DNA from: Cryomorpha ignava
GTDB lineage: Bacteria; Bacteroidota; Bacteroidia; Flavobacteriales_D; Cryomorphaceae
Assembly: GCF_010686655.1 (NCBI RefSeq)
Contig: NZ_JAAGVY010000017.1
Span: forward strand, 1-64,000
Direction of reading: 5' to 3'
DNA: 64,000 bases
Shown here: in pieces, positions 1-64,000 of the stretch
Position numbering within the stretch: the first letter of the stretch is position 1
How the letters are laid out: every line of letters begins with the position of its first letter
Notes under the pieces: generated by a model
Database searches by the model: none
What the model saw: only the letters and a program-made list of their open reading frames with translations
What the model was told of the DNA's origin: nothing
Position numbers and translations under genes: made by a program

Positions 1-10
1 AGTTTCGTCC

Positions 11-50
11 AAGAACTAAGAACTAAAAACCAAAAACTAAAAAAAAAACT
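11..50. repeat. Low-complexity A-rich intergenic tract
   Basis: Quasi-periodic tract built of AACTAA / AACCAAA-like words running up to the ribH stop codon. It resembles other short-period islands in this window (19736-19793, 44133-44165). No coding or structural function is visible. Confidence 0.5.
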
Positions 51-543
51 AAGCTCCGAGCTTATGCCGCAAGTGCGCCATTTTTACTGCCGCCACAGCT
101 GCTTCTACACCTTTATTTCCGTGTTTGCCGCCAGAGCGCGCTTTGGCTTGCTCCATGGTGTCGTCTGTTAGAACACAGAATATTACCGGAACTCCGGTTT
201 GGAGGGTTACATCTTTTACACCCTGGGCTACTGCCTGGCATACAAATTCAAAATGGCGGGTTTCGCCCTGAATTACGGAGCCGATGGCAATTATGGCATC
301 AAACTTTCCAGAATCGATCAGCATCTTGGCACCGAGTGCCAGCTCAAAACTTCCCGGTACAGAATGGATATGCACATTGCGCGAAGAAGCTCCCAATTCT
401 AAAAGAGCTTCTTTGGCACCTTTTGCAAGTGCATCAGTAATCTCTTCATTCCATTCAGAAACAACTATTCCAAAATTGAATAAAGTGGCCGAAGGAGTCT
501 TTTCCTTCTCAATAGCCGAAAGATTTTTTCCAGCGGTTGCCAT
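49..543 (-). CDS. ribH: 6,7-dimethyl-8-ribityllumazine synthase
   Basis: Cytosolic enzyme of riboflavin synthesis that condenses 5-amino-6-ribitylaminouracil with 3,4-dihydroxy-2-butanone 4-phosphate to give lumazine. The 164-residue length fits the family. Visible family motifs are the aromatic/Asn pair W31-N32, the SVPGSFELA loop (61-69), GSVIQGETRHFEF (88-100) with the expected catalytic histidine H97, and GNKG near residue 142. Its ATG overlaps the stop of the upstream TPR gene by one base (TAATG), so the two are translationally coupled. The pairing of ribH with this kind of TPR membrane protein next to recF is familiar in Bacteroidota. The other rib genes are not in the window. Identification is secure from motifs and length. 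Confidence 0.97.
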   Translation of the reverse strand: MATAGKNLSAIEKEKTPSATLFNFGIVVSEWNEEITDALAKGAKEALLELGASSRNVHIHSVPGSFELALGAKMLIDSGKFDAIIAIGSVIQGETRHFEFVCQAVAQGVKDVTLQTGVPVIFCVLTDDTMEQAKARSGGKHGNKGVEAAVAAVKMAHLRHKLGA

Positions 544-1223
544 TATCCGCCTACGCGTGCAATGTAAGAATCAATGCTGCGCGCCTCATTGCTTGTAGGG
601 AAATCATCTTTTATACGCTTGTAATTGGTAAGCGCCTCTTTAAATTTTCCCTGATCTTCGTAAACCAATCCTTGTTTTTTGAGATACATAGGAGCGGTAA
701 GCAAATTTTTTGAATGAGAGATGGCATCACTATACGAAGAAATAGCTTTGTCGTAATCACCCAGCTGCACATACGCATCGCCCATGCCACCTTTAGCCAT
801 AGCGCCTACAATTTCATCTTCAAGATCTGCGTTTTTCAGATAGTTAAGTGCCATTTGATAGTCACTATTTCTCAGATAAATTACTCCTGAATAGTAAGAA
901 GCCAAATCGCCGGCTTTTGTATTGCTATATTCATCAGCAATGAACTCAAATCCGTAATACGATTCATTTCCAACAAGTGCTTTATCGAGCGAATCAATTT
1001 CGAACCAATACTCTGCTTTCCACATTAAATTCATTGCTTCTTCGCTTCTCGGCTGCAAATACAAGCGCGTAACGGCGAAATATCCTGCAAAAAGGACTAC
1101 CAGAATTCCGGCGATTATTAAGAGTGTATTGCGGTTGTCATCCACGTATTTCTCTGTTTTAGAGTACACTTCTGCGACGTTTACCGCTGAGTCGTCACCA
1201 GGCTTATTCACTTTTTTCGACAT
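543..1223 (-). CDS. TPR-repeat inner-membrane protein (YfgM-like)
   Basis: A 226-residue protein with a short charged N-terminus, one transmembrane segment at about residues 33-54 and a C-terminal region of tetratricopeptide-type helical pairs (for example GGMGDAYVQLGDYDKAI and YLKKQGLVYEDQGKFKEAL). This is the layout of the YfgM/Sec-translocon-associated TPR family: N-in, with the TPR domain outside the cytoplasmic membrane. The likely role is protein-protein interaction in envelope biogenesis, but the partner cannot be read from sequence. It lies upstream of ribH with a one-base overlap and is divergent from recF, with 92 bp between the starts. The fold assignment is firm and the function is inferred. 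Confidence 0.8.
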   Translation of the reverse strand: MSKKVNKPGDDSAVNVAEVYSKTEKYVDDNRNTLLIIAGILVVLFAGYFAVTRLYLQPRSEEAMNLMWKAEYWFEIDSLDKALVGNESYYGFEFIADEYSNTKAGDLASYYSGVIYLRNSDYQMALNYLKNADLEDEIVGAMAKGGMGDAYVQLGDYDKAISSYSDAISHSKNLLTAPMYLKKQGLVYEDQGKFKEALTNYKRIKDDFPTSNEARSIDSYIARVGG

Positions 1224-1297
1224 ATTAAACTGTTTATTTCGGATTGCAAAAATAGACTTTTTTCGTTGCCAGTACAGTTTAGGCGCATTAGATTTGG

Positions 1298-1305
1298 TAT
1301 TTTTG
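1298..1305 (+). promoter_or_regulatory. Candidate -7 box of recF
   Basis: TATTTTTG matches the Bacteroidota -7 consensus TAnnTTTG. It ends 10 nt before the recF ATG, leaving room for only a few nucleotides of 5' leader. Confidence 0.5.
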
Positions 1306-1315
1306 CAAAATATCT

Positions 1316-2428
1316 ATGATTCTAGCGCATCTCAGCCTTATAAATTTCAAGAATTATGCCGAGGCAGCATTCGATTTTGACCCAAATGTCAACATTTTTA
1401 CCGGCCTGAATGGTCAGGGAAAGACGAATATTCTTGATGCCATACATTATCTTGCTTTTTGCAAAAGCTATTTTAATCCCATCGACAGTCAAAATGTGCG
1501 ACATGGTGAAGAGTTTTTTGTGGTGGAAGGAATTTTTGACAATAAAGAAGTGCACGATAAAATTTACTGTGGTGTAAAAAAGGGTCAGAAAAAAGTTTTT
1601 CGAAAGAATAAAACCGAATATGAACGCCTTGCCGAGCATATCGGGAAGTATCCTGCTGTGGTGATTTCGCCTTACGACAAAGATTTGATAAGCGATGGGA
1701 GCGAAATGCGTCGCAAATTGATGGACAGCATCATTTCGCAATACAACAGAGCTTATTTGGAAGATTTAATCGATTACAATAAGCTGTTGCGCCAGCGGAA
1801 TAGTTTATTGAAATACTTTTGGGAAAACCGCACTTTTGATGCTGACAATCTGGAAGTTTGGACAATACAGCTGGTAGAAGTTGCTAAGCGAATACATGCC
1901 GAACGCAAAAACTTTGTTGCCCAGTTTGAGCCTGTATTTCTTGCGCATTATGCCGCCATTAGCGGAAACGCAGAAGATGTAGCTCTTGAATACACATCGC
2001 ATTTAAGCACAGGAGACTTTAGCGATACCATGACTGCGAGTTTGGAAAAAGACCGGCGCTCGTCGTACACCAATGTGGGAACGCATAAAGACGACTTGAA
2101 ATTTAAAATCGGCGGGCATCCATTAAAGAAGTTTGGGTCGCAGGGACAGCAAAAAACGTATTTGATTTCACTAAAACTCGCCCAGTTTGATTTGATAAAA
2201 GAAACTACCAAGCGGGTTCCCATTTTGCTTCTCGACGATATTTTTGACAAGATAGACGATGTGCGGGTTCAGCACTTGATGAAACTGGTAAGTGATCACA
2301 ATTTTGGGCAGATTTTTATCACTGATACCCATTCTGAACGAATTGCTCATATCTTTGAAGGAATTAGCGATAGTGCCAAAATATTTACAATAAAAGAGGG
2401 AGAGATTTATGAGCCGCAACGAAAATGA
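1316..2428 (+). CDS. recF: DNA replication/repair protein RecF
   Basis: SMC-like ATPase that loads RecA at single-strand gaps with RecO and RecR. The 370-residue length fits RecF. The N-terminal strand MILAHLSLINFKNY is typical. The Walker A motif GLNGQGKTN lies at about 30-38, the ABC-type signature region FGSQGQQKTYLISLKLAQ at about residues 272-289, and the Walker B sequence ILLLDDIFDKID near residue 305. The following DUF721 gene begins 20 bp inside its 3' end, a conserved recF neighbourhood. The start is chosen from the conserved N-terminus. The closely placed -7 box suggests a nearly leaderless mRNA. Confidence 0.97.
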   Translation: MILAHLSLINFKNYAEAAFDFDPNVNIFTGLNGQGKTNILDAIHYLAFCKSYFNPIDSQNVRHGEEFFVVEGIFDNKEVHDKIYCGVKKGQKKVFRKNKTEYERLAEHIGKYPAVVISPYDKDLISDGSEMRRKLMDSIISQYNRAYLEDLIDYNKLLRQRNSLLKYFWENRTFDADNLEVWTIQLVEVAKRIHAERKNFVAQFEPVFLAHYAAISGNAEDVALEYTSHLSTGDFSDTMTASLEKDRRSSYTNVGTHKDDLKFKIGGHPLKKFGSQGQQKTYLISLKLAQFDLIKETTKRVPILLLDDIFDKIDDVRVQHLMKLVSDHNFGQIFITDTHSERIAHIFEGISDSAKIFTIKEGEIYEPQRK

Positions 2429-2702
2429 AGAAACCTTAGGCGATGCCATTAACAGATTGCTGAAAGCTTATGGGCTGGAAGAGGGTTATTACGCCGCTGC
2501 TGTGGTTACGCATTGGGAAAAGCTAATGGGGCCGGCGGTATCGCGGCGCACGCAAAGCATTAAAATTCAAAAAGGAGTGCTGATTGTTAAAATAGAATCT
2601 GCAGCCTTGCGTCAAGAGCTTAGCTATTCTAAGGACAAAATTATGACCCAGATCAACAGAGAGCTCGGGGTGCGGATTATTAAAAGTGTAGAGTTGAGAT
2701 AG
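2409..2702 (+). CDS. DUF721 domain protein (DciA-like)
   Basis: A 97-residue protein that overlaps recF by 20 bp. The sequence pattern (W..LMGPAVSRRTQSIKIQKGVLIVKIESAALRQELSY spread over residues 36-76, then I..LGVRIIKSVELR) is the DUF721 fold, related to the KH-like domain of the DciA helicase loader. Proteins of this family next to recF or dnaA are presumed to act in replication or repair. No catalytic residues are expected. The start ATG is preceded by the purine-rich AAAGAGGGAGAG inside recF, which may serve as ribosome-binding site. Family assignment is good; whether it acts as DciA here is inference. Confidence 0.85.
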   Translation: MSRNENEETLGDAINRLLKAYGLEEGYYAAAVVTHWEKLMGPAVSRRTQSIKIQKGVLIVKIESAALRQELSYSKDKIMTQINRELGVRIIKSVELR

Positions 2703-2857
2703 GTCGTTTTTAAGCTCAAGGAGGATAATTTATGGGATGTTAGGCAAATAGTCAATTTATGAGCCTTGGCTAGTTTGCCAAATAACTGAATGGACTTGCG
2801 TATGTGGGTTCGGTATGGTCAACTTAGGGAAACTTAAAACATTGCTATATTTACAAT

Positions 2858-3909
2858 ACGAAAGCACCACAGCCAATTCCATATCAAGGAAGTAAAAGAA
2901 CATTGGCACCTTTAATCCTCAAATACTTTCCGGAAAGGGTAGATAGGCTCATAGAACCTTTTGCAGGTTCGGCAGCTATCACAATTGCCACAGCTATTAA
3001 ATCTAAAGCGAATAAGTACTGGAAAAGGTTTGGAACAAGCAATTTGGTGATGGGAAAGAATACTATAACGAAGTTAGAGCTCGATTCAACTCAAATTATG
3101 GAACTGAAGATTTTCTTTATGTGCTGGCAAGGTGCGTAAAAGGTGCTGTTAGATACAATGCTGACGGAGAATTTAATCAATCTCCTGATAATAGAAGGAA
3201 AGGCAAACTTCCAGTAACCATGAGAAAGGAAATATTTCAAGTTTCTAATTTGCTAAAAAACAAAACAATATTTTCAGCTAAAAACTATTATGATGTTTTT
3301 AAAGAAGCGGATAGAAACGATTTAGTGTACATGGACCTACCATATCAGGGGATATCTAAAAAGAAAGATTCGAGATATATGGCAGGTCTTAATTTTGATG
3401 AATTCATTTCTAATTTGAAGCTGTTAAACTTAAAAAATGTTCCGTTTCTGATAACCTTTGATGGAAAGTTGGGCTCAAAATCATACGGCAACGATCTACC
3501 AGCCTCACTTGGTTTAAAAAAAATAATGATAGAAGTCGGTAGATCTACTACTTCTACTTTATTAGGCCAACAAGAAATCACGTACGAATCGCTATATATT
3601 TCAGACGCTTTAAGTGGTCAATTAAATTGTGATATTCCTGCTGAAGAATTGCTAAAACCACAATCTAAGCAACTTAAAAAAGAATTAAAATTACATCCAC
3701 TTATCGAAGAGTTATGCGGCTCAGTTAAAATACCGGAAGGAAAATCGTACGATGAAATCTTAGACGAAGGCAGAATGGAAAAGTACTTAAAGAGTACATC
3801 CAATTCCCTAAAAGAAACGGATCATTTACTTTCTACCAAAGCAAATAGAAAACGCTTGTTCGAGTCAATCGAGCAGATGGAAAAAGGAGATATTCTTCCA
3901 TACAATTAA
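2858..3909 (+). pseudogene. Decayed D12-class adenine-specific DNA methyltransferase
   Basis: Relic of a Dam/D12-type N6-adenine methyltransferase in two pieces. The 5' piece keeps the SAM-binding motifs PYQGSKR and FAGSAA (about 2879-2980) and runs to ANKYW near 3020. The second frame resumes with NKQFGDGKEYYNEVRARF and continues unbroken to the stop at 3909. At least four lesions are visible: no ATG (an ACG at 2858 stands where the start would be, before AAAGCACCACAG); the piece of about 30 residues expected between ANKYW and NKQFGDG is missing; the frame changes between the pieces; and the catalytic DPPY is DLPY (near 3337). Upstream and downstream pieces still align well with the family, so inactivation looks recent. 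It may be the remnant of a restriction-modification or orphan methyltransferase cassette, but no restriction gene remains nearby. Confidence 0.85.
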
Positions 3910-3950
3910 ACCGTTGAGGGATTAGCCCTTTCCCGTACAACCAGATTAAC

Positions 3951-3958
3951 TAATTTCG
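3951..3958 (+). promoter_or_regulatory. Candidate -7 box of the sulfatase-family gene
   Basis: TAATTTCG, a common Bacteroidota -7 variant, ends 4 nt before the GTG start at 3963. Transcription would begin at or next to the start codon. Confidence 0.45.
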
Positions 3959-3962
3959 CCCC

Positions 3963-5789
3963 GTGAAAAAATATCTGGTCTATCCCGTTTATTTTCTTTT
4001 TTGGATTTTTTTCTTCATCGCAGCGCGGATGGTGTTTTTGGTTTATCACCACAATTTATCAGGCGATTTGAATTTCGGAGAAATACTTGATGTTTTCTAT
4101 TACGGCCTGCGGCTCGATTTTTCTTTTGCCGGCTATATCTGCATAATCCCGTTCCTTCTTCTTTTTCTGAACACCTTTTTCACACGTTTCCCCGTTCAGG
4201 CAATTATCCGTTGGTACAGCTATATCATTATCGGAATGTTATGTTTTCTCACCGTTGCCGATCTGGAATTGTTTACTGCCTGGGGATTTAGAATGGACAA
4301 TACGCCATTGCAATATTTCAAAAATCCGGGCGAAATGGCGGCTACTGTTTCAAGCTCACCGGTTTTTAGCCTGCTCTCAATCGGGCTGGCGATGGCATTG
4401 GTGTTTATTGTCGTTTACCGAAAAATGGTTGATAAAAAACTCGCAACCTTGTTTACCCAAATTCGTGTTTGGCAAATCGGCTTGTCACTATTCTTAATTG
4501 CTTTATTAATCATTCCCATCCGCGGAGGCGTGCAGAAAATACCGATGAACCTGAGCGATGTGTATTTCTCTAAAAAACTCTACGCCAACCAGGCAGCGGT
4601 TAATCTCCCGTGGAATATTATGTTTTCTCTTATGCATGCACAAAGCGATAAAAATCCTTTTGTCTATTTTCCGATTGAGCGTGCAAAAACGCTTGTCGAT
4701 GAGCTATATGCCACAAAGGCAGATTCTATTCCATCCATTGTAAGCACCAAAACGCCAAATATTGTAATCATTGTTTTGGAAAGCTTTACAGCGAAATGGA
4801 TTGGATATTTGGGCGGCGCGCCCGGTGTAACTCCGCAACTCGATGCCATAGCTGCCGACGGGATGGCATTCACAAACTTCTATGCTTCAGGCGATAGGAG
4901 CGAAAAGGGATTGATGGCTATTTTAAGTGCTTATCCCAATCAGGCGATTACTTCAATTATTAAAACACCCACAAAAACCCAAAATCTTCCATCAATCAAC
5001 AAGATGCTTTCTGAACGCGGCTATACTACCGGCTTTACTTACGGCGGCGAATTGGAATTTGCCAATATAAAAGCATACTTGCTCAATACCGGTTTTGACA
5101 GATTGGTTGATAAATATGAATTCCCGATGGCAGAGCGCACCACCTCCTGGGGCGTGCACGATGAGTTTGTTTTCAATCGCTTTTTGACAGATTTAAACCA
5201 AATGGATCAACCATTTTTTCAAGCCATGTTTACTCTTAGCAGCCACGAACCATACGATGTGCCGCTCACCCACTTTGTAGGTAACGACGAGGTTACACAA
5301 TTTAAAAATTCCATTTACTACACAGATAGCGTTCTCGGCGATTTTATTGCCAAAGCGAAAACACAACCCTGGTGGAACAATACGCTCATTGCCATAGTTG
5401 CCGATCACGGTCATCACTTGCCGGGGTACGACGCCAATCACGTTCCGTCAAAGTTTCACATTCCGCTGGTGTTTACCGGCGGATCGCTTTCGCGAAATGG
5501 AGTGGTAGAAACCATCGGGTCGCAAACCGATATTGCACCAACTATTCTGTATCAAATGAATATGGATGTCAGCCAATTTAAGTGGGGCAGAAATCTTATG
5601 GACACCCACGAATCATTTGCGTTTTATGCATTCAACAATGGGTTTGGATTGGTTACTCCCGACGGAATAGCCACCGTAGATAACGTCTCAGGAAATACTG
5701 TTTACCTCGACCCCGGATTTGACACCACTCAACTCAAATTCGGAAAGGCGTATATGGAAGTTTCTTATCAGGATTTTTTGGAGAAATAG
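3963..5789 (+). CDS. LtaS-like membrane sulfatase-fold transferase
   Basis: A 608-residue protein with five predicted N-terminal transmembrane segments (about 5-28, 52-72, 82-102, 133-151, 171-188), followed by an extracytoplasmic alkaline-phosphatase/sulfatase-fold domain. Metal- and catalysis-related positions are E273 (VLESF), the nucleophile region SGDRSEKGLMA with Ser313, and D481-H482 in VADHGHHLP. Known relatives (LtaS, OpgB, EptA-like) transfer or release phospho-head-groups of lipids at the outer face of the inner membrane; the substrate here cannot be told. Related enzymes usually have Thr at the nucleophile position, so the Ser is notable. The GTG start follows a -7 box by 4 nt and fits the membrane topology. 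It appears monocistronic and is followed by a large repeat array. Confidence 0.85.
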   Translation: MKKYLVYPVYFLFWIFFFIAARMVFLVYHHNLSGDLNFGEILDVFYYGLRLDFSFAGYICIIPFLLLFLNTFFTRFPVQAIIRWYSYIIIGMLCFLTVADLELFTAWGFRMDNTPLQYFKNPGEMAATVSSSPVFSLLSIGLAMALVFIVVYRKMVDKKLATLFTQIRVWQIGLSLFLIALLIIPIRGGVQKIPMNLSDVYFSKKLYANQAAVNLPWNIMFSLMHAQSDKNPFVYFPIERAKTLVDELYATKADSIPSIVSTKTPNIVIIVLESFTAKWIGYLGGAPGVTPQLDAIAADGMAFTNFYASGDRSEKGLMAILSAYPNQAITSIIKTPTKTQNLPSINKMLSERGYTTGFTYGGELEFANIKAYLLNTGFDRLVDKYEFPMAERTTSWGVHDEFVFNRFLTDLNQMDQPFFQAMFTLSSHEPYDVPLTHFVGNDEVTQFKNSIYYTDSVLGDFIAKAKTQPWWNNTLIAIVADHGHHLPGYDANHVPSKFHIPLVFTGGSLSRNGVVETIGSQTDIAPTILYQMNMDVSQFKWGRNLMDTHESFAFYAFNNGFGLVTPDGIATVDNVSGNTVYLDPGFDTTQLKFGKAYMEVSYQDFLEK

Positions 5790-5792
5790 AAG

Positions 5793-6500
5793 GTGAGTCT
5801 CGAGTCACGAGTCTCTTGTCGCGAGGGGTTTGCGCAATACTTATCTCGATTTGCTAAATATTTAAGTCGTGCCAGAGCTCTGGTCGAGAGGAAATTGTCT
5901 CGCGTCGCTAGTCGCGAGAGGTTTGCGCAGGGTTCGTTTGCTTTTGGAGACATTATTACTTTGCCAAAAGCTGGAATAATTGCCTTCGAGGTGTAATTTT
6001 TCAAGAAGTGTGACGAAGTATTTATCATTAACAATCTCAGTGGAATTACACTGAAATCTAAATTTTAGAAAGTCCGTTAAATACTATTATTGCGATAAAC
6101 AGAAGTACTCCCTTGCCACTCGCGACTATAGCAAGTTCCTCCAAACTCTCCATTGCCCATTAGGCGAGAAGTACCCGCCCCGCGACTAGAGACTCCCGAC
6201 TAGAAACTCGCCACCATAATCTGTTAAATTCTCCATTGCCCATGAAGCGAGAAGTACCCGCCTCGCGACTCGCGACTAGTGACTCGCGACTAAAGACTAG
6301 CGACTAGTGACTCGCGACTAGAAACTCGCCACCATACTCCGCCAAACTCTCCATTGCCCATGAAGCGAGAAGTACCCGCCTCGCGACTAGTGACTCGCGA
6401 CTAAAGACTCGCGACTAGAAACTCGACACCATACTCCGCCAAACTCTCCATTGCCCATGAAGTACCCGCCTCGCGGCTAGAGACTCGCGACTCGCGACTA
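5793..6500. repeat. Inverted and tandem repeat array (GCGACTnGnGACTCGCGAC family)
   Basis: Non-coding array. The left end (5793-5826) reads GAGTCTCGAGTCACGAGTCT then TTGTCGCGAGG, and a related copy sits at 5905-5937. The right part (6110-6500) has the opposite orientation and contains four copies of a module beginning CCAAACTCTCCATTGCCCAT (near 6141, 6223, 6342 and 6439), each followed by GAAGTACCCGCC and runs of CGCGACTAGnGACT. The two ends are therefore inverted relative to each other around a less repetitive core (about 5940-6110). The modules follow each other without variable spacers, so it is not CRISPR. The open frames inside are by-products of the repeats. Confidence 0.85.
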
Positions 6501-6521
6501 AAAAAAGCATCAGCTTTTTTT
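6500..6521 (-). terminator. Rho-independent terminator overlapping the stop codon
   Basis: AAAAAAAGC / GCTTTTTTT arms (6500-6508 and 6513-6521) around an ATCA loop. The TGA stop of the GNAT-nitrilase gene lies in the loop. It is T-rich on both strands. Confidence 0.55.
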
Positions 6522-8045
6522 ATTCACCAAAGTTACGTCGTAAACATCTTTTCGTCTGTCTTTCAAGTTTTTAACGGCTCCAAATTCGTGCAACTCGCGC
6601 AAAAGATCCAAATCTACATCGGCTACGAGTATCATCTCTGTATTAGGTGTAGCCTCCGCTTTTATACCATTTGTGGGAAACGAAAAATCGCATGGGGTAA
6701 ACACGACCGATTGAGCAAACTGGATATCCATATTGTCAACTTTTGGCAGGTTTCCAACACTTCCTGCAATGGCTACATAGCATTCGTTTTCAATGGCTCT
6801 AGCTCTGGCACAGTACCTTACGCGGCTGTACCCGTTTTGGGTATCGGTGAGAAAGGGAACAAATAGCATACGCATTTTTTGCTCGGCAAGTATTCGCGAA
6901 AGCTCCGGAAACTCAACATCATAGCAAATTAAAACGCCCACGGGGCCGCAATCAGTTTGAATAACTTTTACGGTGTCACCTCCTGATAATCCCCAGGCTT
7001 TTGACTCATCTGGAGTAACGTGTATTTTGGTGTACTGCTCATACGTTCCGTTTCGGCGACACAGGTAGCCCACGTTATAAAGTTTGCCATCTACTTCACT
7101 TGTTCGCGGCATACTTCCGGTTATGATATTTACATTGTACGATACTGCAAGATTAACAAACCGGTCGCGAATATCATCGGTATATTCAGCCAATTTTCTA
7201 ATGGCTTCGGCTTCGCTAAGATGGTTATAATCAGCCATTAGCGGGGCATTAAAGAATTCGGGAAAAAGCACAAAGTCGCTTTTGTAAGCAGCTACAGCAT
7301 CAATAAAATACTCTACTTGGGTAAATAGTTCTTCCAACCCGCTGTACAACCGCATTTGCCATTGAATAAGCCCCAGCCTGACAACAGATTTACTGGTACT
7401 TAATTTAGGCGATTTCTTTTCGTAATAAATGTTGTCCCATTCTAGCAGTACAGCAAATTCGCGCGATTCTTTATCGCCTTCCAGGTAGTTTTTGAGCACT
7501 TTCTTAATATGAAAGTCATTGGCCAACTGAAAGTTGAGCGTTGGGTCGTGAATCTCTCGGTGCTTAACTTTTTGAATGTATTCCCTTGGCCCCAAATCTG
7601 GATATTCTATTAAGCGCGGAATGCGTCCACCAAAAACGATTGATTTTAAATTAAGTCGCTCGCAAACTTCTTTTCGGGCATCATATAGTCTACGACCCAA
7701 ACGAAGCCCGCGATACTCAGGCTCTACAAACGTATCAACGCCGTAAAGCACATTGCCTTTATTGTTGTGTGTATCAAAGCTGTAGTCGCCGGTAACCTGT
7801 TTGTAAGTGTGGTCGTCGTCAAAAAGATCGTATTTCACGATAATTGAAAGCGAGCATCCCACAACCTTGCCATCTATGATTATGGCGAGTTGCCCTTCTG
7901 GGAAAATGCGGAGAAGCTTCTTTATATGTTCTTCCTGCCAATATGCCGATGGCCAATTTTCGTAAGCGGCTATCATTGAATCTTTCAATTCATCGTAGTC
8001 GTTTTCTTTCAGATTTCTAAGTTCAACAGTTCCAATTTCTTCCAT
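6510..8045 (-). CDS. GNAT acetyltransferase - carbon-nitrogen hydrolase fusion
   Basis: A 511-residue two-domain protein. The GNAT domain occupies residues 1-210, with the acetyl-CoA loop YRGLRLGRRLYDAR at 111-124. The nitrilase-superfamily domain occupies about 222-505, with an apparent Glu-Lys-Cys triad: E263 in FPEFFN, K340 in YTKIHV and C374 in LICYDVEFPE. Both active sites look intact. Proteins with this exact fusion are widespread in Bacteroidota and other phyla, but the substrate is not established; linked N-acylation and amide hydrolysis is a guess. It is single and followed by a terminator at its stop codon. The ATG at 8043-8045 gives a GNAT N-terminus of normal length. Confidence 0.92.
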   Translation of the reverse strand: MEEIGTVELRNLKENDYDELKDSMIAAYENWPSAYWQEEHIKKLLRIFPEGQLAIIIDGKVVGCSLSIIVKYDLFDDDHTYKQVTGDYSFDTHNNKGNVLYGVDTFVEPEYRGLRLGRRLYDARKEVCERLNLKSIVFGGRIPRLIEYPDLGPREYIQKVKHREIHDPTLNFQLANDFHIKKVLKNYLEGDKESREFAVLLEWDNIYYEKKSPKLSTSKSVVRLGLIQWQMRLYSGLEELFTQVEYFIDAVAAYKSDFVLFPEFFNAPLMADYNHLSEAEAIRKLAEYTDDIRDRFVNLAVSYNVNIITGSMPRTSEVDGKLYNVGYLCRRNGTYEQYTKIHVTPDESKAWGLSGGDTVKVIQTDCGPVGVLICYDVEFPELSRILAEQKMRMLFVPFLTDTQNGYSRVRYCARARAIENECYVAIAGSVGNLPKVDNMDIQFAQSVVFTPCDFSFPTNGIKAEATPNTEMILVADVDLDLLRELHEFGAVKNLKDRRKDVYDVTLVNKKS

Positions 8046-8205
8046 AAAATATAGGTGCTTTCGAGTGCGAAAGATAAGTGTGTTTTCGTTTGATTTAATG
8101 ATTGTGCGGAAATTATTTTTTATCCGCTTTCGCTCAATATAGCATTTTTAAGGGATACTTTGTTTAAAAATAAAAAAACTTCCGGCTGTGGAAATTCTAC
8201 CCGAT

Positions 8206-8223
8206 TGGTGATTCTGTTCACCA
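8206..8223. promoter_or_regulatory. Perfect 6-6-6 dyad (possible Crp-type operator)
   Basis: TGGTGA-TTCTGT-TCACCA is a perfect inverted repeat with the TGA-N6/8-TCA geometry of Crp-family sites. It lies 90 bp upstream of the DUF4235 gene. The regulator is unknown. Confidence 0.35.
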
Positions 8224-8312
8224 CTTTTTTGACAAGAACGAGCAAGTTATCAAGCGTTTAGGTCCTTGCACGATAATTGCACTTTTAAACATTCAAATTC
8301 AAACCATTCATC

Positions 8313-8597
8313 ATGAGCAATATCCTTAGCAAAAACAAATTTAGCATTATAACCGGAATTCTGGCGCTTGGAGCCGCGGCTGCTACTAAAAAATTAGTAG
8401 ATAACCGCTATGAGCATTCTACCGGCGACGAGCCACCAAAAAACCCGCAAGATGAGAATTACAATTTATTAAACGTTCTTATCTACACCTCTGCTACGGC
8501 TGTGATTGGAGCTGTAGCTAGTGTGCTCATTCGAGACTTGGTTACACGGCAATGGAAAAATATGGATGGTGAATTACCCGACGAATTGAAAGGGTAA
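8313..8597 (+). CDS. Small DUF4235-like membrane protein
   Basis: A 94-residue protein with two hydrophobic helices (about 11-25 and 52-72). The pattern TKKLVDNRYEHSTGDEPPKNP matches the DUF4235 style of a short N-terminal helix followed by a xxW/YExxTGxxPP motif. Function is unknown; relatives are often found among stress-induced small membrane proteins. A perfect dyad lies 90 bp upstream. The next gene, an NAD(P)-binding reductase, follows after 74 bp and may be cotranscribed. The start is supported by an ATG at a normal distance from an AT-rich upstream region. Confidence 0.75.
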   Translation: MSNILSKNKFSIITGILALGAAAATKKLVDNRYEHSTGDEPPKNPQDENYNLLNVLIYTSATAVIGAVASVLIRDLVTRQWKNMDGELPDELKG

Positions 8598-8671
8598 TTA
8601 ATTCCAATCATGAGTTGGCCGACTCTTTGCATTTTACGGCTTTTTTAAAAATCATAAAAACACAAAATAGC

Positions 8672-9361
8672 ATGAAAAACATTTCGAAAACACTTATTAT
8701 CGGAGCTCATGGAAAAATTGGGCAAATTCTCAGTAAAAAATTGGCGGAAGCCGGCACAAATAAACCCACTGCATTTATCAGAAAAGAAAGCCAAAAAGAA
8801 GTCTTTGAAAAAATAAATGTACCAACTCTTGTTGGCGATTTGGAAGATTCTGTAAGCAATTTAGCCAAGCAGTTTAAAGGATTTGATTGCATAGTCTTTG
8901 CCGCAGGTTCTGGAGGAAGCACAGGTGCTGAGAAAACTCTCTCTATTGATTTAGAGGGTGCAGTGCGTACCATGGAGGCTGCTGAAGAGGCGGATGTTAC
9001 GAGGTATATTATCGTAAGTGCTTCGCATAGCGACGATCGCGCGTTTTGGGATAAAGCCGAAGGAATGAAGCCTTATTACATAGCGAAGCATTTTGCTGAT
9101 GAGACGTTGCGAAACTCAAATCTGGATTATACTATTTTAAGACCAGTACAACTAACTGATGATGATGGAACTGGAAAAATTCAAGCAAGCTTGAATACGG
9201 ATTTAGATGAAGAAAAAATTTCACGAGCCGACGTGGCTTCTGTAATTGCAGCGACTATTAATATGCCTTCTACTGTTCACCAAACCATTGAACTAAGTAG
9301 TGGTAATGTAGAAATTCAGGAGGCACTTGAGTCAATTTCGGTTTCTGAATCTGTTATGTAA
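8672..9361 (+). CDS. Atypical SDR / NAD(P)-binding Rossmann protein (YwnB-like)
   Basis: A 229-residue protein starting with the Rossmann motif LIIGAHGKIGQILSKKLAEAG, an NmrA/YwnB-type 'GxxGxxG' loop. FVAAGSGG-like and YIIVSAS segments follow, then the YYIAKHFADETLR motif with the Tyr-x3-Lys spacing of extended or atypical SDRs (Y145 region) and a C-terminal segment with DLDEEKISRADVASVI. Such proteins bind NAD(P)H and act as putative reductases or redox sensors; the substrate is unknown. The ATG at 8672 is preferred over an upstream TTG (8615) because it places the Rossmann motif at the N-terminus as in the family. Confidence 0.85.
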   Translation: MKNISKTLIIGAHGKIGQILSKKLAEAGTNKPTAFIRKESQKEVFEKINVPTLVGDLEDSVSNLAKQFKGFDCIVFAAGSGGSTGAEKTLSIDLEGAVRTMEAAEEADVTRYIIVSASHSDDRAFWDKAEGMKPYYIAKHFADETLRNSNLDYTILRPVQLTDDDGTGKIQASLNTDLDEEKISRADVASVIAATINMPSTVHQTIELSSGNVEIQEALESISVSESVM

Positions 9362-9728
9362 AATTAGTTCTCTTTCCTATAAAAATTCGAGCTACAGCCA
9401 TCATCTATGAGCATTTCTCTATGTCTCAGTATTCGGGACATATCACCGAAATGCGAAATGAAAGCATAAAGAAATATTGATCAGTATCAATGAATATCGT
9501 AAAGATACATCATGGTGATGATCAATACCTATTGCCTTAAAAAAGGTGGTGACTATGTCGAGAATTGAATTAAGGATAATCAGCGATAATAAATTTGAAA
9601 AGCGGTACAATGGCATTGAAAAAAATGGCTGCATCATATTGACAAATATTTGCATCATAGAGTAAAAAGTAAACGAAGCAGTTGAAATACTTTTGGTAAC
9701 ATCATATCTATCAACTGATACTTCAACT
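9362..9728. other. Intergenic region with FNR-type box
   Basis: 367 bp without a convincing gene. It holds the perfect TTGATCAGTATCAA dyad at 9477-9490 and, close to the cytochrome gene, TTGAC and TATTTG elements (about 9640-9655) that could be a promoter. A 36-codon frame (9555-9665) has no support. Confidence 0.5.
9477..9490. promoter_or_regulatory. FNR-type box, perfect consensus
   Basis: TTGATCAGTATCAA equals the FNR consensus TTGAT-N4-ATCAA. It lies 239 bp before the cytochrome c start. Related TGAT-N4-ATCA dyads precede the nos cytochrome (28372) and the cbb3 operon (44193). Confidence 0.55.
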
Positions 9729-10334
9729 ATGAAAGCAAAATTTCAAATGCTCATTTTGGCTACGGCCTTACTCGGATTATCTTTGGCTTGCACCCAGCAG
9801 AAAGAAGCAGATATTCCCTCTTCGAATTTACAAATTGCAGCGGTCGAATCTCCGGAAAGTGTTATAAATCGGGGTGAGTACTTAACCAAAGTTATTGGCT
9901 GCGACCATTGCCATTCCCCCAAGAAAATGACTGCACAGGGGCCTGTTATTGATATAGATAAGTATATGATGGGATATCCTGCAGACCGACCCCTCCCAGA
10001 ATATGATGCCGCAAATGTTGCTCCCGGCAAATGGGTGTTGATGAATGGCGATCTCACTGCCGCTGTTGGTCCCTGGGGAATTACCTATGCGTCTAACCTT
10101 ACGCCAGACCCAACAGGTATCGGAAACTGGACTTTTGAGAATTTTAAGCTCGCACTTACGCAGGGAAAATACAAAGGTATTGAATCAGGCCGAACCATCA
10201 TGCCACCTATGCCATGGCAATCATTGGGAAAAATGGATGAAACAGATATGAAGGCGATTTTTGCCTACCTGAAATCCTTAAAACCAATTGAAAATCAGGT
10301 ACCTGCTTATACGCCGCCTATGGCTATGAATTAA
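9729..10334 (+). CDS. Membrane-anchored monohaem cytochrome c (lipoprotein)
   Basis: A 201-residue protein. The signal peptide ends in a lipobox, LSLAC, with lipidated C21. A single haem c site, C58-D-H-C61-H62, follows, and then the pattern SNLTPDPTGIGNW and GRTIMPPMPW characteristic of periplasmic cytochrome c subunits of membrane dehydrogenases; a Met near TIMPPMP is the probable sixth ligand. It should sit on the periplasmic side of a membrane and carry electrons. The ATG at 9729 is preferred over an earlier GTG because it starts the signal peptide exactly. An FNR-type dyad upstream hints at low-oxygen control. No dehydrogenase gene is adjacent. Confidence 0.9.
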   Translation: MKAKFQMLILATALLGLSLACTQQKEADIPSSNLQIAAVESPESVINRGEYLTKVIGCDHCHSPKKMTAQGPVIDIDKYMMGYPADRPLPEYDAANVAPGKWVLMNGDLTAAVGPWGITYASNLTPDPTGIGNWTFENFKLALTQGKYKGIESGRTIMPPMPWQSLGKMDETDMKAIFAYLKSLKPIENQVPAYTPPMAMN

Positions 10335-10443
10335 GTGGACTGTAGAGATTTCATTGTCTTTAATTCACAAATTCATAGCGAGATTTAGCTACAATGTTTT
10401 TGGGAAACTCTTCGTTACCTTTGGTCAAATCAATCTAAGGTCA

Positions 10444-11133
10444 ATGAAAATATTCTTTCTACTTTCAGCTCTTTTTTTTGCAGGGTTAGTTTTTGGGCAA
10501 ACTACTGTAACAATCAGCCCTGCACCGGCTGAAGCGCTCGATTTGGTATTAACTCCCGTTGGAATGGATAAACCGATGATGGTAGGCAGAGTTGAAAAAA
10601 CGGGAAGTGGACAAGTAAATACTGCACTGGATTTCAGCAAAATTTCTGAAGCTGACCGAAGTAATTATGGCATCACTATTCTTGAACTCTTAAGTTTTTG
10701 CGATAATTCGAATGAACTATTTGCTGGTAACAACAAAATTGAAGCATATGAATTGGGTCCGTTATTTTTAATGAAAAATAATGAGCTCGCAGGTTTTATA
10801 ACACTGGCTTCTGATACATTACTCACAAAGTGGATCAATGATCCCGGCTATGAAAAGGCCGTGGTAGGATCATGGTTTGAACTGGTTTATATTAGTGCCA
10901 ATTTTGCTTACACGGGTGAATGTACGCAAACTACCAATCTCGAATCTGGTGATATTGAAACAAACTTTCAGTTGAATCTCGATTTGAAGAAGGGACTAAA
11001 TTTCATTGAATATAAAATTGAAAGCGTTTACGAAGGAGACGACGAGGGGCTGTCTTCAATTGCTAAAAAAGTAGTTGCCTCAGCATACCAAGCTGTACCG
11101 AAGAATGCTAAGTGGATTGCGTATTATTATTAG
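10444..11133 (+). CDS. Secreted protein of unknown function
   Basis: A 229-residue protein with a clear Sec signal peptide (MKIFFLLSALFFAGLVFGQ, cleavage near residue 19). The mature part carries no motif I recognise; it is acidic, probably mostly beta, and contains only two cysteines (in LLSFCDNS and TGECTQTT). The ATG at 10444 is chosen because it begins the signal peptide; an in-frame upstream start would add 30 residues in front of it. It lies 110 bp after the cytochrome gene on the same strand, so cotranscription is possible but not shown. The stop is followed directly by the scarred region at 11.2 kb. Confidence 0.7.
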   Translation: MKIFFLLSALFFAGLVFGQTTVTISPAPAEALDLVLTPVGMDKPMMVGRVEKTGSGQVNTALDFSKISEADRSNYGITILELLSFCDNSNELFAGNNKIEAYELGPLFLMKNNELAGFITLASDTLLTKWINDPGYEKAVVGSWFELVYISANFAYTGECTQTTNLESGDIETNFQLNLDLKKGLNFIEYKIESVYEGDDEGLSSIAKKVVASAYQAVPKNAKWIAYYY

Positions 11134-11197
11134 AAATCACTGTTTGTCAATTGAATAAGTAAAAAAGCTGCCAATACAATTCAAGTAGCTATACTCA

Positions 11198-11364
11198 ACT
11201 GATAGTCGTTTTAGACTCGATGGCGGAGTCTTTTCAAAAGATAAGAAGGGTGCTGTAGAACTGGCGCAGAAACATTTTGATACAGCTATGGTTTTCATCA
11301 AACGTTTGGACTCGCAGAACCTACAATGCCATTGGGAGGGGTTAAAGATTCCGGATATGGACTC
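11198..11364 (+). pseudogene. C-terminal relic of an aldehyde dehydrogenase
   Basis: In one frame 11198-11320 reads like the ALDH segment after the catalytic domain (GGVFSKDKKGAVELAQ, then DTAMVFI). In the next frame 11317-11364 gives EPTMPLGGVKDSGYG, the conserved 'PFGGVKxSGYG' motif of succinate-semialdehyde-type aldehyde dehydrogenases. A frameshift separates the two, the 5' nine tenths of the gene are absent, and the 3' end is cut where the TMEM175 remnant begins. No start, promoter or intact frame remains. The identification rests on the order and spacing of two diagnostic ALDH motifs. Confidence 0.75.
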
Positions 11365-11365
11365 T

Positions 11366-11756
11366 GTTTTAAGAATTACATTCTCCAGAATTTTAAACGC
11401 AATTGCTGCCATCAACAAAACAGATCCATAGAACACAACAGGAATTCTTTCAAAATGATTTTCGCCCATCCAGCCGGTTACAAAAGGAAAGAGCAAAAGC
11501 CAGAAAAGTAGAAAGAGATTGGCTCAGAGTATTTTGCCCGAAATTTTGTGGCGGCGTGCATCATGTGGTGGTGGTTGTTCCAGTAAATGCCCACATATAT
11601 AAAACTTCCTACATAGGTCAGAAAAACCGGTAGTACTGATTGTAAAGATTCCACAGAAGCGCCTTCGGGAAGTTTCATTTCCAATACCATAATCATGATA
11701 GTAATGGCCAAAACTCCATCACTAAAAGCTTTCAATCTACTGGTTCCCATGAGCAT
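11366..11756 (-). pseudogene. Disrupted TMEM175/DUF1211-family potassium channel gene
   Basis: The start encodes MLMGTSRLKAFSDGVLAIT, matching the diagnostic RxxAFSDGVxAI motif of TMEM175 K+ channels, and continues through the typical second helix (VGIYWNNHHHMMHAATK). The frame then shifts near 11530. In the new frame GKIL is followed by TGA where family members have Trp (GKILWANL), then ANLFLLFWLLLFPFVTG and RIPVVFYGSVLLMAAIAF. The homology stops at about 11366, leaving roughly the first half to two thirds of the protein. A deletion, a frameshift and a nonsense codon make it a pseudogene. Its start lies inside the 3' end of the GNAT gene (20-bp overlap), so it was once part of that operon. 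Confidence 0.8.
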
Positions 11757-12294
11757 TATTTTTTATTCCCTCTGCATCAACGTTCAATTGATAAAGCATT
11801 AATTCATCGGGATCGCGGGGCAAAACAATGTTTCTAATGTGCTTTAAGCCCAGCTTTTCCAGAAGTTTCTGTGAAGCTTTATTTTCTTTAAGCGTAATGG
11901 CGCTCACCTGCTCGAGTTCAAATTGATTGATGGCGGCATCTAAAAGCATATTGGCACCTTCAAAACCATATCCTTGTTTTTCAAAATCAGGCAAGAAAGC
12001 AAAACCAAGGTCTATGCCTTCAATCCCCGGCCGGTCATAAAGTCCGCAAGATCCAATTTTAGCGCCGTCTTTTTTACGAATTACGGTATAGTTGCTATAA
12101 CCTAGCCTGATTTGCTGCGGACGAATCCGCTCTTCAATATAGGCTACGGCATCTTCCAGATTTTTGATGTTTCTGTCTCCGATAAACTTGAGCCATTTAG
12201 GCGAATTGAGCAAATCGTAAATAAATTCAGCATCATCGTTAGAGGTTGGTTTTAAAATCAATCTCTCCGTCTCAATATTATTCGAAGGCTTCAA
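11737..12294 (-). CDS. RimJ/RimL-type GNAT N-acetyltransferase
   Basis: About 185 residues. It begins with the family's ETERLILKP strand and shows the acetyl-CoA-binding loop EKQGYGFEGANMLLDAA and the late strand ITLKENKASQKLLEKLGLK typical of ribosomal-protein-like acetyltransferases. The target is unknown. There is no ATG between the stop of the upstream M24 gene (12360) and the conserved core; the TTG at 12294 gives the usual length, and a TTG at 12333 is the alternative. It follows the M24 gene by 65 bp and overlaps the broken TMEM175 gene at its 3' end, so the three form an operon. The start choice is uncertain. Confidence 0.82.
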   Translation of the reverse strand: MKPSNNIETERLILKPTSNDDAEFIYDLLNSPKWLKFIGDRNIKNLEDAVAYIEERIRPQQIRLGYSNYTVIRKKDGAKIGSCGLYDRPGIEGIDLGFAFLPDFEKQGYGFEGANMLLDAAINQFELEQVSAITLKENKASQKLLEKLGLKHIRNIVLPRDPDELMLYQLNVDAEGIKNNAHGNQ

Positions 12295-12359
12295 AGAAAT
12301 GGTTTTTGGTTGATTTAGAAAAGTATTCAGCAAGATACGCTTTTTTGAAATGAATTTGT

Positions 12360-13034
12360 TTAGGTTAACAATTGTTCGAAAAATCCACCAATTTGCTTTC
12401 TGCTGTCTACAAAATGAATTTCCAAAATCCAATCTCTCATATTTCCTTCCTTATCCGGCTCGCGCATATCTTGATGATTTTCAGGGTGTACGTAGTTTGT
12501 TTTTATTTCTGTCTCAAGCCTCTCGTGCGGAAAATGGCCGATAAGATGACCGGCAATTGGCCCGCCAAACTCCCAGCCATATTGCTGCGCAGATTCACAG
12601 CAGTGTGTATATAGTTCTGCACCGGTTATGCTTTGCTGCCCGTTAAAAAAGGCTTTACATTCCTGCCATGCCGTTTCAATGTCTCTTTTTAATTTGAGTT
12701 TCACGGGGTCATTTCCCAGCACATAAGTGCGCCCAAAGTCAGCCTCCCACTCATCAAAAATAGGCCCGAAATCAACAAAAAGAATATCATCCTTTTGTAA
12801 AATTAAATTTGGAGGATTCTCTTCATATGGTTTCAGCGTATTCGGCCCCGACCTTACGATGCGCTTATGCCAGTATTTTTTGATTCCAAACATTTCCAGT
12901 GCCAGGGCAAAAAGTTCATTATTCAGTTGTTTTTCAGATTTGCCTGGTATAATAAGTTCCCGTTTTTCGGCTTCCGCGAATAGTGCAGCAGCATTGATTT
13001 CGGCTTCGACCAATTTCTCTCTTTGCGATTTCAT
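12360..13034 (-). CDS. M24-family metallopeptidase (Xaa-Pro peptidase-like)
   Basis: A 224-residue pita-bread-fold protein without the N-terminal domain of full aminopeptidase P. Putative metal ligands are the two Asp in LFVDFGPIFDEWEADFGRTY, His in HLIGHFPHERL, Glu in WILEIHF, and Glu in the last residues (GGFFEQLL). The length and ligand order agree with short M24 proteins of Bacteroidota annotated as Xaa-Pro peptidases. The substrate is presumably small peptides with N-terminal Xaa-Pro, acting in the cytosol. It is the first gene of a minus-strand operon with the GNAT and TMEM175 genes. Confidence 0.85.
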   Translation of the reverse strand: MKSQREKLVEAEINAAALFAEAEKRELIIPGKSEKQLNNELFALALEMFGIKKYWHKRIVRSGPNTLKPYEENPPNLILQKDDILFVDFGPIFDEWEADFGRTYVLGNDPVKLKLKRDIETAWQECKAFFNGQQSITGAELYTHCCESAQQYGWEFGGPIAGHLIGHFPHERLETEIKTNYVHPENHQDMREPDKEGNMRDWILEIHFVDSRKQIGGFFEQLLT

Positions 13035-13148
13035 TGCTTAAAATTAAAATTCATGCCGTTTATTCAATGCATTCAGATCATTTTTTTACTCCTTTATCCC
13101 ATTAATTAACAAAGCGTCGGCAGAATGAATAATTATAAGCCAAAACCT

Positions 13149-13156
13149 TATCTTCG
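13149..13156 (+). promoter_or_regulatory. Candidate -7 box of the SDR gene
   Basis: TATCTTCG ends 7 nt before the ATG at 13164. The same octamer precedes the rhodanese gene (39609), again just before the start codon. Confidence 0.45.
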
Positions 13157-13163
13157 CCGATTC

Positions 13164-13976
13164 ATGAAGTCGTTTAAAGATAAAGTCGTTTGGATTACGG
13201 GTGCAAGCTCGGGAATCGGGAAAGAGGCCGCCATTCAATTAAGCAAAATGGGTGCAAAACTTATTCTTTCATCCCGAAAGGAAAAAGAGCTGAATGACCT
13301 GAAAAGCGGTTTATCAAATCCGGCTTCTGTACTTGTTTTGCCACTTGATCTTACCCATCCCGAAACATTCGCGGAAGCGGTAGCCAAGGTGTACAGCCAA
13401 TTTGGAAAAGTTGACTTGCTCTTTAACAACGCCGGCATCAGTCAGCGATCTTACGTGGTAGATACCGATATTTCAGTAGATCGGAAATTGATGGAAATCA
13501 ACTATTTTGGAACTGTTGCGCTTACCAAAGCGGTGCTTCCGCGAATGCTGAAAGCGGGTGGAGGCCATTTTGCGGTTGTAACAAGCGTGGTGGGAAAATT
13601 TGGATTTGGAGTAAGGTCGGCATATTCAGCCTCCAAACATGCTTTGCACGGATTTTTCGAATCGCTTTATATAGAGCTCAATAAGCAAGGTATTGAAATT
13701 ACGCTTATTGCGCCGGGGCCTATTCAAACCGATATTTCGCTCAATGCGCTTGACGGATCTGGAAAACCTACCGGCGAGATGGACGATATGCAGAAAAAAG
13801 GCATGCCTGTAGATATGGCTGTGAATGAGATGCTTCATGCTATTGCGAATAAAAAGAAAGAAATTATAATTGGAGGCTTTAAAGAAAAATTTGGAGTGAA
13901 ACTCAAATCTTTTTGGCCAAAACTTTTCTTTAAAATGGCGTCAAAACAAAACCCACGCGGGGAACTAAAAATGTAA
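13164..13976 (+). CDS. Short-chain dehydrogenase/reductase (DHRS7-like)
   Basis: A 270-residue classical SDR. It has the cofactor loop TGASSGIG (12-19), LLFNNAGIS, the catalytic serine in VVTSVVGK and the YSASK catalytic motif, followed by PGPIQTDIS. The LILSSRKEKEL segment resembles NADP- or NAD-dependent DHRS7/YqjQ enzymes. The substrate is unknown. The ATG at 13164 (inside the phrase TTCATGAAG) is preferred over the longer frame from 13125 because it puts the Rossmann motif at the normal distance and follows a -7 box. The VOC gene starts 2 bp after its stop, so both are cotranscribed. Confidence 0.92.
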   Translation: MKSFKDKVVWITGASSGIGKEAAIQLSKMGAKLILSSRKEKELNDLKSGLSNPASVLVLPLDLTHPETFAEAVAKVYSQFGKVDLLFNNAGISQRSYVVDTDISVDRKLMEINYFGTVALTKAVLPRMLKAGGGHFAVVTSVVGKFGFGVRSAYSASKHALHGFFESLYIELNKQGIEITLIAPGPIQTDISLNALDGSGKPTGEMDDMQKKGMPVDMAVNEMLHAIANKKKEIIIGGFKEKFGVKLKSFWPKLFFKMASKQNPRGELKM

Positions 13977-13978
13977 TT

Positions 13979-15037
13979 ATGGGAAATCATATTTGCGGTA
14001 TTCAACAGGTTGGAATCGGTACGGTAGATCTGCACCGGGATTGGAAGTGGTATAGAAAAGCGTTTGCAATGGATATTCGAATTTTTGAAGATGCTGCTGA
14101 GGCGCCTCTTATGACAGCTTATACGGGGGGTGAAGTGCAAAAGCGCGTTGCTGCCCTTGCCTTGAATATGAACGGTGGTGGTGGTTTTGAAATTTGGCAA
14201 TACACTAGCCGAAAAGCGCAACCAGCTGATTTTACGTTTGAACTTGGCGATCTGGGTTTTCTGGCAGCTAGAATGAAAACGCGCAATATCCAAAAGGCAT
14301 TTGAGCAACATAAGAAAATTGGCGTAACTGCGCTGACAAGTCCGGTGAAAAACCCGGCAGGCGATATGCATTATTACGTAAGCGACAATTCCGGAAACTG
14401 GTTTGATGTTGTAGAAAGCAGCAATTCATTTAGCAATGATAAAGGGATAACCGGCGGTGTGTACGGAATGGTGATTGGCGTAAGCGATATCGAAAAATCG
14501 CTTAAATTTTATAGCGATCTCCTCGGTTTCGATGCTGTTTTAAGCGATACTTCGGGTATGGCAAGCGACCTTAATGGAGTTCCCGGCTCAAACCACGCTA
14601 TGCGCCGCGTAATTTTGGGTCAGTCAAATCAAGGAATAGGCCCTTTTAATCCGCTTCTGGGTATCAATCAGATAGAGCTCATTCAGACAACAGATAAAAA
14701 AGGCAGAAAAATTTTTGAAAATCGATTTTGGGGCGATCAGGGCTTTATCCACTTGTGTTTTGATGTGCGCAATATGAGCGGACTGAAAGAAAAAGCGGCA
14801 AAATTAAATTCTCCCTTTACGGTTGATAGTGCAAATTCTTTTGACATGGGTAAAGCTGCCGGTCGATTTGCTTACGTTGAAGATCCCGACGGTGCTTTGA
14901 TAGAATTTGTGGAAACCCATAAATTTCCAATAGTCGAAAAATGGGGCTGGTATATGGATTTGAAAAAACGAAAGCACGATAAATCACTTCCGAGATGGTT
15001 GCTTAATTGCTTTAAGTTTAATCGGGTAAAAAATTAA
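13979..15037 (+). CDS. Two-domain VOC (glyoxalase/dioxygenase-fold) protein
   Basis: 352 residues containing two vicinal-oxygen-chelate modules (about 8-145 and 158-325). The second begins with MVIGVSDIEKSLKFYSDLLGFDAV and ends with VEDPDGALIEFVE, the classical glyoxalase-like phrases; FIHLCFDV supplies a possible metal-binding His. The first module (VGIGTVDLHRDWKWYRKAF) is more diverged. Tandem VOC proteins act as lyases or ring-cleavage dioxygenases, or bind metabolites; no substrate can be given. It is cotranscribed with the SDR. The 3' end overlaps nth, which is convergent, by 4 bp. Confidence 0.85.
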   Translation: MGNHICGIQQVGIGTVDLHRDWKWYRKAFAMDIRIFEDAAEAPLMTAYTGGEVQKRVAALALNMNGGGGFEIWQYTSRKAQPADFTFELGDLGFLAARMKTRNIQKAFEQHKKIGVTALTSPVKNPAGDMHYYVSDNSGNWFDVVESSNSFSNDKGITGGVYGMVIGVSDIEKSLKFYSDLLGFDAVLSDTSGMASDLNGVPGSNHAMRRVILGQSNQGIGPFNPLLGINQIELIQTTDKKGRKIFENRFWGDQGFIHLCFDVRNMSGLKEKAAKLNSPFTVDSANSFDMGKAAGRFAYVEDPDGALIEFVETHKFPIVEKWGWYMDLKKRKHDKSLPRWLLNCFKFNRVKN

Positions 15038-15717
15038 TTATTCAACTCGCTAAAATCTACTGTGGGGTTTTTCTTCAACCATTCAGCTATTACCCGCTTA
15101 CGGCCAATGGTGCGGGTTATTAGATCTTTGCGCAAATCCATCCCACGCGCTGGCGAGTACTCGCGACCGTAATAGATAATCTGCAAATGCAGCTTATTCC
15201 AGCTTGATTTCGGAAACAGTCGCTTTGCATCCTCTTCGGTTTTAACCACATTTTTTCCGGTGGTTAATCCCCAGCGCGTCATAAGCCTGTGTATATGCGT
15301 ATCTACCGGAAAAGCCGGAATGCCAAATGCCTGCGACATAACTACCGAAGCTGTTTTATGACCTACTCCGGGAAGGGTTTCAAGGTATTCCATATCTGCG
15401 GGTACTTCACCATTTTGATCGGCAATCAGCATTTGCGAAAGCCCGAAAATTCCTTTGCTTTTGGCGGGCGACAATCCGCACGGGCGAATGATTTCTCTAA
15501 TTTCTTCCACACTTAATTTTACCATGTCGTATGGATTGTCGGCACGTGCAAAGAGGTGAGGAGTTACAAGATTAACCCGTTTGTCGGTACATTGCGCAGA
15601 GAGTAACACTGCAACCAAGAGTGTATAAGAATCTACATGATCGAGTGCGACAGGCACCACAGGATAAAGGGCATCTAGTTTATCCATTACGTATTTGGCC
15701 TTTTCATTCTTGGTCAT
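15034..15717 (-). CDS. nth: Endonuclease III homologue without the Fe-S cysteines
   Basis: Base-excision-repair DNA glycosylase/AP lyase of 227 residues. The helix-hairpin-helix LPGVGHKTA carries the catalytic lysine K121, and PVDTHIHRLM carries the catalytic aspartate D139. The C-terminal region that in Escherichia coli holds Cys-x6-Cys-x2-Cys-x5-Cys for a [4Fe-4S] cluster here reads YYGREYSPARGMDLRKDLIT with no cysteine; the only cysteines are C43 and C80. The enzyme should therefore lack the cluster, as I recall for several Bacteroidota homologues. It overlaps the DUF6702 gene upstream by 4 bp (ATGA). Confidence 0.93.
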   Translation of the reverse strand: MTKNEKAKYVMDKLDALYPVVPVALDHVDSYTLLVAVLLSAQCTDKRVNLVTPHLFARADNPYDMVKLSVEEIREIIRPCGLSPAKSKGIFGLSQMLIADQNGEVPADMEYLETLPGVGHKTASVVMSQAFGIPAFPVDTHIHRLMTRWGLTTGKNVVKTEEDAKRLFPKSSWNKLHLQIIYYGREYSPARGMDLRKDLITRTIGRKRVIAEWLKKNPTVDFSELNN

Positions 15718-16208
15718 GGTTTTAGTAAGGCTTCAGTTTTCGCACTGTGCAGGAGCGTTGATGTGGTAATTCCTTTCTGAATTAGGTTTACAATATGCGT
15801 TTGTTCAGGGTGCATTTCCATGAAAATGTCGTTTTTGATGCGAAGCGCATCCTGAGGTTTCATTTCTTGAGATTCAAAGTAAATCCAAGTCACATCCAGT
15901 TCTGTTTCACGCCCCACATCATTCAGAGTTAACGGATTTTCATTTCCGTCTTCCAGTGAGAGGTGTTTCCTTAAGTAATTGGAAATCAAATTATCAGATT
16001 GAGGTAGTTCTTTTGGATTACCTAAATTCAGGCTATCGCCCGAAGCTTTGTAAATAGCATTCTCAAGATCATCAGTAAAAAGTTTTAAGGTTATCTGATA
16101 GCTTTGAGAATTTTCAGAATACCGTATTTCTGTCATGCCTACATAAAATTCGTGCGTTGATGCACTGACATTCAGCATTCCCAAAAAAAGAATTAAAAGC
16201 ATTTTCAT
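15714..16208 (-). CDS. DUF6702 family secreted protein
   Basis: 164 residues with a Sec signal peptide (MKMLLILFLGMLNVSAS). The mature start THEFYVGMTEIRYSENSQ and the later phrase ITLKLFTDDLENAI are the hallmark of the small DUF6702 family, which in Bacteroidota is usually encoded near the M1 aminopeptidase found here at 16535. Function is unknown; it is probably periplasmic. It is coupled to nth by a 4-bp overlap. A 65-codon frame upstream (16205-16402) looks spurious. Confidence 0.8.
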   Translation of the reverse strand: MKMLLILFLGMLNVSASTHEFYVGMTEIRYSENSQSYQITLKLFTDDLENAIYKASGDSLNLGNPKELPQSDNLISNYLRKHLSLEDGNENPLTLNDVGRETELDVTWIYFESQEMKPQDALRIKNDIFMEMHPEQTHIVNLIQKGITTSTLLHSAKTEALLKP

Positions 16209-16534
16209 TGCGTAAAATTAATCATCTTAAATGGAATAAAATAAAGGCTGTCGTAGCCGAAACTCCATACAAAGTTTTGATGAAATCGCGCATCTATTGA
16301 ATTCTTATCATTCAGATTCACGTCAACAAATGAATTTACACAATAGAGGCAGCAGATAAAATGATAGACGAATACAGGAAATTTATGCCTGAACGGTTTC
16401 ATCCTGATTGGTTTGAGTTTAGAACGAAGAGTATAATTGGATTCTCGGAAACAGTGATTTTACATGCCGGTTAAAAAGACCTTGCCAATTGCGTTTTCAT
16501 TTGCTTAAATTGCGGGCTTATTTCCAGAGATTTT
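16209..16534. other. Intergenic region between divergent DUF6702 and M1 genes
   Basis: 326 bp. TAAATTGC at about 16505 may be part of the M1 gene promoter. I see no conserved gene, hairpin or repeat in it. Confidence 0.4.
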
Positions 16535-18856
16535 ATGAAACAACGCATACTCCTTTTTATTTTTCTTGGCGCCTTAGTTCAGGTCAATGCACAAAAAAAT
16601 TACAATACAAATAAGTTCAAGCAGCTTAACGAAGAACTACCGACGCCAAATGTATACCGCACGGCATCGGGAGCGCCTGGAGCGCAGTATTGGCAACAGC
16701 GCGCAGATTATCAAATTGAAGTGAAACTAGATGAGGATGCTCAAACCATTTCTGGAAATGAAACCATAACATACTATAACAATTCGCCCGATAAGTTGAC
16801 TTACCTCTGGGTGCAATTAGATCAAAATGTACGCGCCACGACCAGCGATTCTTATAAAATACGGCAAAATTCAATCGGCGACAGCATCAGCTTCGACGAA
16901 TTAAAAAACCTTGTTCCCTGGTTTGACGGGGGCTTTAAAATTGAAAAAGTAACCGATACAAAAGGCACTGATTTGCCTTACGTTATTAATAAAACCATGA
17001 TGCGCATTGATTTGGCGCAGCCGCTGGTGCCAAATGGAGCTTATAGTTTTAAGGTAAAGTGGAATTACAATATCAACAACCGCGACGAAGTGGGCGGAAG
17101 GTCTGGTTATGAATATTTTGAAGATGAGAATAATTCCATTTATACAATAGCACAGTTTTATCCGCGGATGGCCGTTTATAGCGATGTTCAGGGTTGGCAG
17201 AACAAACAGTTTCTAGGAAGAGGAGAATTTACGGTTCCGTTTGGGAATTTTGATGTGAAAATTACTGTTCCTGCTGATCATGTGGTCGCGGCAACTGGCG
17301 AACTTCAGAATTCGAGCAACAATCTGACACCGACGCAAATAGATCGCTTCAATAAAGCTAAAACAGCCGATAAGCCTACACTTATAATTACAGAAGAAGA
17401 AGCCCGGCAAAACGAAAAGGGGAGAAGCGCTGATTTAAAAACCTGGCATTTTAAAGCTGAGAATGTCCGTGATTATGGATGGGCATCTTCTCGTAAATTT
17501 ATTTGGGATGCACAGGGAATGAAGTTTGGCGACAGAACGGTAATGGGAATGAGCTATTATCCAAAAGAAGGCAATCCACTGTGGGGCAGATACTCTACCG
17601 AGGCTGTTTTGCAAACGCTAGAAACCTATTCGCGTCATACATTTGATTATCCATACCCGGTGGCTATTTCGGTCAATTCTAAATCTATTGGAATGGAATA
17701 CCCAATGATTTGTTTCAATTTTGGTCGCAGCGAGCCAGATGGAACCTATACCGAGCGAATGAAATACGGAATGATTGGTGTAATAATCCACGAGGTTGGC
17801 CACAACTATTTTCCAATGATTGTAAACTCTGACGAGCGCCAGTGGACATGGATGGACGAAGGGCTCAACACATTTTTACAATACCTTACTGAGCAGGATT
17901 TTGAACGAGGCTACCCCAGTCGAAGAGGTGAGCCACGAAATATTGTTGGATACATGAAGGGCGATAAAGCTAGTATTTCGCCTATTATGACAAACTCTGA
18001 ATCGATACATCAATTTGGAAACAATGCCTATGGAAAGCCTGCTACGGCGTTGAATATTCTTCGCGAAACTGTGATGGGTCGAGATCTGTTCGATTTTGCA
18101 TTTAAGACTTATGCACAGCGCTGGATGTTTAAACACCCTACGCCCGCCGATTTCTTCCGATCTATGGAAGACGCCAGTGCGGTTGATCTGGACTGGTTTT
18201 GGCGTGGCTGGTTTTACACTACCGACCATGTTGACATCTCAATAGATGAGGTGAAATGGTTAAAAGTGGCTGAAAATCTACCCGGAACAACCAAAGGAAT
18301 TGATCGCGAAAAACGTGATGGTGAGGCGAAAAGTATTTCAGATATCCGCAATAACGAGTCCGGATATAAAACCCGCACTGAGCGCGATTCTACTCTAATT
18401 GACTTTTATTCGAACTACGATCCTTATAAAAAAACGCCTTACGATGATGTCAGATTTAGCAAACAAACAAAGGGTTACACAGACCAGGAGATTGCAGCTC
18501 TAAGCGATGTGCGTAATTTTTATCAGATAAGTTTTTCGAATATTGGCGGTCTTGTAATGCCCATAATTGTTCAGTTCACTTTTGAAGATGGAAGTACAGA
18601 AATTCACGATATCCCGGCAGAAATTTGGAAAATGGGAGATGAAACAGTGACCAAAGTTTTCGTAACTGAAAAAGAAGTAACCAATGTACTTCTGGATCCT
18701 TACCAGCAAACTGCTGATGTAAATGTGGACAACAATACCTGGCCTGCGCGCCATCAGCTTACCCGTTTTGAATTGTATAAAAGCAAGAGGATGAAAAGCA
18801 CAAATCCTATGCAGCGTGCCCGAGGTGCCGAGATGGAGAAGCCAATAGAAGATTAG
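16535..18856 (+). CDS. M1-family zinc aminopeptidase, secreted
   Basis: 773 residues with a Sec signal peptide ending at about residue 19 (VNAQ). The M1 catalytic core shows the zinc site H419-E-V-G-H423 with the third ligand E442 (WMDEG, 19 residues after H423) and the substrate-binding SIGMEYPM segment in the position of GxMEN. The N-terminal beta domain begins at about residue 54. The enzyme is predicted periplasmic or surface-exposed and should trim N-terminal residues from peptides. M1 proteases of this size next to DUF6702 genes are a Bacteroidota hallmark. The C-terminus lacks a T9SS sorting domain, so it is probably not exported by that route. Confidence 0.95.
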   Translation: MKQRILLFIFLGALVQVNAQKNYNTNKFKQLNEELPTPNVYRTASGAPGAQYWQQRADYQIEVKLDEDAQTISGNETITYYNNSPDKLTYLWVQLDQNVRATTSDSYKIRQNSIGDSISFDELKNLVPWFDGGFKIEKVTDTKGTDLPYVINKTMMRIDLAQPLVPNGAYSFKVKWNYNINNRDEVGGRSGYEYFEDENNSIYTIAQFYPRMAVYSDVQGWQNKQFLGRGEFTVPFGNFDVKITVPADHVVAATGELQNSSNNLTPTQIDRFNKAKTADKPTLIITEEEARQNEKGRSADLKTWHFKAENVRDYGWASSRKFIWDAQGMKFGDRTVMGMSYYPKEGNPLWGRYSTEAVLQTLETYSRHTFDYPYPVAISVNSKSIGMEYPMICFNFGRSEPDGTYTERMKYGMIGVIIHEVGHNYFPMIVNSDERQWTWMDEGLNTFLQYLTEQDFERGYPSRRGEPRNIVGYMKGDKASISPIMTNSESIHQFGNNAYGKPATALNILRETVMGRDLFDFAFKTYAQRWMFKHPTPADFFRSMEDASAVDLDWFWRGWFYTTDHVDISIDEVKWLKVAENLPGTTKGIDREKRDGEAKSISDIRNNESGYKTRTERDSTLIDFYSNYDPYKKTPYDDVRFSKQTKGYTDQEIAALSDVRNFYQISFSNIGGLVMPIIVQFTFEDGSTEIHDIPAEIWKMGDETVTKVFVTEKEVTNVLLDPYQQTADVNVDNNTWPARHQLTRFELYKSKRMKSTNPMQRARGAEMEKPIED

Positions 18857-18918
18857 AAAATTTTGATTCGGGAAATAAAGCTAAGCCCGGCAGCATACGA
18901 AATGACGGAGCTAAAATT

Positions 18919-19500
18919 TTATCGCTTCTTTTTCTTTTTCTTTATTTTCTCTACTTCTGCATTTAGTTTGTCGGTATAATTCATATCCCAGGTAAACATT
19001 TGTAAGCGGCGATCATAATATGCCTTGCCAACCGGTTTTTTAAGATAAAGAGCTTTAACATCAAAATCGGCTGCCGGTATCATCGTTACATCAGTAGGGA
19101 ATAAATAACCCACTTCCTGGTCAATATCAATTACATCGCGGGTATCAATCTCCAAATACTTGGTGTACATGTCGCTATACTCAAAGTAGATTTTATACTT
19201 GTTGTCAAATTTCAATTGCAGAGTGTAAAAGGCCAAATCCTCTGATGAGGATATTTGGGTGGCTTCTCCATATAAATCTACCATGGTAATGGTAACATTG
19301 GGTAAGATGTCTTTCTCTAAAGCTTCAAGTTGCTGACTTGTAATTCCATATAGGTAAATATCAACAGTGTGGCTAGTATCTTCAAGAAACTCGAGTCCTC
19401 TCATTTTTGCGTATGCATCTGCTTCAGCTTGTTGTGATAGAAGCTGAAGAGGAGCGAAAAGAAAAGCAGATATGATAAGGCTGATAATTTTAATATCCAT
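18919..19500 (-). CDS. Secreted protein of unknown function
   Basis: 193 residues with a Sec signal peptide (cleavage near SQQ, residue 23). The mature part is beta-rich, with alternating hydrophobic strands (VDIYLYGI, FYTLQLKF, YKIYFEYSD), and ends in a strongly basic lysine tail (EKIKKKKKKR). There are no cysteines and no recognised domain. It lies between the M1 gene (convergent) and the YqaE gene, which is 31 bp upstream on the same strand, so the two are probably cotranscribed. The final poly-lysine could interact with nucleic acid or lipid, but this is speculation. Confidence 0.7.
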   Translation of the reverse strand: MDIKIISLIISAFLFAPLQLLSQQAEADAYAKMRGLEFLEDTSHTVDIYLYGITSQQLEALEKDILPNVTITMVDLYGEATQISSSEDLAFYTLQLKFDNKYKIYFEYSDMYTKYLEIDTRDVIDIDQEVGYLFPTDVTMIPAADFDVKALYLKKPVGKAYYDRRLQMFTWDMNYTDKLNAEVEKIKKKKKKR

Positions 19501-19531
19501 AGGGAAATTGCATTAGAAGGAATATATAAAA

Positions 19532-19693
19532 TTATTCAGGTCTGCTAAGCACGTATAGCGCGTGAATCATTCCCGGAAGGATGCCCAGGATAGTAAGTAA
19601 TAAATTGAGCCAGAATTTTCCGGAAAAACCAAACCGCAGAAAAACGGCAACCGGTGGAAGAAAAATGGCGAGAAGAATTTCGAGAATTCCCAT
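19532..19693 (-). CDS. YqaE/Pmp3-family small membrane protein
   Basis: A 53-residue protein with two transmembrane helices. It begins MGILEILLAIFLPPVAVFLR, contains FSGKFWLNLLLTILGILPG and ends with HALYVLSRPE. The order 'LPPVAVFL - G - FWLNLLLTILGxxPGxIHAxYV' is diagnostic of the YqaE/Pmp3 (UPF0057) family, whose members in bacteria and eukaryotes are stress-induced membrane proteins linked to membrane potential and salt tolerance. It is preceded by a good -7 box at 19717-19724 and followed by the secreted protein gene. The match is unmistakable in spite of the small size. Confidence 0.92.
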   Translation of the reverse strand: MGILEILLAIFLPPVAVFLRFGFSGKFWLNLLLTILGILPGMIHALYVLSRPE

Positions 19694-19716
19694 AATTTTA
19701 GAATTAATGTGTGGTA

Positions 19717-19724
19717 CAAATATA
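19717..19724 (-). promoter_or_regulatory. Candidate -7 box of the YqaE gene
   Basis: TATATTTG on the minus strand matches TAnnTTTG exactly and lies 23 bp before the ATG at 19693, giving a leader of about 20 nt. Confidence 0.5.
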
Positions 19725-19735
19725 AGAGAGTAATT

Positions 19736-19793
19736 TATTGATTTATGATTTCAGATTCCAGATTTATGATTTCAGATTTATGATTTCAGATTG
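19736..19793. repeat. Short-period repeat (GATTTCAGATTTAT words)
   Basis: Three to four imperfect tandem copies of GATTTATGATTTCA. The same style of word recurs at 44133-44165 and 63700-63720. Confidence 0.7.
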
Positions 19794-19858
19794 GCTTTGC
19801 TAAGACCCGTAATGGCCCTTCATTTCTTAATGGTACGAGATGGTTATCATTTCCAGCC

Positions 19859-20117
19859 TTAATCATCAAATAGAGCACTTGGCAACGCTTTTAAATGTCG
19901 CACGTAGCTTTCGTTATTATAGGTCTCTTTGTGTTTTAAAGTATTAGATATTTCAACTGCAATACATTTGCCTATTAATTCTTTGATTACAAAGGTACAA
20001 AAGCCGTTTTTTTTTCAATCTCTCGAAAGTCTCTTTTGTCTCAGGTGGGTCATTGGTTTTAAGTTGTTTTTCAACAATTTTGAAAAACGCCTTTCTCGAA
20101 TTTTCATTGGTTTCCAT
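19859..20117 (-). pseudogene. Frameshifted small protein gene (85 codons) with A9 slippage tract
   Basis: Starting at the ATG (20117) the frame gives METNENSRKAFFKIVEKQLK, then TNDPPETKETFERLK, and runs into nine A (T9 at 20007-20015 on the plus strand). Removing one A restores a frame that continues NGFCTFVIKELIGKCIAVEI, SNTLKHKETYNNESYVRHLK and ALPSALFDD to a TAA at 19859, giving 258 nt or exactly 85 codons plus stop. The composite resembles a small conserved Bacteroidota protein family with a PPET-x-ET motif whose function I do not know. The single-base excess in a homopolymer could be a real mutation, a reversible (phase-variable) or slippage-read site, or a sequencing error. Confidence 0.6.
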
Positions 20118-20249
20118 TGTCGATTTGCCTTTTTGGCCAGATTAAAGAATCAAAAATAGGGAAAAATCTTTTGGGATATAGGGAAATTACCTGTAGTCTT
20201 ATAATTCTATTGAGATGAGTCCTTGAATGAAAGCGAATTTTCGAATGAC

Positions 20250-20549
20250 CTATTTTAGTTTTATTTTTTCGGGATCCCGCCGATTAGAGAAAAACGATAG
20301 AATTTCAATAGTATCATTCTCAATCCTGTAAAGCATTGATTAAATTTCAACTATGACTCGTCTTGCGCCTTGAGATTTTGATAAAGGAAATAGTTCAGGA
20401 TTTATGGAGATTAACTTAAGAGCTTTCTGAATGACGAATGCCAACTTTCTTAGCTCTTTCTCTGAAAAATTAATTTCAAGGTATTCAAAAGTAAGTGCGA
20501 ATTCATTTAATGCATGGTCAGTCCACTGAATTCTATAACCACTTTCCAT
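20250..20549 (-). pseudogene. ParE/RelE-family toxin with in-frame stop
   Basis: The frame starts MESGYRIQWTDHALNEF and continues through AFVIQKALKLISINPELFP and QGARRVIVEI, the order of helices and strands of the ParE/RelE plasmid-stabilisation toxin family. A TAA at 20340-20342 interrupts it. The same frame then goes on with SMLYRIENDTIEILSFFSNR and RDPEKIKLK to a second stop at 20250, and these residues are the expected family C-terminus (YRIExxxIEIxxFxxxRxDP). One nonsense change therefore truncates an otherwise complete toxin of about 99 codons. It lies directly downstream of, and overlaps, its antitoxin-like gene. The truncated product lacks the last strands and is probably inactive. 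Confidence 0.75.
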
Positions 20550-20768
20550 AGATTTTTTCAGCTTCAGAATGTGGGTTTGATTTCCCATTATTTGCATCTG
20601 CTAATCCGGATTCCAAAGATTTCTTCTCTGCGTCTGAAATGGAATGACACCAATCTTTTGTATCGCTTTTCATCAAATCCATGACCTTCTCGATAATAGA
20701 GAATGATCTTCTAATGTGGTGAGCCACTGGATAAGTTCAATTTTGGCATTTTGAATATTCATTTCCAT
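20533..20768 (-). pseudogene. Antitoxin partner of the ParE-like toxin, frameshifted
   Basis: From the ATG at 20768 the frame reads MEMNIQNAKIELIQWLTTLE, a typical start of the addiction-module antitoxins paired with ParE/RelE in Bacteroidota (xxxKxELIxWLxxxED). Near 20700 one base is missing. The continuation SIIEKVMDLMKSDTKDW and the C-terminal ESGLADANNGKSNPHSEAEK then IYGKWL lie in the next frame, in which no ATG start is available (only a GTG at 20725-20727). The C-terminus overlaps the toxin start, as in functional pairs. With the toxin nonsense codon this looks like a dead toxin-antitoxin locus. Confidence 0.7.
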
Positions 20769-20827
20769 AACTCAAGTTTAAGTCAATTTTTCGTGGTCAG
20801 CAAGTTTCAAAATATTTCCTATCAAAT

Positions 20828-21384
20828 CCCTTAACTCCTTAATGTTTTTTCTTAATGGTTAATTTTTTTTATGAACCATAAGGTATTTTAACCATTAAGT
20901 CTTCGAACCATTAAGGAATTAAGAAAATTAAGCCGTAGCGCTCACAACCCAATCCTTAATGCCCTTAGCTCCTTAATGATTTTTCTTAATGGTTATTTTT
21001 TTATGAACCATAAGGTATTTTAACCATTAAGGAATTAAGAAAATTAAGCCGTAGCGCTCACAACCCAAACCTTAATGCCCTTAACTCCTTAATGATTTTT
21101 CTTAATGGTTATTTTTTTATGAACCATAAGGTATTTTAACCATTAAGTCTTCGAACCATTAAGGAATTAAGAAAATTAAGCCGTAGCGCTCACGACCCAA
21201 TCCTTAATGCCCTTAACTCCTTAATGATTTTTTTTAATGGTTAATTTTTTTTATGAACCATTAGGTATTTTAACCATTAAGTCTTCGAACCATTAAGGAG
21301 TTAAGAAAATTAAGCCGTAGCGCTCACGACCCAAACCTTAATGCCCTTAACTCCTTAATAATTTTTCTTAATGGTTAATTTTTA
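20828..21384. repeat. Tandem array A of hairpin-forming units (116-134 bp)
   Basis: Four full units start at 20828, 20962, 21078 and 21210, and a half unit starts at 21344. A unit opens with CCCTTAACTCCTTAATG, then TTCTTAATGGTTAATTTTTT, ATGAACCATAAGGTATTTT, AACCATTAAGTCTTCGAACC, ATTAAGGAATTAAG and AAAATTAAGCCGTAGCGCTC, and ends CTTAATG. The first part is the inverted complement of the AACCATTAAG/AATTAAG part, so each unit can fold on itself. The second unit lacks about 17 bp. The fifth unit is interrupted in its loop by the GxxExxY gene. Confidence 0.9.
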
Positions 21385-21789
21385 ATCTGGTAGCTCGCGG
21401 AAATATTCATTCACAAATGGCTTCAAGCTCTTAGTAATGTTTTCAGTAAAGAAATTTATCAGAAGTCCTTGAGGCTTTTTGAGTAGTTTCATATACGTAA
21501 GTAACTGTGCTTCATGCACAGGCTGGGTTTTCTCTATAGCTTTTAATTCTACCACAACTGTATCGTTAACCAATAAATCGAGCCGAAGATCGACATCCAT
21601 TTCCAAATCGTCATAGATTACTGGCACAAACATTTGATGCTGTACATCATATCCATTTTTAATCAATTCGTATTTCAGACATTTTTCATATACACATTCC
21701 AAAAGTCCGGGTCCTAATGCTTTGTGTACTTTTATGGCCAGACCTGTTATATCGTAAGACAGTTGGGTGATTGATGTTTTGGTTTCCAT
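21382..21789 (-). CDS. GxxExxY protein, PD-(D/E)XK nuclease-like
   Basis: 135 residues. The eponymous motif is G28-LL-E31-CV-Y34 in HKALGPGLLECVYEKCL. A PD-(D/E)XK-type core follows: D71 in RLDLLV, then E81-L-K83 in VVVELKAIEK, and an H-x-x-Q motif (H92, Q95) in VHEAQLLTYMKLL; GLLINF follows. All positions expected for metal-dependent phosphodiester cleavage are present. The biological role of the family is not established to my knowledge. The gene sits inside one unit of repeat array A: its stop codon is formed at the edge of the left half-unit (21384) and the right half-unit resumes 40 bp upstream of its start. This arrangement, repeated with different DNA at 55.5 kb, suggests an element that carries its own nuclease. 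Confidence 0.88.
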   Translation of the reverse strand: METKTSITQLSYDITGLAIKVHKALGPGLLECVYEKCLKYELIKNGYDVQHQMFVPVIYDDLEMDVDLRLDLLVNDTVVVELKAIEKTQPVHEAQLLTYMKLLKKPQGLLINFFTENITKSLKPFVNEYFRELPD

Positions 21790-21828
21790 AATGTTCGTTA
21801 TTTTTCTGTGAATCTAATAAATCCGATC

Positions 21829-21974
21829 CTAATGGTTTTATATTTTGAACCATAAGGTATTTTAACCATTAAGTCTTCGAACCATTAAGGAATTAAGAAA
21901 ATTAAGCCGTAGCGCTCACGACCCAAACCTTAATGCCCTTAACTTCTTAATGATTTTTCTCAATGGTTCAAACC
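21829..21974. repeat. Right part of repeat array A
   Basis: Resumes the unit broken by the GxxExxY gene (TATTTTGAACCATAAGGTAT, AACCATTAAGTCTTCGAACC, ATTAAGGAATTAAG, CCGTAGCGCTCACGACCC). A further half unit, CCCTTAACTTCTTAATG, begins at 21936 and runs into the stop of nosY. The DNA may also act as a transcription terminator for the nos operon. Confidence 0.85.
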
Positions 21975-21975
21975 C

Positions 21976-22743
21976 CTAAAGATCGCTTTTGCGGAAGTTT
22001 CTCACAGAACCCAAATACATTACAGCAACCCAAAGAAGCAGGGCTGAAAACGAAATAACCAACCCTTTCATACTTCCAAAGAAATCGACAAAAACCGCTC
22101 CCGACAGCCCCATCATCGCGCTGGCATCGGTTTGCATGATTACGCTTATCCGCGAAATATCGATTGGATTTAAAAAGGTCAAAATCAAAATAAGTTTTTC
22201 GATAGGGTAGGCACCAAATTGATACATTATAAGGATAAGCAATCCATCAAAAAGAAAAGCGAAAAAGGCCCAAAGGATTAAGACTAAACCAATTCCTTTC
22301 ACCTTGTCATTTACTTTGGTGCAGATAAATAGCGCGATGCCCACAAATATCCAAAGCAGAAAATTGCCCGAAACGAGCATAATGACGCTTTCGGGTGAAG
22401 GGTTGTTTAGCAATAACGGAAGCCCAATACCAATGGTGTAAGCAAAAGAAAATGAAATAGAAAGGGCGATGAAAAATGCTTGGATTACGGCGCTTCTTTT
22501 AATGGGATTGGAGAGCAGGAGCACCGTAAATTCGTAAGAATTGTAGTAGTAGATGCAGCTGAAAATAAGGGTAATAAGTGGAAGCAATAGTAACGTAACC
22601 TGCATAACCATCAGCAATGCTTTCTCGGGTTGGTTTTCTATAAAAAACAAGCCCCAGCCAATAGCAACAAAGAGTAGAAAACTACCGATAACTGCCCTAT
22701 TCTTTAAAAGGTCGATTGTTAAATAACGCGCTATCTGAATCAT
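21976..22743 (-). CDS. nosY: ABC transporter permease NosY
   Basis: A 255-residue integral membrane protein with six predicted helices (about 17-33, 40-66, 85-115, 120-142, 148-173 and 225-247) and the gene order of nos clusters: it overlaps nosF by 4 bp and is the last gene of the operon. NosY is the membrane component of the NosDFY transporter, which is needed to build the CuZ centre of N2O reductase. It belongs to the ABC-2 type permeases. The stop codon lies at the edge of repeat array A, so the array may mark the end of the transcript. Confidence 0.9.
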   Translation of the reverse strand: MIQIARYLTIDLLKNRAVIGSFLLFVAIGWGLFFIENQPEKALLMVMQVTLLLLPLITLIFSCIYYYNSYEFTVLLLSNPIKRSAVIQAFFIALSISFSFAYTIGIGLPLLLNNPSPESVIMLVSGNFLLWIFVGIALFICTKVNDKVKGIGLVLILWAFFAFLFDGLLILIMYQFGAYPIEKLILILTFLNPIDISRISVIMQTDASAMMGLSGAVFVDFFGSMKGLVISFSALLLWVAVMYLGSVRNFRKSDL

Positions 22744-23450
22744 ACGAGTTGAGGTTTTAAAGATTTAACAATCATTTTGTTGAGCCTTTCTTCGCCTGTG
22801 CTTGAGCGCAATTCATCAATTGATTTATCAAAATACACTTCTCCGTCCATCAGGTAAATTACACGGTCTACAATTCCATCTAAATCGCTCAAATTGTGGG
22901 AAGTAATAATGACCATTTTTCCGTCGGCCAGCACTCGGCTTATTTTTTGTTTCAAATTTTCGTTCGACACAGGGTCGAGTGCTGCAGTAGGCTCATCGAG
23001 AATTAAAATATCGGGGTTGAATAAAAAGGCCAATGCGGCACTCACTTTCTGGCGCATTCCGCCAGATAGTTTTCCAAGCCCTTTCTTGCTCATGCCATCT
23101 ATATCAAATGCTTCGTAGATGTCGGTGTCGAGTTCTTTTACGTCTTTGCGCAGGCGTTTCATCAAAGCAAAAACCTGTGCTACTGTCATGTTTTCGGGCA
23201 GTCTGCTCATTTGAGGCATATAGCCGATATCAGCGCGGTAATCAACATTTTTTTCAATGTTCACGCCATTTACCGTCAGGTTGCCCGATGTGGGGAAAAG
23301 CAATCCAAGAATGATCTTTATCAAAGTGGTCTTTCCCGAGCCGTTGGGTCCAATAAGGGCAACACATTCACCTTTCTTAAACTCAAGGTTGATGGATTTA
23401 AGCGCTTGCTGCTTCCCAAAAGTCTTTGAAATGTCTTTAATTGAAATCAT
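22740..23450 (-). CDS. nosF: ABC transporter ATPase NosF
   Basis: 236 residues. Walker A GPNGSGKTT (34-42), Q-loop region IGYMPQMSRLPE, signature LSGGMRQK (near 136-143), Walker B ILILDEPTAALDP and H-switch ITSHNLSD are all intact. It is a cytosolic ATPase that drives the NosDFY complex for CuZ maturation. It overlaps nosD by 14 bp and nosY by 4 bp, so synthesis is coupled. Position and motifs leave no doubt about the assignment within the nos operon. Confidence 0.95.
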   Translation of the reverse strand: MISIKDISKTFGKQQALKSINLEFKKGECVALIGPNGSGKTTLIKIILGLLFPTSGNLTVNGVNIEKNVDYRADIGYMPQMSRLPENMTVAQVFALMKRLRKDVKELDTDIYEAFDIDGMSKKGLGKLSGGMRQKVSAALAFLFNPDILILDEPTAALDPVSNENLKQKISRVLADGKMVIITSHNLSDLDGIVDRVIYLMDGEVYFDKSIDELRSSTGEERLNKMIVKSLKPQLV

Positions 23451-24696
23451 ATATATAAGGTTTCATCATGGGATTTTCATCCACAAGTTCGGCGGGAATT
23501 AAATCAGGAAAAAGTCTTTCTGTAGCGTCGAGCATATTTACAAAAAAGCTGTGCAGCATAAGTGTAGCCGATGGAATTTCGTTTGTAATCCGTGCAAATA
23601 GATTTACCGGTCTGTAAGGTAAGTCGCCAATTCCATCTCTGTTTAAATCGTAGCCACTATACATACTCCAATAGTTGGAATCGTATTTGTTGATATTGTG
23701 ATTTGAATTGGTAACGATTTCAAAAGTATTGGCCAAAAAATTATTCCGCTCTATTATATTGTCCAGGCTGTTTCCTTTCATATCTATCGCTGTGCCATTC
23801 AATGTAAATTGGTTTTCGCTTAGCAATAATCTGTTGGCGCCTTCTGCCATAATGCCAATGGTATTTCTAAGAAAGATGTTTTGGCTAATGCTCCCGTCGC
23901 TAATTTCTTTCAGCAGCAGCCCGTAAGAAGCGCCACCTTTATTTTCTTCAAAAGTGTTTTGAATCATTTGCACCCTGTGCGAAAACATTACCGCCACGCC
24001 CGATCCATTGTGTTTAAAGACATTATGCGAATACACATCAGTGTTTGAAAACATAAAGTGCAGCCCGTATCGAATATTATTAAAACTGCGGTTGTTTGAA
24101 ATATAGCTGCTATCTACAAATTCGAAGTAAATTCCATCGCGGTGTTTTGAAAGAACGTTGTCTTCTATGGTAATGTGCTTTGCTTTCCAAACGTGAATGG
24201 CGTTTCCTGCTGCTGCTTCATTCTTAAAGGCACCTGTTACGGTGTTGCCTTTCAGCAAATAGTGCTGTGCGTACTCAAGGTAAATACCAAAAAAGCAATT
24301 TTCGAATTTGTTGTTTACAATCGATCCATATTTTACATGTTTTACCTTTAATGCGGCCAGGTCGTTCATATAGCTTACGCTAACATTTCTAAAAATGAAG
24401 CCCGAAACATGCACGCTGTCCGAGCCAATAATCAAAATCTCTACTTTTTCATTATTGGCATCAAAAACGGGAAAGTCAATTCCAATAAGGGTTACAGGTT
24501 TCTTTATGATAATAGTATGTTCCCGATAAACTCCGGGCTCTACAAGCACAGTATCTCCCGCACTGGCATGAGCAAGAGTTTCCTTAATTGACGGAGTTCC
24601 TTTGTTAATATCAACTGTAAATGTGGCAGCCTGAGAAACCAAACACGAAAGCAATAATACAAATATCCCAACAAGAGATTGCGGGTGTTTTAGCAT
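23437..24696 (-). CDS. nosD: Nitrous-oxide reductase maturation protein NosD
   Basis: 419 residues with a signal peptide (FVLLLSCLVSQA). The body is a right-handed parallel beta-helix built of PbH1/NosD repeats, for example ITIEDNVLSKHRDGIYFEFV, SYISNNRSFNNIRYGLHF and SHNVFKHNGSGVAVMF, with the closing motif NYWSMYSGYDLNRDGIGDLPYRP (split here in the middle of residues 341-363), which is diagnostic for NosD. It is periplasmic and works with NosF and NosY in sulphur or copper delivery to NosZ. The 3' end overlaps nosF. The start matches the signal peptide. Confidence 0.95.
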   Translation of the reverse strand: MLKHPQSLVGIFVLLLSCLVSQAATFTVDINKGTPSIKETLAHASAGDTVLVEPGVYREHTIIIKKPVTLIGIDFPVFDANNEKVEILIIGSDSVHVSGFIFRNVSVSYMNDLAALKVKHVKYGSIVNNKFENCFFGIYLEYAQHYLLKGNTVTGAFKNEAAAGNAIHVWKAKHITIEDNVLSKHRDGIYFEFVDSSYISNNRSFNNIRYGLHFMFSNTDVYSHNVFKHNGSGVAVMFSHRVQMIQNTFEENKGGASYGLLLKEISDGSISQNIFLRNTIGIMAEGANRLLLSENQFTLNGTAIDMKGNSLDNIIERNNFLANTFEIVTNSNHNINKYDSNYWSMYSGYDLNRDGIGDLPYRPVNLFARITNEIPSATLMLHSFFVNMLDATERLFPDLIPAELVDENPMMKPYIYDFN

Positions 24697-24725
24697 GATT
24701 ACAATTTTCTAAGGATTAAATTTAT

Positions 24726-25139
24726 CTACTGATCAAATTCAGCTCTTAAAGCATTCCAGTCCAATAACTCTTCGGCTACGGGTGTATTTTCTTTTGTAAA
24801 AGAAGCCAGATGAGCACCCATTGGGCTTTTATATTCTGGAGAAATTACAAACATCAAAGAGTCAACTAAGATGAGTTTTTCAGGCTTGTCGAAGGCTACC
24901 GCATACAGTTCACTATAAGCAGGTTCATTGGTATTTAAGTCGTTTATCATGCATTCAAGTGCGTCGTATTTAATCACTCTTCCCTTATCGGTTACCAATT
25001 CTGCTCCGTATTTCGGGTCGGAAATTGACATTTTGCAAAATGAACATTGATCCTTTCCGAAATTAATAGGTTCAGGCGTTTCTGTGCACGATACGGCAAT
25101 AAAAACTAACGCAATTAACAAAAAGATTTGGTGTTTCAC
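24726..25139 (-). CDS. nosL: Copper chaperone lipoprotein NosL
   Basis: 137 residues with a lipoprotein signal (VFIAVSC, lipidated Cys near residue 18). The NosL domain contains the copper-binding region FGKDQCSFCKMSISDPKYGA and the later YDALECMINDL. NosL delivers Cu(I) to apo-NosZ in the periplasm. It overlaps the upstream membrane-protein gene by 4 bp (ATGA). The C-terminal part (SPEYKSPMGAHLASF) also matches the family, including the MG motif. Confidence 0.93.
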   Translation of the reverse strand: MKHQIFLLIALVFIAVSCTETPEPINFGKDQCSFCKMSISDPKYGAELVTDKGRVIKYDALECMINDLNTNEPAYSELYAVAFDKPEKLILVDSLMFVISPEYKSPMGAHLASFTKENTPVAEELLDWNALRAEFDQ

Positions 25140-25729
25140 GATCTTACTTTTTTAGGCTTAGTCCAAAATGCGAAAAAGCCACCAACAATAGAAAGTCCCA
25201 TAAAAATAGTTCCCAATTGCGGATACGATTTTACGTAGAAGTTAAGTAGATCTTTTTCGCCGAAGAGCGGTGGCATAAAAGTCATACCTTCTATTTTAAT
25301 AGGTGCCATGGGATCAAGGTTATGACCGTAATCATACAGCCATAAGTAAAAGTCGTAAACCGCTAAAACACTAAGTATGGCCATAATTAAGAACCAAATG
25401 CCGTAACCCCATTTATTATTGATAATAGCCATAAGCACACCCAAGGCCATCATGGCATAAGCTACATACGAGAAGTATTTAAGCTCGGGAATACTATCAG
25501 GTTCAATAAATTGCATCCCGATATAGTGGTTAAGAATATTGATATTTTGTATAATGCTGTCGTCACCATCAGCACCAGAAATGCGATTGATCCAAATATT
25601 TAAATCAAGACCACCCGGAAACTGAGCCGCTTCTAGATTTATTTGCCACAAGGGAAACAAAAAGATTCCGCCGAGTAAAACGACAGCTAAAATCATCAGA
25701 ATGCGGGGTAATCTTTGTGATCTTTTCAT
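25136..25729 (-). CDS. nos-cluster membrane protein (possible NosB counterpart)
   Basis: 197 residues with four predicted transmembrane helices (about 10-29, 85-103, 108-127 and 172-190) and a periplasmic loop containing APQ-like AAQFPGGLDLNIWINRI and INILNHYIGMQFIEPDSIPE. This loop is conserved among Bacteroidota nos clusters. In Wolinella a membrane protein called NosB is encoded right after a clade II nosZ; this gene occupies the same place, so it may be a functional counterpart, but I cannot show homology from the sequence alone. It follows nosZ after a terminator-like hairpin and is coupled to nosL. Confidence 0.75.
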   Translation of the reverse strand: MKRSQRLPRILMILAVVLLGGIFLFPLWQINLEAAQFPGGLDLNIWINRISGADGDDSIIQNINILNHYIGMQFIEPDSIPELKYFSYVAYAMMALGVLMAIINNKWGYGIWFLIMAILSVLAVYDFYLWLYDYGHNLDPMAPIKIEGMTFMPPLFGEKDLLNFYVKSYPQLGTIFMGLSIVGGFFAFWTKPKKVRS

Positions 25730-25751
25730 GGTATGTTTTTAGTTTAAAAAA

Positions 25752-25782
25752 ACGGAAGGCTCAAGCTTTTCGAGCCTTCCGT
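25752..25782 (-). terminator. Strong hairpin with T-run between nosZ and accessory genes
   Basis: ACGGAAGGCTC / GAGCCTTCCGT, a perfect 11-bp stem followed on the minus strand by seven T. It lies 17 bp after the nosZ stop and 23 bp before the next nos gene, so it can act as a partial terminator that lets nosZ be expressed above its maturation genes. Confidence 0.85.
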
Positions 25783-25798
25783 ATTCTTAATTCAACAC

Positions 25799-27793
25799 TT
25801 ACTTCATCATCTCACGAAGTGTCTCTTCGTCTTTATTTTCATTGTTCAATCCCCACATCAGTTTTACATCAGAGTCAGCTGGCGAAACGCGAACATAACC
25901 TGACATTTCCTGGTGAAGTGCTGAACAGAAATCTGTACAGTAAAATGCAAATACGCCTGGTTTGAATGGTTCCCACAACAATGTTCTGGTTTGTCCCGGC
26001 ATTACAAGAAGCTCAGCGTTGTTTGCGCCCTGTACTGCAAATCCGTGAGGAACATCCCAATCTTGCTCTAAGTTGGTAAGGTGGAAATAAACTTTATCTC
26101 CCATCTTAATTCCTTCAATATTATCAGGAGCAAGGTGGCTACGAATAGCTGTCATATATACGTGTACATCTTTACCTTCGCGCTCTACGCGTGCTTTGGC
26201 TTCTCCAAGTGCAGCATATGGGTGCTTGTTGTCTTCTATTTTGAAGTATTTCACACTGTTAGGCTGAATTTTACTTGCAGGAATAGCCTGTGCGTAATGT
26301 GGTTCAGCTTTAGTAGGGAAATCAAGAATAAGTTTCATCTTGTCGCCTGAGATGTCAAAAAGTTGGGCACTGTGGCACAGTTCAGGGCCTGTTGGTAAGA
26401 ATCGATCTTTAGTGATCTTGTTCATCGCAACTAAATATTTACCGTAAGGCTTTTTGGTTTCACCACCGGGAATTACCAAGTGACCAGGTGAGTAGAAAGT
26501 AGATTGTCTATCAACGATTTCCAATTTCTCAACATTCCATTTTACAACTTCAGATGAGATAAAGAAAGTCGTGTAAGCAAATCCTTTTCCATCAAACTCT
26601 GTATGCAATGGGCCGAGTCCTGGTTTTTTAAGAATGCCGTGAACTCCTGATTCGTAGTTAATTACGGGAATACCATCAATATCACCTGTAAAATCTTTAT
26701 TCTCAATTGCTTTCATCAATTTATCAAAAGAATAGACAGTCATATCGGCAGAAAGTTTACCATTGCCAACAATGTACTCACCCGTTGGGTTTACATCGCA
26801 ACCGTGTGGTGATTTTGGCACCGGAATAAAATAAACCATATCTGGGCAATCTTTTGGATTAAGGATACGGGTAGTTTTCATTTCTTCTGAAGAAGCAATA
26901 CCTGTAGAGTGATCAACAGTATTGTGATAGTATGAAGTAGTTCTCTCAGTAAATTTGCCAGCTTCCATATATTCCGCAGCTTTCTTCCAGTTGATAATCG
27001 CAAGAAGATCTTTATCTTTTTGAGATGCATTTACTTCAAGAAGGGTGTGAGCCTGCTCAGAGTTGTAAGTAGTAAGGAAGCTCCATCCGTGTGATTTCCC
27101 TTTTCCATTACGCGCAAGGTCATAGTTATACCCGGGCATTTCAATCTGGAAGTCAAGGCTCATTTCGCCTGTTTCCTGGTCCAGTTTTACGTAGTTAATT
27201 AACCCTACAAAGTTTTCTTTGTACGAATCAATTGGAACGTCTTGTTGTGGAATCGGCACACTAAAACGTGTTCCTGATACCAAATACTCGGAATTTTCGG
27301 TGATAAATGGAGCACAGTGAAGACCGGCTACATCTGGAATTTCCAAAATCTCAACAGTTTCGAACGTGGTAAGGTCAATACGCGCAATACGCGGCGTATT
27401 ATTACCATTTACAAAAAGCCAACGGCCATCAAACTCGCCATCCGTTTGAGAAAGCTCAATGTGGTGAGAGTCATCCCATGGCACCATTCCGTAAGAGGTA
27501 TTAAACATCGGTTTAGTCTCTTCGCTGTATCCATATCCATTTTCAGGATACTGAGAAAATACAGGAATCTCTTTGAACAAACGTCCTGACGGAAGTCCAT
27601 AAACGGTAACTTGACCGCTGTATCCTCCTGACATAAAGCAGTAGAATTCATCGTATTCGCCGGGAGCAACATAAGCCATGCTCGCGGCGTCGCCCTGAAC
27701 TACAGTTTTGGTGTCGCGCTGCTCGCACGAGCCCAAAACAAGTATTGCAGAGAGTGCAATTAAAGTGTGAAAAATTGATTTAGTATTAAGCAT
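25799..27793 (-). CDS. nosZ: Nitrous-oxide reductase, clade II
   Basis: 664 residues. It catalyses N2O + 2e- + 2H+ to N2 + H2O. The CuA domain is at the C-terminus: H583 (VPHGFAVQ), C619-TDF-C623-SAL-H627-QE-M630. CuZ histidines are visible in DDSHHIELS, GLHCAPF, NTVDHSTG, SPHGCDV, GPLHTEF and LCHSAQ. The N-terminus is a Sec-type lipoprotein signal with LGSC rather than a Tat signal; together with the accessory gene set this marks clade II (atypical) NosZ. It is encoded after a cytochrome c gene that is probably its donor. The ATG begins the signal peptide. Confidence 0.97.
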   Translation of the reverse strand: MLNTKSIFHTLIALSAILVLGSCEQRDTKTVVQGDAASMAYVAPGEYDEFYCFMSGGYSGQVTVYGLPSGRLFKEIPVFSQYPENGYGYSEETKPMFNTSYGMVPWDDSHHIELSQTDGEFDGRWLFVNGNNTPRIARIDLTTFETVEILEIPDVAGLHCAPFITENSEYLVSGTRFSVPIPQQDVPIDSYKENFVGLINYVKLDQETGEMSLDFQIEMPGYNYDLARNGKGKSHGWSFLTTYNSEQAHTLLEVNASQKDKDLLAIINWKKAAEYMEAGKFTERTTSYYHNTVDHSTGIASSEEMKTTRILNPKDCPDMVYFIPVPKSPHGCDVNPTGEYIVGNGKLSADMTVYSFDKLMKAIENKDFTGDIDGIPVINYESGVHGILKKPGLGPLHTEFDGKGFAYTTFFISSEVVKWNVEKLEIVDRQSTFYSPGHLVIPGGETKKPYGKYLVAMNKITKDRFLPTGPELCHSAQLFDISGDKMKLILDFPTKAEPHYAQAIPASKIQPNSVKYFKIEDNKHPYAALGEAKARVEREGKDVHVYMTAIRSHLAPDNIEGIKMGDKVYFHLTNLEQDWDVPHGFAVQGANNAELLVMPGQTRTLLWEPFKPGVFAFYCTDFCSALHQEMSGYVRVSPADSDVKLMWGLNNENKDEETLREMMK

Positions 27794-27819
27794 ATTTAAG
27801 TGATTATTGGTTTGTTAAT

Positions 27820-28320
27820 TTATATTACAGCACCGTCTTTTTTACCGACAGTTTCCATGTCATTTTTACGCATGAATTCTACAAGCTCGCGTGCACTTTC
27901 TTTCGAAACACCTTGATTGGGCATACGTGTTAAACATTCTTCCAGAAGTTTTCGTGCTTCCGCATCTTCTTCCAGCATTACATCCACGTTCATAATCATA
28001 TTCATAATCCATTCGGGAGATCGGCGGTTTGTAACACCGGCCCATCCCGGACCAACAACGCGCTGATCAGATAATTTGTGGCATGCCGAACATTTCATTT
28101 CGTAAATGCCTTTTCCTTGCGCAATCATTTCCATATTTAGCGGATCAGTAAGCTCGACGTTTTTTACTTCACCGACTCCTTTAGGATCGGCGCTTAATTC
28201 TTTTGCTTTCTCTTGTGTAGCATCGGTTTCATTAGATTCAGAGTTACTGTCTCCACCGCCGCAGGCAACCAAAAAAGTAACGGATAAAAGGATAAAAATA
28301 ACTGATTTTAAATTTTTCAT
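27820..28320 (-). CDS. Cytochrome c lipoprotein, probable NosZ electron donor
   Basis: 166 residues. The lipobox FLVAC gives lipidated C20, followed by a 50-residue acidic linker rich in Ser, Glu and Asn, then one haem c site C77-SA-C80-H81. The sixth ligand is likely the Met in LTRMPNQGVS. The pattern VVGPGWAGVTNRRSPEW is typical of cytochromes c of Bacteroidota nos clusters. It lies 26 bp upstream of nosZ on the same strand, so it is cotranscribed, and a TGAT-N4-ATCA dyad stands about 50 bp before its start. Electron delivery to NosZ is an inference from position. Confidence 0.93.
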   Translation of the reverse strand: MKNLKSVIFILLSVTFLVACGGGDSNSESNETDATQEKAKELSADPKGVGEVKNVELTDPLNMEMIAQGKGIYEMKCSACHKLSDQRVVGPGWAGVTNRRSPEWIMNMIMNVDVMLEEDAEARKLLEECLTRMPNQGVSKESARELVEFMRKNDMETVGKKDGAVI

Positions 28321-28371
28321 TTGTTTAGTTAATTTATGGGTTAAAAGTATAGTGTTGATTCAAATAAAAAG

Positions 28372-28385
28372 CTGATAATTATCAT
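28372..28385. promoter_or_regulatory. FNR-type dyad upstream of cytochrome c-nosZ
   Basis: CTGATAATTATCAT has the FNR core TGAT-N4-ATCA and is a perfect palindrome in the inner 12 bases. It ends 52 bp before the cytochrome ATG, in the 68-bp gap after the haem-copper-like gene. The same outer bases (C...T) occur at 44193-44206. Confidence 0.6.
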
Positions 28386-28388
28386 ATC

Positions 28389-29699
28389 TCAAAGTGATTT
28401 TTGATAGGTATTTGCCAACTTGTTTGGGACAAAAGATACTATAATAAAAGCTATTCCCAAGGGTAGAAGTATAGAAGCACCAAAAAGAATTTCATAATAT
28501 TTTGGGATAAAACCCATTGCCATCCAAAACATAGTGCCTTGAACAACAAGGATAAGCTCAGTAAGTGTAAATCCAGTGGCCAAAATAATCCAACCGGCTT
28601 TTGCTGTTTTGGTAAGTATAAGTTGTCTTTCTTGCAACAGCAAAGCGCTAATGGTAAAGGTTATAGAACCCAGCATAATAAGGTGTATAAACGCGATAAC
28701 ATAATTGTGAATGGTATAGGAAATTACGGCAATAAAAGGAATAACGACTACAAGTTGAATGAAAACTTTGACTACAAGGCTGCCGATTCCCAGAAAGAAT
28801 AGTGTGCGAATAATCGGGCTATTAAAACGGATATGTCGAATGCCTTTGAAAATAGCTTTCAAGATTACGCTGTATGCAATGGCTTGTAAAATCACGCCCG
28901 CGGCGTTGAGATAGAACAGAATATCGAGCGGAGTACTAAATGTTACACTTAAAAGATACGTAAGAATGACTGATAGAATAAGCGTAATCCAAATGCCGTT
29001 TGAGATGGCAAATACGTATCCGCGGTGTTCCAAGAACTTGATAAGTATGGCCAGAGCACCAAAAGTGAACCAGCCATTGAACTGAAAATGGATAAAAAAC
29101 TGAATGGAACCTGTGTAAAAAGGGTGGTGAGCACCAAAAATATTGCTTATCGGGCCGATTGCTAAAAGGCCAAGACTGGAAATAAGATACCAATAAATAC
29201 TCCATTTTAGAAAGCGGTGTGGCGTGCTCTTTTTTGCTCCCTTTAACTTGAGCAATATGTTAATACCAAAATAGTAAGCTGTGAATAGGTGCATGGCAGA
29301 AAAGGCGATACTCTCTACGGCATATCCTTGCAAAATAAAGGTTATAGTCATGCCGATTACGGCAATGGTGTTTAAGAAAAGGGTGTTGCGCGCGACTTTT
29401 TTAAGGCGGAAATGGGGATCAAAGAAATACATTATTCCCGCAGTAACCAGCATGAATGCCCAGCCCATCATGGCAATATGCGAATGGGCATGAAGCACAT
29501 TTTTGTATTTTAAGAAAGGTATTTCGGAAACAAAAATATAGCGCATGGTGAGACCCAGAATGCCGGCGATCAGAAAAATGGAGAATCCGATAACTAACCA
29601 TTTTCGCAAGAAGAGATTGCGGTCAGATTTTTCTTTGAAAAGTGCGTCATGTTGATCGATTTCAGGGTCGGTCATCAGCAATTTGGGGCTTTTCCGCAA
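28389..29699 (-). CDS. Haem-copper-oxidase-I-like membrane protein of the nos locus
   Basis: 436 residues with about 12 predicted transmembrane helices. The phrase VLHAHSHIAMMGW (H70, H72, H74) resembles the haem-binding helix of cbb3/NOR-type subunit I, and HFQFNGWFTFG is another recognisable phrase of this group. I do not find the set of histidines needed for haem b plus high-spin haem plus CuB, so it may be a haem protein that oxidises quinol or takes part in electron transfer, not a complete oxidase. It is encoded directly upstream of the cytochrome c and nosZ genes, which suggests electron input to NosZ. The short gap after it contains the FNR-type dyad. The substrate is unknown. Confidence 0.7.
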   Translation of the reverse strand: MRKSPKLLMTDPEIDQHDALFKEKSDRNLFLRKWLVIGFSIFLIAGILGLTMRYIFVSEIPFLKYKNVLHAHSHIAMMGWAFMLVTAGIMYFFDPHFRLKKVARNTLFLNTIAVIGMTITFILQGYAVESIAFSAMHLFTAYYFGINILLKLKGAKKSTPHRFLKWSIYWYLISSLGLLAIGPISNIFGAHHPFYTGSIQFFIHFQFNGWFTFGALAILIKFLEHRGYVFAISNGIWITLILSVILTYLLSVTFSTPLDILFYLNAAGVILQAIAYSVILKAIFKGIRHIRFNSPIIRTLFFLGIGSLVVKVFIQLVVVIPFIAVISYTIHNYVIAFIHLIMLGSITFTISALLLQERQLILTKTAKAGWIILATGFTLTELILVVQGTMFWMAMGFIPKYYEILFGASILLPLGIAFIIVSFVPNKLANTYQKSL

Positions 29700-29962
29700 A
29701 TATAGGTCTTATTTTAAATTAAGTTAAATCTATCCTGTTTTATTATAGCGTTTTCTCATTTTGAAAAAACTATATAATTATGAAATTCCGCTAAAGGTGA
29801 ACTTCGAACCTGCTAAATGGGTTTTATGCCTGTTTTATATGAAAAAAAATAATTTGTCGATTTCATAACATGACTTATTTAAACATTTCATGAGTCTATT
29901 TGAAAGGTGAACGAACTTTTTTACGCTCAGATTGGTTTTTTCATTGCGATAATAATATACCG

Positions 29963-30976
29963 ATGACTCAAATAGATTTGCCGAAAGGGCTCATATACGT
30001 ATGCGACGAAGATCCCGGATTAACTCGAAAGCGACGCGGTAGAGGTTTTATGTTCGTAGATTCTTCGGGCAACCGGCTTGAAGACAAAGATATGATTGAG
30101 CGAATAAAGAAGCTTGCAATTCCGCCCGCGTGGAAAGATGTATGGATTTGCTCTAAGCCAAATGGTTATTTGCAGGCTACCGGCCGCGATGATAAATTGC
30201 GGAAACAATATCGCTACCATCCGGATTGGGAAGTTTACTCGAGTAGTACCAAATTTACGCATATAGTAGATTTTGCCGATCAACTGCCCGAGTTGCGACG
30301 CAGATATGAAAAAGATCTGAAAGAACCGGAGTGGAATCAACGCAAGGTTTTGGCTCTCGCCACTGCCTTAATGGATGAACTGTTACTTCGCGTGGGCAAC
30401 ACTTATTATTCTGCCACCAATAAAACCTATGGCCTCACCACCCTTCGGCGAAAGCACGTTAATTTTGACAAAAACGGTGCGCACTTTAGCTATATCGGAA
30501 AAAAGAGTTCTGAAAGGGAACTTGAACTGAGCGATAAATTTTTGACACAACTGCTTAAGGAATGTGCAGAAATACCCGGATATAATATTTTTAGATATAG
30601 AGATGACAATGGTCTGCACGATATCGATTCTTCTGATTTAAACCATTATATAAATCAACATCTATTAGAGGGCAAGCATATCTCTGCAAAGGATTTCAGA
30701 ACTTGGGGAGGAACTGTTTTGAGTGTTTCAAAGGCGGCAGAGGCGCATCAGATTTGTGAAGAAAACCCAAAAAAGAAAATGGAGACTACACTCATTCGTC
30801 TTGTTTCTAAAGAACTGGGCAACTCTGTGGCGATTTGCAGAAAGTACTATGTACATCCTGATGTATTGGAATTCTGCATAAATAATAAAAACTTTTCACC
30901 GAGCGCGAAATCTAAAAAGCGCTATGCCGAGTTTGATCCCGATGAACAAATGGTGCTTGAAATCTTAAACAATTAG
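29963..30976 (+). CDS. DNA topoisomerase IB (poxvirus type)
   Basis: 337 residues. The N-terminal phrase VCDEDPGLTRKRRGRGFMFV, then IPPAWKDVWICSKPNGYLQATGRD (in parts) and KQYRYHP, is the classic bacterial topo IB head. The catalytic domain includes RVGN, TTLRRKHV, KDFRTWGGT and the nucleophile Tyr in CRKYYVHP. It relaxes supercoils by nicking one strand through a 3'-phosphotyrosine. The ATG at 29963 gives the usual N-terminus; a longer frame from 29900 would add 21 residues not seen in the family. It is probably monocistronic, with the terminator at 31153 some distance downstream. Confidence 0.95.
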   Translation: MTQIDLPKGLIYVCDEDPGLTRKRRGRGFMFVDSSGNRLEDKDMIERIKKLAIPPAWKDVWICSKPNGYLQATGRDDKLRKQYRYHPDWEVYSSSTKFTHIVDFADQLPELRRRYEKDLKEPEWNQRKVLALATALMDELLLRVGNTYYSATNKTYGLTTLRRKHVNFDKNGAHFSYIGKKSSERELELSDKFLTQLLKECAEIPGYNIFRYRDDNGLHDIDSSDLNHYINQHLLEGKHISAKDFRTWGGTVLSVSKAAEAHQICEENPKKKMETTLIRLVSKELGNSVAICRKYYVHPDVLEFCINNKNFSPSAKSKKRYAEFDPDEQMVLEILNN

Positions 30977-31342
30977 CGCGGGTTTTATTTATCTGATCCT
31001 ATTTTTCTATAGTAATGAAATGGGGAGTGAAAAGTATTAAGGCCACTTAAAATTGTTTACTTTCGCCGTATAAATAGCTGAAAAATGGTCATATTATTCT
31101 GAAAATGAGTCTAATCGTATTTCTCTTTTGGGTTTGACTTCTTGCTATCTATAAAAAGGGTGTTTTCACCCTTTTTTGTTAAATTGGTTTTGACTAACTT
31201 TCCATCAGCAAATGCACATGTTTGATTATTAAGTTTTAAAGCAGAAATCATCCTATTTGTTTTGCGAATCTTGCTCCGGTTGTATTAAACTGATTTAATA
31301 AGAAAAATTCAGCTTACACCAGTGCTACCAAAAAACCTCGTT
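30977..31342. other. Intergenic region with terminator
   Basis: 366 bp. It holds the hairpin at 31153-31177 and AT-rich DNA before the dockerin-like gene. I see no gene or repeat. Confidence 0.4.
31153..31177 (+). terminator. Rho-independent terminator
   Basis: AAAAAGGGTG-TTTT-CACCCTTTTTT: a 10-bp stem with a T-run on the plus strand, 176 bp after the topoisomerase stop. Confidence 0.75.
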
Positions 31343-32623
31343 ATGAAACCCATTCTCCGAATTTTTCTTTTTACAACAGTTTTTCACCTCCCCGTTCTGT
31401 TTTCGTCAAATACATTTGCAATGGAGGCTGGGCATACCTCAGTCGATACTCTAGCCGATAACATTGAATGCGACGACGCATTTTTGCTTAGCTGCCAAAA
31501 TCAAACTAGTTTCTCGTCAAATTTTAGTGAGGGTGGTGCGGCAGGCCTTGACACCGCATCATGCCTGCTGGCTAATCCAAATTTAGAATTGCGCGAGTTG
31601 TGGTTTGAGTTAGATCTTACCGGAGCCTTAAACTATTTTTTGGATGGCTACGGAGTTAATGGGGGTTTTGAGGTGTATAGTGGATCCTGCGATAATCTGG
31701 AGCTGGTATATTGTGATCCCGCTGCCGATAATAATACGTATATGGCTTTCTTTGGGCTTCCTGCAAGCCAATATTTTGTGCGTGCCCTTGGCTATGATAT
31801 AAATGGTGGCAGCAATTTTCAAATCGTCCTTAATTGTTTTAATCCGCAGCCGCCGTGCAATTTATCAATTGATCAAATTCAAATTGCTCCTTGTATCGAT
31901 GCTGATGGAATGGTTGATGTTGACCTTTCGGGAATTGCACATGGCAATGCCTGGCTTGATTTTGTAACATGTGAAATTCTTACTGATTCCGGATTGTTTT
32001 TCTTTGATGGAACCCGTGACGATACCACCTGGCAGGTTAGTACTCAAATAAGTGGGTCAGAAATCGTATATATCACTGTACTATGCGGTGATAGCGAAAA
32101 CTACTGTTCAGACGTCGTTGACAGTGTATCCCTGCCACTTATATCATGCGAAACCCCGGGCACGGGCAATCTGATAGGAACCTTTATGTGGGACGCAAAT
32201 TGTGCTTCCCGAACAGCAAAAGTTAGTTTTTACCAGCCGGGCACTACACAATTATTGGCTCGGTACGATGTTGTGATTGAGAATAATGGCCACTTTTTGC
32301 TCATTAATCCCATAGATGGTGAATTCGATATGCTCATAAAAGTTAAGGGATGCCTTCCAAAAGGTTTTCAGGATGTGGAAATAACCGATGATGAAACAAA
32401 TTTTCTGGAAGGTGGTGTGCTGCGTCGTGGTGAAGTTTCGGACGATAGTTTCGTGAATGTAACGGATATATCTATGGTCAATACCTGGTTTAATCAGGTA
32501 CTGCCCGCTGATAACCCAATGACCTATCTCGACTTAAACTGCGATGGAATTGTGAACATAGTGGACATCTCTGTTATCAATTCCTCTTTTGGAATGGTGG
32601 GAGATTCGGTTCCACTTGATTAA
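31343..32623 (+). CDS. Secreted protein with dockerin-like C-terminus
   Basis: 426 residues with a Sec signal peptide (cleavage near NTFA). The body is rich in paired cysteines (for example CDDAFLLSCQN, GSCDNLELVYCDP) in beta-sandwich style. The last 70 residues contain two calcium-loop repeats of the dockerin type I kind: GEVSDDSFVNVTDISMVNTW and DLNCDGIVNIVDISVINSSF. In cellulosomes such repeats bind cohesins; in Bacteroidota they occur on extracellular proteins whose partners are unknown. No T9SS domain is present. The ATG at 31343 is chosen as the start of the signal peptide. Confidence 0.8.
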   Translation: MKPILRIFLFTTVFHLPVLFSSNTFAMEAGHTSVDTLADNIECDDAFLLSCQNQTSFSSNFSEGGAAGLDTASCLLANPNLELRELWFELDLTGALNYFLDGYGVNGGFEVYSGSCDNLELVYCDPAADNNTYMAFFGLPASQYFVRALGYDINGGSNFQIVLNCFNPQPPCNLSIDQIQIAPCIDADGMVDVDLSGIAHGNAWLDFVTCEILTDSGLFFFDGTRDDTTWQVSTQISGSEIVYITVLCGDSENYCSDVVDSVSLPLISCETPGTGNLIGTFMWDANCASRTAKVSFYQPGTTQLLARYDVVIENNGHFLLINPIDGEFDMLIKVKGCLPKGFQDVEITDDETNFLEGGVLRRGEVSDDSFVNVTDISMVNTWFNQVLPADNPMTYLDLNCDGIVNIVDISVINSSFGMVGDSVPLD

Positions 32624-32826
32624 CTAAAGTCCTGTTTTTATTTGTTCGCCACGCTTCCGCGAATATTGGAAATTTAAGCAAGCATTGGATTTAGTATTCA
32701 TATCTCGTCGCAATTATATCCACTCGATTATTTATTGGAAACGGCGATTATAATTTATATTCGAAAAGCTCCCTTTTTAGCAAAAGCCATCTGTGCATCT
32801 GTGGCAAAAAAATCCCGGCACAAAAA

Positions 32827-32858
32827 AAACCACTACCCGATTTCTCCGGCAGTGGTTT
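32827..32858 (-). terminator. Rho-independent terminator of the ribonucleotide reductase gene
   Basis: AAACCACT / AGTGGTTT arms with an inner CCGG-containing loop, followed by eight T on the minus strand. It lies 25 bp after the nrdJ-type stop. Confidence 0.85.
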
Positions 32859-32882
32859 ATTCCTAATCTAAACTCAACTAAC

Positions 32883-34898
32883 TTACAAGCTGATCACTTC
32901 GCAGGTATCGTTATTGCAAAACTTTTCTCCTTTTGCTTCCTGCGACATTTCAATCAGATTTAGCGGCGTAACTCTCGCTGCCATCTCTTTGTATTTTTCT
33001 TTGGTAATAGCCTCGTACGGCATTTGCGCATAGGCTCCAGTTTCTATTTTTGGTAAAAAGCTGATGCTTTTAATCTCGTATTTGAAGAAATCAAGTGCAG
33101 GCTCTATCTGATCAGCTTCTTCAGGTTTAAACGTTACCGTACAACTTACCTGATTGTCACTCCAGTACTTCTGTAAAAAGGCCGCCAGCGACACTTGTTC
33201 CCAAATTGAAACATTTTTCAGGCTGCGACCTTCATTGTGTACTGGAAAGGAAACCACTGCCGATGAGCTGTCTACCACATCATCTTCTATATGCAAACCC
33301 GAATCTATTATGGCCGGAATAAGCGGTGAGTTTTTCGCAACACGCACGCGACGTATGTAGTAGTCAAACTCCGGGAAGTGACAACCGGGATTTACTCCAG
33401 CAAGCAAACTCACCGTACCGCTCGGTTTTACACTTGTCATTTTAATGCTCTTTGGTACACAAAGCCATGATGAGTAAATATCATCCCAACCCTGTATTTC
33501 GTTGTAGCCGCTCATCAACCATTGGCGAAAAGTTTCGAGCGAGTATTTGTGAATGAAATTTGTAACACCCGATACAGATGTACCAATTCGGCGATTCCGC
33601 TTTTGCACTCTGTTGCTGTCTTGCCAGGTAGTGCTTACCAGTGTAGCCGTTTTACCAAGCAGGTAGGCAAATTTCAAGGTGCGCAAGTAGTCTTCTTTTG
33701 ATTCGGCACGCGATGGAAAAGTTTCTACCAGGCAGCAAAGCTCATAAGATTCAAGCGATTGCTCCCCACACGGATTTGTTCCTTTAGCCTTAATGTCTTT
33801 ATAGTCTGCCGGGTCGCACATACGAGAGAAATCGCGAATATTGTCCATAAATACAAAGCCCGGTTCGCCATTTATAGCTACCTGCTTTGCTACTTCCTTA
33901 AAGTTGGTTTTGTTATCAACCTTTACACTGTTGTTAGATGCCCAGCCCCACGCAGCTCTTTGCGCTTGATTGCCTTTGTAACTACTTGTTTCAGAATCCC
34001 ATGCGTAGTCTTTAAGCTTGCGGTATTCGGCGTCATCTACACCACCCAGGGCAATTTGAGCCGTTCTGCGCACATTTCCAGCCACAACACATTGGCCTAT
34101 CATATTCATAATGTCGGTAATAGCCGTTACGCTAAGTTCTTTGCCATCAAGGCCTTTCAGAATATCGCGTATTTGATCGTGCATTCTGATAAGTGGTGCA
34201 GGCCCGCTTGATACGCCTCCAAATCCTGCTATCGCAGCACCTGAAGGGCGAATAAGATCATAGTTAAAAACAGTTTCTTTCTCAACAGACAATTCAAAAT
34301 GTCCGCTAAAATAATTTGCGAGAAGCAGCTCTAAACTTTTTACCCAGCCTTCACGCGAATCTGGAATGTCAAAAACTTCAGTCTCCAAGCCAATTGGCTT
34401 CTGCACGGTTATTTTTCCGGCACCTTCCACATCAAAACCTACGCCTACACCTACCATGCTCATATCCATCATAAATGTAAATGGCTTGGTAGCCTCAAGT
34501 ACCGAGTGGTCTATATTGTCAGTAGATACAAATGCGCAATTAAATAGTGCCTGACCCACCTTGCATTCGTGTACAATTTTAGATCCCAGCGCCCAAAGCA
34601 TACGCCCGGGCGGAAGAAATTTCATCGTAAAAATACGGTCGTACATCTCCTGCGCACTGCGCTGGCCTTTTCGGTCGTTCCATCCCAGTTCGTTCCTTAA
34701 AATATGATCTTTCTGCAAGGTGTATGCACCTTCTACAACACGCTGCACAGTTTCGTACCAATGTTCGTTTGTACCGTCTTCCTTTAGGCGGGAATACGTG
34801 CGGTAATAAGTTAATAGTCCAAGACCATTAAAGCCAAAGTCGGGGGTGATTTCACGATACTTGCTTACGAAATCGGGATCTAATTTGAAACTGAGCAT
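32883..34898 (-). CDS. Adenosylcobalamin-dependent ribonucleoside-triphosphate reductase (class II)
   Basis: 671 residues, the length of the monomeric class II enzyme of the Lactobacillus type (RTPR). Visible elements are the first redox cysteine region HECKVGQALFNCAFVSTD, the catalytic NPCGEQSLESYELCCL (thiyl-radical Cys and Glu) and the C-terminal CNNDTCEVISL with its cysteine pair for re-reduction. It makes deoxyribonucleoside triphosphates with B12 and needs no oxygen, which suits the low-oxygen theme of the window. The gene ends in a good terminator. No cobalamin riboswitch is seen in the 594-bp upstream region. The start is supported by the conserved KYREITPDFGFNGLG segment. Confidence 0.94.
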   Translation of the reverse strand: MLSFKLDPDFVSKYREITPDFGFNGLGLLTYYRTYSRLKEDGTNEHWYETVQRVVEGAYTLQKDHILRNELGWNDRKGQRSAQEMYDRIFTMKFLPPGRMLWALGSKIVHECKVGQALFNCAFVSTDNIDHSVLEATKPFTFMMDMSMVGVGVGFDVEGAGKITVQKPIGLETEVFDIPDSREGWVKSLELLLANYFSGHFELSVEKETVFNYDLIRPSGAAIAGFGGVSSGPAPLIRMHDQIRDILKGLDGKELSVTAITDIMNMIGQCVVAGNVRRTAQIALGGVDDAEYRKLKDYAWDSETSSYKGNQAQRAAWGWASNNSVKVDNKTNFKEVAKQVAINGEPGFVFMDNIRDFSRMCDPADYKDIKAKGTNPCGEQSLESYELCCLVETFPSRAESKEDYLRTLKFAYLLGKTATLVSTTWQDSNRVQKRNRRIGTSVSGVTNFIHKYSLETFRQWLMSGYNEIQGWDDIYSSWLCVPKSIKMTSVKPSGTVSLLAGVNPGCHFPEFDYYIRRVRVAKNSPLIPAIIDSGLHIEDDVVDSSSAVVSFPVHNEGRSLKNVSIWEQVSLAAFLQKYWSDNQVSCTVTFKPEEADQIEPALDFFKYEIKSISFLPKIETGAYAQMPYEAITKEKYKEMAARVTPLNLIEMSQEAKGEKFCNNDTCEVISL

Positions 34899-35419
34899 AG
34901 ATTTTTCGTTTTTTTAAGGTTATAAGTGTGTATTATCTTGAATTAATATTCTTGTTCACATTCGGGTTTCCGCTTCCGCGAATTTGCCCTTTGCCATTTT
35001 TAACCTTAAAAGCCTTTTTCAACCAAAATTTCGGTTTTTCGCCTTTTCGTTAATCTTGAAAAAAGGGCAATTTCTATGCTTCCTCAATCTCTTTCTAACA
35101 GCAGATTTGCTGCGGTTTTTACATCTATAATCACCAGAGAAAACAAGCGGCTTAAATTCTCTTTAAATCGCTTTGACCAAATGTATCTGCAATATGGGAT
35201 GAAATGAAATAAAATCCCCGCACTTATACACATGGCATGTTTAATAGCGCTTTATTCCTTTCATTAAGGCTTGATTGTTAGTGCGTTGATTTCGGTTTAT
35301 TGGCCTTTGTGATTATTTCTGATGACTTGAATTTCAGCACAATAAAATATTAACATTTCCAGAATTTGTGAAAGTATTAACAATGGCTAAAAAGCTCCAA
35401 AAAGACTTGGTTGTTCAAG

Positions 35420-35448
35420 TTAAATTCATATTAAATTCATCTCAACTT
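35420..35448 (+). promoter_or_regulatory. Three 7-nt direct repeats with 4-nt spacing (Pho-box geometry)
   Basis: TTAAATT-CATA-TTAAATT-CATC-TCAACTT. Heptamers repeated every 11 nt are the pattern bound by PhoB/PhoP-type regulators. The site ends 7 nt before the -7 box (35456) and 44 bp before the porin ATG. Confidence 0.45.
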
Positions 35449-35455
35449 AATACAG

Positions 35456-35463
35456 TAATTTCG
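35456..35463 (+). promoter_or_regulatory. Candidate -7 box of the porin gene
   Basis: TAATTTCG, the same octamer as at 3951, ends 29 nt before the ATG. Confidence 0.45.
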
Positions 35464-35492
35464 CGATCTTAATTTTCAGGTTATTGCATTAA

Positions 35493-36683
35493 ATGAAAAA
35501 TCTGGTATCCATATTTCTATTCCTGTTGTACTGTACATGCACTGCTCATGTTTTGCGTGCGCAAGATTCTTCTGACGTAAAGCTTAGCTATGGTAAAAAA
35601 GGTTTTGAACTTGCTACCGATGACGATAATTATAAATTGCAAATACAAGCGCGGTTCCAGTTTCGATACGCTACCCCCTATGATATAGATCCGGTAAATC
35701 ACATTCAACTTATGCAGCCTGCACGGCAAATAGCAGAGATAAACAGAGCCCGACTTAAGATAGGTGGAAATGCATACAAACCCTATCTCAAATATTATTT
35801 CGAATACGAGCTCAAGCGCGGGGCGCTGTTAGATTTTAGAGTCATGTTTGAAAAATGGGATTGGCTCAAATTTAAAGTAGGTCAGTGGAAGATTGAATAC
35901 ACGCGCGAGCGGTTAATTTCTTCGGGCAAGCAATCGCTCGTTGACAGGTCGCTTATCAATCAGTATTTTACACTCGACAGGCAGCAAGGTGTCACCATCT
36001 ATGGAAATGTAGGAAACCACAGGCTGGCAAATTTCTCATACTGGGCTGCGGTGCTTACAGGTTCTGGAAGATCGGCCACTGAAAATCCCACTAACGATCT
36101 AATGTACCACGCACGCCTGCAATGGAATTTTTGCGGAAAGGAGATGATTATGGAAGGCAGCGATACCGAATTTCATCAAAAGGGGATAGGTGCAATCGCC
36201 TTGGCGGGCGCAACTTATAAAGGCCCTTACAATTTGTTTTCTTCAAACGGCGGCGCAAATATTTATAATGTACCAGATTCTATCACACCATTTTATGATG
36301 TTAGTCAACTAAATCTTGAAACAGCCTATATGAAGCGCGGCTTCGCATGGCAAAGCGAAACCCATTTAAAGATTATAGACGACCAAGCAAACAACACCAC
36401 CTCAAATCTGGCAGGTACTTACTTTCAGGCAGGTTATTTCTTTCATCAACTTTTTCCAAAGTTTCCTGAAAAAATGGAGATCGCCGGCCGCTACACCATA
36501 TTCACTCCCCATATTGATACCCGCGACGTGATACACAATGAATACTCACTCGCCGTAAACTATTTTTTCAAAAATCATTTAAATAAGCTCACTGCCGAAA
36601 TAACCCGGTTTGAATTTGACGATCCCGGATTTGGTGTCGATGGCCGGTATCGCTTTAGAGTGCAGTGGGATATCTCGTTTTAG
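35493..36683 (+). CDS. OprO/OprP-type outer-membrane porin
   Basis: 396 residues with a Sec signal peptide (cleavage near RAQ, residue 24). The beta-barrel is of the Porin_O_P family, with phrases FQFRYATPYDID, INRARLKIGGNAYKPYLKYY, EYTRERLISSGKQSLVDRSL and the C-terminal GVDGRYRFRVQWDISF ending in Phe, as outer-membrane barrels do. Members are anion- or phosphate-selective channels, and the Pho-box-like repeats upstream support a phosphate link. No phosphate-uptake gene is adjacent. It is monocistronic as far as visible. Confidence 0.9.
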   Translation: MKNLVSIFLFLLYCTCTAHVLRAQDSSDVKLSYGKKGFELATDDDNYKLQIQARFQFRYATPYDIDPVNHIQLMQPARQIAEINRARLKIGGNAYKPYLKYYFEYELKRGALLDFRVMFEKWDWLKFKVGQWKIEYTRERLISSGKQSLVDRSLINQYFTLDRQQGVTIYGNVGNHRLANFSYWAAVLTGSGRSATENPTNDLMYHARLQWNFCGKEMIMEGSDTEFHQKGIGAIALAGATYKGPYNLFSSNGGANIYNVPDSITPFYDVSQLNLETAYMKRGFAWQSETHLKIIDDQANNTTSNLAGTYFQAGYFFHQLFPKFPEKMEIAGRYTIFTPHIDTRDVIHNEYSLAVNYFFKNHLNKLTAEITRFEFDDPGFGVDGRYRFRVQWDISF

Positions 36684-37362
36684 TTTAAACTGATTCAAAC
36701 TTAGCTTTAGCCATTAATAGCAATCCTGCGCGCGCCCTACCCTGAAGGGCGCCATCGCACGGGATGTCGTTCCGAAATGTAGTTACAAACCGCACAGATT
36801 ATCGTTCCCGGAGAAGCTTAATTTTAATAATGTTAAAGAATAGCATATTATTGAATAATATTGCTCCCATGAATAACTTGTGCGGCAGTACCCTTTCGAT
36901 TTTATGAGTCCGTATGGAAGGGCAAGGGCGCGCGAGGGAGCTGATTACGCCCTTGCATACGCACTCCCAAAAGGTCGTCGGTTGTGAGACCGCTGCGCTA
37001 AGTTGTTAGTTATTTGTAAAGAGTAAATTTTGATTGAATAATTTTCATTCAAGATGTGTATGAGATTAGTCGAGGATCGGGGCGCGTGGGCTTAGTCATT
37101 TTGTAAATATTTCCTCTCTCATTTCTTTCTTCACTCGTTACTACAAAAGGGAGTCCGTATGGAGCGGTTAAAAAACCACTATTCTAAAACCGTTCCCTCA
37201 TTTCCCCACCACCTGTGGTACTTGCACCTCAAACTTCACAATTTTTCATTGGCCGTCAGCCACTTAGACTTTGGACTAATTCTTTCACTATATAGGGTGA
37301 ATTACAGAATACGAATTTCGAACTACGAATTTCGAATTAAATTTTAAACAAACACAGAAATT
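36684..37362. other. Repeat-rich intergenic region
   Basis: 679 bp without a gene. It contains GC-rich stretches (GCCCTACCCTGAAGGGCGCC near 36737), the 61-bp dispersed repeat at 36942-37002 and a palindrome-rich tract ACGAATTTCGAA repeated at about 37310-37340 before the PfpI gene. A 62-codon frame at 37159-37347 has no support. Confidence 0.55.
36942..37002 (+). repeat. 61-bp dispersed repeat, copy 1
   Basis: Starts TGATTACGCCCTTGCATACG and ends CTAAG. It matches the reverse complement of 44043-44103 at 54 of 61 positions, the first 37 being identical. Parts of the same words also occur near 36905 and 37150. Confidence 0.9.
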
Positions 37363-37950
37363 ATGAACTACGATAACAATAAATACGATCTCAATAATAA
37401 AAAAGTAGCAATCCTTGTAACGAATGGATTTGAACAAGTAGAATTTACGAAGCCCCTAAAAGCATTAAAAGATGCCGGAGCAACTGTACACGTTATTGCA
37501 CCAGAATCTGGTAAAGTACGTGCGTGGAACTCTGATAACTGGGGCGAAAGCTACAATGTAGATATCACGCTTGACGAGGCAGATGCTTCAAATTACGATT
37601 CACTTATGCTCCCCGGTGGAGTAATGAATCCCGACCAGCTGCGCATGAACAACAAAGCTATATCATTTATCAAAAGCTTTTTTACAGCTGGAAAGCCAAT
37701 TTCGGCAATATGCCACGCACCTTGGTTGCTTATTGAAACAGATGCGCTGAAAGGAAGAACCTTAACTTCATATCCATCACTACGCACCGACCTTGAAAAC
37801 GCCGGCGCTACATGGAAAGATCAGGAAGTTGTGGTTGACGAAGGTTTGACTACCAGCAGAAAACCCGAAGATATCCCAGCATTTATCGAAAAAATGCTTG
37901 AAGAAATCAGCGAGGGTAAACATGCAGGACAACAAACAGTAGAAGCCTGA
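37363..37950 (+). CDS. DJ-1/PfpI family protein
   Basis: 195 residues. The class I amidotransferase-like fold shows the nucleophile elbow AICHAPW with C117-H118 and the acidic partner in GFEQVEF near the N-terminus. The YhbO/PfpI group comprises stress proteins with reported glyoxalase/deglycase or protease activity; which applies here is not known. It carries its own terminator 29 bp downstream. The N-terminus (MNYDNNKYDLNNKKVAILV) is slightly longer than usual, but the ATG follows a suitable leader. Confidence 0.93.
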   Translation: MNYDNNKYDLNNKKVAILVTNGFEQVEFTKPLKALKDAGATVHVIAPESGKVRAWNSDNWGESYNVDITLDEADASNYDSLMLPGGVMNPDQLRMNNKAISFIKSFFTAGKPISAICHAPWLLIETDALKGRTLTSYPSLRTDLENAGATWKDQEVVVDEGLTTSRKPEDIPAFIEKMLEEISEGKHAGQQTVEA

Positions 37951-37978
37951 TATTAAACACATATATTTAGAATATAAT

Positions 37979-38012
37979 AAGAAGCGCGACGCGAAATCGC
38001 GCTTCTTTCTTT
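37979..38012 (+). terminator. Rho-independent terminator
   Basis: AAGAAGCGCGA / TCGCGCTTCTT, an 11-bp perfect stem with a T-rich tail, directly after the PfpI-family gene. Confidence 0.9.
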
Positions 38013-38063
38013 ATAAGATTGAACCAAACCAGTGGAACCGCTGTTCCATTAAAAACAAAAACC

Positions 38064-38528
38064 ATGGAAAAGACTAAATCAAAAATGACATTTAAGCTGC
38101 ATACCATAGATGCAATGCTTCGCGAAAAGGAAGAAAACTTAGAAGAATTTCGATCAAATCAGCGCAATAAACTGGCACAGACCAGCCATGATGATATTGA
38201 TAACAAATCGCATGAGTCTAAAACCGAAGAAACCATTCACGAGCTGGATTTGCTCAACAAGAATGTAGAAGTACTCGAAAAGGAAATTCTCCAGATCCGC
38301 AATATCCCAAAAGACTTAGAAATGGATCACGTACAGTTTGGCAGTTTAGTTGAGACCGATAAACTAACCCTTCTGGTAGGAGCAGCCCATGACAATATGG
38401 AAGTAGATGGCACCACCGTAACCGGAATTTCTACCTCCGCACCTATTTATAAAGAAATGCAAGACCTTAAATCGGGTGATTCTTTTGAGATGAATGGAAC
38501 GAAGTATAGTATTAAATGGATTGTGTAG
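38064..38528 (+). CDS. GreA/GreB C-terminal-domain-like protein
   Basis: 154 residues. The N-terminal half is helical and highly charged (REKEENLEEFRSNQ), with a probable coiled coil at about 55-80 (ELDLLNKNVEVLEKEILQI). The C-terminal half, VQFGSLVETDKLTLLVGAAHD, then ISTSAPIYKEMQDLKSGDSF and GTKYSIKWI, follows the pattern of the FKBP-like domain of GreA/GreB elongation factors. It lacks the tip acidic pair that I would expect in an active Gre factor, and the order of domains is only similar. It may bind RNA polymerase as a Gre-like competitor. The ATG at 38064 is preferred over an upstream alternative. Confidence 0.6.
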   Translation: MEKTKSKMTFKLHTIDAMLREKEENLEEFRSNQRNKLAQTSHDDIDNKSHESKTEETIHELDLLNKNVEVLEKEILQIRNIPKDLEMDHVQFGSLVETDKLTLLVGAAHDNMEVDGTTVTGISTSAPIYKEMQDLKSGDSFEMNGTKYSIKWIV

Positions 38529-38870
38529 GGGTTTCTTTTTAGGATTATTCAATTCCCGATTGTGTGTTATATTGCCAAGGGTAAATTTCTTTATGTCTTT
38601 TAGAGGATAAGTTGCGATTTCGTTTTCTTAAATCTTAATGATTAAATTTGGTTAATGAAAAAGATTTTTCGGGATGGAATTTAGCATTGATTCCGCAGCA
38701 TTTCAGCGAAGCCGGATTCTCCCTCCGCTGAAATGCTGCGGAAATTTCCTAACCTTCTTCAAAACGAACAATTGATTTCAGTAAAACTCATCCCCAGAGC
38801 TACCTGATATTTGGCGAGTTTAATATCTCTTAAGGCACACGATGCAAATAGGGGATTTATCTCTTATAGT
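38529..38870. other. Intergenic region with large hairpin
   Basis: 342 bp. The main feature is the 18-bp inverted repeat at 38691-38743. Nothing else was recognised. Confidence 0.45.
38691..38743. repeat. 18-bp perfect inverted repeat (hairpin element)
   Basis: TTCCGCAGCATTTCAGCG / CGCTGAAATGCTGCGGAA around a 17-nt loop that contains CTCCCTC. A related but less perfect element (CGCAGCA ... CTCCCTCC ... TGCTGCG) is at 63824-63872. Confidence 0.85.
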
Positions 38871-39389
38871 TTACTCCTCCTTCATCTCTTCAACCAGCAG
38901 AACTTCCCAGTCTCCCGCTTTGGTTTGATAACTAACCTGGGCTTCTTTAATCTCTTGTGCCACGGGTAAAATGAATTTTAAAATAGCTTCATTTTTTCCG
39001 GCGCCGTATTCATAACTCGCATTTTGAGTTGTGGTAGAAATGGTACTCCCATCAGTGCCTATAAGCGCGCACTTAAATGCTTGTTTACCAGCATTGCTTC
39101 CTTGCACAGGCAAGGGGTTGCCTTGCTTTTCTGAAATGCTTCGTTCTACACCTATCACTCCCGGCACGTCAGATCCCTTTGGTTTAACCAGTCGCACCAT
39201 TAAGTAGAGCTGCGAAATTCCAGATTCTTCCGTTTTTACGATATCGCCGGTATCTGTTTCTTCGGTTTCTGTACTTGCCGCTTCAGTACTTCCGGTTTCT
39301 GTCTCTGCAGGGGTTTTGCATGACGCAAAGCTTAAAAAGAAAATTGCCGTTGCCAAATAAATCAGAGAAGCGTATTTAGATTTTGCCAT
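38871..39389 (-). CDS. Lipoprotein of unknown function
   Basis: 172 residues. A lipoprotein signal with SFASC (lipidated Cys near residue 24) is followed by a Thr/Glu-rich linker (TETGSTEAASTETEETDTGD) and a beta-rich domain without recognised motifs. Two more cysteine-free strands end in a Glu-rich tail. It is probably periplasmic or on the outer membrane. It stands alone, with repeats or intergenic DNA on both sides. I do not recognise the family. Confidence 0.75.
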   Translation of the reverse strand: MAKSKYASLIYLATAIFFLSFASCKTPAETETGSTEAASTETEETDTGDIVKTEESGISQLYLMVRLVKPKGSDVPGVIGVERSISEKQGNPLPVQGSNAGKQAFKCALIGTDGSTISTTTQNASYEYGAGKNEAILKFILPVAQEIKEAQVSYQTKAGDWEVLLVEEMKEE

Positions 39390-39608
39390 GAGTATAAATG
39401 TTATTTAATTGTTCCGAAAGATATCATTTTTAGCTGATTTTTCGCATTACCATTGCTGCCAAAACTGTGAGAAAAGGGTAGGAGGCTAGAGCACCCACCA
39501 TGCGCCATTCACGCACTCCTTCCAGTCAAAATGCAAAACCATCCAACCCAAACCCTCAAACTGAATAGAAATGCGGCGCGTAAATAAAACCAAATCGCTG
39601 TTTCTTTC

Positions 39609-39616
39609 TATCTTCG
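39609..39616 (+). promoter_or_regulatory. Candidate -7 box of the rhodanese operon
   Basis: TATCTTCG ends 9 nt before the ATG at 39626. It is identical to the box before the SDR gene at 13149. Confidence 0.45.
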
Positions 39617-39625
39617 TGGTGTAAT

Positions 39626-40135
39626 ATGAAAAGAGTATTTATAATGATTGTGTTTTTATTGTTCAGCTTTTTCTCAAGAGGGCAGAATAAGCTGGGCTTT
39701 GATACGATGGTAAATTCGCTGATTTCGAGCGAGGTAGATACTATTGGAACTACAGAATTGGCGGATCGTCAAAAACATGAACATTTTATTTTGCTCGATG
39801 CCCGGCAGAAAGAAGAGTACGATGTAAGCCATATACGCGGAGCTAAATATGTGGGCTATACCGATTTTGACATCAGCAGCATAGCTGATGTTCCCAAAAC
39901 TGAAACCATTGTGGTGTATTGCTCCATAGGCAAGCGCAGTGGTGATATAGGCGAAAAGCTAAAAAGCGCCGGTTATGAAAACGTGTTAAACCTTTATGGA
40001 GGTATTTTTGACTGGACTAACCGCGGAATGGAAGTGGTAAACGATGAAAATGAATCTGTAAGATGTGTGCATCCGTATAGCACGCTATGGGGAATATGGA
40101 TTAATAATTACGATAAATGTTATGAACCACGATAG
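39626..40135 (+). CDS. Secreted rhodanese-domain protein
   Basis: 169 residues with a signal peptide (FLLFSFFSRGQ). The single rhodanese domain shows LLDARQKEEYDVSHIRGAKY and the active-site loop VVYCSIGKRSGD with the catalytic Cys (near residue 106). It is a sulphurtransferase or sulphide carrier in the periplasm. It is the first gene of a three-gene operon with two glycosyltransferases of the arsenosugar type; a rhodanese in this place is a recurring neighbour. The C-terminus CYEPR overlaps the next gene by 14 bp. Confidence 0.88.
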   Translation: MKRVFIMIVFLLFSFFSRGQNKLGFDTMVNSLISSEVDTIGTTELADRQKHEHFILLDARQKEEYDVSHIRGAKYVGYTDFDISSIADVPKTETIVVYCSIGKRSGDIGEKLKSAGYENVLNLYGGIFDWTNRGMEVVNDENESVRCVHPYSTLWGIWINNYDKCYEPR

Positions 40136-40724
40136 CCTTTTAATGATTTTTGCCAAGAATCCCGAATTGGGAAAGGTGAAAACGCGCCTCGCAAAGACCA
40201 TAGGCAATGAGCAGGCGCTGATGATTTATGTAAAATTGCTTGAGCATACCCACGCTATTGCCGATAAGGTATTTGCCGATAAGGCAGTATTTTATTCAGA
40301 TAAGGTTCAAGAGTTTGATATTCTTGATTATTACAAGTTTCCAAAGTTTCTGCAAAAGGGAAAAGATTTAGGAGAGCGCATGGAGCGCGCGTTTGGACAA
40401 GCCTTTGCGCAAGACTACGACAAAGTGGTGATAATTGGCTCTGACTGCATTGAAATTTCTACTGAAATAATCGAAGATGCCTTAAAAGCACTCGATGATA
40501 ACAATGTGGTAATAGGCCCGGCGCACGATGGTGGTTACTACCTTTTGGGAATGGACCGGCACTACCCGCATTTGTTCAAGAATAAAATCTGGAGTACAGA
40601 AGATGTTTTTCTAGACACCCTTCTCGATATTAAAAAACTAAAGCTTAGCTATTCTTTACTGCCCACTTTGAGTGATGTAGACGAAGAAAAAGATCTGGGC
40701 ACATTGCGAAAGCACCTGGCTTGA
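40122..40724 (+). CDS. TIGR04282-type glycosyltransferase (DUF2064)
   Basis: 200 residues. The opening MIFAKNPELGKVKTRLAKTIG is the nucleotide-binding phrase of the DUF2064/TIGR04282 family, and VIIGSDCIEISTEIIEDAL plus VIGPAHDGGYYLLGM complete the GT-A-like core. Members are encoded with ArsM/ArsS in arsenosugar synthesis but also without them; no such radical SAM or methyltransferase gene is present here. The ATG at 40122 is chosen because it starts the conserved core and overlaps the rhodanese gene by 14 bp. It overlaps the following GT2 gene by 4 bp. Confidence 0.88.
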   Translation: MNHDSLLMIFAKNPELGKVKTRLAKTIGNEQALMIYVKLLEHTHAIADKVFADKAVFYSDKVQEFDILDYYKFPKFLQKGKDLGERMERAFGQAFAQDYDKVVIIGSDCIEISTEIIEDALKALDDNNVVIGPAHDGGYYLLGMDRHYPHLFKNKIWSTEDVFLDTLLDIKKLKLSYSLLPTLSDVDEEKDLGTLRKHLA

Positions 40725-41443
40725 TAAAACTCTCTGTCATTATTCCCAGTTCAGATTCGCCGGCGACGGTGCAAAAATTCCTGCCCGGTATTCTGGCGGC
40801 AATAGAAGATTGTGATACCACAGAAGTGATATTGGTAGATGCGTGGGACAGGGAAAGCAAACGCAATTATGTTGAATCGCTTGGTGTTAAATACGTATTT
40901 GCGGGAAAGGCACGCCGGTCTTTCCAGTCAAATTTTGGAGCAAAGGCGGCCACAGGTATCCTCCTGTTTTTTCTACATATTGACAGCAAGCCACCACGGG
41001 GTTTTGATGCTATTATTTCGGCTTCCGCCAATGATGGATTTGAATCGGGCTCGTTTAAATTAAAATTCGCTTCCAGCAGCCGATTTCTGGCTGCATTTGC
41101 CTGGTTTACAAAATTTAAATGGTCAATAGCCCGTGGCGGCGATCAGGGACTTTTTGTAAAACGCGCCGTTTTCGATGAAGTGGGAGGCTATAAAAATGCC
41201 TGGCAAATAATGGAAGATGTTGACCTGGCCAGGAAGCTTATAAAACGAAAAACCTTTGCAATCCTTCGGCCGGCGCTTGTTACCTCGGCGCGCAAATACG
41301 AAAGGGTTGGAATCATAAAGCTTCAGTTTCTCTTTACCGTTATTACGATCCTTTACTGGATGGGCATTTCAAACAAAACCATTTACCGGTTTTATTTAAA
41401 ATATGTGGAAGAGCGGAAAGATGTGCCACCAGTACAAGTCTAA
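40721..41443 (+). CDS. TIGR04283-type family-2 glycosyltransferase
   Basis: 240 residues starting with TTG (TTGA overlap with the previous stop). The GT2 core has LSVIIPSSDS, EVILVDAWDRES in place of the usual xxVDGGSxDxT, ARRSFQSNFGAKAATG, LFFLHIDSKPP with the DxD-like HxD, and GGDQGLFVKRAVFDEVGGYK. The C-terminal helix (LQFLFTVITILYWMGI) suggests membrane association. The family pairs with TIGR04282 enzymes. The acceptor is unknown. TTG is the only plausible start. Confidence 0.87.
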   Translation: MIKLSVIIPSSDSPATVQKFLPGILAAIEDCDTTEVILVDAWDRESKRNYVESLGVKYVFAGKARRSFQSNFGAKAATGILLFFLHIDSKPPRGFDAIISASANDGFESGSFKLKFASSSRFLAAFAWFTKFKWSIARGGDQGLFVKRAVFDEVGGYKNAWQIMEDVDLARKLIKRKTFAILRPALVTSARKYERVGIIKLQFLFTVITILYWMGISNKTIYRFYLKYVEERKDVPPVQV

Positions 41444-41679
41444 GGTTTGGCTCCAAAAACCCGCTATTTGCTTGTTATCCCGCCCGCGACCCATCTACTT
41501 CGACAGGCTCTGCATAACGCCTGAAAGGCGCAACCGCACAATTCGTTGGTAGTATTTTTATTGAATAAATGAGATTCGAAAAATTCCACTTAAAAATCTT
41601 AGGTTTTCATATGAAACAATAAATCATGCGGTGGACTCCCTTAAGGGTCGGGGCGCGGGAAGGCATTGATCAATCCCCC

Positions 41680-42834
41680 TCACTTCCTCTCCAATTTCCT
41701 CAAAAATTCTTCCCCCTCAGTAATATCCAGCCCATCAAAAGCCGTAGCCAAGCCACGCTTCGTCAAAACAATCGCCTTTTCCCTATTGCCAAGGGTATAC
41801 TCAAGCTGCGCTGCAGTGAGCAAATACGGATAAGATTCCTCGGTTTCAATAACACCATACATCCAGGTAAGCGCTTCTTTAACAGGTTTGTAATCTGCTG
41901 TATTTCGATAAATTGTAACCGCCAGATCGTTGAGCCAATACGCCTCACCCAGCTCCTTATTTCGCGAAAGCTCTGCCCCAACTTCGGCGTAAGCCTGCCA
42001 GTCAAAAGACATCTGATAATAATAAAGGCGATACCTGAATTTATACGCTTCGGCATCGCTTCCCAATAACCTGTCGGCCTTGCGCAAGGCGGAATATAGC
42101 TCGGATTCGCTACTGTTTTTAATAGCCTGCTTTACATCTTTGTATACAAACGAACTTAGCTCTTCCAGCACTTCAGCCTTGCCAAATCTCGCCGATAAAA
42201 TCGCTTTGTTTTCGGCAATTACTTCGGCGTACTTTTCTGGTGTGGAAAGGGTGGAAAGTACAGCCCAGCTTACTTCGTCTGTTAAAGAATCGCGCGAAGC
42301 CAGAAACGATTCAATTTCTTCATCAGTCGGAAAAATACGGTCATTTGGCCCTTTGCGGAAATCGCGATACCAATCGGGATAATCAAGCTTGAAATCGAGC
42401 GGGTGGGGAAGAGGTGCGAGTCGAACGGCTGAATCAAGCGCAAAATTTACCAAACCCAAAAAATCTGTCGGGTTGAAAAATCCCCAGCTTCGGAAAATGA
42501 GATGACCGCTGTCGTCAAAAAACAAATGCTGGGGCACCATACTCGACCGAAATTTTATGGCAAAATCTATTCCTTCACCTTCTTCGAGATCAACTTTCAT
42601 GGAAATGAGCCGCTGGTTCATCTCATTTCCCAGCAACGAATCAGTAAAAGTCTCAGCATCCATTTTTTTGCAGGGCGCGCACCATTCGGTACTGCCGTTT
42701 ACATACACGTATTTTCCTTCTTTACTTGCCTGATTTACAGCTTCCGCAAATGATATATTCGAAAACTCTACCTGGCCGTATAAATTGCCAAATGCAAAAA
42801 GAATAATTACCGCAAGAAACCGTTGAAATAGCAT
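41680..42834 (-). CDS. Secreted thioredoxin-like protein with C-terminal helical domain
   Basis: 384 residues with a signal peptide (cleavage near YGQ, residue 21). The thioredoxin-fold domain holds VNGSTEWCAPCKKMDAETF with the redox pair C52-x2-C55. The long C-terminal region (about 160-384) is alpha-helical and TPR-like, e.g. YLLTAAQLEYTLGNREKAI. Such proteins act as periplasmic thiol reductases or chaperones in Bacteroidota. A -7 box is present at 42859. It is divergent from the Crp/Fnr regulator gene, with a dyad between them. Confidence 0.87.
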   Translation of the reverse strand: MLFQRFLAVIILFAFGNLYGQVEFSNISFAEAVNQASKEGKYVYVNGSTEWCAPCKKMDAETFTDSLLGNEMNQRLISMKVDLEEGEGIDFAIKFRSSMVPQHLFFDDSGHLIFRSWGFFNPTDFLGLVNFALDSAVRLAPLPHPLDFKLDYPDWYRDFRKGPNDRIFPTDEEIESFLASRDSLTDEVSWAVLSTLSTPEKYAEVIAENKAILSARFGKAEVLEELSSFVYKDVKQAIKNSSESELYSALRKADRLLGSDAEAYKFRYRLYYYQMSFDWQAYAEVGAELSRNKELGEAYWLNDLAVTIYRNTADYKPVKEALTWMYGVIETEESYPYLLTAAQLEYTLGNREKAIVLTKRGLATAFDGLDITEGEEFLRKLERK

Positions 42835-42858
42835 AAGTTGAAATGTAAATAATTGTTT

Positions 42859-42866
42859 CGAAAGTA
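42859..42866 (-). promoter_or_regulatory. Candidate -7 box of the thioredoxin-like gene
   Basis: TACTTTCG on the minus strand, 24 bp before the ATG. Confidence 0.4.
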
Positions 42867-42894
42867 GTGGATTATACCTCTATAAACGGTAAAT

Positions 42895-42912
42895 TTGCAT
42901 GAAATTATGCAA
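42895..42912. promoter_or_regulatory. Perfect dyad in the thioredoxin-like / crp divergent region
   Basis: TTGCAT-GAAATT-ATGCAA has six-base arms with six-base spacing. It lies between the divergent genes and could bind the Crp/Fnr protein itself or another dimeric regulator. Confidence 0.35.
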
Positions 42913-43035
42913 GCGGCGGTATTGTCGTTTGGAATAATGGAGATTGGTGTAGTTCTATGAAAGAAAGAGCCGATTGATCTACAAAATTTTGTCGTTCGGC
43001 AATTTAGCATTAGCTTCACAAAATAAGGTCAAATT

Positions 43036-43752
43036 ATGAGTATAGCCTGCAATTCTTTGCCACACATTGGCTGCAAACTTTGTCAGAGCCATCATAAATC
43101 ATTGTTTGGTGTGTTGTCAGACAAGGAACAGACGGTTGTTGACAATGCAAAGACATGTACGAAATACAAAAAAGGTCAGGTTCTTTTTCACGAAGGCACT
43201 CGGCCGATGGGCGTGTTTTGCGTAAGCACAGGGCGTGTAAAAGTTTATAGAATGGGGCTTGACGGCAAAGAACAAATCATTAAGATTTCTGCTGCCGGCG
43301 ACCTTTTGGGATACAAAGCCCTTATTTCAGATCAGCATTATCTCCTTAGTGCCGAGGCGCTCGAAGATTGTCTTGTTTGCTTTATTCCAAAAGATGATTT
43401 TCTGGAATTGCTGAAACCCGGTTCTGATTTTTACATGAATCTGCTAAAAGCCGTATGTGAAGAGCATGGAGTCATTGCGTCTAAAATCACCGAGATGGCA
43501 CAATTGTCGGTGCGCCAACGCTTGGCATTAAGTCTGCTCATGCTCAACGATACTTATGGGCTGGAGCAAGATATGATTGGCGAAATTCAAATAAATCTTT
43601 CGCGTGAAGACCTCGCCAATATCGTAGGCACCGCCACCGAATCGCTTATCAGACTGCTCAACGAATTCAAAAAGGACGGACTGATTGAAACCCACGGCCG
43701 CAAAATAGAAGTGAAAAACAAGGAAGGCCTTCTTCTGGCATCGAAACGATAG
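43036..43752 (+). CDS. Crp/Fnr-family regulator, possibly Fe-S type
   Basis: 238 residues: cyclic-nucleotide-binding-like domain (about 20-150), dimerisation helix and a C-terminal winged helix with NLSREDLANIVGTATESLIR. The recognition helix keeps the Glu and Arg (E...R in TESLIRLL) that contact TGA-type half-sites. The N-terminus has C5, C13 and C16 with two further cysteines in EDCLVCF, a set that could bind a [4Fe-4S] cluster as in FNR, but this is only suggestive. It lies 0.5 kb upstream of the cbb3 operon, which has an FNR-type dyad before it. A GC-rich palindrome directly follows the stop. Confidence 0.88.
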   Translation: MSIACNSLPHIGCKLCQSHHKSLFGVLSDKEQTVVDNAKTCTKYKKGQVLFHEGTRPMGVFCVSTGRVKVYRMGLDGKEQIIKISAAGDLLGYKALISDQHYLLSAEALEDCLVCFIPKDDFLELLKPGSDFYMNLLKAVCEEHGVIASKITEMAQLSVRQRLALSLLMLNDTYGLEQDMIGEIQINLSREDLANIVGTATESLIRLLNEFKKDGLIETHGRKIEVKNKEGLLLASKR

Positions 43753-43773
43753 AGACGCGATGCCTCGCGTCTC
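43752..43773. repeat. GAGACGCGA-TGCC-TCGCGTCTC palindrome
   Basis: A perfect 9-bp stem directly after the crp stop, resembling the GAGACGCG...CGCGTCTC elements that I recall as dispersed palindromes in Bacteroidota and cyanobacteria. It could also terminate transcription. Confidence 0.6.
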
Positions 43774-44042
43774 CTCCGTTAGTCGCGTCTCCGTTTGTCC
43801 CGTCTTCCGCGATTGTTGAAATTCTAATTATCCATGCCGCAGAATTCTAAAGCAGTGGGCCGATGCCTAAATTATACCACAACAATCTAAAATCCTAAAT
43901 CCACTCCGATAAGTAGGTTGTTCAGGAATTCTCGCATCGAAATATTTAAGAATTCATTTATTTTCATCGAGTTCCCCTTTCGGCCAGCGGGAGTGCCCCG
44001 CTAAAAAGCGGGATAAGGGGTTAGGGGCGGAAAAGTTGAAAA

Positions 44043-44103
44043 CTTAGTGTAACGATCTCACTGCCAACGACCTTTTGGGAGTGCGTATGCAAGGGCGTAA
44101 TCA
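44043..44103 (-). repeat. 61-bp dispersed repeat, copy 2
   Basis: Reverse-complement copy of 36942-37002 (54 of 61 identical). Copies in inverted orientation 7 kb apart fit a non-autonomous repeat. Confidence 0.9.
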
Positions 44104-44170
44104 TTGAATTTTGGGTTATCGGAGCGGACTCAAATCCTAAATCTCAAATCTTAAATCTGAAATCCATTTC

Positions 44171-44184
44171 CTGACAAAAGTCAG
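44171..44184. promoter_or_regulatory. TGAC-N4-GTCA dyad
   Basis: CTGACAAAAGTCAG, a perfect 5-4-5 palindrome centred 22 bp upstream of the TGAT-N4-ATCA dyad at 44193, i.e. on the same face of the helix. A DNR/FNR-like variant site is possible. Confidence 0.4.
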
Positions 44185-44192
44185 TTTTAATG

Positions 44193-44206
44193 CTGATGCA
44201 AATCAT
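44193..44206. promoter_or_regulatory. FNR-type dyad upstream of the cbb3 operon
   Basis: CTGATGCAAATCAT has the core TGAT-N4-ATCA with the same C...T flanks as the nos dyad at 28372. It ends 49 bp before the ATG of the operon's first gene. Confidence 0.6.
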
Positions 44207-44255
44207 TCCATACCCTAGATAATATTCGGATTTTGTGCATTCCAAAAACTGCCCA

Positions 44256-44984
44256 ATGACCGATAAGAAAATTATTCTTGCACTTCCTGCTCAATATGCT
44301 GATACAAGCGTATTTAATTTGGTGACCAATTGTCTGGGCGGTGAAAATATTCACCTCACAGTTTGTGTTTACAAGGACGCAGTGCATTCAAATTCGACAT
44401 TGACGAATCTCGAACAGCTATCAAAACTCTGTTCGGATAAATCTATTACTTTGCGCCTGCGCATTCTCATAGGCGACGATCCGCAGAGGCTACTCAAATT
44501 ATCGACTTTTGCAGATCTGCTCATTCTTCATCAAGGGCTACTCGAAAAGCCAGATTTTGTAACTGCATTTGGTAAGCACACCTGCCCGGTTATAATTTTG
44601 CCAATGGCTTATAGCTCTATAAATCACGTGTTGCTTACCTTGGATGGATCCGTGGAATCCATAAAATCGATTAAGCAGTTTGCCCAGCTCTTTTCACACC
44701 AGATAAAACGGATAGAAGTTACCCTTCTCTTTTTGCTCGAGACTGATTTTGAAACCGGTGATGAGATACTTCTTATCGAATATTTAAAACAATTTTGTGA
44801 AAAGCTCGGTGTCTTAAAAATAATTAAACCGCTTACAGAAAGAAAGTTAAAACCCGTAAAATGCGATGATCATACGCTAATATTAAGCGCCTACGGTTCA
44901 CTAATTGCCAATTACCGGTCAACAGTTCTCGAGCCGATTTTACATGATACAAACTCGGTATTTTTCATACCTTCGGAAACCTGA
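44256..44984 (+). CDS. Universal stress protein, first gene of the cbb3 operon
   Basis: 242 residues, tandem UspA-like halves. The first half begins KKIILALPAQYADTSVFNLV; the second begins HVLLTLDGSVESIKSIKQFAQ (about 125-145) and has an ending (LILSAYGS) where ATP-binding members carry GxxGxxS. It lacks the full ATP-binding motif. A usp gene at the head of a cco operon points to a role under oxygen limitation. The ATG at 44256 is preferred over a GTG at 44235. Its stop overlaps the ccoI start by one base (TGATG), so they are coupled. Confidence 0.8.
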   Translation: MTDKKIILALPAQYADTSVFNLVTNCLGGENIHLTVCVYKDAVHSNSTLTNLEQLSKLCSDKSITLRLRILIGDDPQRLLKLSTFADLLILHQGLLEKPDFVTAFGKHTCPVIILPMAYSSINHVLLTLDGSVESIKSIKQFAQLFSHQIKRIEVTLLFLLETDFETGDEILLIEYLKQFCEKLGVLKIIKPLTERKLKPVKCDDHTLILSAYGSLIANYRSTVLEPILHDTNSVFFIPSET

Positions 44985-47446
44985 TGGCTCTTAATCCCAA
45001 ATATCAAGAAGCGGCTCACAAACATGAGGCTGGGATCTGCTACCATTGCGGCGATCATTGTAATGCCGAAACTGTGGTGTTTGAAGGCAAAGCGTTTTGC
45101 TGCCATGGGTGTAAAAGTGTTTTTGAACTTTTGCAAAGCTGTAATCTGGGTGGCTACTACAAATACGCCGAAAACCCCGGTATCAGGCAGCTTAAAGCTC
45201 CAGCTCAAGGCGAATATGCATATCTGGAAGACGTTGATATCATCCAGAAAATCATCTCTTTTTCGAATGATAGCATTGTAAAAGTCAAGTTTAACCTGCC
45301 GGCAATGCATTGTGCTTCGTGCATCTGGCTACTCGAAAATTTCAGGAAACTGGTGCCAGGCGTTATTGAGTCGCGGGTTAATTTTATAAAACGCGATGTG
45401 TATTTCACTTACGATCCATCGCTTCTCACACTTCGCCACCTTGTAGAGCAGCTTGCTGCAATTGGGTATCCGCCAGAGCTTAAGCTCGATAATGTTTCTA
45501 AAAAGAATACTACTTCCACCAGTAAGCGGCTGATTTATCAAATCGGTATTGCTGGCTTTTGCTTTGGAAATATCATGCTTCTAAGCTTTCCGGATTATAT
45601 CGCCGGCGCCGATGGAGTTGCTTTTAAATACCGCAGTTTTTTCGGGTATGTCAGTTTTCTGCTCGCACTTCCCGTTTTGCTTTATTCAGCCAGCGATTAT
45701 CTGCGTTCGGGATGGCGAGCCGTGGTAACCCGCGAAATAAATATGGATGTGCCGATTAGTCTCGGTATTCTCGCCTTGTTTTTCAGAAGTTCGTTTGAGA
45801 TTTTCTTCGAAGGCGGTGGTGGTTATATGGATAGCTTGGCGGCATTGCTCTTTTTTCTCCTTATCGGGAAATGGATTCAGCACAAAACATACGACAGCCT
45901 TTCGTTTGAACGCGATTATAAATCCTATTTTCCTATTGCAGTGCAGGTTTTAGATGGTGACAATGAGCGCCCTATAGGAATTGAAAACTTAAAAACCGGC
46001 GATCGATTCAGGGTGCGCAGTGGCGAGCTGGTACCTGCCGATGCCGTTTTAATTGATGGAATTGCTTCAATAGATTACAGCTTTGTAAGTGGAGAGTCAG
46101 ATCAGGTTTCGGCCAATGAAGGATCGAAAATATACGCCGGTGGACGCCAAATGGGCGCATCGCTCGTTCTGGAAGTTTTAAAGCCGGTAGATCAGAGTTA
46201 CCTCACTTCACTCTGGAATTCGGGAACCACCGACAAAGCGGAGCATAAGCTTGAATTACTGGCAGATAGAGTAGGGAAGAAGTTTACTTATGCCGTAGTT
46301 TTTATCGCTGTGGCTACAGGTATTTTTTGGCTGGTGCGCGATCCTTCAGTTATATTAAATTCTGTAAGCGCGGTACTCATCGTTGCCTGCCCATGCGCGC
46401 TGGCATTGAGTTTTCCGTTCGCTTTTGGAAATGCAGTGCGACTGATGGGAAGGCAGGGTCTGTATCTAAAAAATGGTCAGGCTCTCGCCAAAATGGCCGA
46501 GGTCAACACAATCGTTTTTGATAAAACGGGCACGCTTACGCGGAAAGGAGAAGCCGATGTAACTTATTCGGGTGAAGAACTTAGCGAATGGGAAACAGAA
46601 ATATTTGCCGCCATGGCAGCCCAGTCGGGACATCCACTTAGCCGCTATATTGCACGTTACTATCATTTGGCTTCCACCGATGTGGCCTTTGATACCTTTC
46701 GGGAAATACCCGGAGCCGGGTTGGAGGCAGAGCTTGCCGGAATTCTGTATAAGCTTGGTTCGGCAAGTTTTGTAGGCGCCAATCAAGAAGCTAAGAACGA
46801 GCTTTTTAGCCGTGTATTTATCTCTATTGATAACCAGATTTGGGGTTCATTTAAAGTTGATAAAACCTACCACGAAGGACTCGAAAAGCTGATTTCAAAC
46901 GTGAAAAAGGAGTTTAACCTCTTTTTGGTTTCTGGCGATGGAGATGGCGAGCGAAAACGAATGGAGCAGATTTTTGATCAAAAAGAAGGGCTTTATTTTA
47001 ACCAATCACCTCACGATAAAAAGGCATTTATCGCTGGTTTGCGCAAATCAGGCCAAGTTACAGCCATGATCGGCGATGGCCTCAACGATTCAGGTGCTTT
47101 ACTCGAAAGCGATTTTGGTGTTTCGGTGGCCGATGATGTTTTTCGGTTTGCGCCGGCATCTGATGCGATTCTTTCTTCAGATAGTTTCAATAACTTCAAC
47201 GACTTTTTTAGGTTTTCAAAAAGTGCACTTAATGTAGTGAGAGCGAGCTTTGTGTTCTCATTTCTTTACAATGGAATAGGGATACTGTTTGCCGTGCAAG
47301 GCATACTCACGCCTGTTGTTGCGGCAATATTAATGCCTTTAAGTTCTGTAACTGTAGTGCTTTTTGTTACATTCGGAACCAATATATTTTATCGAAAATA
47401 TTTCCCGTCAAGGAAAAAACATGATAAAAGTCAGTTTTTTCGTTGA
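44984..47446 (+). CDS. ccoI: Copper-translocating P-type ATPase CcoI/FixI
   Basis: 820 residues. The N-terminal cysteine-rich segment (CYHCGDHC ... CCHGCKSVFELL) is typical of CcoI. A heavy-metal-binding domain follows with MHCASCIWLLENF, then eight transmembrane helices with the CPC metal site VACPCALALSFPFA. The phosphorylation motif DKTGTLT and the hinge GDGLNDSGAL are intact. CcoI delivers copper for CuB of the cbb3 oxidase. It is coupled to usp, with ccoS 61 bp downstream. Confidence 0.96.
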   Translation: MALNPKYQEAAHKHEAGICYHCGDHCNAETVVFEGKAFCCHGCKSVFELLQSCNLGGYYKYAENPGIRQLKAPAQGEYAYLEDVDIIQKIISFSNDSIVKVKFNLPAMHCASCIWLLENFRKLVPGVIESRVNFIKRDVYFTYDPSLLTLRHLVEQLAAIGYPPELKLDNVSKKNTTSTSKRLIYQIGIAGFCFGNIMLLSFPDYIAGADGVAFKYRSFFGYVSFLLALPVLLYSASDYLRSGWRAVVTREINMDVPISLGILALFFRSSFEIFFEGGGGYMDSLAALLFFLLIGKWIQHKTYDSLSFERDYKSYFPIAVQVLDGDNERPIGIENLKTGDRFRVRSGELVPADAVLIDGIASIDYSFVSGESDQVSANEGSKIYAGGRQMGASLVLEVLKPVDQSYLTSLWNSGTTDKAEHKLELLADRVGKKFTYAVVFIAVATGIFWLVRDPSVILNSVSAVLIVACPCALALSFPFAFGNAVRLMGRQGLYLKNGQALAKMAEVNTIVFDKTGTLTRKGEADVTYSGEELSEWETEIFAAMAAQSGHPLSRYIARYYHLASTDVAFDTFREIPGAGLEAELAGILYKLGSASFVGANQEAKNELFSRVFISIDNQIWGSFKVDKTYHEGLEKLISNVKKEFNLFLVSGDGDGERKRMEQIFDQKEGLYFNQSPHDKKAFIAGLRKSGQVTAMIGDGLNDSGALLESDFGVSVADDVFRFAPASDAILSSDSFNNFNDFFRFSKSALNVVRASFVFSFLYNGIGILFAVQGILTPVVAAILMPLSSVTVVLFVTFGTNIFYRKYFPSRKKHDKSQFFR

Positions 47447-47507
47447 TTTCACTCATAGGTGAGGGCGGGAAAAGGCAGTTTATTTGTTAACGAAAAGAAA
47501 GAAAAAA

Positions 47508-47687
47508 ATGGAAGCGATGTTTCTTTTAATTGGAATTAGCCTGGTAGTAGCGCTGGCCTTTCTCGGCGGGTTTTTCTGGGCGGTTCGTTCTAAACAATAC
47601 GACGACGATTTTACTCCATCGGTGCGCATGCTATTCGATGACGACATAGATAATAATTCAAACCATCCTGATAACTCTTCTAATTAA
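47508..47687 (+). CDS. ccoS: cbb3 oxidase maturation protein CcoS
   Basis: 59 residues: one transmembrane helix (about 4-22, FLLIGISLVVALAFLGGFFW) followed by the CcoS motif AVRSKQYDD and an acidic tail (FDDDIDNNSN). Needed for cofactor insertion in cbb3 assembly. The ATG at 47508 follows an AAAGAAAGAAAAAA purine tract that may serve as ribosome-binding site. It is placed between ccoI and ccoNO, as in other cco operons. Confidence 0.92.
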   Translation: MEAMFLLIGISLVVALAFLGGFFWAVRSKQYDDDFTPSVRMLFDDDIDNNSNHPDNSSN

Positions 47688-47693
47688 ACTTTC

Positions 47694-49826
47694 ATGAAGA
47701 TCGAAAAGTTCTATTACGACAACCAGATCGTAAAATTATTTGCCTATGCCACCATGCTTTGGGGAGTTGTAGGTATGCTGGTAGGGCTCTATGCCGCTTT
47801 GCAATTGGTGTTTCCGTGGCTGTCTGGCGGAATTCCTTACACCACATTTGGTAGAATACGACCACTACATACCAATGCGGTAATTTTTGCCTTTGTAGGA
47901 AACGGAATTTTTACGGGTGTCTATTATTCGCTGCAGCGCCTGCTTAAAAGCAGAATGTGGAGCGATAAGCTTTCTAAAATCAATTTCTGGGGTTGGCAGC
48001 TTATTATTGTGGCAGCGGCTATTACACTTCCGCTTGGGTTTACATCGTCTAAAGAATACGCAGAGCTTGAATGGCCTATTGATATTGCAATCGCAATAAT
48101 CTGGGTTATTTTTGGTCTCAATATGATGATGACTATCATCAAACGACGCGAGAGACATCTTTACGTTGCAATCTGGTTTTATATTGGAACCTTTGTTACC
48201 GTTGCCGTTTTGCACATCGTAAACTCATTTGAACTTCCTATCTCATTTATGAAGTCGTATAGCTGGTACGCCGGGGTGCAAGATGCGCTGGTGCAGTGGT
48301 GGTACGGTCACAATGCCGTAGCATTTTTCCTTACTACACCTTACCTGGGATTGATGTATTATTTCGTTCCAAAAGCAGCCAATAGACCGGTTTATTCATA
48401 CCGACTTTCTATTATCCACTTCTGGGCCCTTATCTTCCTCTACATTTGGGCGGGCCCGCACCACTTGCTTTACACCTCATTGCCAGATTGGGCACAAAAC
48501 CTTGGTACCGTATTCTCAATTATGCTCATCGCGCCAAGCTGGGGTGGGATGCTTAATGGACTACTAACACTACGTGGTGCCTGGGATCGTGTTCGTGAAG
48601 ATCCGGTTCTGAAATTTTTCGTCGTTGCCATCACCGCATATGGTATGTCAACTTTTGAAGGCCCGATGCTTTCTATTAAAAGTATAAACGCGATAAGTCA
48701 CTTTACCGACTGGACCATTGCTCACGTTCACATTGGCGGTTTGGGTTGGAATGGATTTCTCACCTTTGGTATGCTGTATTGGTTAATACCAAAAATGTGG
48801 AATATTAAATTGTACTCAAGAAGCCTTGCCAATGCACACTTTTGGATAGGAACCCTCGGTATTCTCTTCTATGCACTTCCACTTTACTGGGCTGCATTTA
48901 CACAGTGGGCTATGTGGCAAGAGTTTACAAAAGATGGATTCCTTGCATATCCAAATTTCCTGGAAACAGTAATTCAGATTCTACCTATGTACGCCATGCG
49001 CGCTCTTGGTGGGTTGCTTTACCTTACCGGTACACTTATGATGGTTTACAACCTTGGTGCTACTATTAAACGCGGAAGTTTTGTGAAAAACGAAGGTGCT
49101 GAAGCACCTGCTCTCGAGAAAGTTTACAAAGGTCATGAAACCGACCACTGGCACAGAAAATTAGAGCGTCGACCAATGCAGCTTCTTGTAGCATCTCTTG
49201 TTGTAATTCTTATTGGAGGTATTGTAGAAATGGTACCGACATTCCTGGTAGATTCGAATGTGCCGACCATCGCAGCGGTAAAACCATATACACCGCTTGA
49301 GCTTCACGGCCGCGATGTGTACATTTCCGAAGGATGTAATAACTGTCATACTCAAATGATCAGGCCATTCAGGCATGAGACTGAAAGGTATGGCGAGTAC
49401 TCCAAATCTGGCGAATTCGTTTACGATCACCCGCACCTGTGGGGATCAAAACGAACGGGGCCCGATCTGCACCGTGTGGGTGGAAAATATCCGGATAGCT
49501 GGCATTACAATCACATGATTGAACCCGAGCGTATGTCGCCCGGATCTATAATGCCTGTGTACTCATGGATGGCTACGACGCCTATTGATACCAGCATGAC
49601 CCGCGCCAAAATCAACGCTATGCGTACCCTAGGTGTTCCTTATGCCGAGGGCTATGAACACGAGGCCAATGCCGATGTAGTAGCTCAGCAAAACGAAATT
49701 GTAGAAAGCCTGGCGGTTGATAATATTACAGCCGAGCCGAATTCAGAGTTGGTAGCCATTATTGCTTACTTACAACGACTGGGTACCGATATTAAAATGG
49801 CCGATCAAACTTCAGAAAATCAATAG
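47694..49826 (+). CDS. cbb3-type cytochrome c oxidase, fused subunits I and II (CcoN-CcoO)
   Basis: 710 residues. The CcoN part (about 1-465) is a 12-helix haem-copper oxidase core: LHTNAVIFAFVGNGIF, YGHNAVAFFLTTPYLGLMYY and VHIGGLGWNGF contribute haem b and CuB ligands. After a linker a transmembrane helix leads to the CcoO part (about 490-710) with one haem c site CNNCH and the downstream phrases RTGPDLHRVGGKYPDSWH and SPGSIMPVYSWM. The fusion of subunits I and II is common in Bacteroidota. It reduces O2 at the inner membrane with high affinity. ccoQ starts 2 bp after the stop. Confidence 0.96.
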   Translation: MKIEKFYYDNQIVKLFAYATMLWGVVGMLVGLYAALQLVFPWLSGGIPYTTFGRIRPLHTNAVIFAFVGNGIFTGVYYSLQRLLKSRMWSDKLSKINFWGWQLIIVAAAITLPLGFTSSKEYAELEWPIDIAIAIIWVIFGLNMMMTIIKRRERHLYVAIWFYIGTFVTVAVLHIVNSFELPISFMKSYSWYAGVQDALVQWWYGHNAVAFFLTTPYLGLMYYFVPKAANRPVYSYRLSIIHFWALIFLYIWAGPHHLLYTSLPDWAQNLGTVFSIMLIAPSWGGMLNGLLTLRGAWDRVREDPVLKFFVVAITAYGMSTFEGPMLSIKSINAISHFTDWTIAHVHIGGLGWNGFLTFGMLYWLIPKMWNIKLYSRSLANAHFWIGTLGILFYALPLYWAAFTQWAMWQEFTKDGFLAYPNFLETVIQILPMYAMRALGGLLYLTGTLMMVYNLGATIKRGSFVKNEGAEAPALEKVYKGHETDHWHRKLERRPMQLLVASLVVILIGGIVEMVPTFLVDSNVPTIAAVKPYTPLELHGRDVYISEGCNNCHTQMIRPFRHETERYGEYSKSGEFVYDHPHLWGSKRTGPDLHRVGGKYPDSWHYNHMIEPERMSPGSIMPVYSWMATTPIDTSMTRAKINAMRTLGVPYAEGYEHEANADVVAQQNEIVESLAVDNITAEPNSELVAIIAYLQRLGTDIKMADQTSENQ

Positions 49827-49828
49827 TT

Positions 49829-50038
49829 ATGTTGAAATTCATAAAACACAATATGGAATCGATTATAGGAATAGAAATATTCCCAATCATTTCCGTGCTT
49901 ATTTTCTTCCTCTTCTTCGTGGGTTTAATTATTTACGCCATTCGCATGAAGCAAAGTGAAGTGGATGAAATAAGCGCATTGCCATTAAATGACAGCACAG
50001 AAACTACTAACGCATCAAATACAACCGGTCATGAATAA
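49829..50038 (+). CDS. ccoQ: CcoQ-like cbb3 subunit
   Basis: 69 residues with one transmembrane helix (about 17-39: FPIISVLIFFLFFVGLIIYA) and a short Ser/Thr-rich tail. Size, topology and place between ccoNO and ccoP identify it as the small CcoQ subunit. The start ATG at 49829 follows the ccoNO stop by 2 bp. Its 3' end overlaps ccoP by 8 bp. Confidence 0.85.
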   Translation: MLKFIKHNMESIIGIEIFPIISVLIFFLFFVGLIIYAIRMKQSEVDEISALPLNDSTETTNASNTTGHE

Positions 50039-51230
50039 AGCGAAAATCATAGCCACAATTATCCTTTCAACAGGTGCTTTACCTCTGCTGGCGCAAGCCA
50101 CAGGTGCTGCAACAAGCAGTAGCTCATTTATGAACGGGCCTAATATTATGCTCGGTCTGGTAGCCATAGCGCAGCTTATTGCTATAGTAAGCGTGGCAGG
50201 ATATATCCGTAAAATATCTGGAAGAACAGATCAGTTTATAAAAATGCGAAAAATCAAAGATGCCCAAAATGTAAAACATCTGATTCTTTTGGCCGTATTT
50301 ACCGGATTTTCGGGAATGGCAGTCGCCCAGGATGCCACAGCTGCAGCAGCTTCTGGTTCAAGCATGGATCCGAATACCTTGATGCTATTGGTGCTTAACT
50401 TTGTGCTTTTACTCGTATTCGCCTACGTAGTCCGCTTGCTTTTCAAAACGGTATCATGGCTTATGCCACCAAAAACTGCCGAAGAAATAGCGGTGGAAGC
50501 AGCTGCGGAAGAAAAGCAAACAACATTTTCTAAAGTGTTTACCGATGCTGTACCGGTGGAGCGTGAAGATGAGATTATGCTCGATCATGAGTATGATGGT
50601 ATCCGCGAGCTTGATAACAATCTACCCCCATGGTGGGTGTGGATGTTTTATGCCACCATTATTTATGCATTCGTTTATCTTATTTACTACCACGTATTGC
50701 CTTACGGCCAAAGCCAGGAAGAAGAGTATATTTCAGAATTGAAACAGGCAGATATGGAAAAAGAAGCCTATCTCGCTACAGCGAAAAATCTGATTGACGA
50801 AAATAGTGTTGTTTATCTGGAAGATGCTGCCGATCTCGCTGCAGGTAAAACCATTTACCTCGCCAATTGCCAGGCTTGTCATCAGGCAGATGGCGGTGGC
50901 GGAGTTGGCCCTAACCTTACAGACGAATACTGGATTCACGGTGGAGGTATGTCTGATATCTTTAAAACCGTAAAATACGGTGTTCCCACAAAAGGGATGA
51001 TCGCTTGGGAATCTCAACTTAATCCTACCCAAATGGCTCAAGTGTCGAGCTTTATTCATAGCTTGAGTGGTACTGTGCCAGCAAGTCCCAAAGAGCCGCA
51101 AGGCGAAGTTTGGCGACCCGAGAACAGCGATGAAATTGCTCCGGATTCGTTAATAAAAGAGGAGCCAATTACTCCGGCTCCCGAAGTTGAAAAAGAAGAA
51201 CCTGATAAAGCTACTGCTGCCGTGAAATGA
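50031..51230 (+). CDS. ccoP: cbb3 oxidase subunit III CcoP
   Basis: 399 residues. A signal-like first helix and a second hydrophobic helix near residues 38-56 precede the CcoP_N domain with NNLPPWWVWMFYATIIYAFV. Only one haem c site is seen, CQACHQADGGGGVGPNLTDEYW (in the C-terminal half), whereas proteobacterial CcoP has two; one-haem CcoP is common in Bacteroidota. The tail is Pro/Glu/Lys-rich. The ATG at 50031 is chosen because it starts the hydrophobic N-terminus and overlaps ccoQ. It overlaps ccoG by 4 bp. Confidence 0.93.
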   Translation: MNKAKIIATIILSTGALPLLAQATGAATSSSSFMNGPNIMLGLVAIAQLIAIVSVAGYIRKISGRTDQFIKMRKIKDAQNVKHLILLAVFTGFSGMAVAQDATAAAASGSSMDPNTLMLLVLNFVLLLVFAYVVRLLFKTVSWLMPPKTAEEIAVEAAAEEKQTTFSKVFTDAVPVEREDEIMLDHEYDGIRELDNNLPPWWVWMFYATIIYAFVYLIYYHVLPYGQSQEEEYISELKQADMEKEAYLATAKNLIDENSVVYLEDAADLAAGKTIYLANCQACHQADGGGGVGPNLTDEYWIHGGGMSDIFKTVKYGVPTKGMIAWESQLNPTQMAQVSSFIHSLSGTVPASPKEPQGEVWRPENSDEIAPDSLIKEEPITPAPEVEKEEPDKATAAVK

Positions 51231-52639
51231 CAGAACCAGACCAAATAAAAGATACCGAGAGTTTTAGAGACTCTATTTCAACTATTGGTGAAGATGGTAA
51301 GCGAAAATGGGTATATCCCAAAAAGCCGAAAGGCAAGTTTACTACAGCGAGAGGTTGGGTGAGTATCTTTTTATTGGCTTTTCTGTTTGGTGCACCGTTC
51401 ATAAAAATTGACGGACAGCCGTTCTTGCTTTTTAATTTGATTGAGCGCAAATTCATTATTTTCGGACAGGTATTCTGGCCGCAAGATTTTTACATCTTTG
51501 GGCTGGGTATGATTATTTTCGTGCTCTTTATTGCGCTTTTTACAGTGGTTTATGGACGCCTATTTTGCGGATGGGTATGCCCGCAAACCATCTTTATGGA
51601 AAACGTTTTTAGACGCGTTGAGTATTTCATAGAGGGCGATTGGAAGCAGCAAATGAAGCTCAATAAAGAACCCTGGAATCAAAAGAAGATCTTTAAGAAA
51701 ACATCTAAACACATTATCTTTTTTGCCATATCATTTATCATCGCAAATACATTTCTGGCTTATATTGTCGGAATAGACGAATTGATCGATATCATTACTT
51801 CGCCCGTTACAGAACATGTGGGCGGGCTTGCGTCTATCACCGTTTTTTCAGGTGTTTTTTATGGCGTATTTGCATTTATGCGCGAGCAGGTTTGTACCAC
51901 TGTTTGTCCGTACGGCAGATTGCAGGGTGTAATGCTCGATCGGCAATCTATTGTAGTGGCTTATGACCGTGTGCGCGGAGAGCCCAGAGGTAAATTTCGC
52001 AAGAATGAAGACCGCGACGAGGTAAACAAAGGCGATTGTATAGACTGTTTGCAATGCGTAAATGTTTGTCCCACAGGTATCGATATCAGAAACGGAACTC
52101 AGCTTGAATGCGTGAACTGTACTGCGTGCATTGATGCCTGCGATGAAATGATGGTAGCAGTAAACCTGCCTACCGGCCTCATTCGGTATACCAGCGAAGA
52201 GCAAATTAATACGCGCAAACCGTTTAGGTTGAGTACGCGTGCTAAAGCTTACACCACACTTTTGGTTGTCCTTGTCGGCGTGCTGGTAGCTTTGCTTTTT
52301 ACGCGTACTTCTGTAGAGCTCAATATTTTGAGAACGCCGGGAATGCTCTATCAAACAAACGATGATGGAAGCATCAGCAACCTATATAGCTACAAGGTTA
52401 TTAATAAAACAAACAAGGAAATGACTTTAAACTTTGTACCAATTGACGAAGGTTATAAAATCAAAATGGTAGGTCATAACCCAACGCTTTCCGAGCAATC
52501 GACTGCAGAAGGAGCTTTCTTTCTATCAGCGCCTGAATCTGCATTTGAACTGGGCAAGACGTTTACGAAGCTCCAGGTATATGATGCTGATGGAAAATTG
52601 ATAGATAAAGTAAAGGTTCGAATTAGCGGACCGCTATAA
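51227..52639 (+). CDS. ccoG: Cytochrome oxidase accessory protein CcoG/RdxA
   Basis: 470 residues. A polyferredoxin-type membrane protein with FCGWVCPQTIFMENVFRRVEY, two cytoplasmic 4Fe-4S sites (CIDCLQCVNVCP and CVNCTACIDACDEMM) and five membrane helices; the C-terminal Ig-like FixG domain occupies about 360-470. CcoG is a copper reductase needed for cbb3 assembly. The ATG overlaps the ccoP stop. fixH begins 12 bp after its stop. Confidence 0.95.
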   Translation: MTEPDQIKDTESFRDSISTIGEDGKRKWVYPKKPKGKFTTARGWVSIFLLAFLFGAPFIKIDGQPFLLFNLIERKFIIFGQVFWPQDFYIFGLGMIIFVLFIALFTVVYGRLFCGWVCPQTIFMENVFRRVEYFIEGDWKQQMKLNKEPWNQKKIFKKTSKHIIFFAISFIIANTFLAYIVGIDELIDIITSPVTEHVGGLASITVFSGVFYGVFAFMREQVCTTVCPYGRLQGVMLDRQSIVVAYDRVRGEPRGKFRKNEDRDEVNKGDCIDCLQCVNVCPTGIDIRNGTQLECVNCTACIDACDEMMVAVNLPTGLIRYTSEEQINTRKPFRLSTRAKAYTTLLVVLVGVLVALLFTRTSVELNILRTPGMLYQTNDDGSISNLYSYKVINKTNKEMTLNFVPIDEGYKIKMVGHNPTLSEQSTAEGAFFLSAPESAFELGKTFTKLQVYDADGKLIDKVKVRISGPL

Positions 52640-52651
52640 AACAAAAAGAGT

Positions 52652-53089
52652 ATGAAATTGCATTGGGGACATAAAATTGGAATTGTTTACGCGCTTTTTG
52701 CCGGCTCTATGATCTTTATGCTCATTTTAAGCATGCAGGAAAAACACGAGTTGGTTAATGAAAATTATTACGAAAATGAACTGGCTGTTCAGGGCAAGAT
52801 TAATGCCGATAAGAATTTGAAAACTGCTGATTTCGATGTTGATATATCCAGTGCAAATAAGCAGATCTTGGTGAGCTTTATGGGTTTGCCTTCCGGCGAT
52901 GTGCCTACAGGAACGGTTATGTTGTACAAGCCCGACGACAGCAGTCTTGATCAAACAATTGATGTAGCGCTAAATGCTGATAATAAGATGCTTATTCAAC
53001 CCATTGGCGATCACGGCCGATACAAAGTGAGCGTGCGGTTTAAAATGTCTGGAATAGATTATTTAAAAGAAAAACAAGTGGTGCTATGA
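52652..53089 (+). CDS. ccoH: FixH/CcoH family protein
   Basis: 145 residues with an N-terminal transmembrane helix (about 8-27) and the FixH phrase HELVNENYYENELAVQGKIN at about residues 32-51. The periplasmic domain is an Ig-like beta-sandwich. FixH takes part in cbb3 assembly together with CcoI and CcoG. It overlaps the next gene by 4 bp. Family motif and position are clear. Confidence 0.9.
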   Translation: MKLHWGHKIGIVYALFAGSMIFMLILSMQEKHELVNENYYENELAVQGKINADKNLKTADFDVDISSANKQILVSFMGLPSGDVPTGTVMLYKPDDSSLDQTIDVALNADNKMLIQPIGDHGRYKVSVRFKMSGIDYLKEKQVVL

Positions 53090-53787
53090 TGCTTTTGCCC
53101 GCTTTCGTTTTAGGATTTGCCGGCAGCCTGCACTGTGTAGGTATGTGCGGTCCTATTGCTATGGCGGTACCGGTGGGAAAAGGAACTAAACTGCAGCAGG
53201 GCCTTGCCTTTTCGCTTTACCAGTTTGGCCGTATTTCGGCTTATGCCATTATCGGATTTCTTTTTGGCGTTCTGGGATTTGGACTCAATATGGCAGGTTT
53301 TCAACAAGGACTTTCACTTACAATAGGAATATTGATGTTACTTTTTATCTGGTTTCCAAAACTATTCGGAAAGCTTGGAATGACACATGGTCTGGCAAAA
53401 TACCAATCGCGGGTTACCCGGTTTATGGCTGTAAGGCTTAAAAGCAATAGATTGCCCGCCCTTCTGGGACTCGGGTTTTTTAATGGTTTTCTTCCCTGCG
53501 GACTTGTATACATTGCACTTGCTGGTTCGGTAGCCACATACAACCCATTTTACGGAGCCCTTTTTATGGCTGCTTTTGGCCTTGGAACCGCTCCTGCATT
53601 ATTCCTTGTCGGCTTTACCGGAAGGCAAATAAGTGTTTCACTGCGCTCCCAATTTAGAAAAGTAGCACCCATTATTGCTACTGTTTTTGCCCTGCTTTTT
53701 ATCCTTCGCGGATTGGGCATGGGCATCCCATTTTTGAGCCCGGAATTGGGCACTACCATTACAAATACAGAAACTTGTGACCCATGA
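53086..53787 (+). CDS. TauE/SafE-type membrane protein of the cco operon
   Basis: 233 residues with about six membrane helices. The N-terminal LPAFVLGFAGSLHCVGMCGPI matches the CcoI-associated cytochrome-biogenesis type (PF13386/DsbD-like 2), where the Cys-x3-Cys of HCVGMCGP probably handles copper. It is fused into the operon by 4-bp overlaps with ccoH and hemN. Likely role: copper handling during oxidase assembly. It is not a true sulphite exporter in this context. Confidence 0.85.
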   Translation: MMLLPAFVLGFAGSLHCVGMCGPIAMAVPVGKGTKLQQGLAFSLYQFGRISAYAIIGFLFGVLGFGLNMAGFQQGLSLTIGILMLLFIWFPKLFGKLGMTHGLAKYQSRVTRFMAVRLKSNRLPALLGLGFFNGFLPCGLVYIALAGSVATYNPFYGALFMAAFGLGTAPALFLVGFTGRQISVSLRSQFRKVAPIIATVFALLFILRGLGMGIPFLSPELGTTITNTETCDP

Positions 53788-55139
53788 AAGCACTGATAGA
53801 AAAATATAATACTCCCGTACCACGCTACACCAGTTATCCCACAGTGCCTAACTGGAAACCCGATACTTTTCATAAAGAATCTTACCTCGAAAGACTTACA
53901 AATGGTTTTTCACAGGCCAATGCCGATGGAATTTCTGTTTATGTGCACCTTCCATTCTGCGAAAGCTTATGTACTTACTGCGGTTGCAATACGCGCATAA
54001 CCGTTAATCATAAAGTAGAAGTGCCTTACGCCGAAGCAGTAGTAAAAGAATGGGCGCTTATGAAAACCCATTTTACGCATACTCCGCGTATTCGCGAAAT
54101 CCACCTCGGTGGTGGAACACCTACCTTTTTCTCACCGGCAAATTTAAAAATGCTTGTTGAAGGGATTTTAGAAGGTGCAGATATTCTCGCTGATGCCTCG
54201 TTTAGCTTTGAAGCGCACCCAAACAATACTACACAAGAACACCTTGACGTTTTGCGAAGCCTCGGCTTTGACAGATTGAGCCTGGGTATTCAGGATTTTG
54301 ATCCAAAAGTGCAAAAGGCCATTAACCGAAAGCAAACCGTTGAAGATGTGGATCGCGTAATGAGCGGCGCAAAAAAAGCGGGCTACCGTTCTGTAAATTT
54401 TGATCTGGTTTACGGACTTCCTTTTCAAACTGTGGAAGGAGTGCAGGATGCAGTTGAAAAAGTAATCGAATTAAAACCCGATAGAATTGCGTTTTACAGC
54501 TACGCTCACGTTCCGTGGATGCATCCGGGTCAACGCGCATACAGCGAGGCCGATCTTCCAAGTCCTGAATTAAAGCTGGCAATCTTTACAATGGGTCGCC
54601 AAATGCTACTTGATGCGGGATACGAAGCAATTGGTTTTGACCATTTTGCATTAAAAACAGACAGTTTATACAAGGCTTACGCCAATGGTACCATGCACCG
54701 TAATTTTATGGGCTTTTCAGATTTGCGCACTGATTATTTAATTGGCCTTGGCGTTTCATCTATAAGCGATATCAGAAATGGTTTTGCACAGAATATTAAG
54801 GCAGTAGAGCCTTATATCGAAAAAGTAAACAACGGTATACTTCCAATTTTCAAAGGTCACCTTCATACACAAGCGGATAGCTTTATACGCGGTCAGATTT
54901 TGAATCTGACCTGCAAGCACCACACTTCCTGGAAAGATGGCACGCCCGAGCAAAAAGAATATATGCGCAGTTGCCTTCCTCGGTTGGAGGAATGCGCAGA
55001 CGACGGTTTAGCAGTGATTGGTGACGACGCCGTGCGCGTAACCGAAAAAGGGCAGGTTTTTGTGCGCCATATTTGTGCTGCTTTTGATGCCGATATGCAA
55101 CAGGCGGAAGTGAAACAGCGCTATGCGCAGGGGGTGTAG
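53784..55139 (+). CDS. hemN: Oxygen-independent coproporphyrinogen III oxidase HemN
   Basis: 451 residues. A radical SAM enzyme with PFCESLCTYCGCN: C59-x3-C63-x2-C66 ligates the 4Fe-4S cluster and C68 completes the CxxxCxxCxC set of HemN. HLGGGTPTFFS follows, with LSLGIQDFDPKVQKAINR and YSYAHVPWMHPGQRA. It converts coproporphyrinogen III to protoporphyrinogen IX without O2 for haem synthesis, which fits expression together with a high-affinity oxidase. It is the last gene of the operon. Repeat array B begins 4 bp after the stop. Confidence 0.96.
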   Translation: MKALIEKYNTPVPRYTSYPTVPNWKPDTFHKESYLERLTNGFSQANADGISVYVHLPFCESLCTYCGCNTRITVNHKVEVPYAEAVVKEWALMKTHFTHTPRIREIHLGGGTPTFFSPANLKMLVEGILEGADILADASFSFEAHPNNTTQEHLDVLRSLGFDRLSLGIQDFDPKVQKAINRKQTVEDVDRVMSGAKKAGYRSVNFDLVYGLPFQTVEGVQDAVEKVIELKPDRIAFYSYAHVPWMHPGQRAYSEADLPSPELKLAIFTMGRQMLLDAGYEAIGFDHFALKTDSLYKAYANGTMHRNFMGFSDLRTDYLIGLGVSSISDIRNGFAQNIKAVEPYIEKVNNGILPIFKGHLHTQADSFIRGQILNLTCKHHTSWKDGTPEQKEYMRSCLPRLEECADDGLAVIGDDAVRVTEKGQVFVRHICAAFDADMQQAEVKQRYAQGV

Positions 55140-55142
55140 ATT

Positions 55143-55390
55143 CGCAAAGGCGCAAAGATATTGTTTTGCTTGTGCTTCGCACTTCGCTTTAGGTCTCGCA
55201 ACTAAGCGAAGCGTTTTCACGACTGAAAGGAGCCCGTAGGGTGAGCGCAGCGAATAAAGGCGCAAAGACGCAAAGGTTTTGTTTTAGTTTTGCTTCGCAC
55301 TTCGCTTGAGGTCTCGCAACTAAGCGAAGCGTTTTCACGACTGAAAGGAGCCCGTAGGGTGAGCGCAGCGAATAAAGGCGCAAAGGTTTT
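55143..55390. repeat. Left repeat array B (two 118-bp units)
   Basis: Two units (55143-55260 and 55261-55378) and the start of a third. A unit opens with CGCAAAGACGCAAAGG, contains TTCGCACTTCGCTTGAGGTC and CTCGCAACTAAGCGAAGCG, then GAAAGGAGCCCGTAGGGTGA and GCGCAGCGAATAAAGG. The two copies are nearly identical apart from their first 30 bp. Inner dyads (TTCGC...GCGAA) allow folding. The CGCAAAG words are inverted relative to those in the right array (55981-56286). Confidence 0.92.
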
Positions 55391-55499
55391 TGTATTTGAG
55401 AAGTTGATTTTATCTACGTTTTGAATATTCGTGATTGGCTATAGGACTTCTTACGGGGGACTTATAGGTTTGAGGATATTAAAATCACTATATTGCATA

Positions 55500-55877
55500 A
55501 TGACTGAAAATGAAATTGCAAAAATTATTGTGAATGTAGCCTTTGACATCCACAAAACTCTGGGTCCGGGATTATTGGAATCTGTGTATGAAGAAGTAAT
55601 GGTCTATGAATTAGTGAGTCTGGGCCTGGATGTTCAAAGGCAAAAACCAATTGCAGTAATCTGGAAAGACATAAAAATGAACGTTGGTTTTAGAGCCGAC
55701 TTGATTATTGAAAACAAAGTCATTGTAGAGCTTAAATCAGTTGCGGCTATTTCTCCCGTTTTCCCAAAAACATTACTCACATATCTGAAAATAACCGACT
55801 TAAAACTCGGCCTTTTAATCAACTTTAATGTGAGTTTGATCAAAGATGGAATTACCCGCATAGCAAATAACCTCTAA
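55500..55877 (+). CDS. GxxExxY protein, PD-(D/E)XK nuclease-like (second copy)
   Basis: 125 residues. HKTLGPGLLESVYEEVM carries G24-LL-E27-SV-Y30. The nuclease-like core D67 (FRADLII) and E77-L-K79 (VIVELKSV) is retained. The HxxQ of the array-A homologue is replaced (PVFPKTLLTYLKI instead of PVHEAQLLTYMKL), so the active site may be altered. Shared phrases with the 21.4-kb protein (HK-LGPGLLE-VYE, VELK, LLTY-K, GLLINF) show common descent, but the two are too different to be a recent duplication. The ATG at 55500 is preferred over 55431 since the family starts close to the first helix. It is flanked by array B on both sides. Confidence 0.88.
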   Translation: MTENEIAKIIVNVAFDIHKTLGPGLLESVYEEVMVYELVSLGLDVQRQKPIAVIWKDIKMNVGFRADLIIENKVIVELKSVAAISPVFPKTLLTYLKITDLKLGLLINFNVSLIKDGITRIANNL

Positions 55878-55980
55878 GAAATGGACTTTAACAAAGCTCG
55901 CATAGTAAATTCACATCATTAAATTAGCCCAAGCCCACCGCAACCCCCCGCACCCACCTTATCCACCGCCACCAACCACA

Positions 55981-56286
55981 TAGACGCTCCCCAATGCGTC
56001 TTAGCGTGTTAGCGAGAGAAAAAAGAGAGCATAGCGAACAAACCCTACCCCATATCCAGCAACCCCAATTCTCCTTTGCGTCTTTGCGCCTTTGCGAGAG
56101 AATAAAGAGAGCTTAGCGAACAAACCCTACCCCATATCCAGCAACCCCAATTCTCCTTTGCGTCTTTGCGCCTTTGCGAGAGAATAAAGTGAGCTTAGCG
56201 AACAAACCCTACCCCATATCCAGCAACCCCAATTCTCCTTTGCGTCTTTGCGCCTTTGCGAGAGAATAAAGTGAGCGTAGCGAACG
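55981..56286. repeat. Right repeat array B (82-bp units)
   Basis: Three nearly perfect units of 82 bp starting with AACCCTACCCCATATCCAGC at 56041, 56123 and 56205, each containing CTCCTTTGCGTCTTTGCGCC, TTTGCGAGAGAATAAAG and GAGCTTAGCGAAC. A degenerate unit precedes them (55981-56040). CTTTGCG words are the inverted complement of the CGCAAAG words in the left array. The units abut, without variable spacers. Confidence 0.92.
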
Positions 56287-56305
56287 AACCCAAACCACTT
56301 TTCGT

Positions 56306-56313
56306 ACTTTTGG
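56306..56313 (+). promoter_or_regulatory. Candidate -7 box of the esterase gene
   Basis: TACTTTTG matches TAnnTTTG and ends 3 nt before the ATG; the transcript would be leaderless. Confidence 0.45.
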
Positions 56314-56316
56314 AAA

Positions 56317-57702
56317 ATGAGAATATTTCTTCCCACCGTCATTGCGCTTTTAATGTTTTTTGCGGGAAATGCACAACGCGCCATCGTAATTGACTCAGCA
56401 CCCGCCAATACACCCGCCGAAGCCACCATTTATCTGGCAGGATCCATCAATTCATGGAATCCCGGCGATCCTGATTTTACTTTTTCGGAGGTGGATGGAA
56501 GTCTGATTTATACCCTTGCAGAATCTGCTCCCAATTCCTTCCCAGGAAAAATTACCCGCGGTGATTGGGCAACCGTAGAAGGAAATGAAGCAGGAGGAGA
56601 TATCTCAAACCGGGTTTTTAATTTCGCCACAACAGATACAATTCATATCGCTGTGCAATCATGGCTCGATTTAGGCGGAGCGCCGAGTGATTTGCCACCA
56701 AATGTGATAACCCTTAGCACCGATTTCTTTATGCCACAATTGGGAAGAAACAGAAGAATTCGCTTGTTTTTACCATCAGATTATGACGCCACAACCACTG
56801 ATTATCCTGTGCTGTATATGCACGACGGCCAGAATCTTTTTAGCGCAAGCGAATCTTTTGCCGGTGAGTGGGAGGTGGATGAAGCATTGATAAATTTTGA
56901 GAATGAAGGCTATAGCGGAGCTATCGTTGTGGCAATTGATAATGGCGGTTCTTACCGAATAGACGAATACACGCCTTGGGCAAATGCAGATTACGGTGGC
57001 GGCGATGGCGAAGCGTACATGGAGTTTATCGTAAACACGCTAAAACCGTATGTCGATGAGAATTTCAGAACACTTTCCAATCGCGAAAATACCGGAATAA
57101 TGGGTAGTTCGCTCGGCGGACTTATTTCGCATTACGGCGGTATGAAGTATCAAAATGTGTTTTCAAAAGTCGGTGTATTCTCACCCTCATTTTGGTTTAC
57201 TTCAGATATTTATGATTTTACTGCATCGCAGGGTCATAGTGCCGAGATGAAGTTTTATTTCCTCGCCGGCGGTCAGGAAAGTGCATCGCTTCAGCAAGAC
57301 GTTAATAACATGATTGAAACAATGGAAGAAAATGGATTTTCTGAAAGCGAAACGAATTTCAAGTTTGTGGCAAATGGCCAGCATAGCGAGTGGTTTTGGG
57401 CGCAGGAATTTCCCGAGGCCTTTGAATGGTTATATTTGTCTAATGCTACGGCGATCGCCAAGAGGCAGCCCGAAAATAATATAGCTGTTTACCCTAATCC
57501 CGTTTACGACACACTTTATTTTACCATTTCCGATAGCAATGATTTTGCGAATATTGAAATCTTTGACGCTGCAGGAAGGTTGGTGCAAACGCATTCGCGG
57601 AAGCGTGAACAAATAGATTTGAGCGCTTTGGCAAAGGGAAGTTATGTGGTAAAAATTAAAACTGAAACCGGCGCGCAAACATTTAATGTGATGAAACTGT
57701 GA
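56317..57702 (+). CDS. T9SS-exported esterase of the Esterase_D family
   Basis: 461 residues. Signal peptide (cleavage near NAQ), an N-terminal E-set/CBM-like module (about 20-125, IYLAGSINSWNPGDPDF), then an alpha/beta-hydrolase of the esterase D kind (about 130-370) with the nucleophile Ser in IMGSSLGGLISHYGG and the catalytic His in NGQHSEWFW. The C-terminal ~75 residues, VYPNPVYDTLYFTI followed by DAAGRLVQTHSRKR and GSYVVKI, form a type A T9SS sorting domain. Secreted carbohydrate- or ferulate-type esterase is plausible. It overlaps the CotH gene by 4 bp. Confidence 0.9.
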   Translation: MRIFLPTVIALLMFFAGNAQRAIVIDSAPANTPAEATIYLAGSINSWNPGDPDFTFSEVDGSLIYTLAESAPNSFPGKITRGDWATVEGNEAGGDISNRVFNFATTDTIHIAVQSWLDLGGAPSDLPPNVITLSTDFFMPQLGRNRRIRLFLPSDYDATTTDYPVLYMHDGQNLFSASESFAGEWEVDEALINFENEGYSGAIVVAIDNGGSYRIDEYTPWANADYGGGDGEAYMEFIVNTLKPYVDENFRTLSNRENTGIMGSSLGGLISHYGGMKYQNVFSKVGVFSPSFWFTSDIYDFTASQGHSAEMKFYFLAGGQESASLQQDVNNMIETMEENGFSESETNFKFVANGQHSEWFWAQEFPEAFEWLYLSNATAIAKRQPENNIAVYPNPVYDTLYFTISDSNDFANIEIFDAAGRLVQTHSRKREQIDLSALAKGSYVVKIKTETGAQTFNVMKL

Positions 57703-59915
57703 GACATTTCTATCTTATTTTTCTTCTGCTGACTTCGGCGCTCACTGCGCAGGTCGTTCCGGTAGATAATGGTGTGCTTTATACAGCAACCGAAATTCCG
57801 AAAATTTATATTTCGATTGATCCCGATAGCCTTGATGACCTCTATCTGGAAGAAAACTGGTATGAAAATTACCACTATCAGGCAGTGTTTGTTTTTGAAA
57901 CGCAGGCGGGGTTTGATACACTTGAAAATATTGGCTTGCGCTTTCGCGGAAATACAGCTCGCGACAAGATGAAAAAATCATTCAAAATTTCATTCAATAC
58001 CTACGCTCCAGGCCGAAAATTTCACGGGGTAGAAAAACTCAATATCAATGCAGAAACCAACGACCCATCTATGTTGCGCTCCCGAATTTGCTGGGACATG
58101 TTTCATGAATATGATGTTGCTGCTCCGCGTTCAAACCATGTTGAACTCTACGTTAACGGCGATTATTACGGGCTTTACCAAAATACAGAACATATAGACG
58201 AGGAGTTTGTAGATACTTGGTTTGGAAATAAAAAAGGCAATCTTTACAAGTGCAGCTATCCGGCAAATCTCGATTATGTTTCGGATAATCCGGACGATTA
58301 TAAAATGGCTCCTTTCGGAGATCGGACTTATGAGTTGAAAACAAATACAGAACTCGACGATTACTCAAAGCTCGCTGACTTTATTGCCTTTTTAAATCAG
58401 TCTTCTGATGGTGATTTTAGGTGCAACTATGCTGAATATTTTAATGTAATTCAATACCTCAAAATCGCAGCTATTGATGTGCTGACCGGAAACTGGGACG
58501 GTTACATTTATAATAACAACAACTTTTATCTTTACGAAAATCCACTCACTGGTCAGATTGAATACATTCCTTACGATCTGGACAATACCTGGGGTATTGA
58601 CTGGGTTGATCGCGATTGGCCTACCCGAAATATCTACGAATTTGACCGCCACAGCCAACCGCGAAAGCTTTACACACGATTAATGGATGAGGCGGAGTAT
58701 CGCGCTATTTTCACTTGGTATCTCGGCAATATGCTCGAAACCTATTTCAATACAAGTCAGCATCGGCAAGCGGTGGAGAGTCTCCGAGATTTTATTACAG
58801 CCGCCGCACTCGCTGATCCTTACCGCCCCCTTGATTATGGTTATAACAATGCCGATTTCCTTACAGCACTCTATGATCCTACCGGTGGACATGTTGATTA
58901 CAGCGTCTTTGAATATGCAGACATCCGTGAAGAAACGGCAGGACAGCAATTGGAGTCAACTCCAATAGCGCCGATCATAAGCCAAGTAAAACCTGATTTT
59001 TCTGATCTTCCCGATTTTTGGAAAGTTACCGCTTATACGGATGGGCCTGCTTCAGCTTCCGCAAATATTTCGTACTCAATTAACGGTGTGCAACAACCGG
59101 GAATAAGCGGAGTGCAAAACGGAAATACCTTCTCATTTACCATTCCACTCTCCGAAAATCCAATATCTCTGGCTTACAATATTTCCGTGATTGGCGAAAA
59201 CGGACTTTCTCGATCTGCATTTTGCGAAAGCAAGACCATACACTTTAATACGGCAAATAATACAATCGTAATCAATGAGTTGATGCCGTCAAATCAAACC
59301 ACTATTGCCGATGAAGCAGGTGGTTATGCCGACTGGATTGAGCTTTACAATGCAGCACCAAATGCCATTAATTTAAGCCGGTATTATTTGAGCGATAACA
59401 AAAGTGCACCACTAAAATGGAATATACCTGACGTTACCATGAACCCGGGTAGCTTTCTGCTCCTCTGGGCAGATGGAAATACGGAAGAAGGGGCGCTGCA
59501 CACCAATTTCAATTTAAGTGCTGCGGGCGAAAAAGTTTATTTGTTCAAAAAGCAGAACGATGAACTCACCGTTTTGGATAAGATTGACATGCCTGCCACG
59601 CCTACAGATTACAGTTTTGGTCGCGAATCAGATGCCGGTCTGCCATGGGTTCAGTTTTCAGCAACTACACCAAATGCGTCAAACAATGGTGGAATAACAG
59701 GACTTGAAAATATAACCGCTGAAAAAATTTCCGTTTACCCAAACCCCACACAGGGGATGGTTTACTTTTCTGAAAAAGCCGATTTTCGATTAAGCGATTT
59801 ATCGGGGCGTATACTTATCGAGGGGCAGGGTGATTTTGTTGATTTGAGTTCATACGCACCAGGATTTTACTTGGTAGAAGTGGGTGCCACGACTTTTAGA
59901 ATTTTCCGCATATAG
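57699..59915 (+). CDS. CotH-kinase-like protein with lamin-tail and T9SS domains
   Basis: 738 residues. After the signal peptide comes the CotH domain (about 30-400) with IGLRFRGNTARDKMKKSFKI, KLNINAETNDPSMLRSRI and YDLDNTWGIDW, whose Asp and Asn residues correspond to the metal- and ATP-binding site of the atypical CotH kinases. A lamin-tail-like beta domain follows (about 520-640: VINELMPSNQTTIADEAGG, DWIELYNA). The last ~75 residues (SVYPNPTQGMVYFSEKADFR) form a type A T9SS sorting domain. The role is unknown; the domain set is typical of surface proteins. It is cotranscribed with the esterase gene upstream. Confidence 0.9.
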   Translation: MRHFYLIFLLLTSALTAQVVPVDNGVLYTATEIPKIYISIDPDSLDDLYLEENWYENYHYQAVFVFETQAGFDTLENIGLRFRGNTARDKMKKSFKISFNTYAPGRKFHGVEKLNINAETNDPSMLRSRICWDMFHEYDVAAPRSNHVELYVNGDYYGLYQNTEHIDEEFVDTWFGNKKGNLYKCSYPANLDYVSDNPDDYKMAPFGDRTYELKTNTELDDYSKLADFIAFLNQSSDGDFRCNYAEYFNVIQYLKIAAIDVLTGNWDGYIYNNNNFYLYENPLTGQIEYIPYDLDNTWGIDWVDRDWPTRNIYEFDRHSQPRKLYTRLMDEAEYRAIFTWYLGNMLETYFNTSQHRQAVESLRDFITAAALADPYRPLDYGYNNADFLTALYDPTGGHVDYSVFEYADIREETAGQQLESTPIAPIISQVKPDFSDLPDFWKVTAYTDGPASASANISYSINGVQQPGISGVQNGNTFSFTIPLSENPISLAYNISVIGENGLSRSAFCESKTIHFNTANNTIVINELMPSNQTTIADEAGGYADWIELYNAAPNAINLSRYYLSDNKSAPLKWNIPDVTMNPGSFLLLWADGNTEEGALHTNFNLSAAGEKVYLFKKQNDELTVLDKIDMPATPTDYSFGRESDAGLPWVQFSATTPNASNNGGITGLENITAEKISVYPNPTQGMVYFSEKADFRLSDLSGRILIEGQGDFVDLSSYAPGFYLVEVGATTFRIFRI

Positions 59916-60192
59916 TCGGAGATCATGCGGTTCTTATTCATGAAACTAGAAGTTTGGCCTGACTCAGCAAGTCTTGAATGCTAAAACACTGTATTGTAAT
60001 ATTGTGTATTTCTCTCTCGGGAAGCGAGTTGGCTTAGTCGAACTCAAGCGGACATTTGTGGCATGATTACAATTGTAAAGCATATTTGAAAGCTGACTTA
60101 TCGGTTGGTAGTGACGCAGGTTTTCGCACTGATGCTGGTGAATGAAATTGGTATGAATTGTATATTAGGTTGAGTAACTTTTGTATGCATCT

Positions 60193-61098
60193 TTAAAACA
60201 TCTCCTTCACAATATTTTCCTTTTCCTTTTCCAGGTATTTTAAAAATGCCTTGGCCACCGAAGAATGTTTTTTCCCTTTTAGCCATATCAGGCTCCACAT
60301 CGTTTTTATGGGCAAACCTTTTACCGGTACGATCTGCATCTCACCGCTGTCGAGCTCTCTTTGTACACCAATAAGTGGCATTATGGAGTAACCTAAACCC
60401 GCCAATACGGCTTGCTTTACCGCTTCATTTGAAGTTAATTCCATCTTTTTTAGAACAGAGAGCTTATGCGATTTGAGAAATTTCTCCATCGTTTGGCGCG
60501 TGCCCGAACCTTTTTCACGAAATATAAGTGGCAAATCCAAAAAGAGCTCTTCAAACTTTAATCTTTTTTTGTGCTTTTTCTCCGAATTCCCAATCAGATA
60601 AAGCTCGTTTTCGAGTAGATCGAGTTTTTCTATGTTTAGCGATTCCGGAAGGACGGAAACCAATGAAAAGTCAACTTCATTTTTTTCGAGGCTTTGAATT
60701 ACTCGCTCTTTATTGGTTACATCCATCACCAATTCTACACCCGGATTTGACCTGATAAATTTGGATAGAAAGTAAGGCATAACATACTTGCCTGTTGAGA
60801 CAATTGAAATTTTGAGCTTGCCGGTAATCTCTCCCTTGTGAGCCGCCGACTTGTAATTTATCTCATAAACCTGCTCAATAATGCGCGCTGCAGATTCAGC
60901 AATTTCTTTCCCGAAATCGGTGATAAAAATTCTTCTTCCTATTAGCTCTGTAAGTGGTAACTCAAATTGCTGCTGAAAATTTTTGAGTTGAATTGAGACC
61001 GCGGGCTGAGTTAAAAAGAGCGCTTCAGCGGCCAGGGTTATGCTGCTGGTTTCAGTGATTTTTAAGAAGATTTGAAGTTGGTTCAGTGTATAGTTCAT
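60193..61098 (-). CDS. LysR-type transcriptional regulator
   Basis: 301 residues: winged helix MNYTLNQLQIFLKITETSSI with the typical SITLAAEALFLTQPAVSIQL recognition segment, a linker helix, and a periplasmic-binding-protein-like effector domain (about 90-300) with LKISIVSTGKYVMPYFLSKF, GSGTRQTMEKFL and GYSIMPLIG. It resembles the CbbR/CysB-like group. The effector is unknown. It is divergent from the isocitrate dehydrogenase gene, with a T-N11-A dyad between them, which suggests autoregulation and control of the neighbour. The ATG start gives the complete helix-turn-helix. Confidence 0.92.
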   Translation of the reverse strand: MNYTLNQLQIFLKITETSSITLAAEALFLTQPAVSIQLKNFQQQFELPLTELIGRRIFITDFGKEIAESAARIIEQVYEINYKSAAHKGEITGKLKISIVSTGKYVMPYFLSKFIRSNPGVELVMDVTNKERVIQSLEKNEVDFSLVSVLPESLNIEKLDLLENELYLIGNSEKKHKKRLKFEELFLDLPLIFREKGSGTRQTMEKFLKSHKLSVLKKMELTSNEAVKQAVLAGLGYSIMPLIGVQRELDSGEMQIVPVKGLPIKTMWSLIWLKGKKHSSVAKAFLKYLEKEKENIVKEMF

Positions 61099-61106
61099 AA
61101 ATATTC

Positions 61107-61123
61107 GTTATATAATTGATAAC
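61107..61123. promoter_or_regulatory. LysR-type T-N11-A dyad
   Basis: GTTAT-ATAATTG-ATAAC: a 5-7-5 inverted repeat 9 bp before the lysR ATG and 68 bp before the divergent gene. Confidence 0.5.
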
Positions 61124-61190
61124 AAATATATATAAAAATTTATGGACGTGAATCCATTCCTTTGTCCCGTAGAAAAAACAAAAAACAGGG

Positions 61191-62627
61191 ATGAAAAGAA
61201 TTACAATTGCAAAAGGAGATGGTATCGGTCCGGAAATTATGAACGCTACGCTAAAGATTTTGAAAGCAGCGAGTGCCGAGCTCCAATACGATGAAATTGA
61301 AGTGGGTGAGAAGGTTTACCTGAGCGGGAATACTTCGGGAATTTCTTCTGAATCGTGGGATGTAATTCGCAGAAACAAAATCTTTTTTAAAGCTCCTATT
61401 ACGACTCCACAAGGCGGGGGGTACAAGAGTTTAAATGTCTCTACCAGAAAGTTTCTGGGTCTTTATGCCAATGTGCGACCATGCAAGAGTTTGTACCCTT
61501 TTATAAAAACGAAGCATCCCGAAATGAACATTACGATTATTCGTGAAAACGAAGAGGATCTCTACGCCGGTATTGAGCACCAACAAACAGATGAGGTGGT
61601 GCAATGCCTAAAGCTTATCAGCAGACCGGGATGCGAAAAAATTGTACGCTACGCTTTTGAATATGCAAAGCAATACAACCGCAAAAAGGTGACTTGCTTT
61701 ACCAAAGACAATATCATGAAGCAAACGGATGGTTTGTTCCGTCAGGTATTTAATGAAATAGCGGCAGAGTATCCACAAATTGAAAACGAGCACTGGATAG
61801 TAGATATAGGAGCTGCCAAAGTTGCCGATACACCCGAAGCATTTGACGTGATTGTTATGCCAAATCTTTACGGAGATATGATAAGCGATATTGCAGCACA
61901 ACTTACAGGCTCTGTTGGGTTAGCCGGCTCGGCAAATATTGGTGAAGAGTGCGCTATGTTTGAAGCCATTCACGGAAGTGCACCAATAATTGCCGGACAG
62001 AATATTGCCAATCCTTCGGGACTTATTCAGGCTGCTGTAATGATGCTTTGCCATCTAGGTCAGGCGAAAGTGGCCGAAAAAATAAAGAATGCGTGGCTTA
62101 CCACAATTGAAAGCGGCGTTCATACAGCCGATATTTTTAGAGAGGAAATAAGCAAGAAACTGGTTCACACTGATGAGTTTGCAGATGCGGTAATTTCAAA
62201 TTTTGGAAAATATCCTACGGTTCTGTCTGGTGTGAATTACAACGATAGCAAGCCACTCGTGTTGCCAAAATATAAGCGTAAGCCTGCTGCGCTGAAAGAG
62301 CTTGTAGGTCTGGATGTTTTCGTGCAATGGGCTGGAAGCAATCCTGACGAACTTGCAAAGAAACTACAGGAACTGGATGGCGAAAACAGCAGGCTTACCA
62401 TGATAACAAACCGTGGAATAAAGGTATGGCCAAACGGTTTTGAAGAGACTTTTTGCACCGATCACTGGCGTTGCAGGTTTAGCTCCCTGGACGGCAAAAA
62501 AGTAAAAAAAGAATTTATTTCAGAGCTGTTGGCGAAAGCCTTAGAAATGGAACTGGATACGATAAAAACCGAGAATCTCTATGCATTTAACGGGAAACCG
62601 AGCTTCTCGCTCGGACAAGGACAATAG
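61191..62627 (+). CDS. Isocitrate dehydrogenase (Thermus-type, with C-terminal extension)
   Basis: 478 residues. The beta-decarboxylating dehydrogenase fold shows ITIAKGDGIGPEIMNATLKI, the substrate-binding STRKFLGLYANVRPCKSL with its arginines, IIRENEEDLYAGIEH, the metal site NLYGDMISDIAAQLTGS and the cofactor segment AIHGSAPIIAGQNIANPSG. Beyond residue 345 an extra domain of about 130 residues (VFVQWAGSNPDELAKKLQEL ...) marks the long Thermus-like isocitrate dehydrogenases of Bacteroidota. It oxidises isocitrate to 2-oxoglutarate in the TCA cycle; the cofactor (probably NADP) is not certain from sequence. It is preceded by the LysR gene and followed by two small genes. Confidence 0.9.
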   Translation: MKRITIAKGDGIGPEIMNATLKILKAASAELQYDEIEVGEKVYLSGNTSGISSESWDVIRRNKIFFKAPITTPQGGGYKSLNVSTRKFLGLYANVRPCKSLYPFIKTKHPEMNITIIRENEEDLYAGIEHQQTDEVVQCLKLISRPGCEKIVRYAFEYAKQYNRKKVTCFTKDNIMKQTDGLFRQVFNEIAAEYPQIENEHWIVDIGAAKVADTPEAFDVIVMPNLYGDMISDIAAQLTGSVGLAGSANIGEECAMFEAIHGSAPIIAGQNIANPSGLIQAAVMMLCHLGQAKVAEKIKNAWLTTIESGVHTADIFREEISKKLVHTDEFADAVISNFGKYPTVLSGVNYNDSKPLVLPKYKRKPAALKELVGLDVFVQWAGSNPDELAKKLQELDGENSRLTMITNRGIKVWPNGFEETFCTDHWRCRFSSLDGKKVKKEFISELLAKALEMELDTIKTENLYAFNGKPSFSLGQGQ

Positions 62628-62655
62628 ATAGTAATCACAAATTATTTAATTCAAA

Positions 62656-62832
62656 ATGAACTACATCAAAACCAAATTTTACACATTATTTCTGATCTTG
62701 GTACTGGCAGCCTCAGTTATTTTCCTGAGTGCTTTTGAAGACGTGATGATTGGAAAACTGAGTATTTGCACAGCAATTTTTACCTTCTTAATTCTTATCA
62801 AAAAGCATCAAAAAGTCGAAACCAATGAGTAG
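62656..62832 (+). CDS. Small two-helix membrane protein
   Basis: 58 residues with two hydrophobic stretches, FYTLFLILVLAASVIFLSAF (about 8-27) and IGKLSICTAIFTFLILI (about 32-48), and a basic/acidic tail (KKHQKVETNE). It starts 28 bp after the dehydrogenase stop and overlaps the next gene by 8 bp (ATGAGTAG), which supports translation. I do not know the family. Confidence 0.7.
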   Translation: MNYIKTKFYTLFLILVLAASVIFLSAFEDVMIGKLSICTAIFTFLILIKKHQKVETNE

Positions 62833-63106
62833 TAAGATACACGATTTCAATCTTATCGAAGAACTAACAGATTCTAAAGATTCAAAAGAAATATTGCTTA
62901 GTCTTATTCAATTTAAAATTCGGTTTCATAATCTTAAACTGTTTAGTAGCAGTGAAATGCATGGTGTGGAAGATAGCTATTCGCGGAAGCGTGTAAAGGA
63001 GCTCAACGAAATGCGAAACGAGATTATTGAAATAATAGACCAAAGCAGCGAGACTGGGAAAAAAATAAAAATTCATTCTAATATTCGTATTGAAGAGTTA
63101 GGCTAA
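62825..63106 (+). CDS. Hypothetical charged helical protein
   Basis: 93 residues, without signal or membrane segment, mostly charged helix (LLSLIQFKIRFHNLKLFSSS, KRVKELNEMRNEIIEIIDQS). It overlaps the small membrane protein gene by 8 bp, so it is probably coupled to it. A copy of the 13-base word ATTCGCGGAAGCG lies in its coding part (62979-62991, codons Tyr-Ser-Arg-Lys-Arg). Function unknown. The start ATG is clear. Confidence 0.7.
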   Translation: MSSKIHDFNLIEELTDSKDSKEILLSLIQFKIRFHNLKLFSSSEMHGVEDSYSRKRVKELNEMRNEIIEIIDQSSETGKKIKIHSNIRIEELG

Positions 63107-63249
63107 GCAGGTGGTGGATCTCCTGTTTTAATAAGAGTTGTGGTGTCTCATTCACATTTGAAATGAATTCTAGTTGTACTATCTGATGGTGTTATCAGAT
63201 ATTGAGATGCCACAACTTTAACCTTAATAATGAGGGCGTAACTCGAGAT

Positions 63250-63681
63250 CTATCTGCTCACCAATCCTCTGTCTTTAAGCATCGGTTCTATTTCTGGATC
63301 ACGACCTGTAAAGTCTTTAAACATCTTATTGTAATCAAGCGTATTTCCAAGAGAGAGAATCATATCGCGGTAGCGCTGTCCGTTTTTACGCGACATGCCG
63401 CCATTGCTTTCAAACCAGGCAAAAGTGTCGTCATCGAGCATTTCTGCCCACAGATATGCATAGTATCCTGCACCATAACCACCGCCCCAGATGTGAGAAA
63501 AATAGCAAGATCTGCAACGGGGAGGGATTTCATAACCATCGAGTTTAGTCCGCTTGAGAGCTGCTTTTTCAAATTCATCAACAGATTTGATTGTATTATT
63601 GGCATTAACCGTATGCCATTCCATATCGAGTGATGCGGCAGCGAGCAATTCAGTTAGAGCAAATCCCTGATTGAAAGTATG
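63250..63681 (-). pseudogene. C-terminal relic of an M3-family peptidyl-dipeptidase (Dcp-like)
   Basis: The minus strand encodes HTFNQGFALTELLAAASLDM, then PPRCRSCYFSHIWGGGYGAG, YYAYLWAEMLDDDTF, SNGGMSRKNGQRYRDMIL and MFKDFTGRDPEIEPMLKDRG to a stop at 63250: the last ~145 residues of an M3 dipeptidyl carboxypeptidase. The zinc motif HExxH lies upstream in intact enzymes and is absent; upstream of 63681 the DNA turns into short-period repeats, so the 5' four fifths of the gene are missing. No promoter or suitable start is present. It is a truncated relic. Confidence 0.8.
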
Positions 63682-63970
63682 TGAATGCGAAGGGAGATTT
63701 TTGATTTCAGATTTTAGATTGATGATGCTGATGAATTTTATAAATAAGCATCAACCTAAGTCTCATCTTAACTTTAAAATTCAATTCATCCAGTTGTCAA
63801 GAAAGTATCTATAAATTAAATCCCGCAGCAGTACAGATCTCCCTCCGGTCAAGCTGGAGGCATGATGCTGCGAAGCGAAGATTAAATAGTCGTTGCGAAT
63901 AAATTATGAAGTCCTAATCTTTACGGTGAAAAAAAGACTATTTTTCTGCTTTAAAAAAAAATCGAAGCCC
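63682..63970. other. Intergenic region at the window end
   Basis: Short-period tract (GATTTCAGATTTTAGATTGAT, split at about 63702-63722), the imperfect hairpin 63824-63872 (CGCAGCA / TGCTGCG with inner CCTCC / GGAGG), then AT-rich DNA. Confidence 0.5.
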
Positions 63971-64000
63971 ATGAACAAGATTTTTGACACTTACATTCCC
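63971..64000 (+). CDS. Possible start of a gene cut by the window end
   Basis: ATG at 63971 opens MNKIFDTYIP and the frame stays open to the last base. Only ten codons are visible, so no family can be given. Confidence 0.3.
   Translation, partial: MNKIFDTYIP

Follow-up and report, generated by a model that had tools for sequence, protein, structure and literature searches.

Inverted word arrays around GxxExxY genes in Cryomorpha ignava and other Bacteroidota: a likely overlooked family of mobile hairpins

The hairpin array of Cryomorpha ignava and the other elements of its genome

The window analysed here comprises 64,000 nt of Cryomorpha ignava contig NZ_JAAGVY010000017.1 (GCF_010686655.1), positions 1-64,000 of the forward strand. 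At 20828-21974, an array of tandem units of 116-134 bp is found, the parts of which are mutually complementary. Four units without a gene stand in tandem at 20828-20961 (134 bp, with CATTAAG/CTTAATG words), 20962-21077 (116 bp), 21078-21209 (132 bp), and 21210-21343 (134 bp), and are 83-96% identical to the last of them. The stretch 21203-21336, which overlaps the fourth unit, folds strongly, at -35.8 kcal/mol compared to a shuffle mean of -17.2 (z -5.5). The following unit bears a gene. In gene orientation, its left half (21344-21383; unit positions 1-40, 95% identical) lies downstream of the gene and its right half (21830-21935; unit positions 26-134, 93% identical) lies upstream. The gene (21382-21789, minus strand) encodes a PD-(D/E)XK nuclease-like GxxExxY protein of 135 aa with E31, D71, E81-x-K83, Q95, and Y99, and its stop codon falls inside the left half of the unit. 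A terminal partial unit (21936-21968/21974) ends 2 nt short of the stop codon, at 21976, of a co-directional ABC permease gene (21976-22743, minus strand), which we take, by gene order and content, to be the last gene of a nos (nitrous-oxide reductase)-like operon. The focal element sits between protein genes and not in a 23S rRNA gene, and an Rfam search of the window gave no match to a known RNA. Further copies of the CATTAAG word, without a gene, occur elsewhere in the genome.

A preliminary description, made from the sequence alone, had proposed units of about 130 bp with complementary halves, gene-less units adjoining the gene-bearing one, and the residues G28/E31/Y34, D71, E81, K83, H92, and Q95 in the protein. 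These claims held: four full gene-less units and a terminal partial copy are present, and the same residues are conserved over 212 relatives. It had also placed the gene in the position of the unit's loop, which held only in part. One unit is interrupted, but unit positions 26-40 (TAATGGTT...) are present on both sides of the gene; the arrangement is therefore an interruption of the unit and not a clean replacement of its loop. The right half had been said to restart at 21829 with a given string. That coordinate was off: unit homology starts again at 21830 (TAATGGTTTTATA...), the string TATTTTGAACCATAAGG starts at 21841, and the position assigned to TATTTTGAACC was 12 bp too early. Clade-specific words, a second element in the window, and four-helix-bundle genes with a like architecture had been missed.

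Inverted arms surround 5 of the 5 GxxExxY genes of the C. ignava genome, and the word repeated within the arms differs from gene to gene: CATTAAG/ATTAAG at the focal gene (L016), CGCAAAG at L014, TGTCTGAA and TAGGATT (GGATT) at L013, which lies inside a type I restriction locus, AGGAT/AAGAT at L015, and CACGAAT at L017. The element of L014 is the second one in the window (55143-56291). Its left inverted array (55143-55385; CGCAAAG words, 118-bp units) starts 4 nt past the stop codon of a HemN-like gene (53784-55139) directly before it. The GxxExxY gene (55500-55877, plus strand) belongs to a different clade, its protein being 42% identical to the focal one, and the right inverted array (55995-56291; CTTTGCG words, 82-bp units) ends 26 nt before the next start codon. 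The gene-less tandem units of L015 hold DNA homologous to an eroded gene 5' end (ATGAAGCATCATGAG...LTHKII), and are therefore truncated gene-bearing units, that is, internally deleted derivatives.

Several minor features were also recorded. The L013 element, at 1501-1842 with TGTCTGAA...TAGGATT arms, is flanked by genes resembling hsdR and hsdS. At locus L006 (1501-1850), CATTAAG arms enclose about 200 bp of unrelated non-coding sequence with CCCCAAGCTAAAAGCTTGG, which is also present in L012 and represents another interspersed palindrome. In the window, a heptamer array (ATTTATG/ATTTCAG) with one degenerate CTTAATGG arm behind it is located at 19733-19835, about 1 kb from the focal array, and an AACTAAA heptamer array is located at the window edge (14-52).

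Arms, words, and site occupancy across Bacteroidota

The sample consisted of 118 Bacteroidota genomes (59 with the GxxExxY family) in addition to the C. ignava genome and its family, from which 142 genes with flanks were randomly drawn. The arm score was defined as the local alignment of the upstream flank to the reverse complement of the downstream flank, with a threshold of at least 15. This threshold was reached by 53.5% of the 142 genes, compared to 1.5% of re-paired flanks of different loci and 0.4% of shifted positions (Mann-Whitney p 7e-45 and 6e-33, respectively). Arms were likewise found at 54.8% of GxxExxY genes and 4.2% of neighbouring small ORFs. Whether homologues are flanked by inverted repeats, a check proposed at the outset, is thus answered positively, far above three controls and at 5/5 genes of the own genome; for the related check of whether every such gene is flanked, arms were undetectable in about 45% of the genes in the Bacteroidota sample.

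The family exists in half of the sampled Bacteroidota genomes, at 1-12 genes per genome, and a 9-nt periodicity is raised in the flanks. In 80 closer relatives, ATTAAG word pairs have a density of about 10 per kb up to 250 bp from the gene, and they flank it on both sides in 60; beyond 1 kb they are mostly at 0-0.2 per kb, with a few denser bins. The same layout is shown by GC-rich word families (CGCAAAG, CCGCAGAGG). Plasmid-borne GxxExxY genes of Bacteroides, Bernardetia, and Gemmatirosa, the last belonging to another phylum, have CACAGAG/CGCAGAG-type arms. A Sphingomonas copy between fabD and fabG has one arm, and a Prevotella copy has no clear arm pair. No match to the family was found among 50,697 phage records searched for phage carriage. 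As a separate observation, copies are seen within operons, between fabD and fabG (L272, Sphingomonas), radA and an FAD gene (L274, Bacteroides), and ade and a mannose guanylyltransferase gene (L271, Bernardetia).

Flank similarity over 212 loci climbs steeply above 60% protein identity. Considering only pairs of loci without a shared neighbour, arms are common to 84% at 65-70% protein identity (1210 pairs), 93% at 70-75% (866 pairs), and 98% at 75-80% (296 pairs), and to just 2% below 45%. Synteny was rejected as the cause of shared arms, the effect being equal in pairs without a common flanking gene. Clades with words other than CATTAAG display the same trend more weakly (54% at 70-80% and 40% at 65-70% identity). 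In Flavobacterium, two clades were split by protein identity alone, the clade-B genes being counted at an identity of at least 0.63. ATTAAG words occur at 21 of 21 clade-A genes and ATATAAG as a word at none of these, and ATATAAG words occur at 21 of the 23 clade-B genes, with no exchange between the clades; the two remaining clade-B genes (L404 and L413) have neither word. It can be seen that the gene moves to unrelated sites along with its arms and that the word matches the protein clade. Arms and gene are physically linked, however, and therefore their co-divergence alone is no proof of recognition. At the variable dinucleotides of solo units, the two arms of a unit match more closely than in shuffled controls (p 0.016/0.003; second test p<1e-4). 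In 40 non-syntenic members of the CATTAAG clade, own-arm complementarity was not significantly above that across loci (p 0.21), and compensatory arm evolution is therefore not shown in this clade.

For one Flavobacterium locus, the hemA and hemC flanks were joined and used as a query against 121 Flavobacterium genomes, and 30 matches were inspected together with earlier loci. The site is empty in many genomes, where hemA and hemC overlap as TAATG. Elsewhere it holds gene-less hairpins of 100-187 bp (CATTAAG type in one case, CATATAAG type in others), a 495-bp gene-less array in one genome, remnants of 30-45 bp in four, and elements of 499-824 bp with the gene in the remaining inspected genomes. 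Three further sites, taken from one genome, carry different word families in sister species, and 2 of the 3 are also empty in others; among them, a CACGGAT element is nested in the loop of a CATTAAG element. Hairpin doublets are dispersed in extragenic space, some solo hairpins lie between convergent genes, and two solo hairpins that were folded gave z-scores of -7.8 and -10.2. Mobility is shown by this site comparison, and the route of transposition is inferred. No target-site duplication was resolved at hemA-hemC and the other sites, for which filled and empty states could be compared between species only, and no transposition intermediate was found. The preliminary description had read the locus as an element with inverted termini and MITE-like gene-less derivatives. 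This is supported by the site comparison and by the eroded gene 5' end in the L015 units. Of the checks it had proposed, the unit with the gene, without the gene, and absent at one site have all been found in Flavobacterium, and the repeat copies vary between species in position and number; neither of the two conditions it had named as refuting the element idea was fulfilled. A CCCGATAGCTATCGGGA palindrome, possibly another mobile one, was observed nested in hairpin elements of several Flavobacterium genomes (L377, L376, L389).

Copy number was compared over the 121 genomes. The 21 genomes with a clade-A gene hold a median of 22 copies of the CATTAAG pattern and the 100 without it hold 1 (p 4e-9), and the reversed pattern, used as a control, gave no significant difference in the 121 genomes. 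For the CATATAAG pattern, the medians are 14 with a clade-B gene and 0.5 without (p 2e-5; 121 genomes). When genome size is included as a covariate, the number of A repeats depends on gene A (t 6.4) but not gene B (t 0.8), and that of B repeats on gene B (t 4.1) but not gene A (t 0.7). Copy number follows the cognate and not the non-cognate gene, with the reservation that these statistics over related genomes ignore shared descent (no tree correction). This dependence and the sharing of arms between non-syntenic loci give good support to the earlier inference that protein and repeat spread together. At least 12 CATTAAG copies exist despite the absence of a clade-A gene in 16 Flavobacterium genomes; in 7 of these, the other GxxExxY genes examined carry other words, and loss of the cognate gene is therefore the likely reason for the orphan copies. 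Regarding orientation, 88 elements are in sense with both neighbours and 9 are antisense. The median distance is 8 nt between the upstream stop codon and the beginning of the left arm, and 11 nt between the end of the right arm and the following start codon. Survivorship alone may explain both the sense orientation and the placement between cistrons; by inference, such a position would also allow the gene to be transcribed with the host operon.

The GxxExxY protein and the competing explanations

The focal protein matches TIGR04256 (GxxExxY; E 3e-39, 133.9 bits, cut-off 35) and PF13366 (PDDEXK_3; E 4e-37, 127.7 bits, cut-off 22). No other profile matched in these searches, and an HUH (Y1) transposase is not encoded. 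Residues E31, D71, E81, K83, Q95, and Y99 are conserved at 96-100% in 212 proteins, and the catalytic signature D...ExK...QxxxY is present. ExK together with QxxxY is the signature of PD-(D/E)XK enzymes of the Cas4/RecB/lambda-exonuclease type. An AlphaFold2 model (pLDDT 91) gave Cas4 SSO0001 (4ic1) as the top Foldseek match (prob 0.99, E 3e-3), with a VIA-align Z of 8.3, a value near the level of unrelated matches and closely followed by those of other PD-(D/E)XK proteins. A sequence search for solved-structure relatives of the protein found none. The four-cysteine Fe-S cluster of Cas4 is absent, there being two cysteines only (C32, C36) and none C-terminal. The PADLOC Cas4 profile matches at E 5e-5, and a defence system was rejected, as PADLOC yields merely this weak similarity. 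The Cas4/RecB-like relatives indicate DNA as the putative substrate; no activity has been measured. The earlier suggestion that the protein acts on the repeat remains an inference, without data on cleavage, binding, or excision. In the open-access literature searched, no function or associated repeats are described for GxxExxY/PF13366; subscription papers were not covered.

It is likely that the gene and its inverted arms constitute a single-gene mobile hairpin with gene-less derivatives, resembling REPIN/RAYT but with an unrelated nuclease-like gene. In the proposed mechanism, a word of about 7 nt that is specific to the clade would occur two or three times in the arms, mostly at steps of 8-10 nt, and the loop of the hairpin would hold one small PD-(D/E)XK gene. 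Once this gene is lost, hairpins of about 60-200 bp would remain, and these short gene-less hairpins would multiply, both tandemly and dispersed, when the cognate protein is in the cell. The protein may bind the array of its cognate word when the hairpin is extruded as ssDNA or a cruciform, for which there are no binding data, and may cut or trim DNA as a Cas4/RecB-like nuclease, an activity that is unmeasured. It would act in cis, and in trans on gene-less copies. Word recognition, cleavage, and excision by the protein are inferred and have not been shown. The elements would survive mainly between a stop codon and the next start, in sense, because they are harmless there and can be read from the host operon.

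Two alternatives are considered unlikely. In the first, something other than the GxxExxY protein moves the hairpins, for example slippage during host replication or recombination, or some other transposase; the GxxExxY gene would then be a passenger, or resemble an addiction gene, and profit from residing in the element. In its favour, 16 genomes hold at least 12 repeats without the cognate gene, some GxxExxY genes have no arms, and no experiment ties the protein to mobility. However, the strict match of clade and word and the dependence of copy number on the cognate gene only are hard to explain in this manner, and the catalytic residues are nearly invariant. In the second, the element is an RNA-level module like the 23S rRNA intervening sequences (IVS), the transcript hairpin being cut out or limiting damage to the operon and the protein binding or processing its own RNA. 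The ratio of 88 sense to 9 antisense elements, the median distances of 8 nt from the preceding stop and 11 nt to the next start, the strong RNA hairpins, and the Coxiella IVS, in which heptamer words accompany a loop-borne ORF (PMC4990558), favour it. Against it, the Cas4/RecB/lambda-exonuclease relatives work on DNA, the orientation can be explained by survivorship, and solo hairpins also lie between convergent genes.

It is very unlikely that the hairpins are host regulatory structures (terminators or mRNA stabilisers) selected in place, into one of which a gene was inserted by chance. Hairpins at gene ends could terminate transcription, and their RNA folds are strong; however, in sister species these sites are either vacant or occupied by word families of no relation, and word families track the gene and not the locus. 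The site comparison largely refutes this explanation. Chance or AT-rich low-complexity sequence, suggested by the AT-richness of some words, is all but excluded, being refuted by three null models, reversed-pattern controls, and GC-rich word families of the same layout.

Known systems and the four-helix-bundle genes

The mobile-hairpin reading can be compared with several described systems. REPIN/RAYT systems, with their REP-associated tyrosine transposases (PMC3116915, PMC2817692), likewise have extragenic hairpins built of inverted doublets, a gene lying between members of its own repeat family, specific pairs of gene and repeat, and dispersed non-autonomous copies. RAYT, however, is an HUH single-strand transposase, whereas the protein here is an unrelated PD-(D/E)XK, Cas4/RecB-like one; the present arms consist of tandem 7-nt words with a step of mostly 8-10 nt, and many orthogonal gene-word pairs coexist, with 1-12 genes per genome. 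The element is not a member of REPIN/RAYT because the HUH transposase is absent. IS/MITE pairs are similar in having an autonomous gene-bearing element with internally deleted derivatives, inverted termini, and empty sites, but here neither a DDE nor an HUH transposase and no target-site duplication was found, and the termini are word arrays instead of a fixed TIR. With Cas4, RecB, and lambda exonuclease, the best fold and profile matches, the protein shares the PD-(D/E)XK core with ExK and QxxxY. It differs in comprising the core only (134 aa), without the four-cysteine Fe-S cluster, and in its partner DNA and genomic context. Each gene lineage uses a separate word, and hairpins lacking the gene are dispersed between genes; the GxxExxY elements thus look like an overlooked family of bacterial jumping hairpins. 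GxxExxY proteins, hitherto without a known role, thereby gain a testable one. The many protein-word pairs, naturally matched and mutually exclusive, would offer ready material for working out a recognition code, and there is technical interest in a small nuclease associated with hairpin DNA.

A similar architecture was found at genes of another fold. All 3 four-helix-bundle genes (PF05635, 23S rRNA IVS protein; L239, L240, and L241) of C. ignava lie between inverted arms of 7-nt words (TTGGTTT, AATGTTG, and GTCACGA). In the phylum, inverted arms are present at 60% of 30 four-helix-bundle loci compared to 1% of re-paired flanks; 48% of the flanks show a periodicity of 7 nt, compared to 3% of control stretches. 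In Coxiella, the 23S IVS contains GACAGAT heptamers beside an S23p ORF within a hairpin element (PMC4990558), and the known IVS therefore fit this four-helix-bundle hairpin class. Such IVS resemble the GxxExxY elements in being short hairpins with one small ORF in the loop, in sense in the host transcript. They differ in that S23p is a four-helix bundle, the words have a 7-nt step, and the known IVS are in rRNA; the loci found here indicate that the four-helix class also exists outside rRNA with the same layout.

Intergenic heptamers of the TAACTGA type have been reported with no evident mechanism of spreading, and a repeat-binding protein was raised as a mobile element (PMC4679880). Together with the cyanobacterial STRR, these are like the present arrays in being intergenic tandem heptamers near gene ends, and they are patchy over Beggiatoaceae, Cyanobacteria, and Bacteroidetes, with their spread unexplained. 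They differ in being described as direct repeats without an associated gene, and they are not known to have been reported in inverted order on either side of four-helix-bundle genes. It is conceivable, as a conjecture, that they belong to the four-helix-bundle class. A bolder reading, to which we incline slightly less than to its opposite, is that of a new class of bacterial mobile DNA in which a Cas4-like nuclease would read a tandem-word code in the arms, each protein lineage with its own word, together with a parallel Avd/S23-like four-helix-bundle class reading 7-nt words. If this is true, many interspersed word repeats of bacteria that so far lack an explanation would be accounted for, as would the 23S rRNA intervening sequences. 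The four-helix-bundle link makes the origin of the latter, a 35-year-old question, and the unexplained heptamer repeats directly testable. Within the window, a GCGACTA-type heptamer array with units of 97-118 bp was also observed at 6120-6502; no four-helix-bundle gene is evident among the ORFs listed beside it, and its words are like those in the arms of L241 on another contig.
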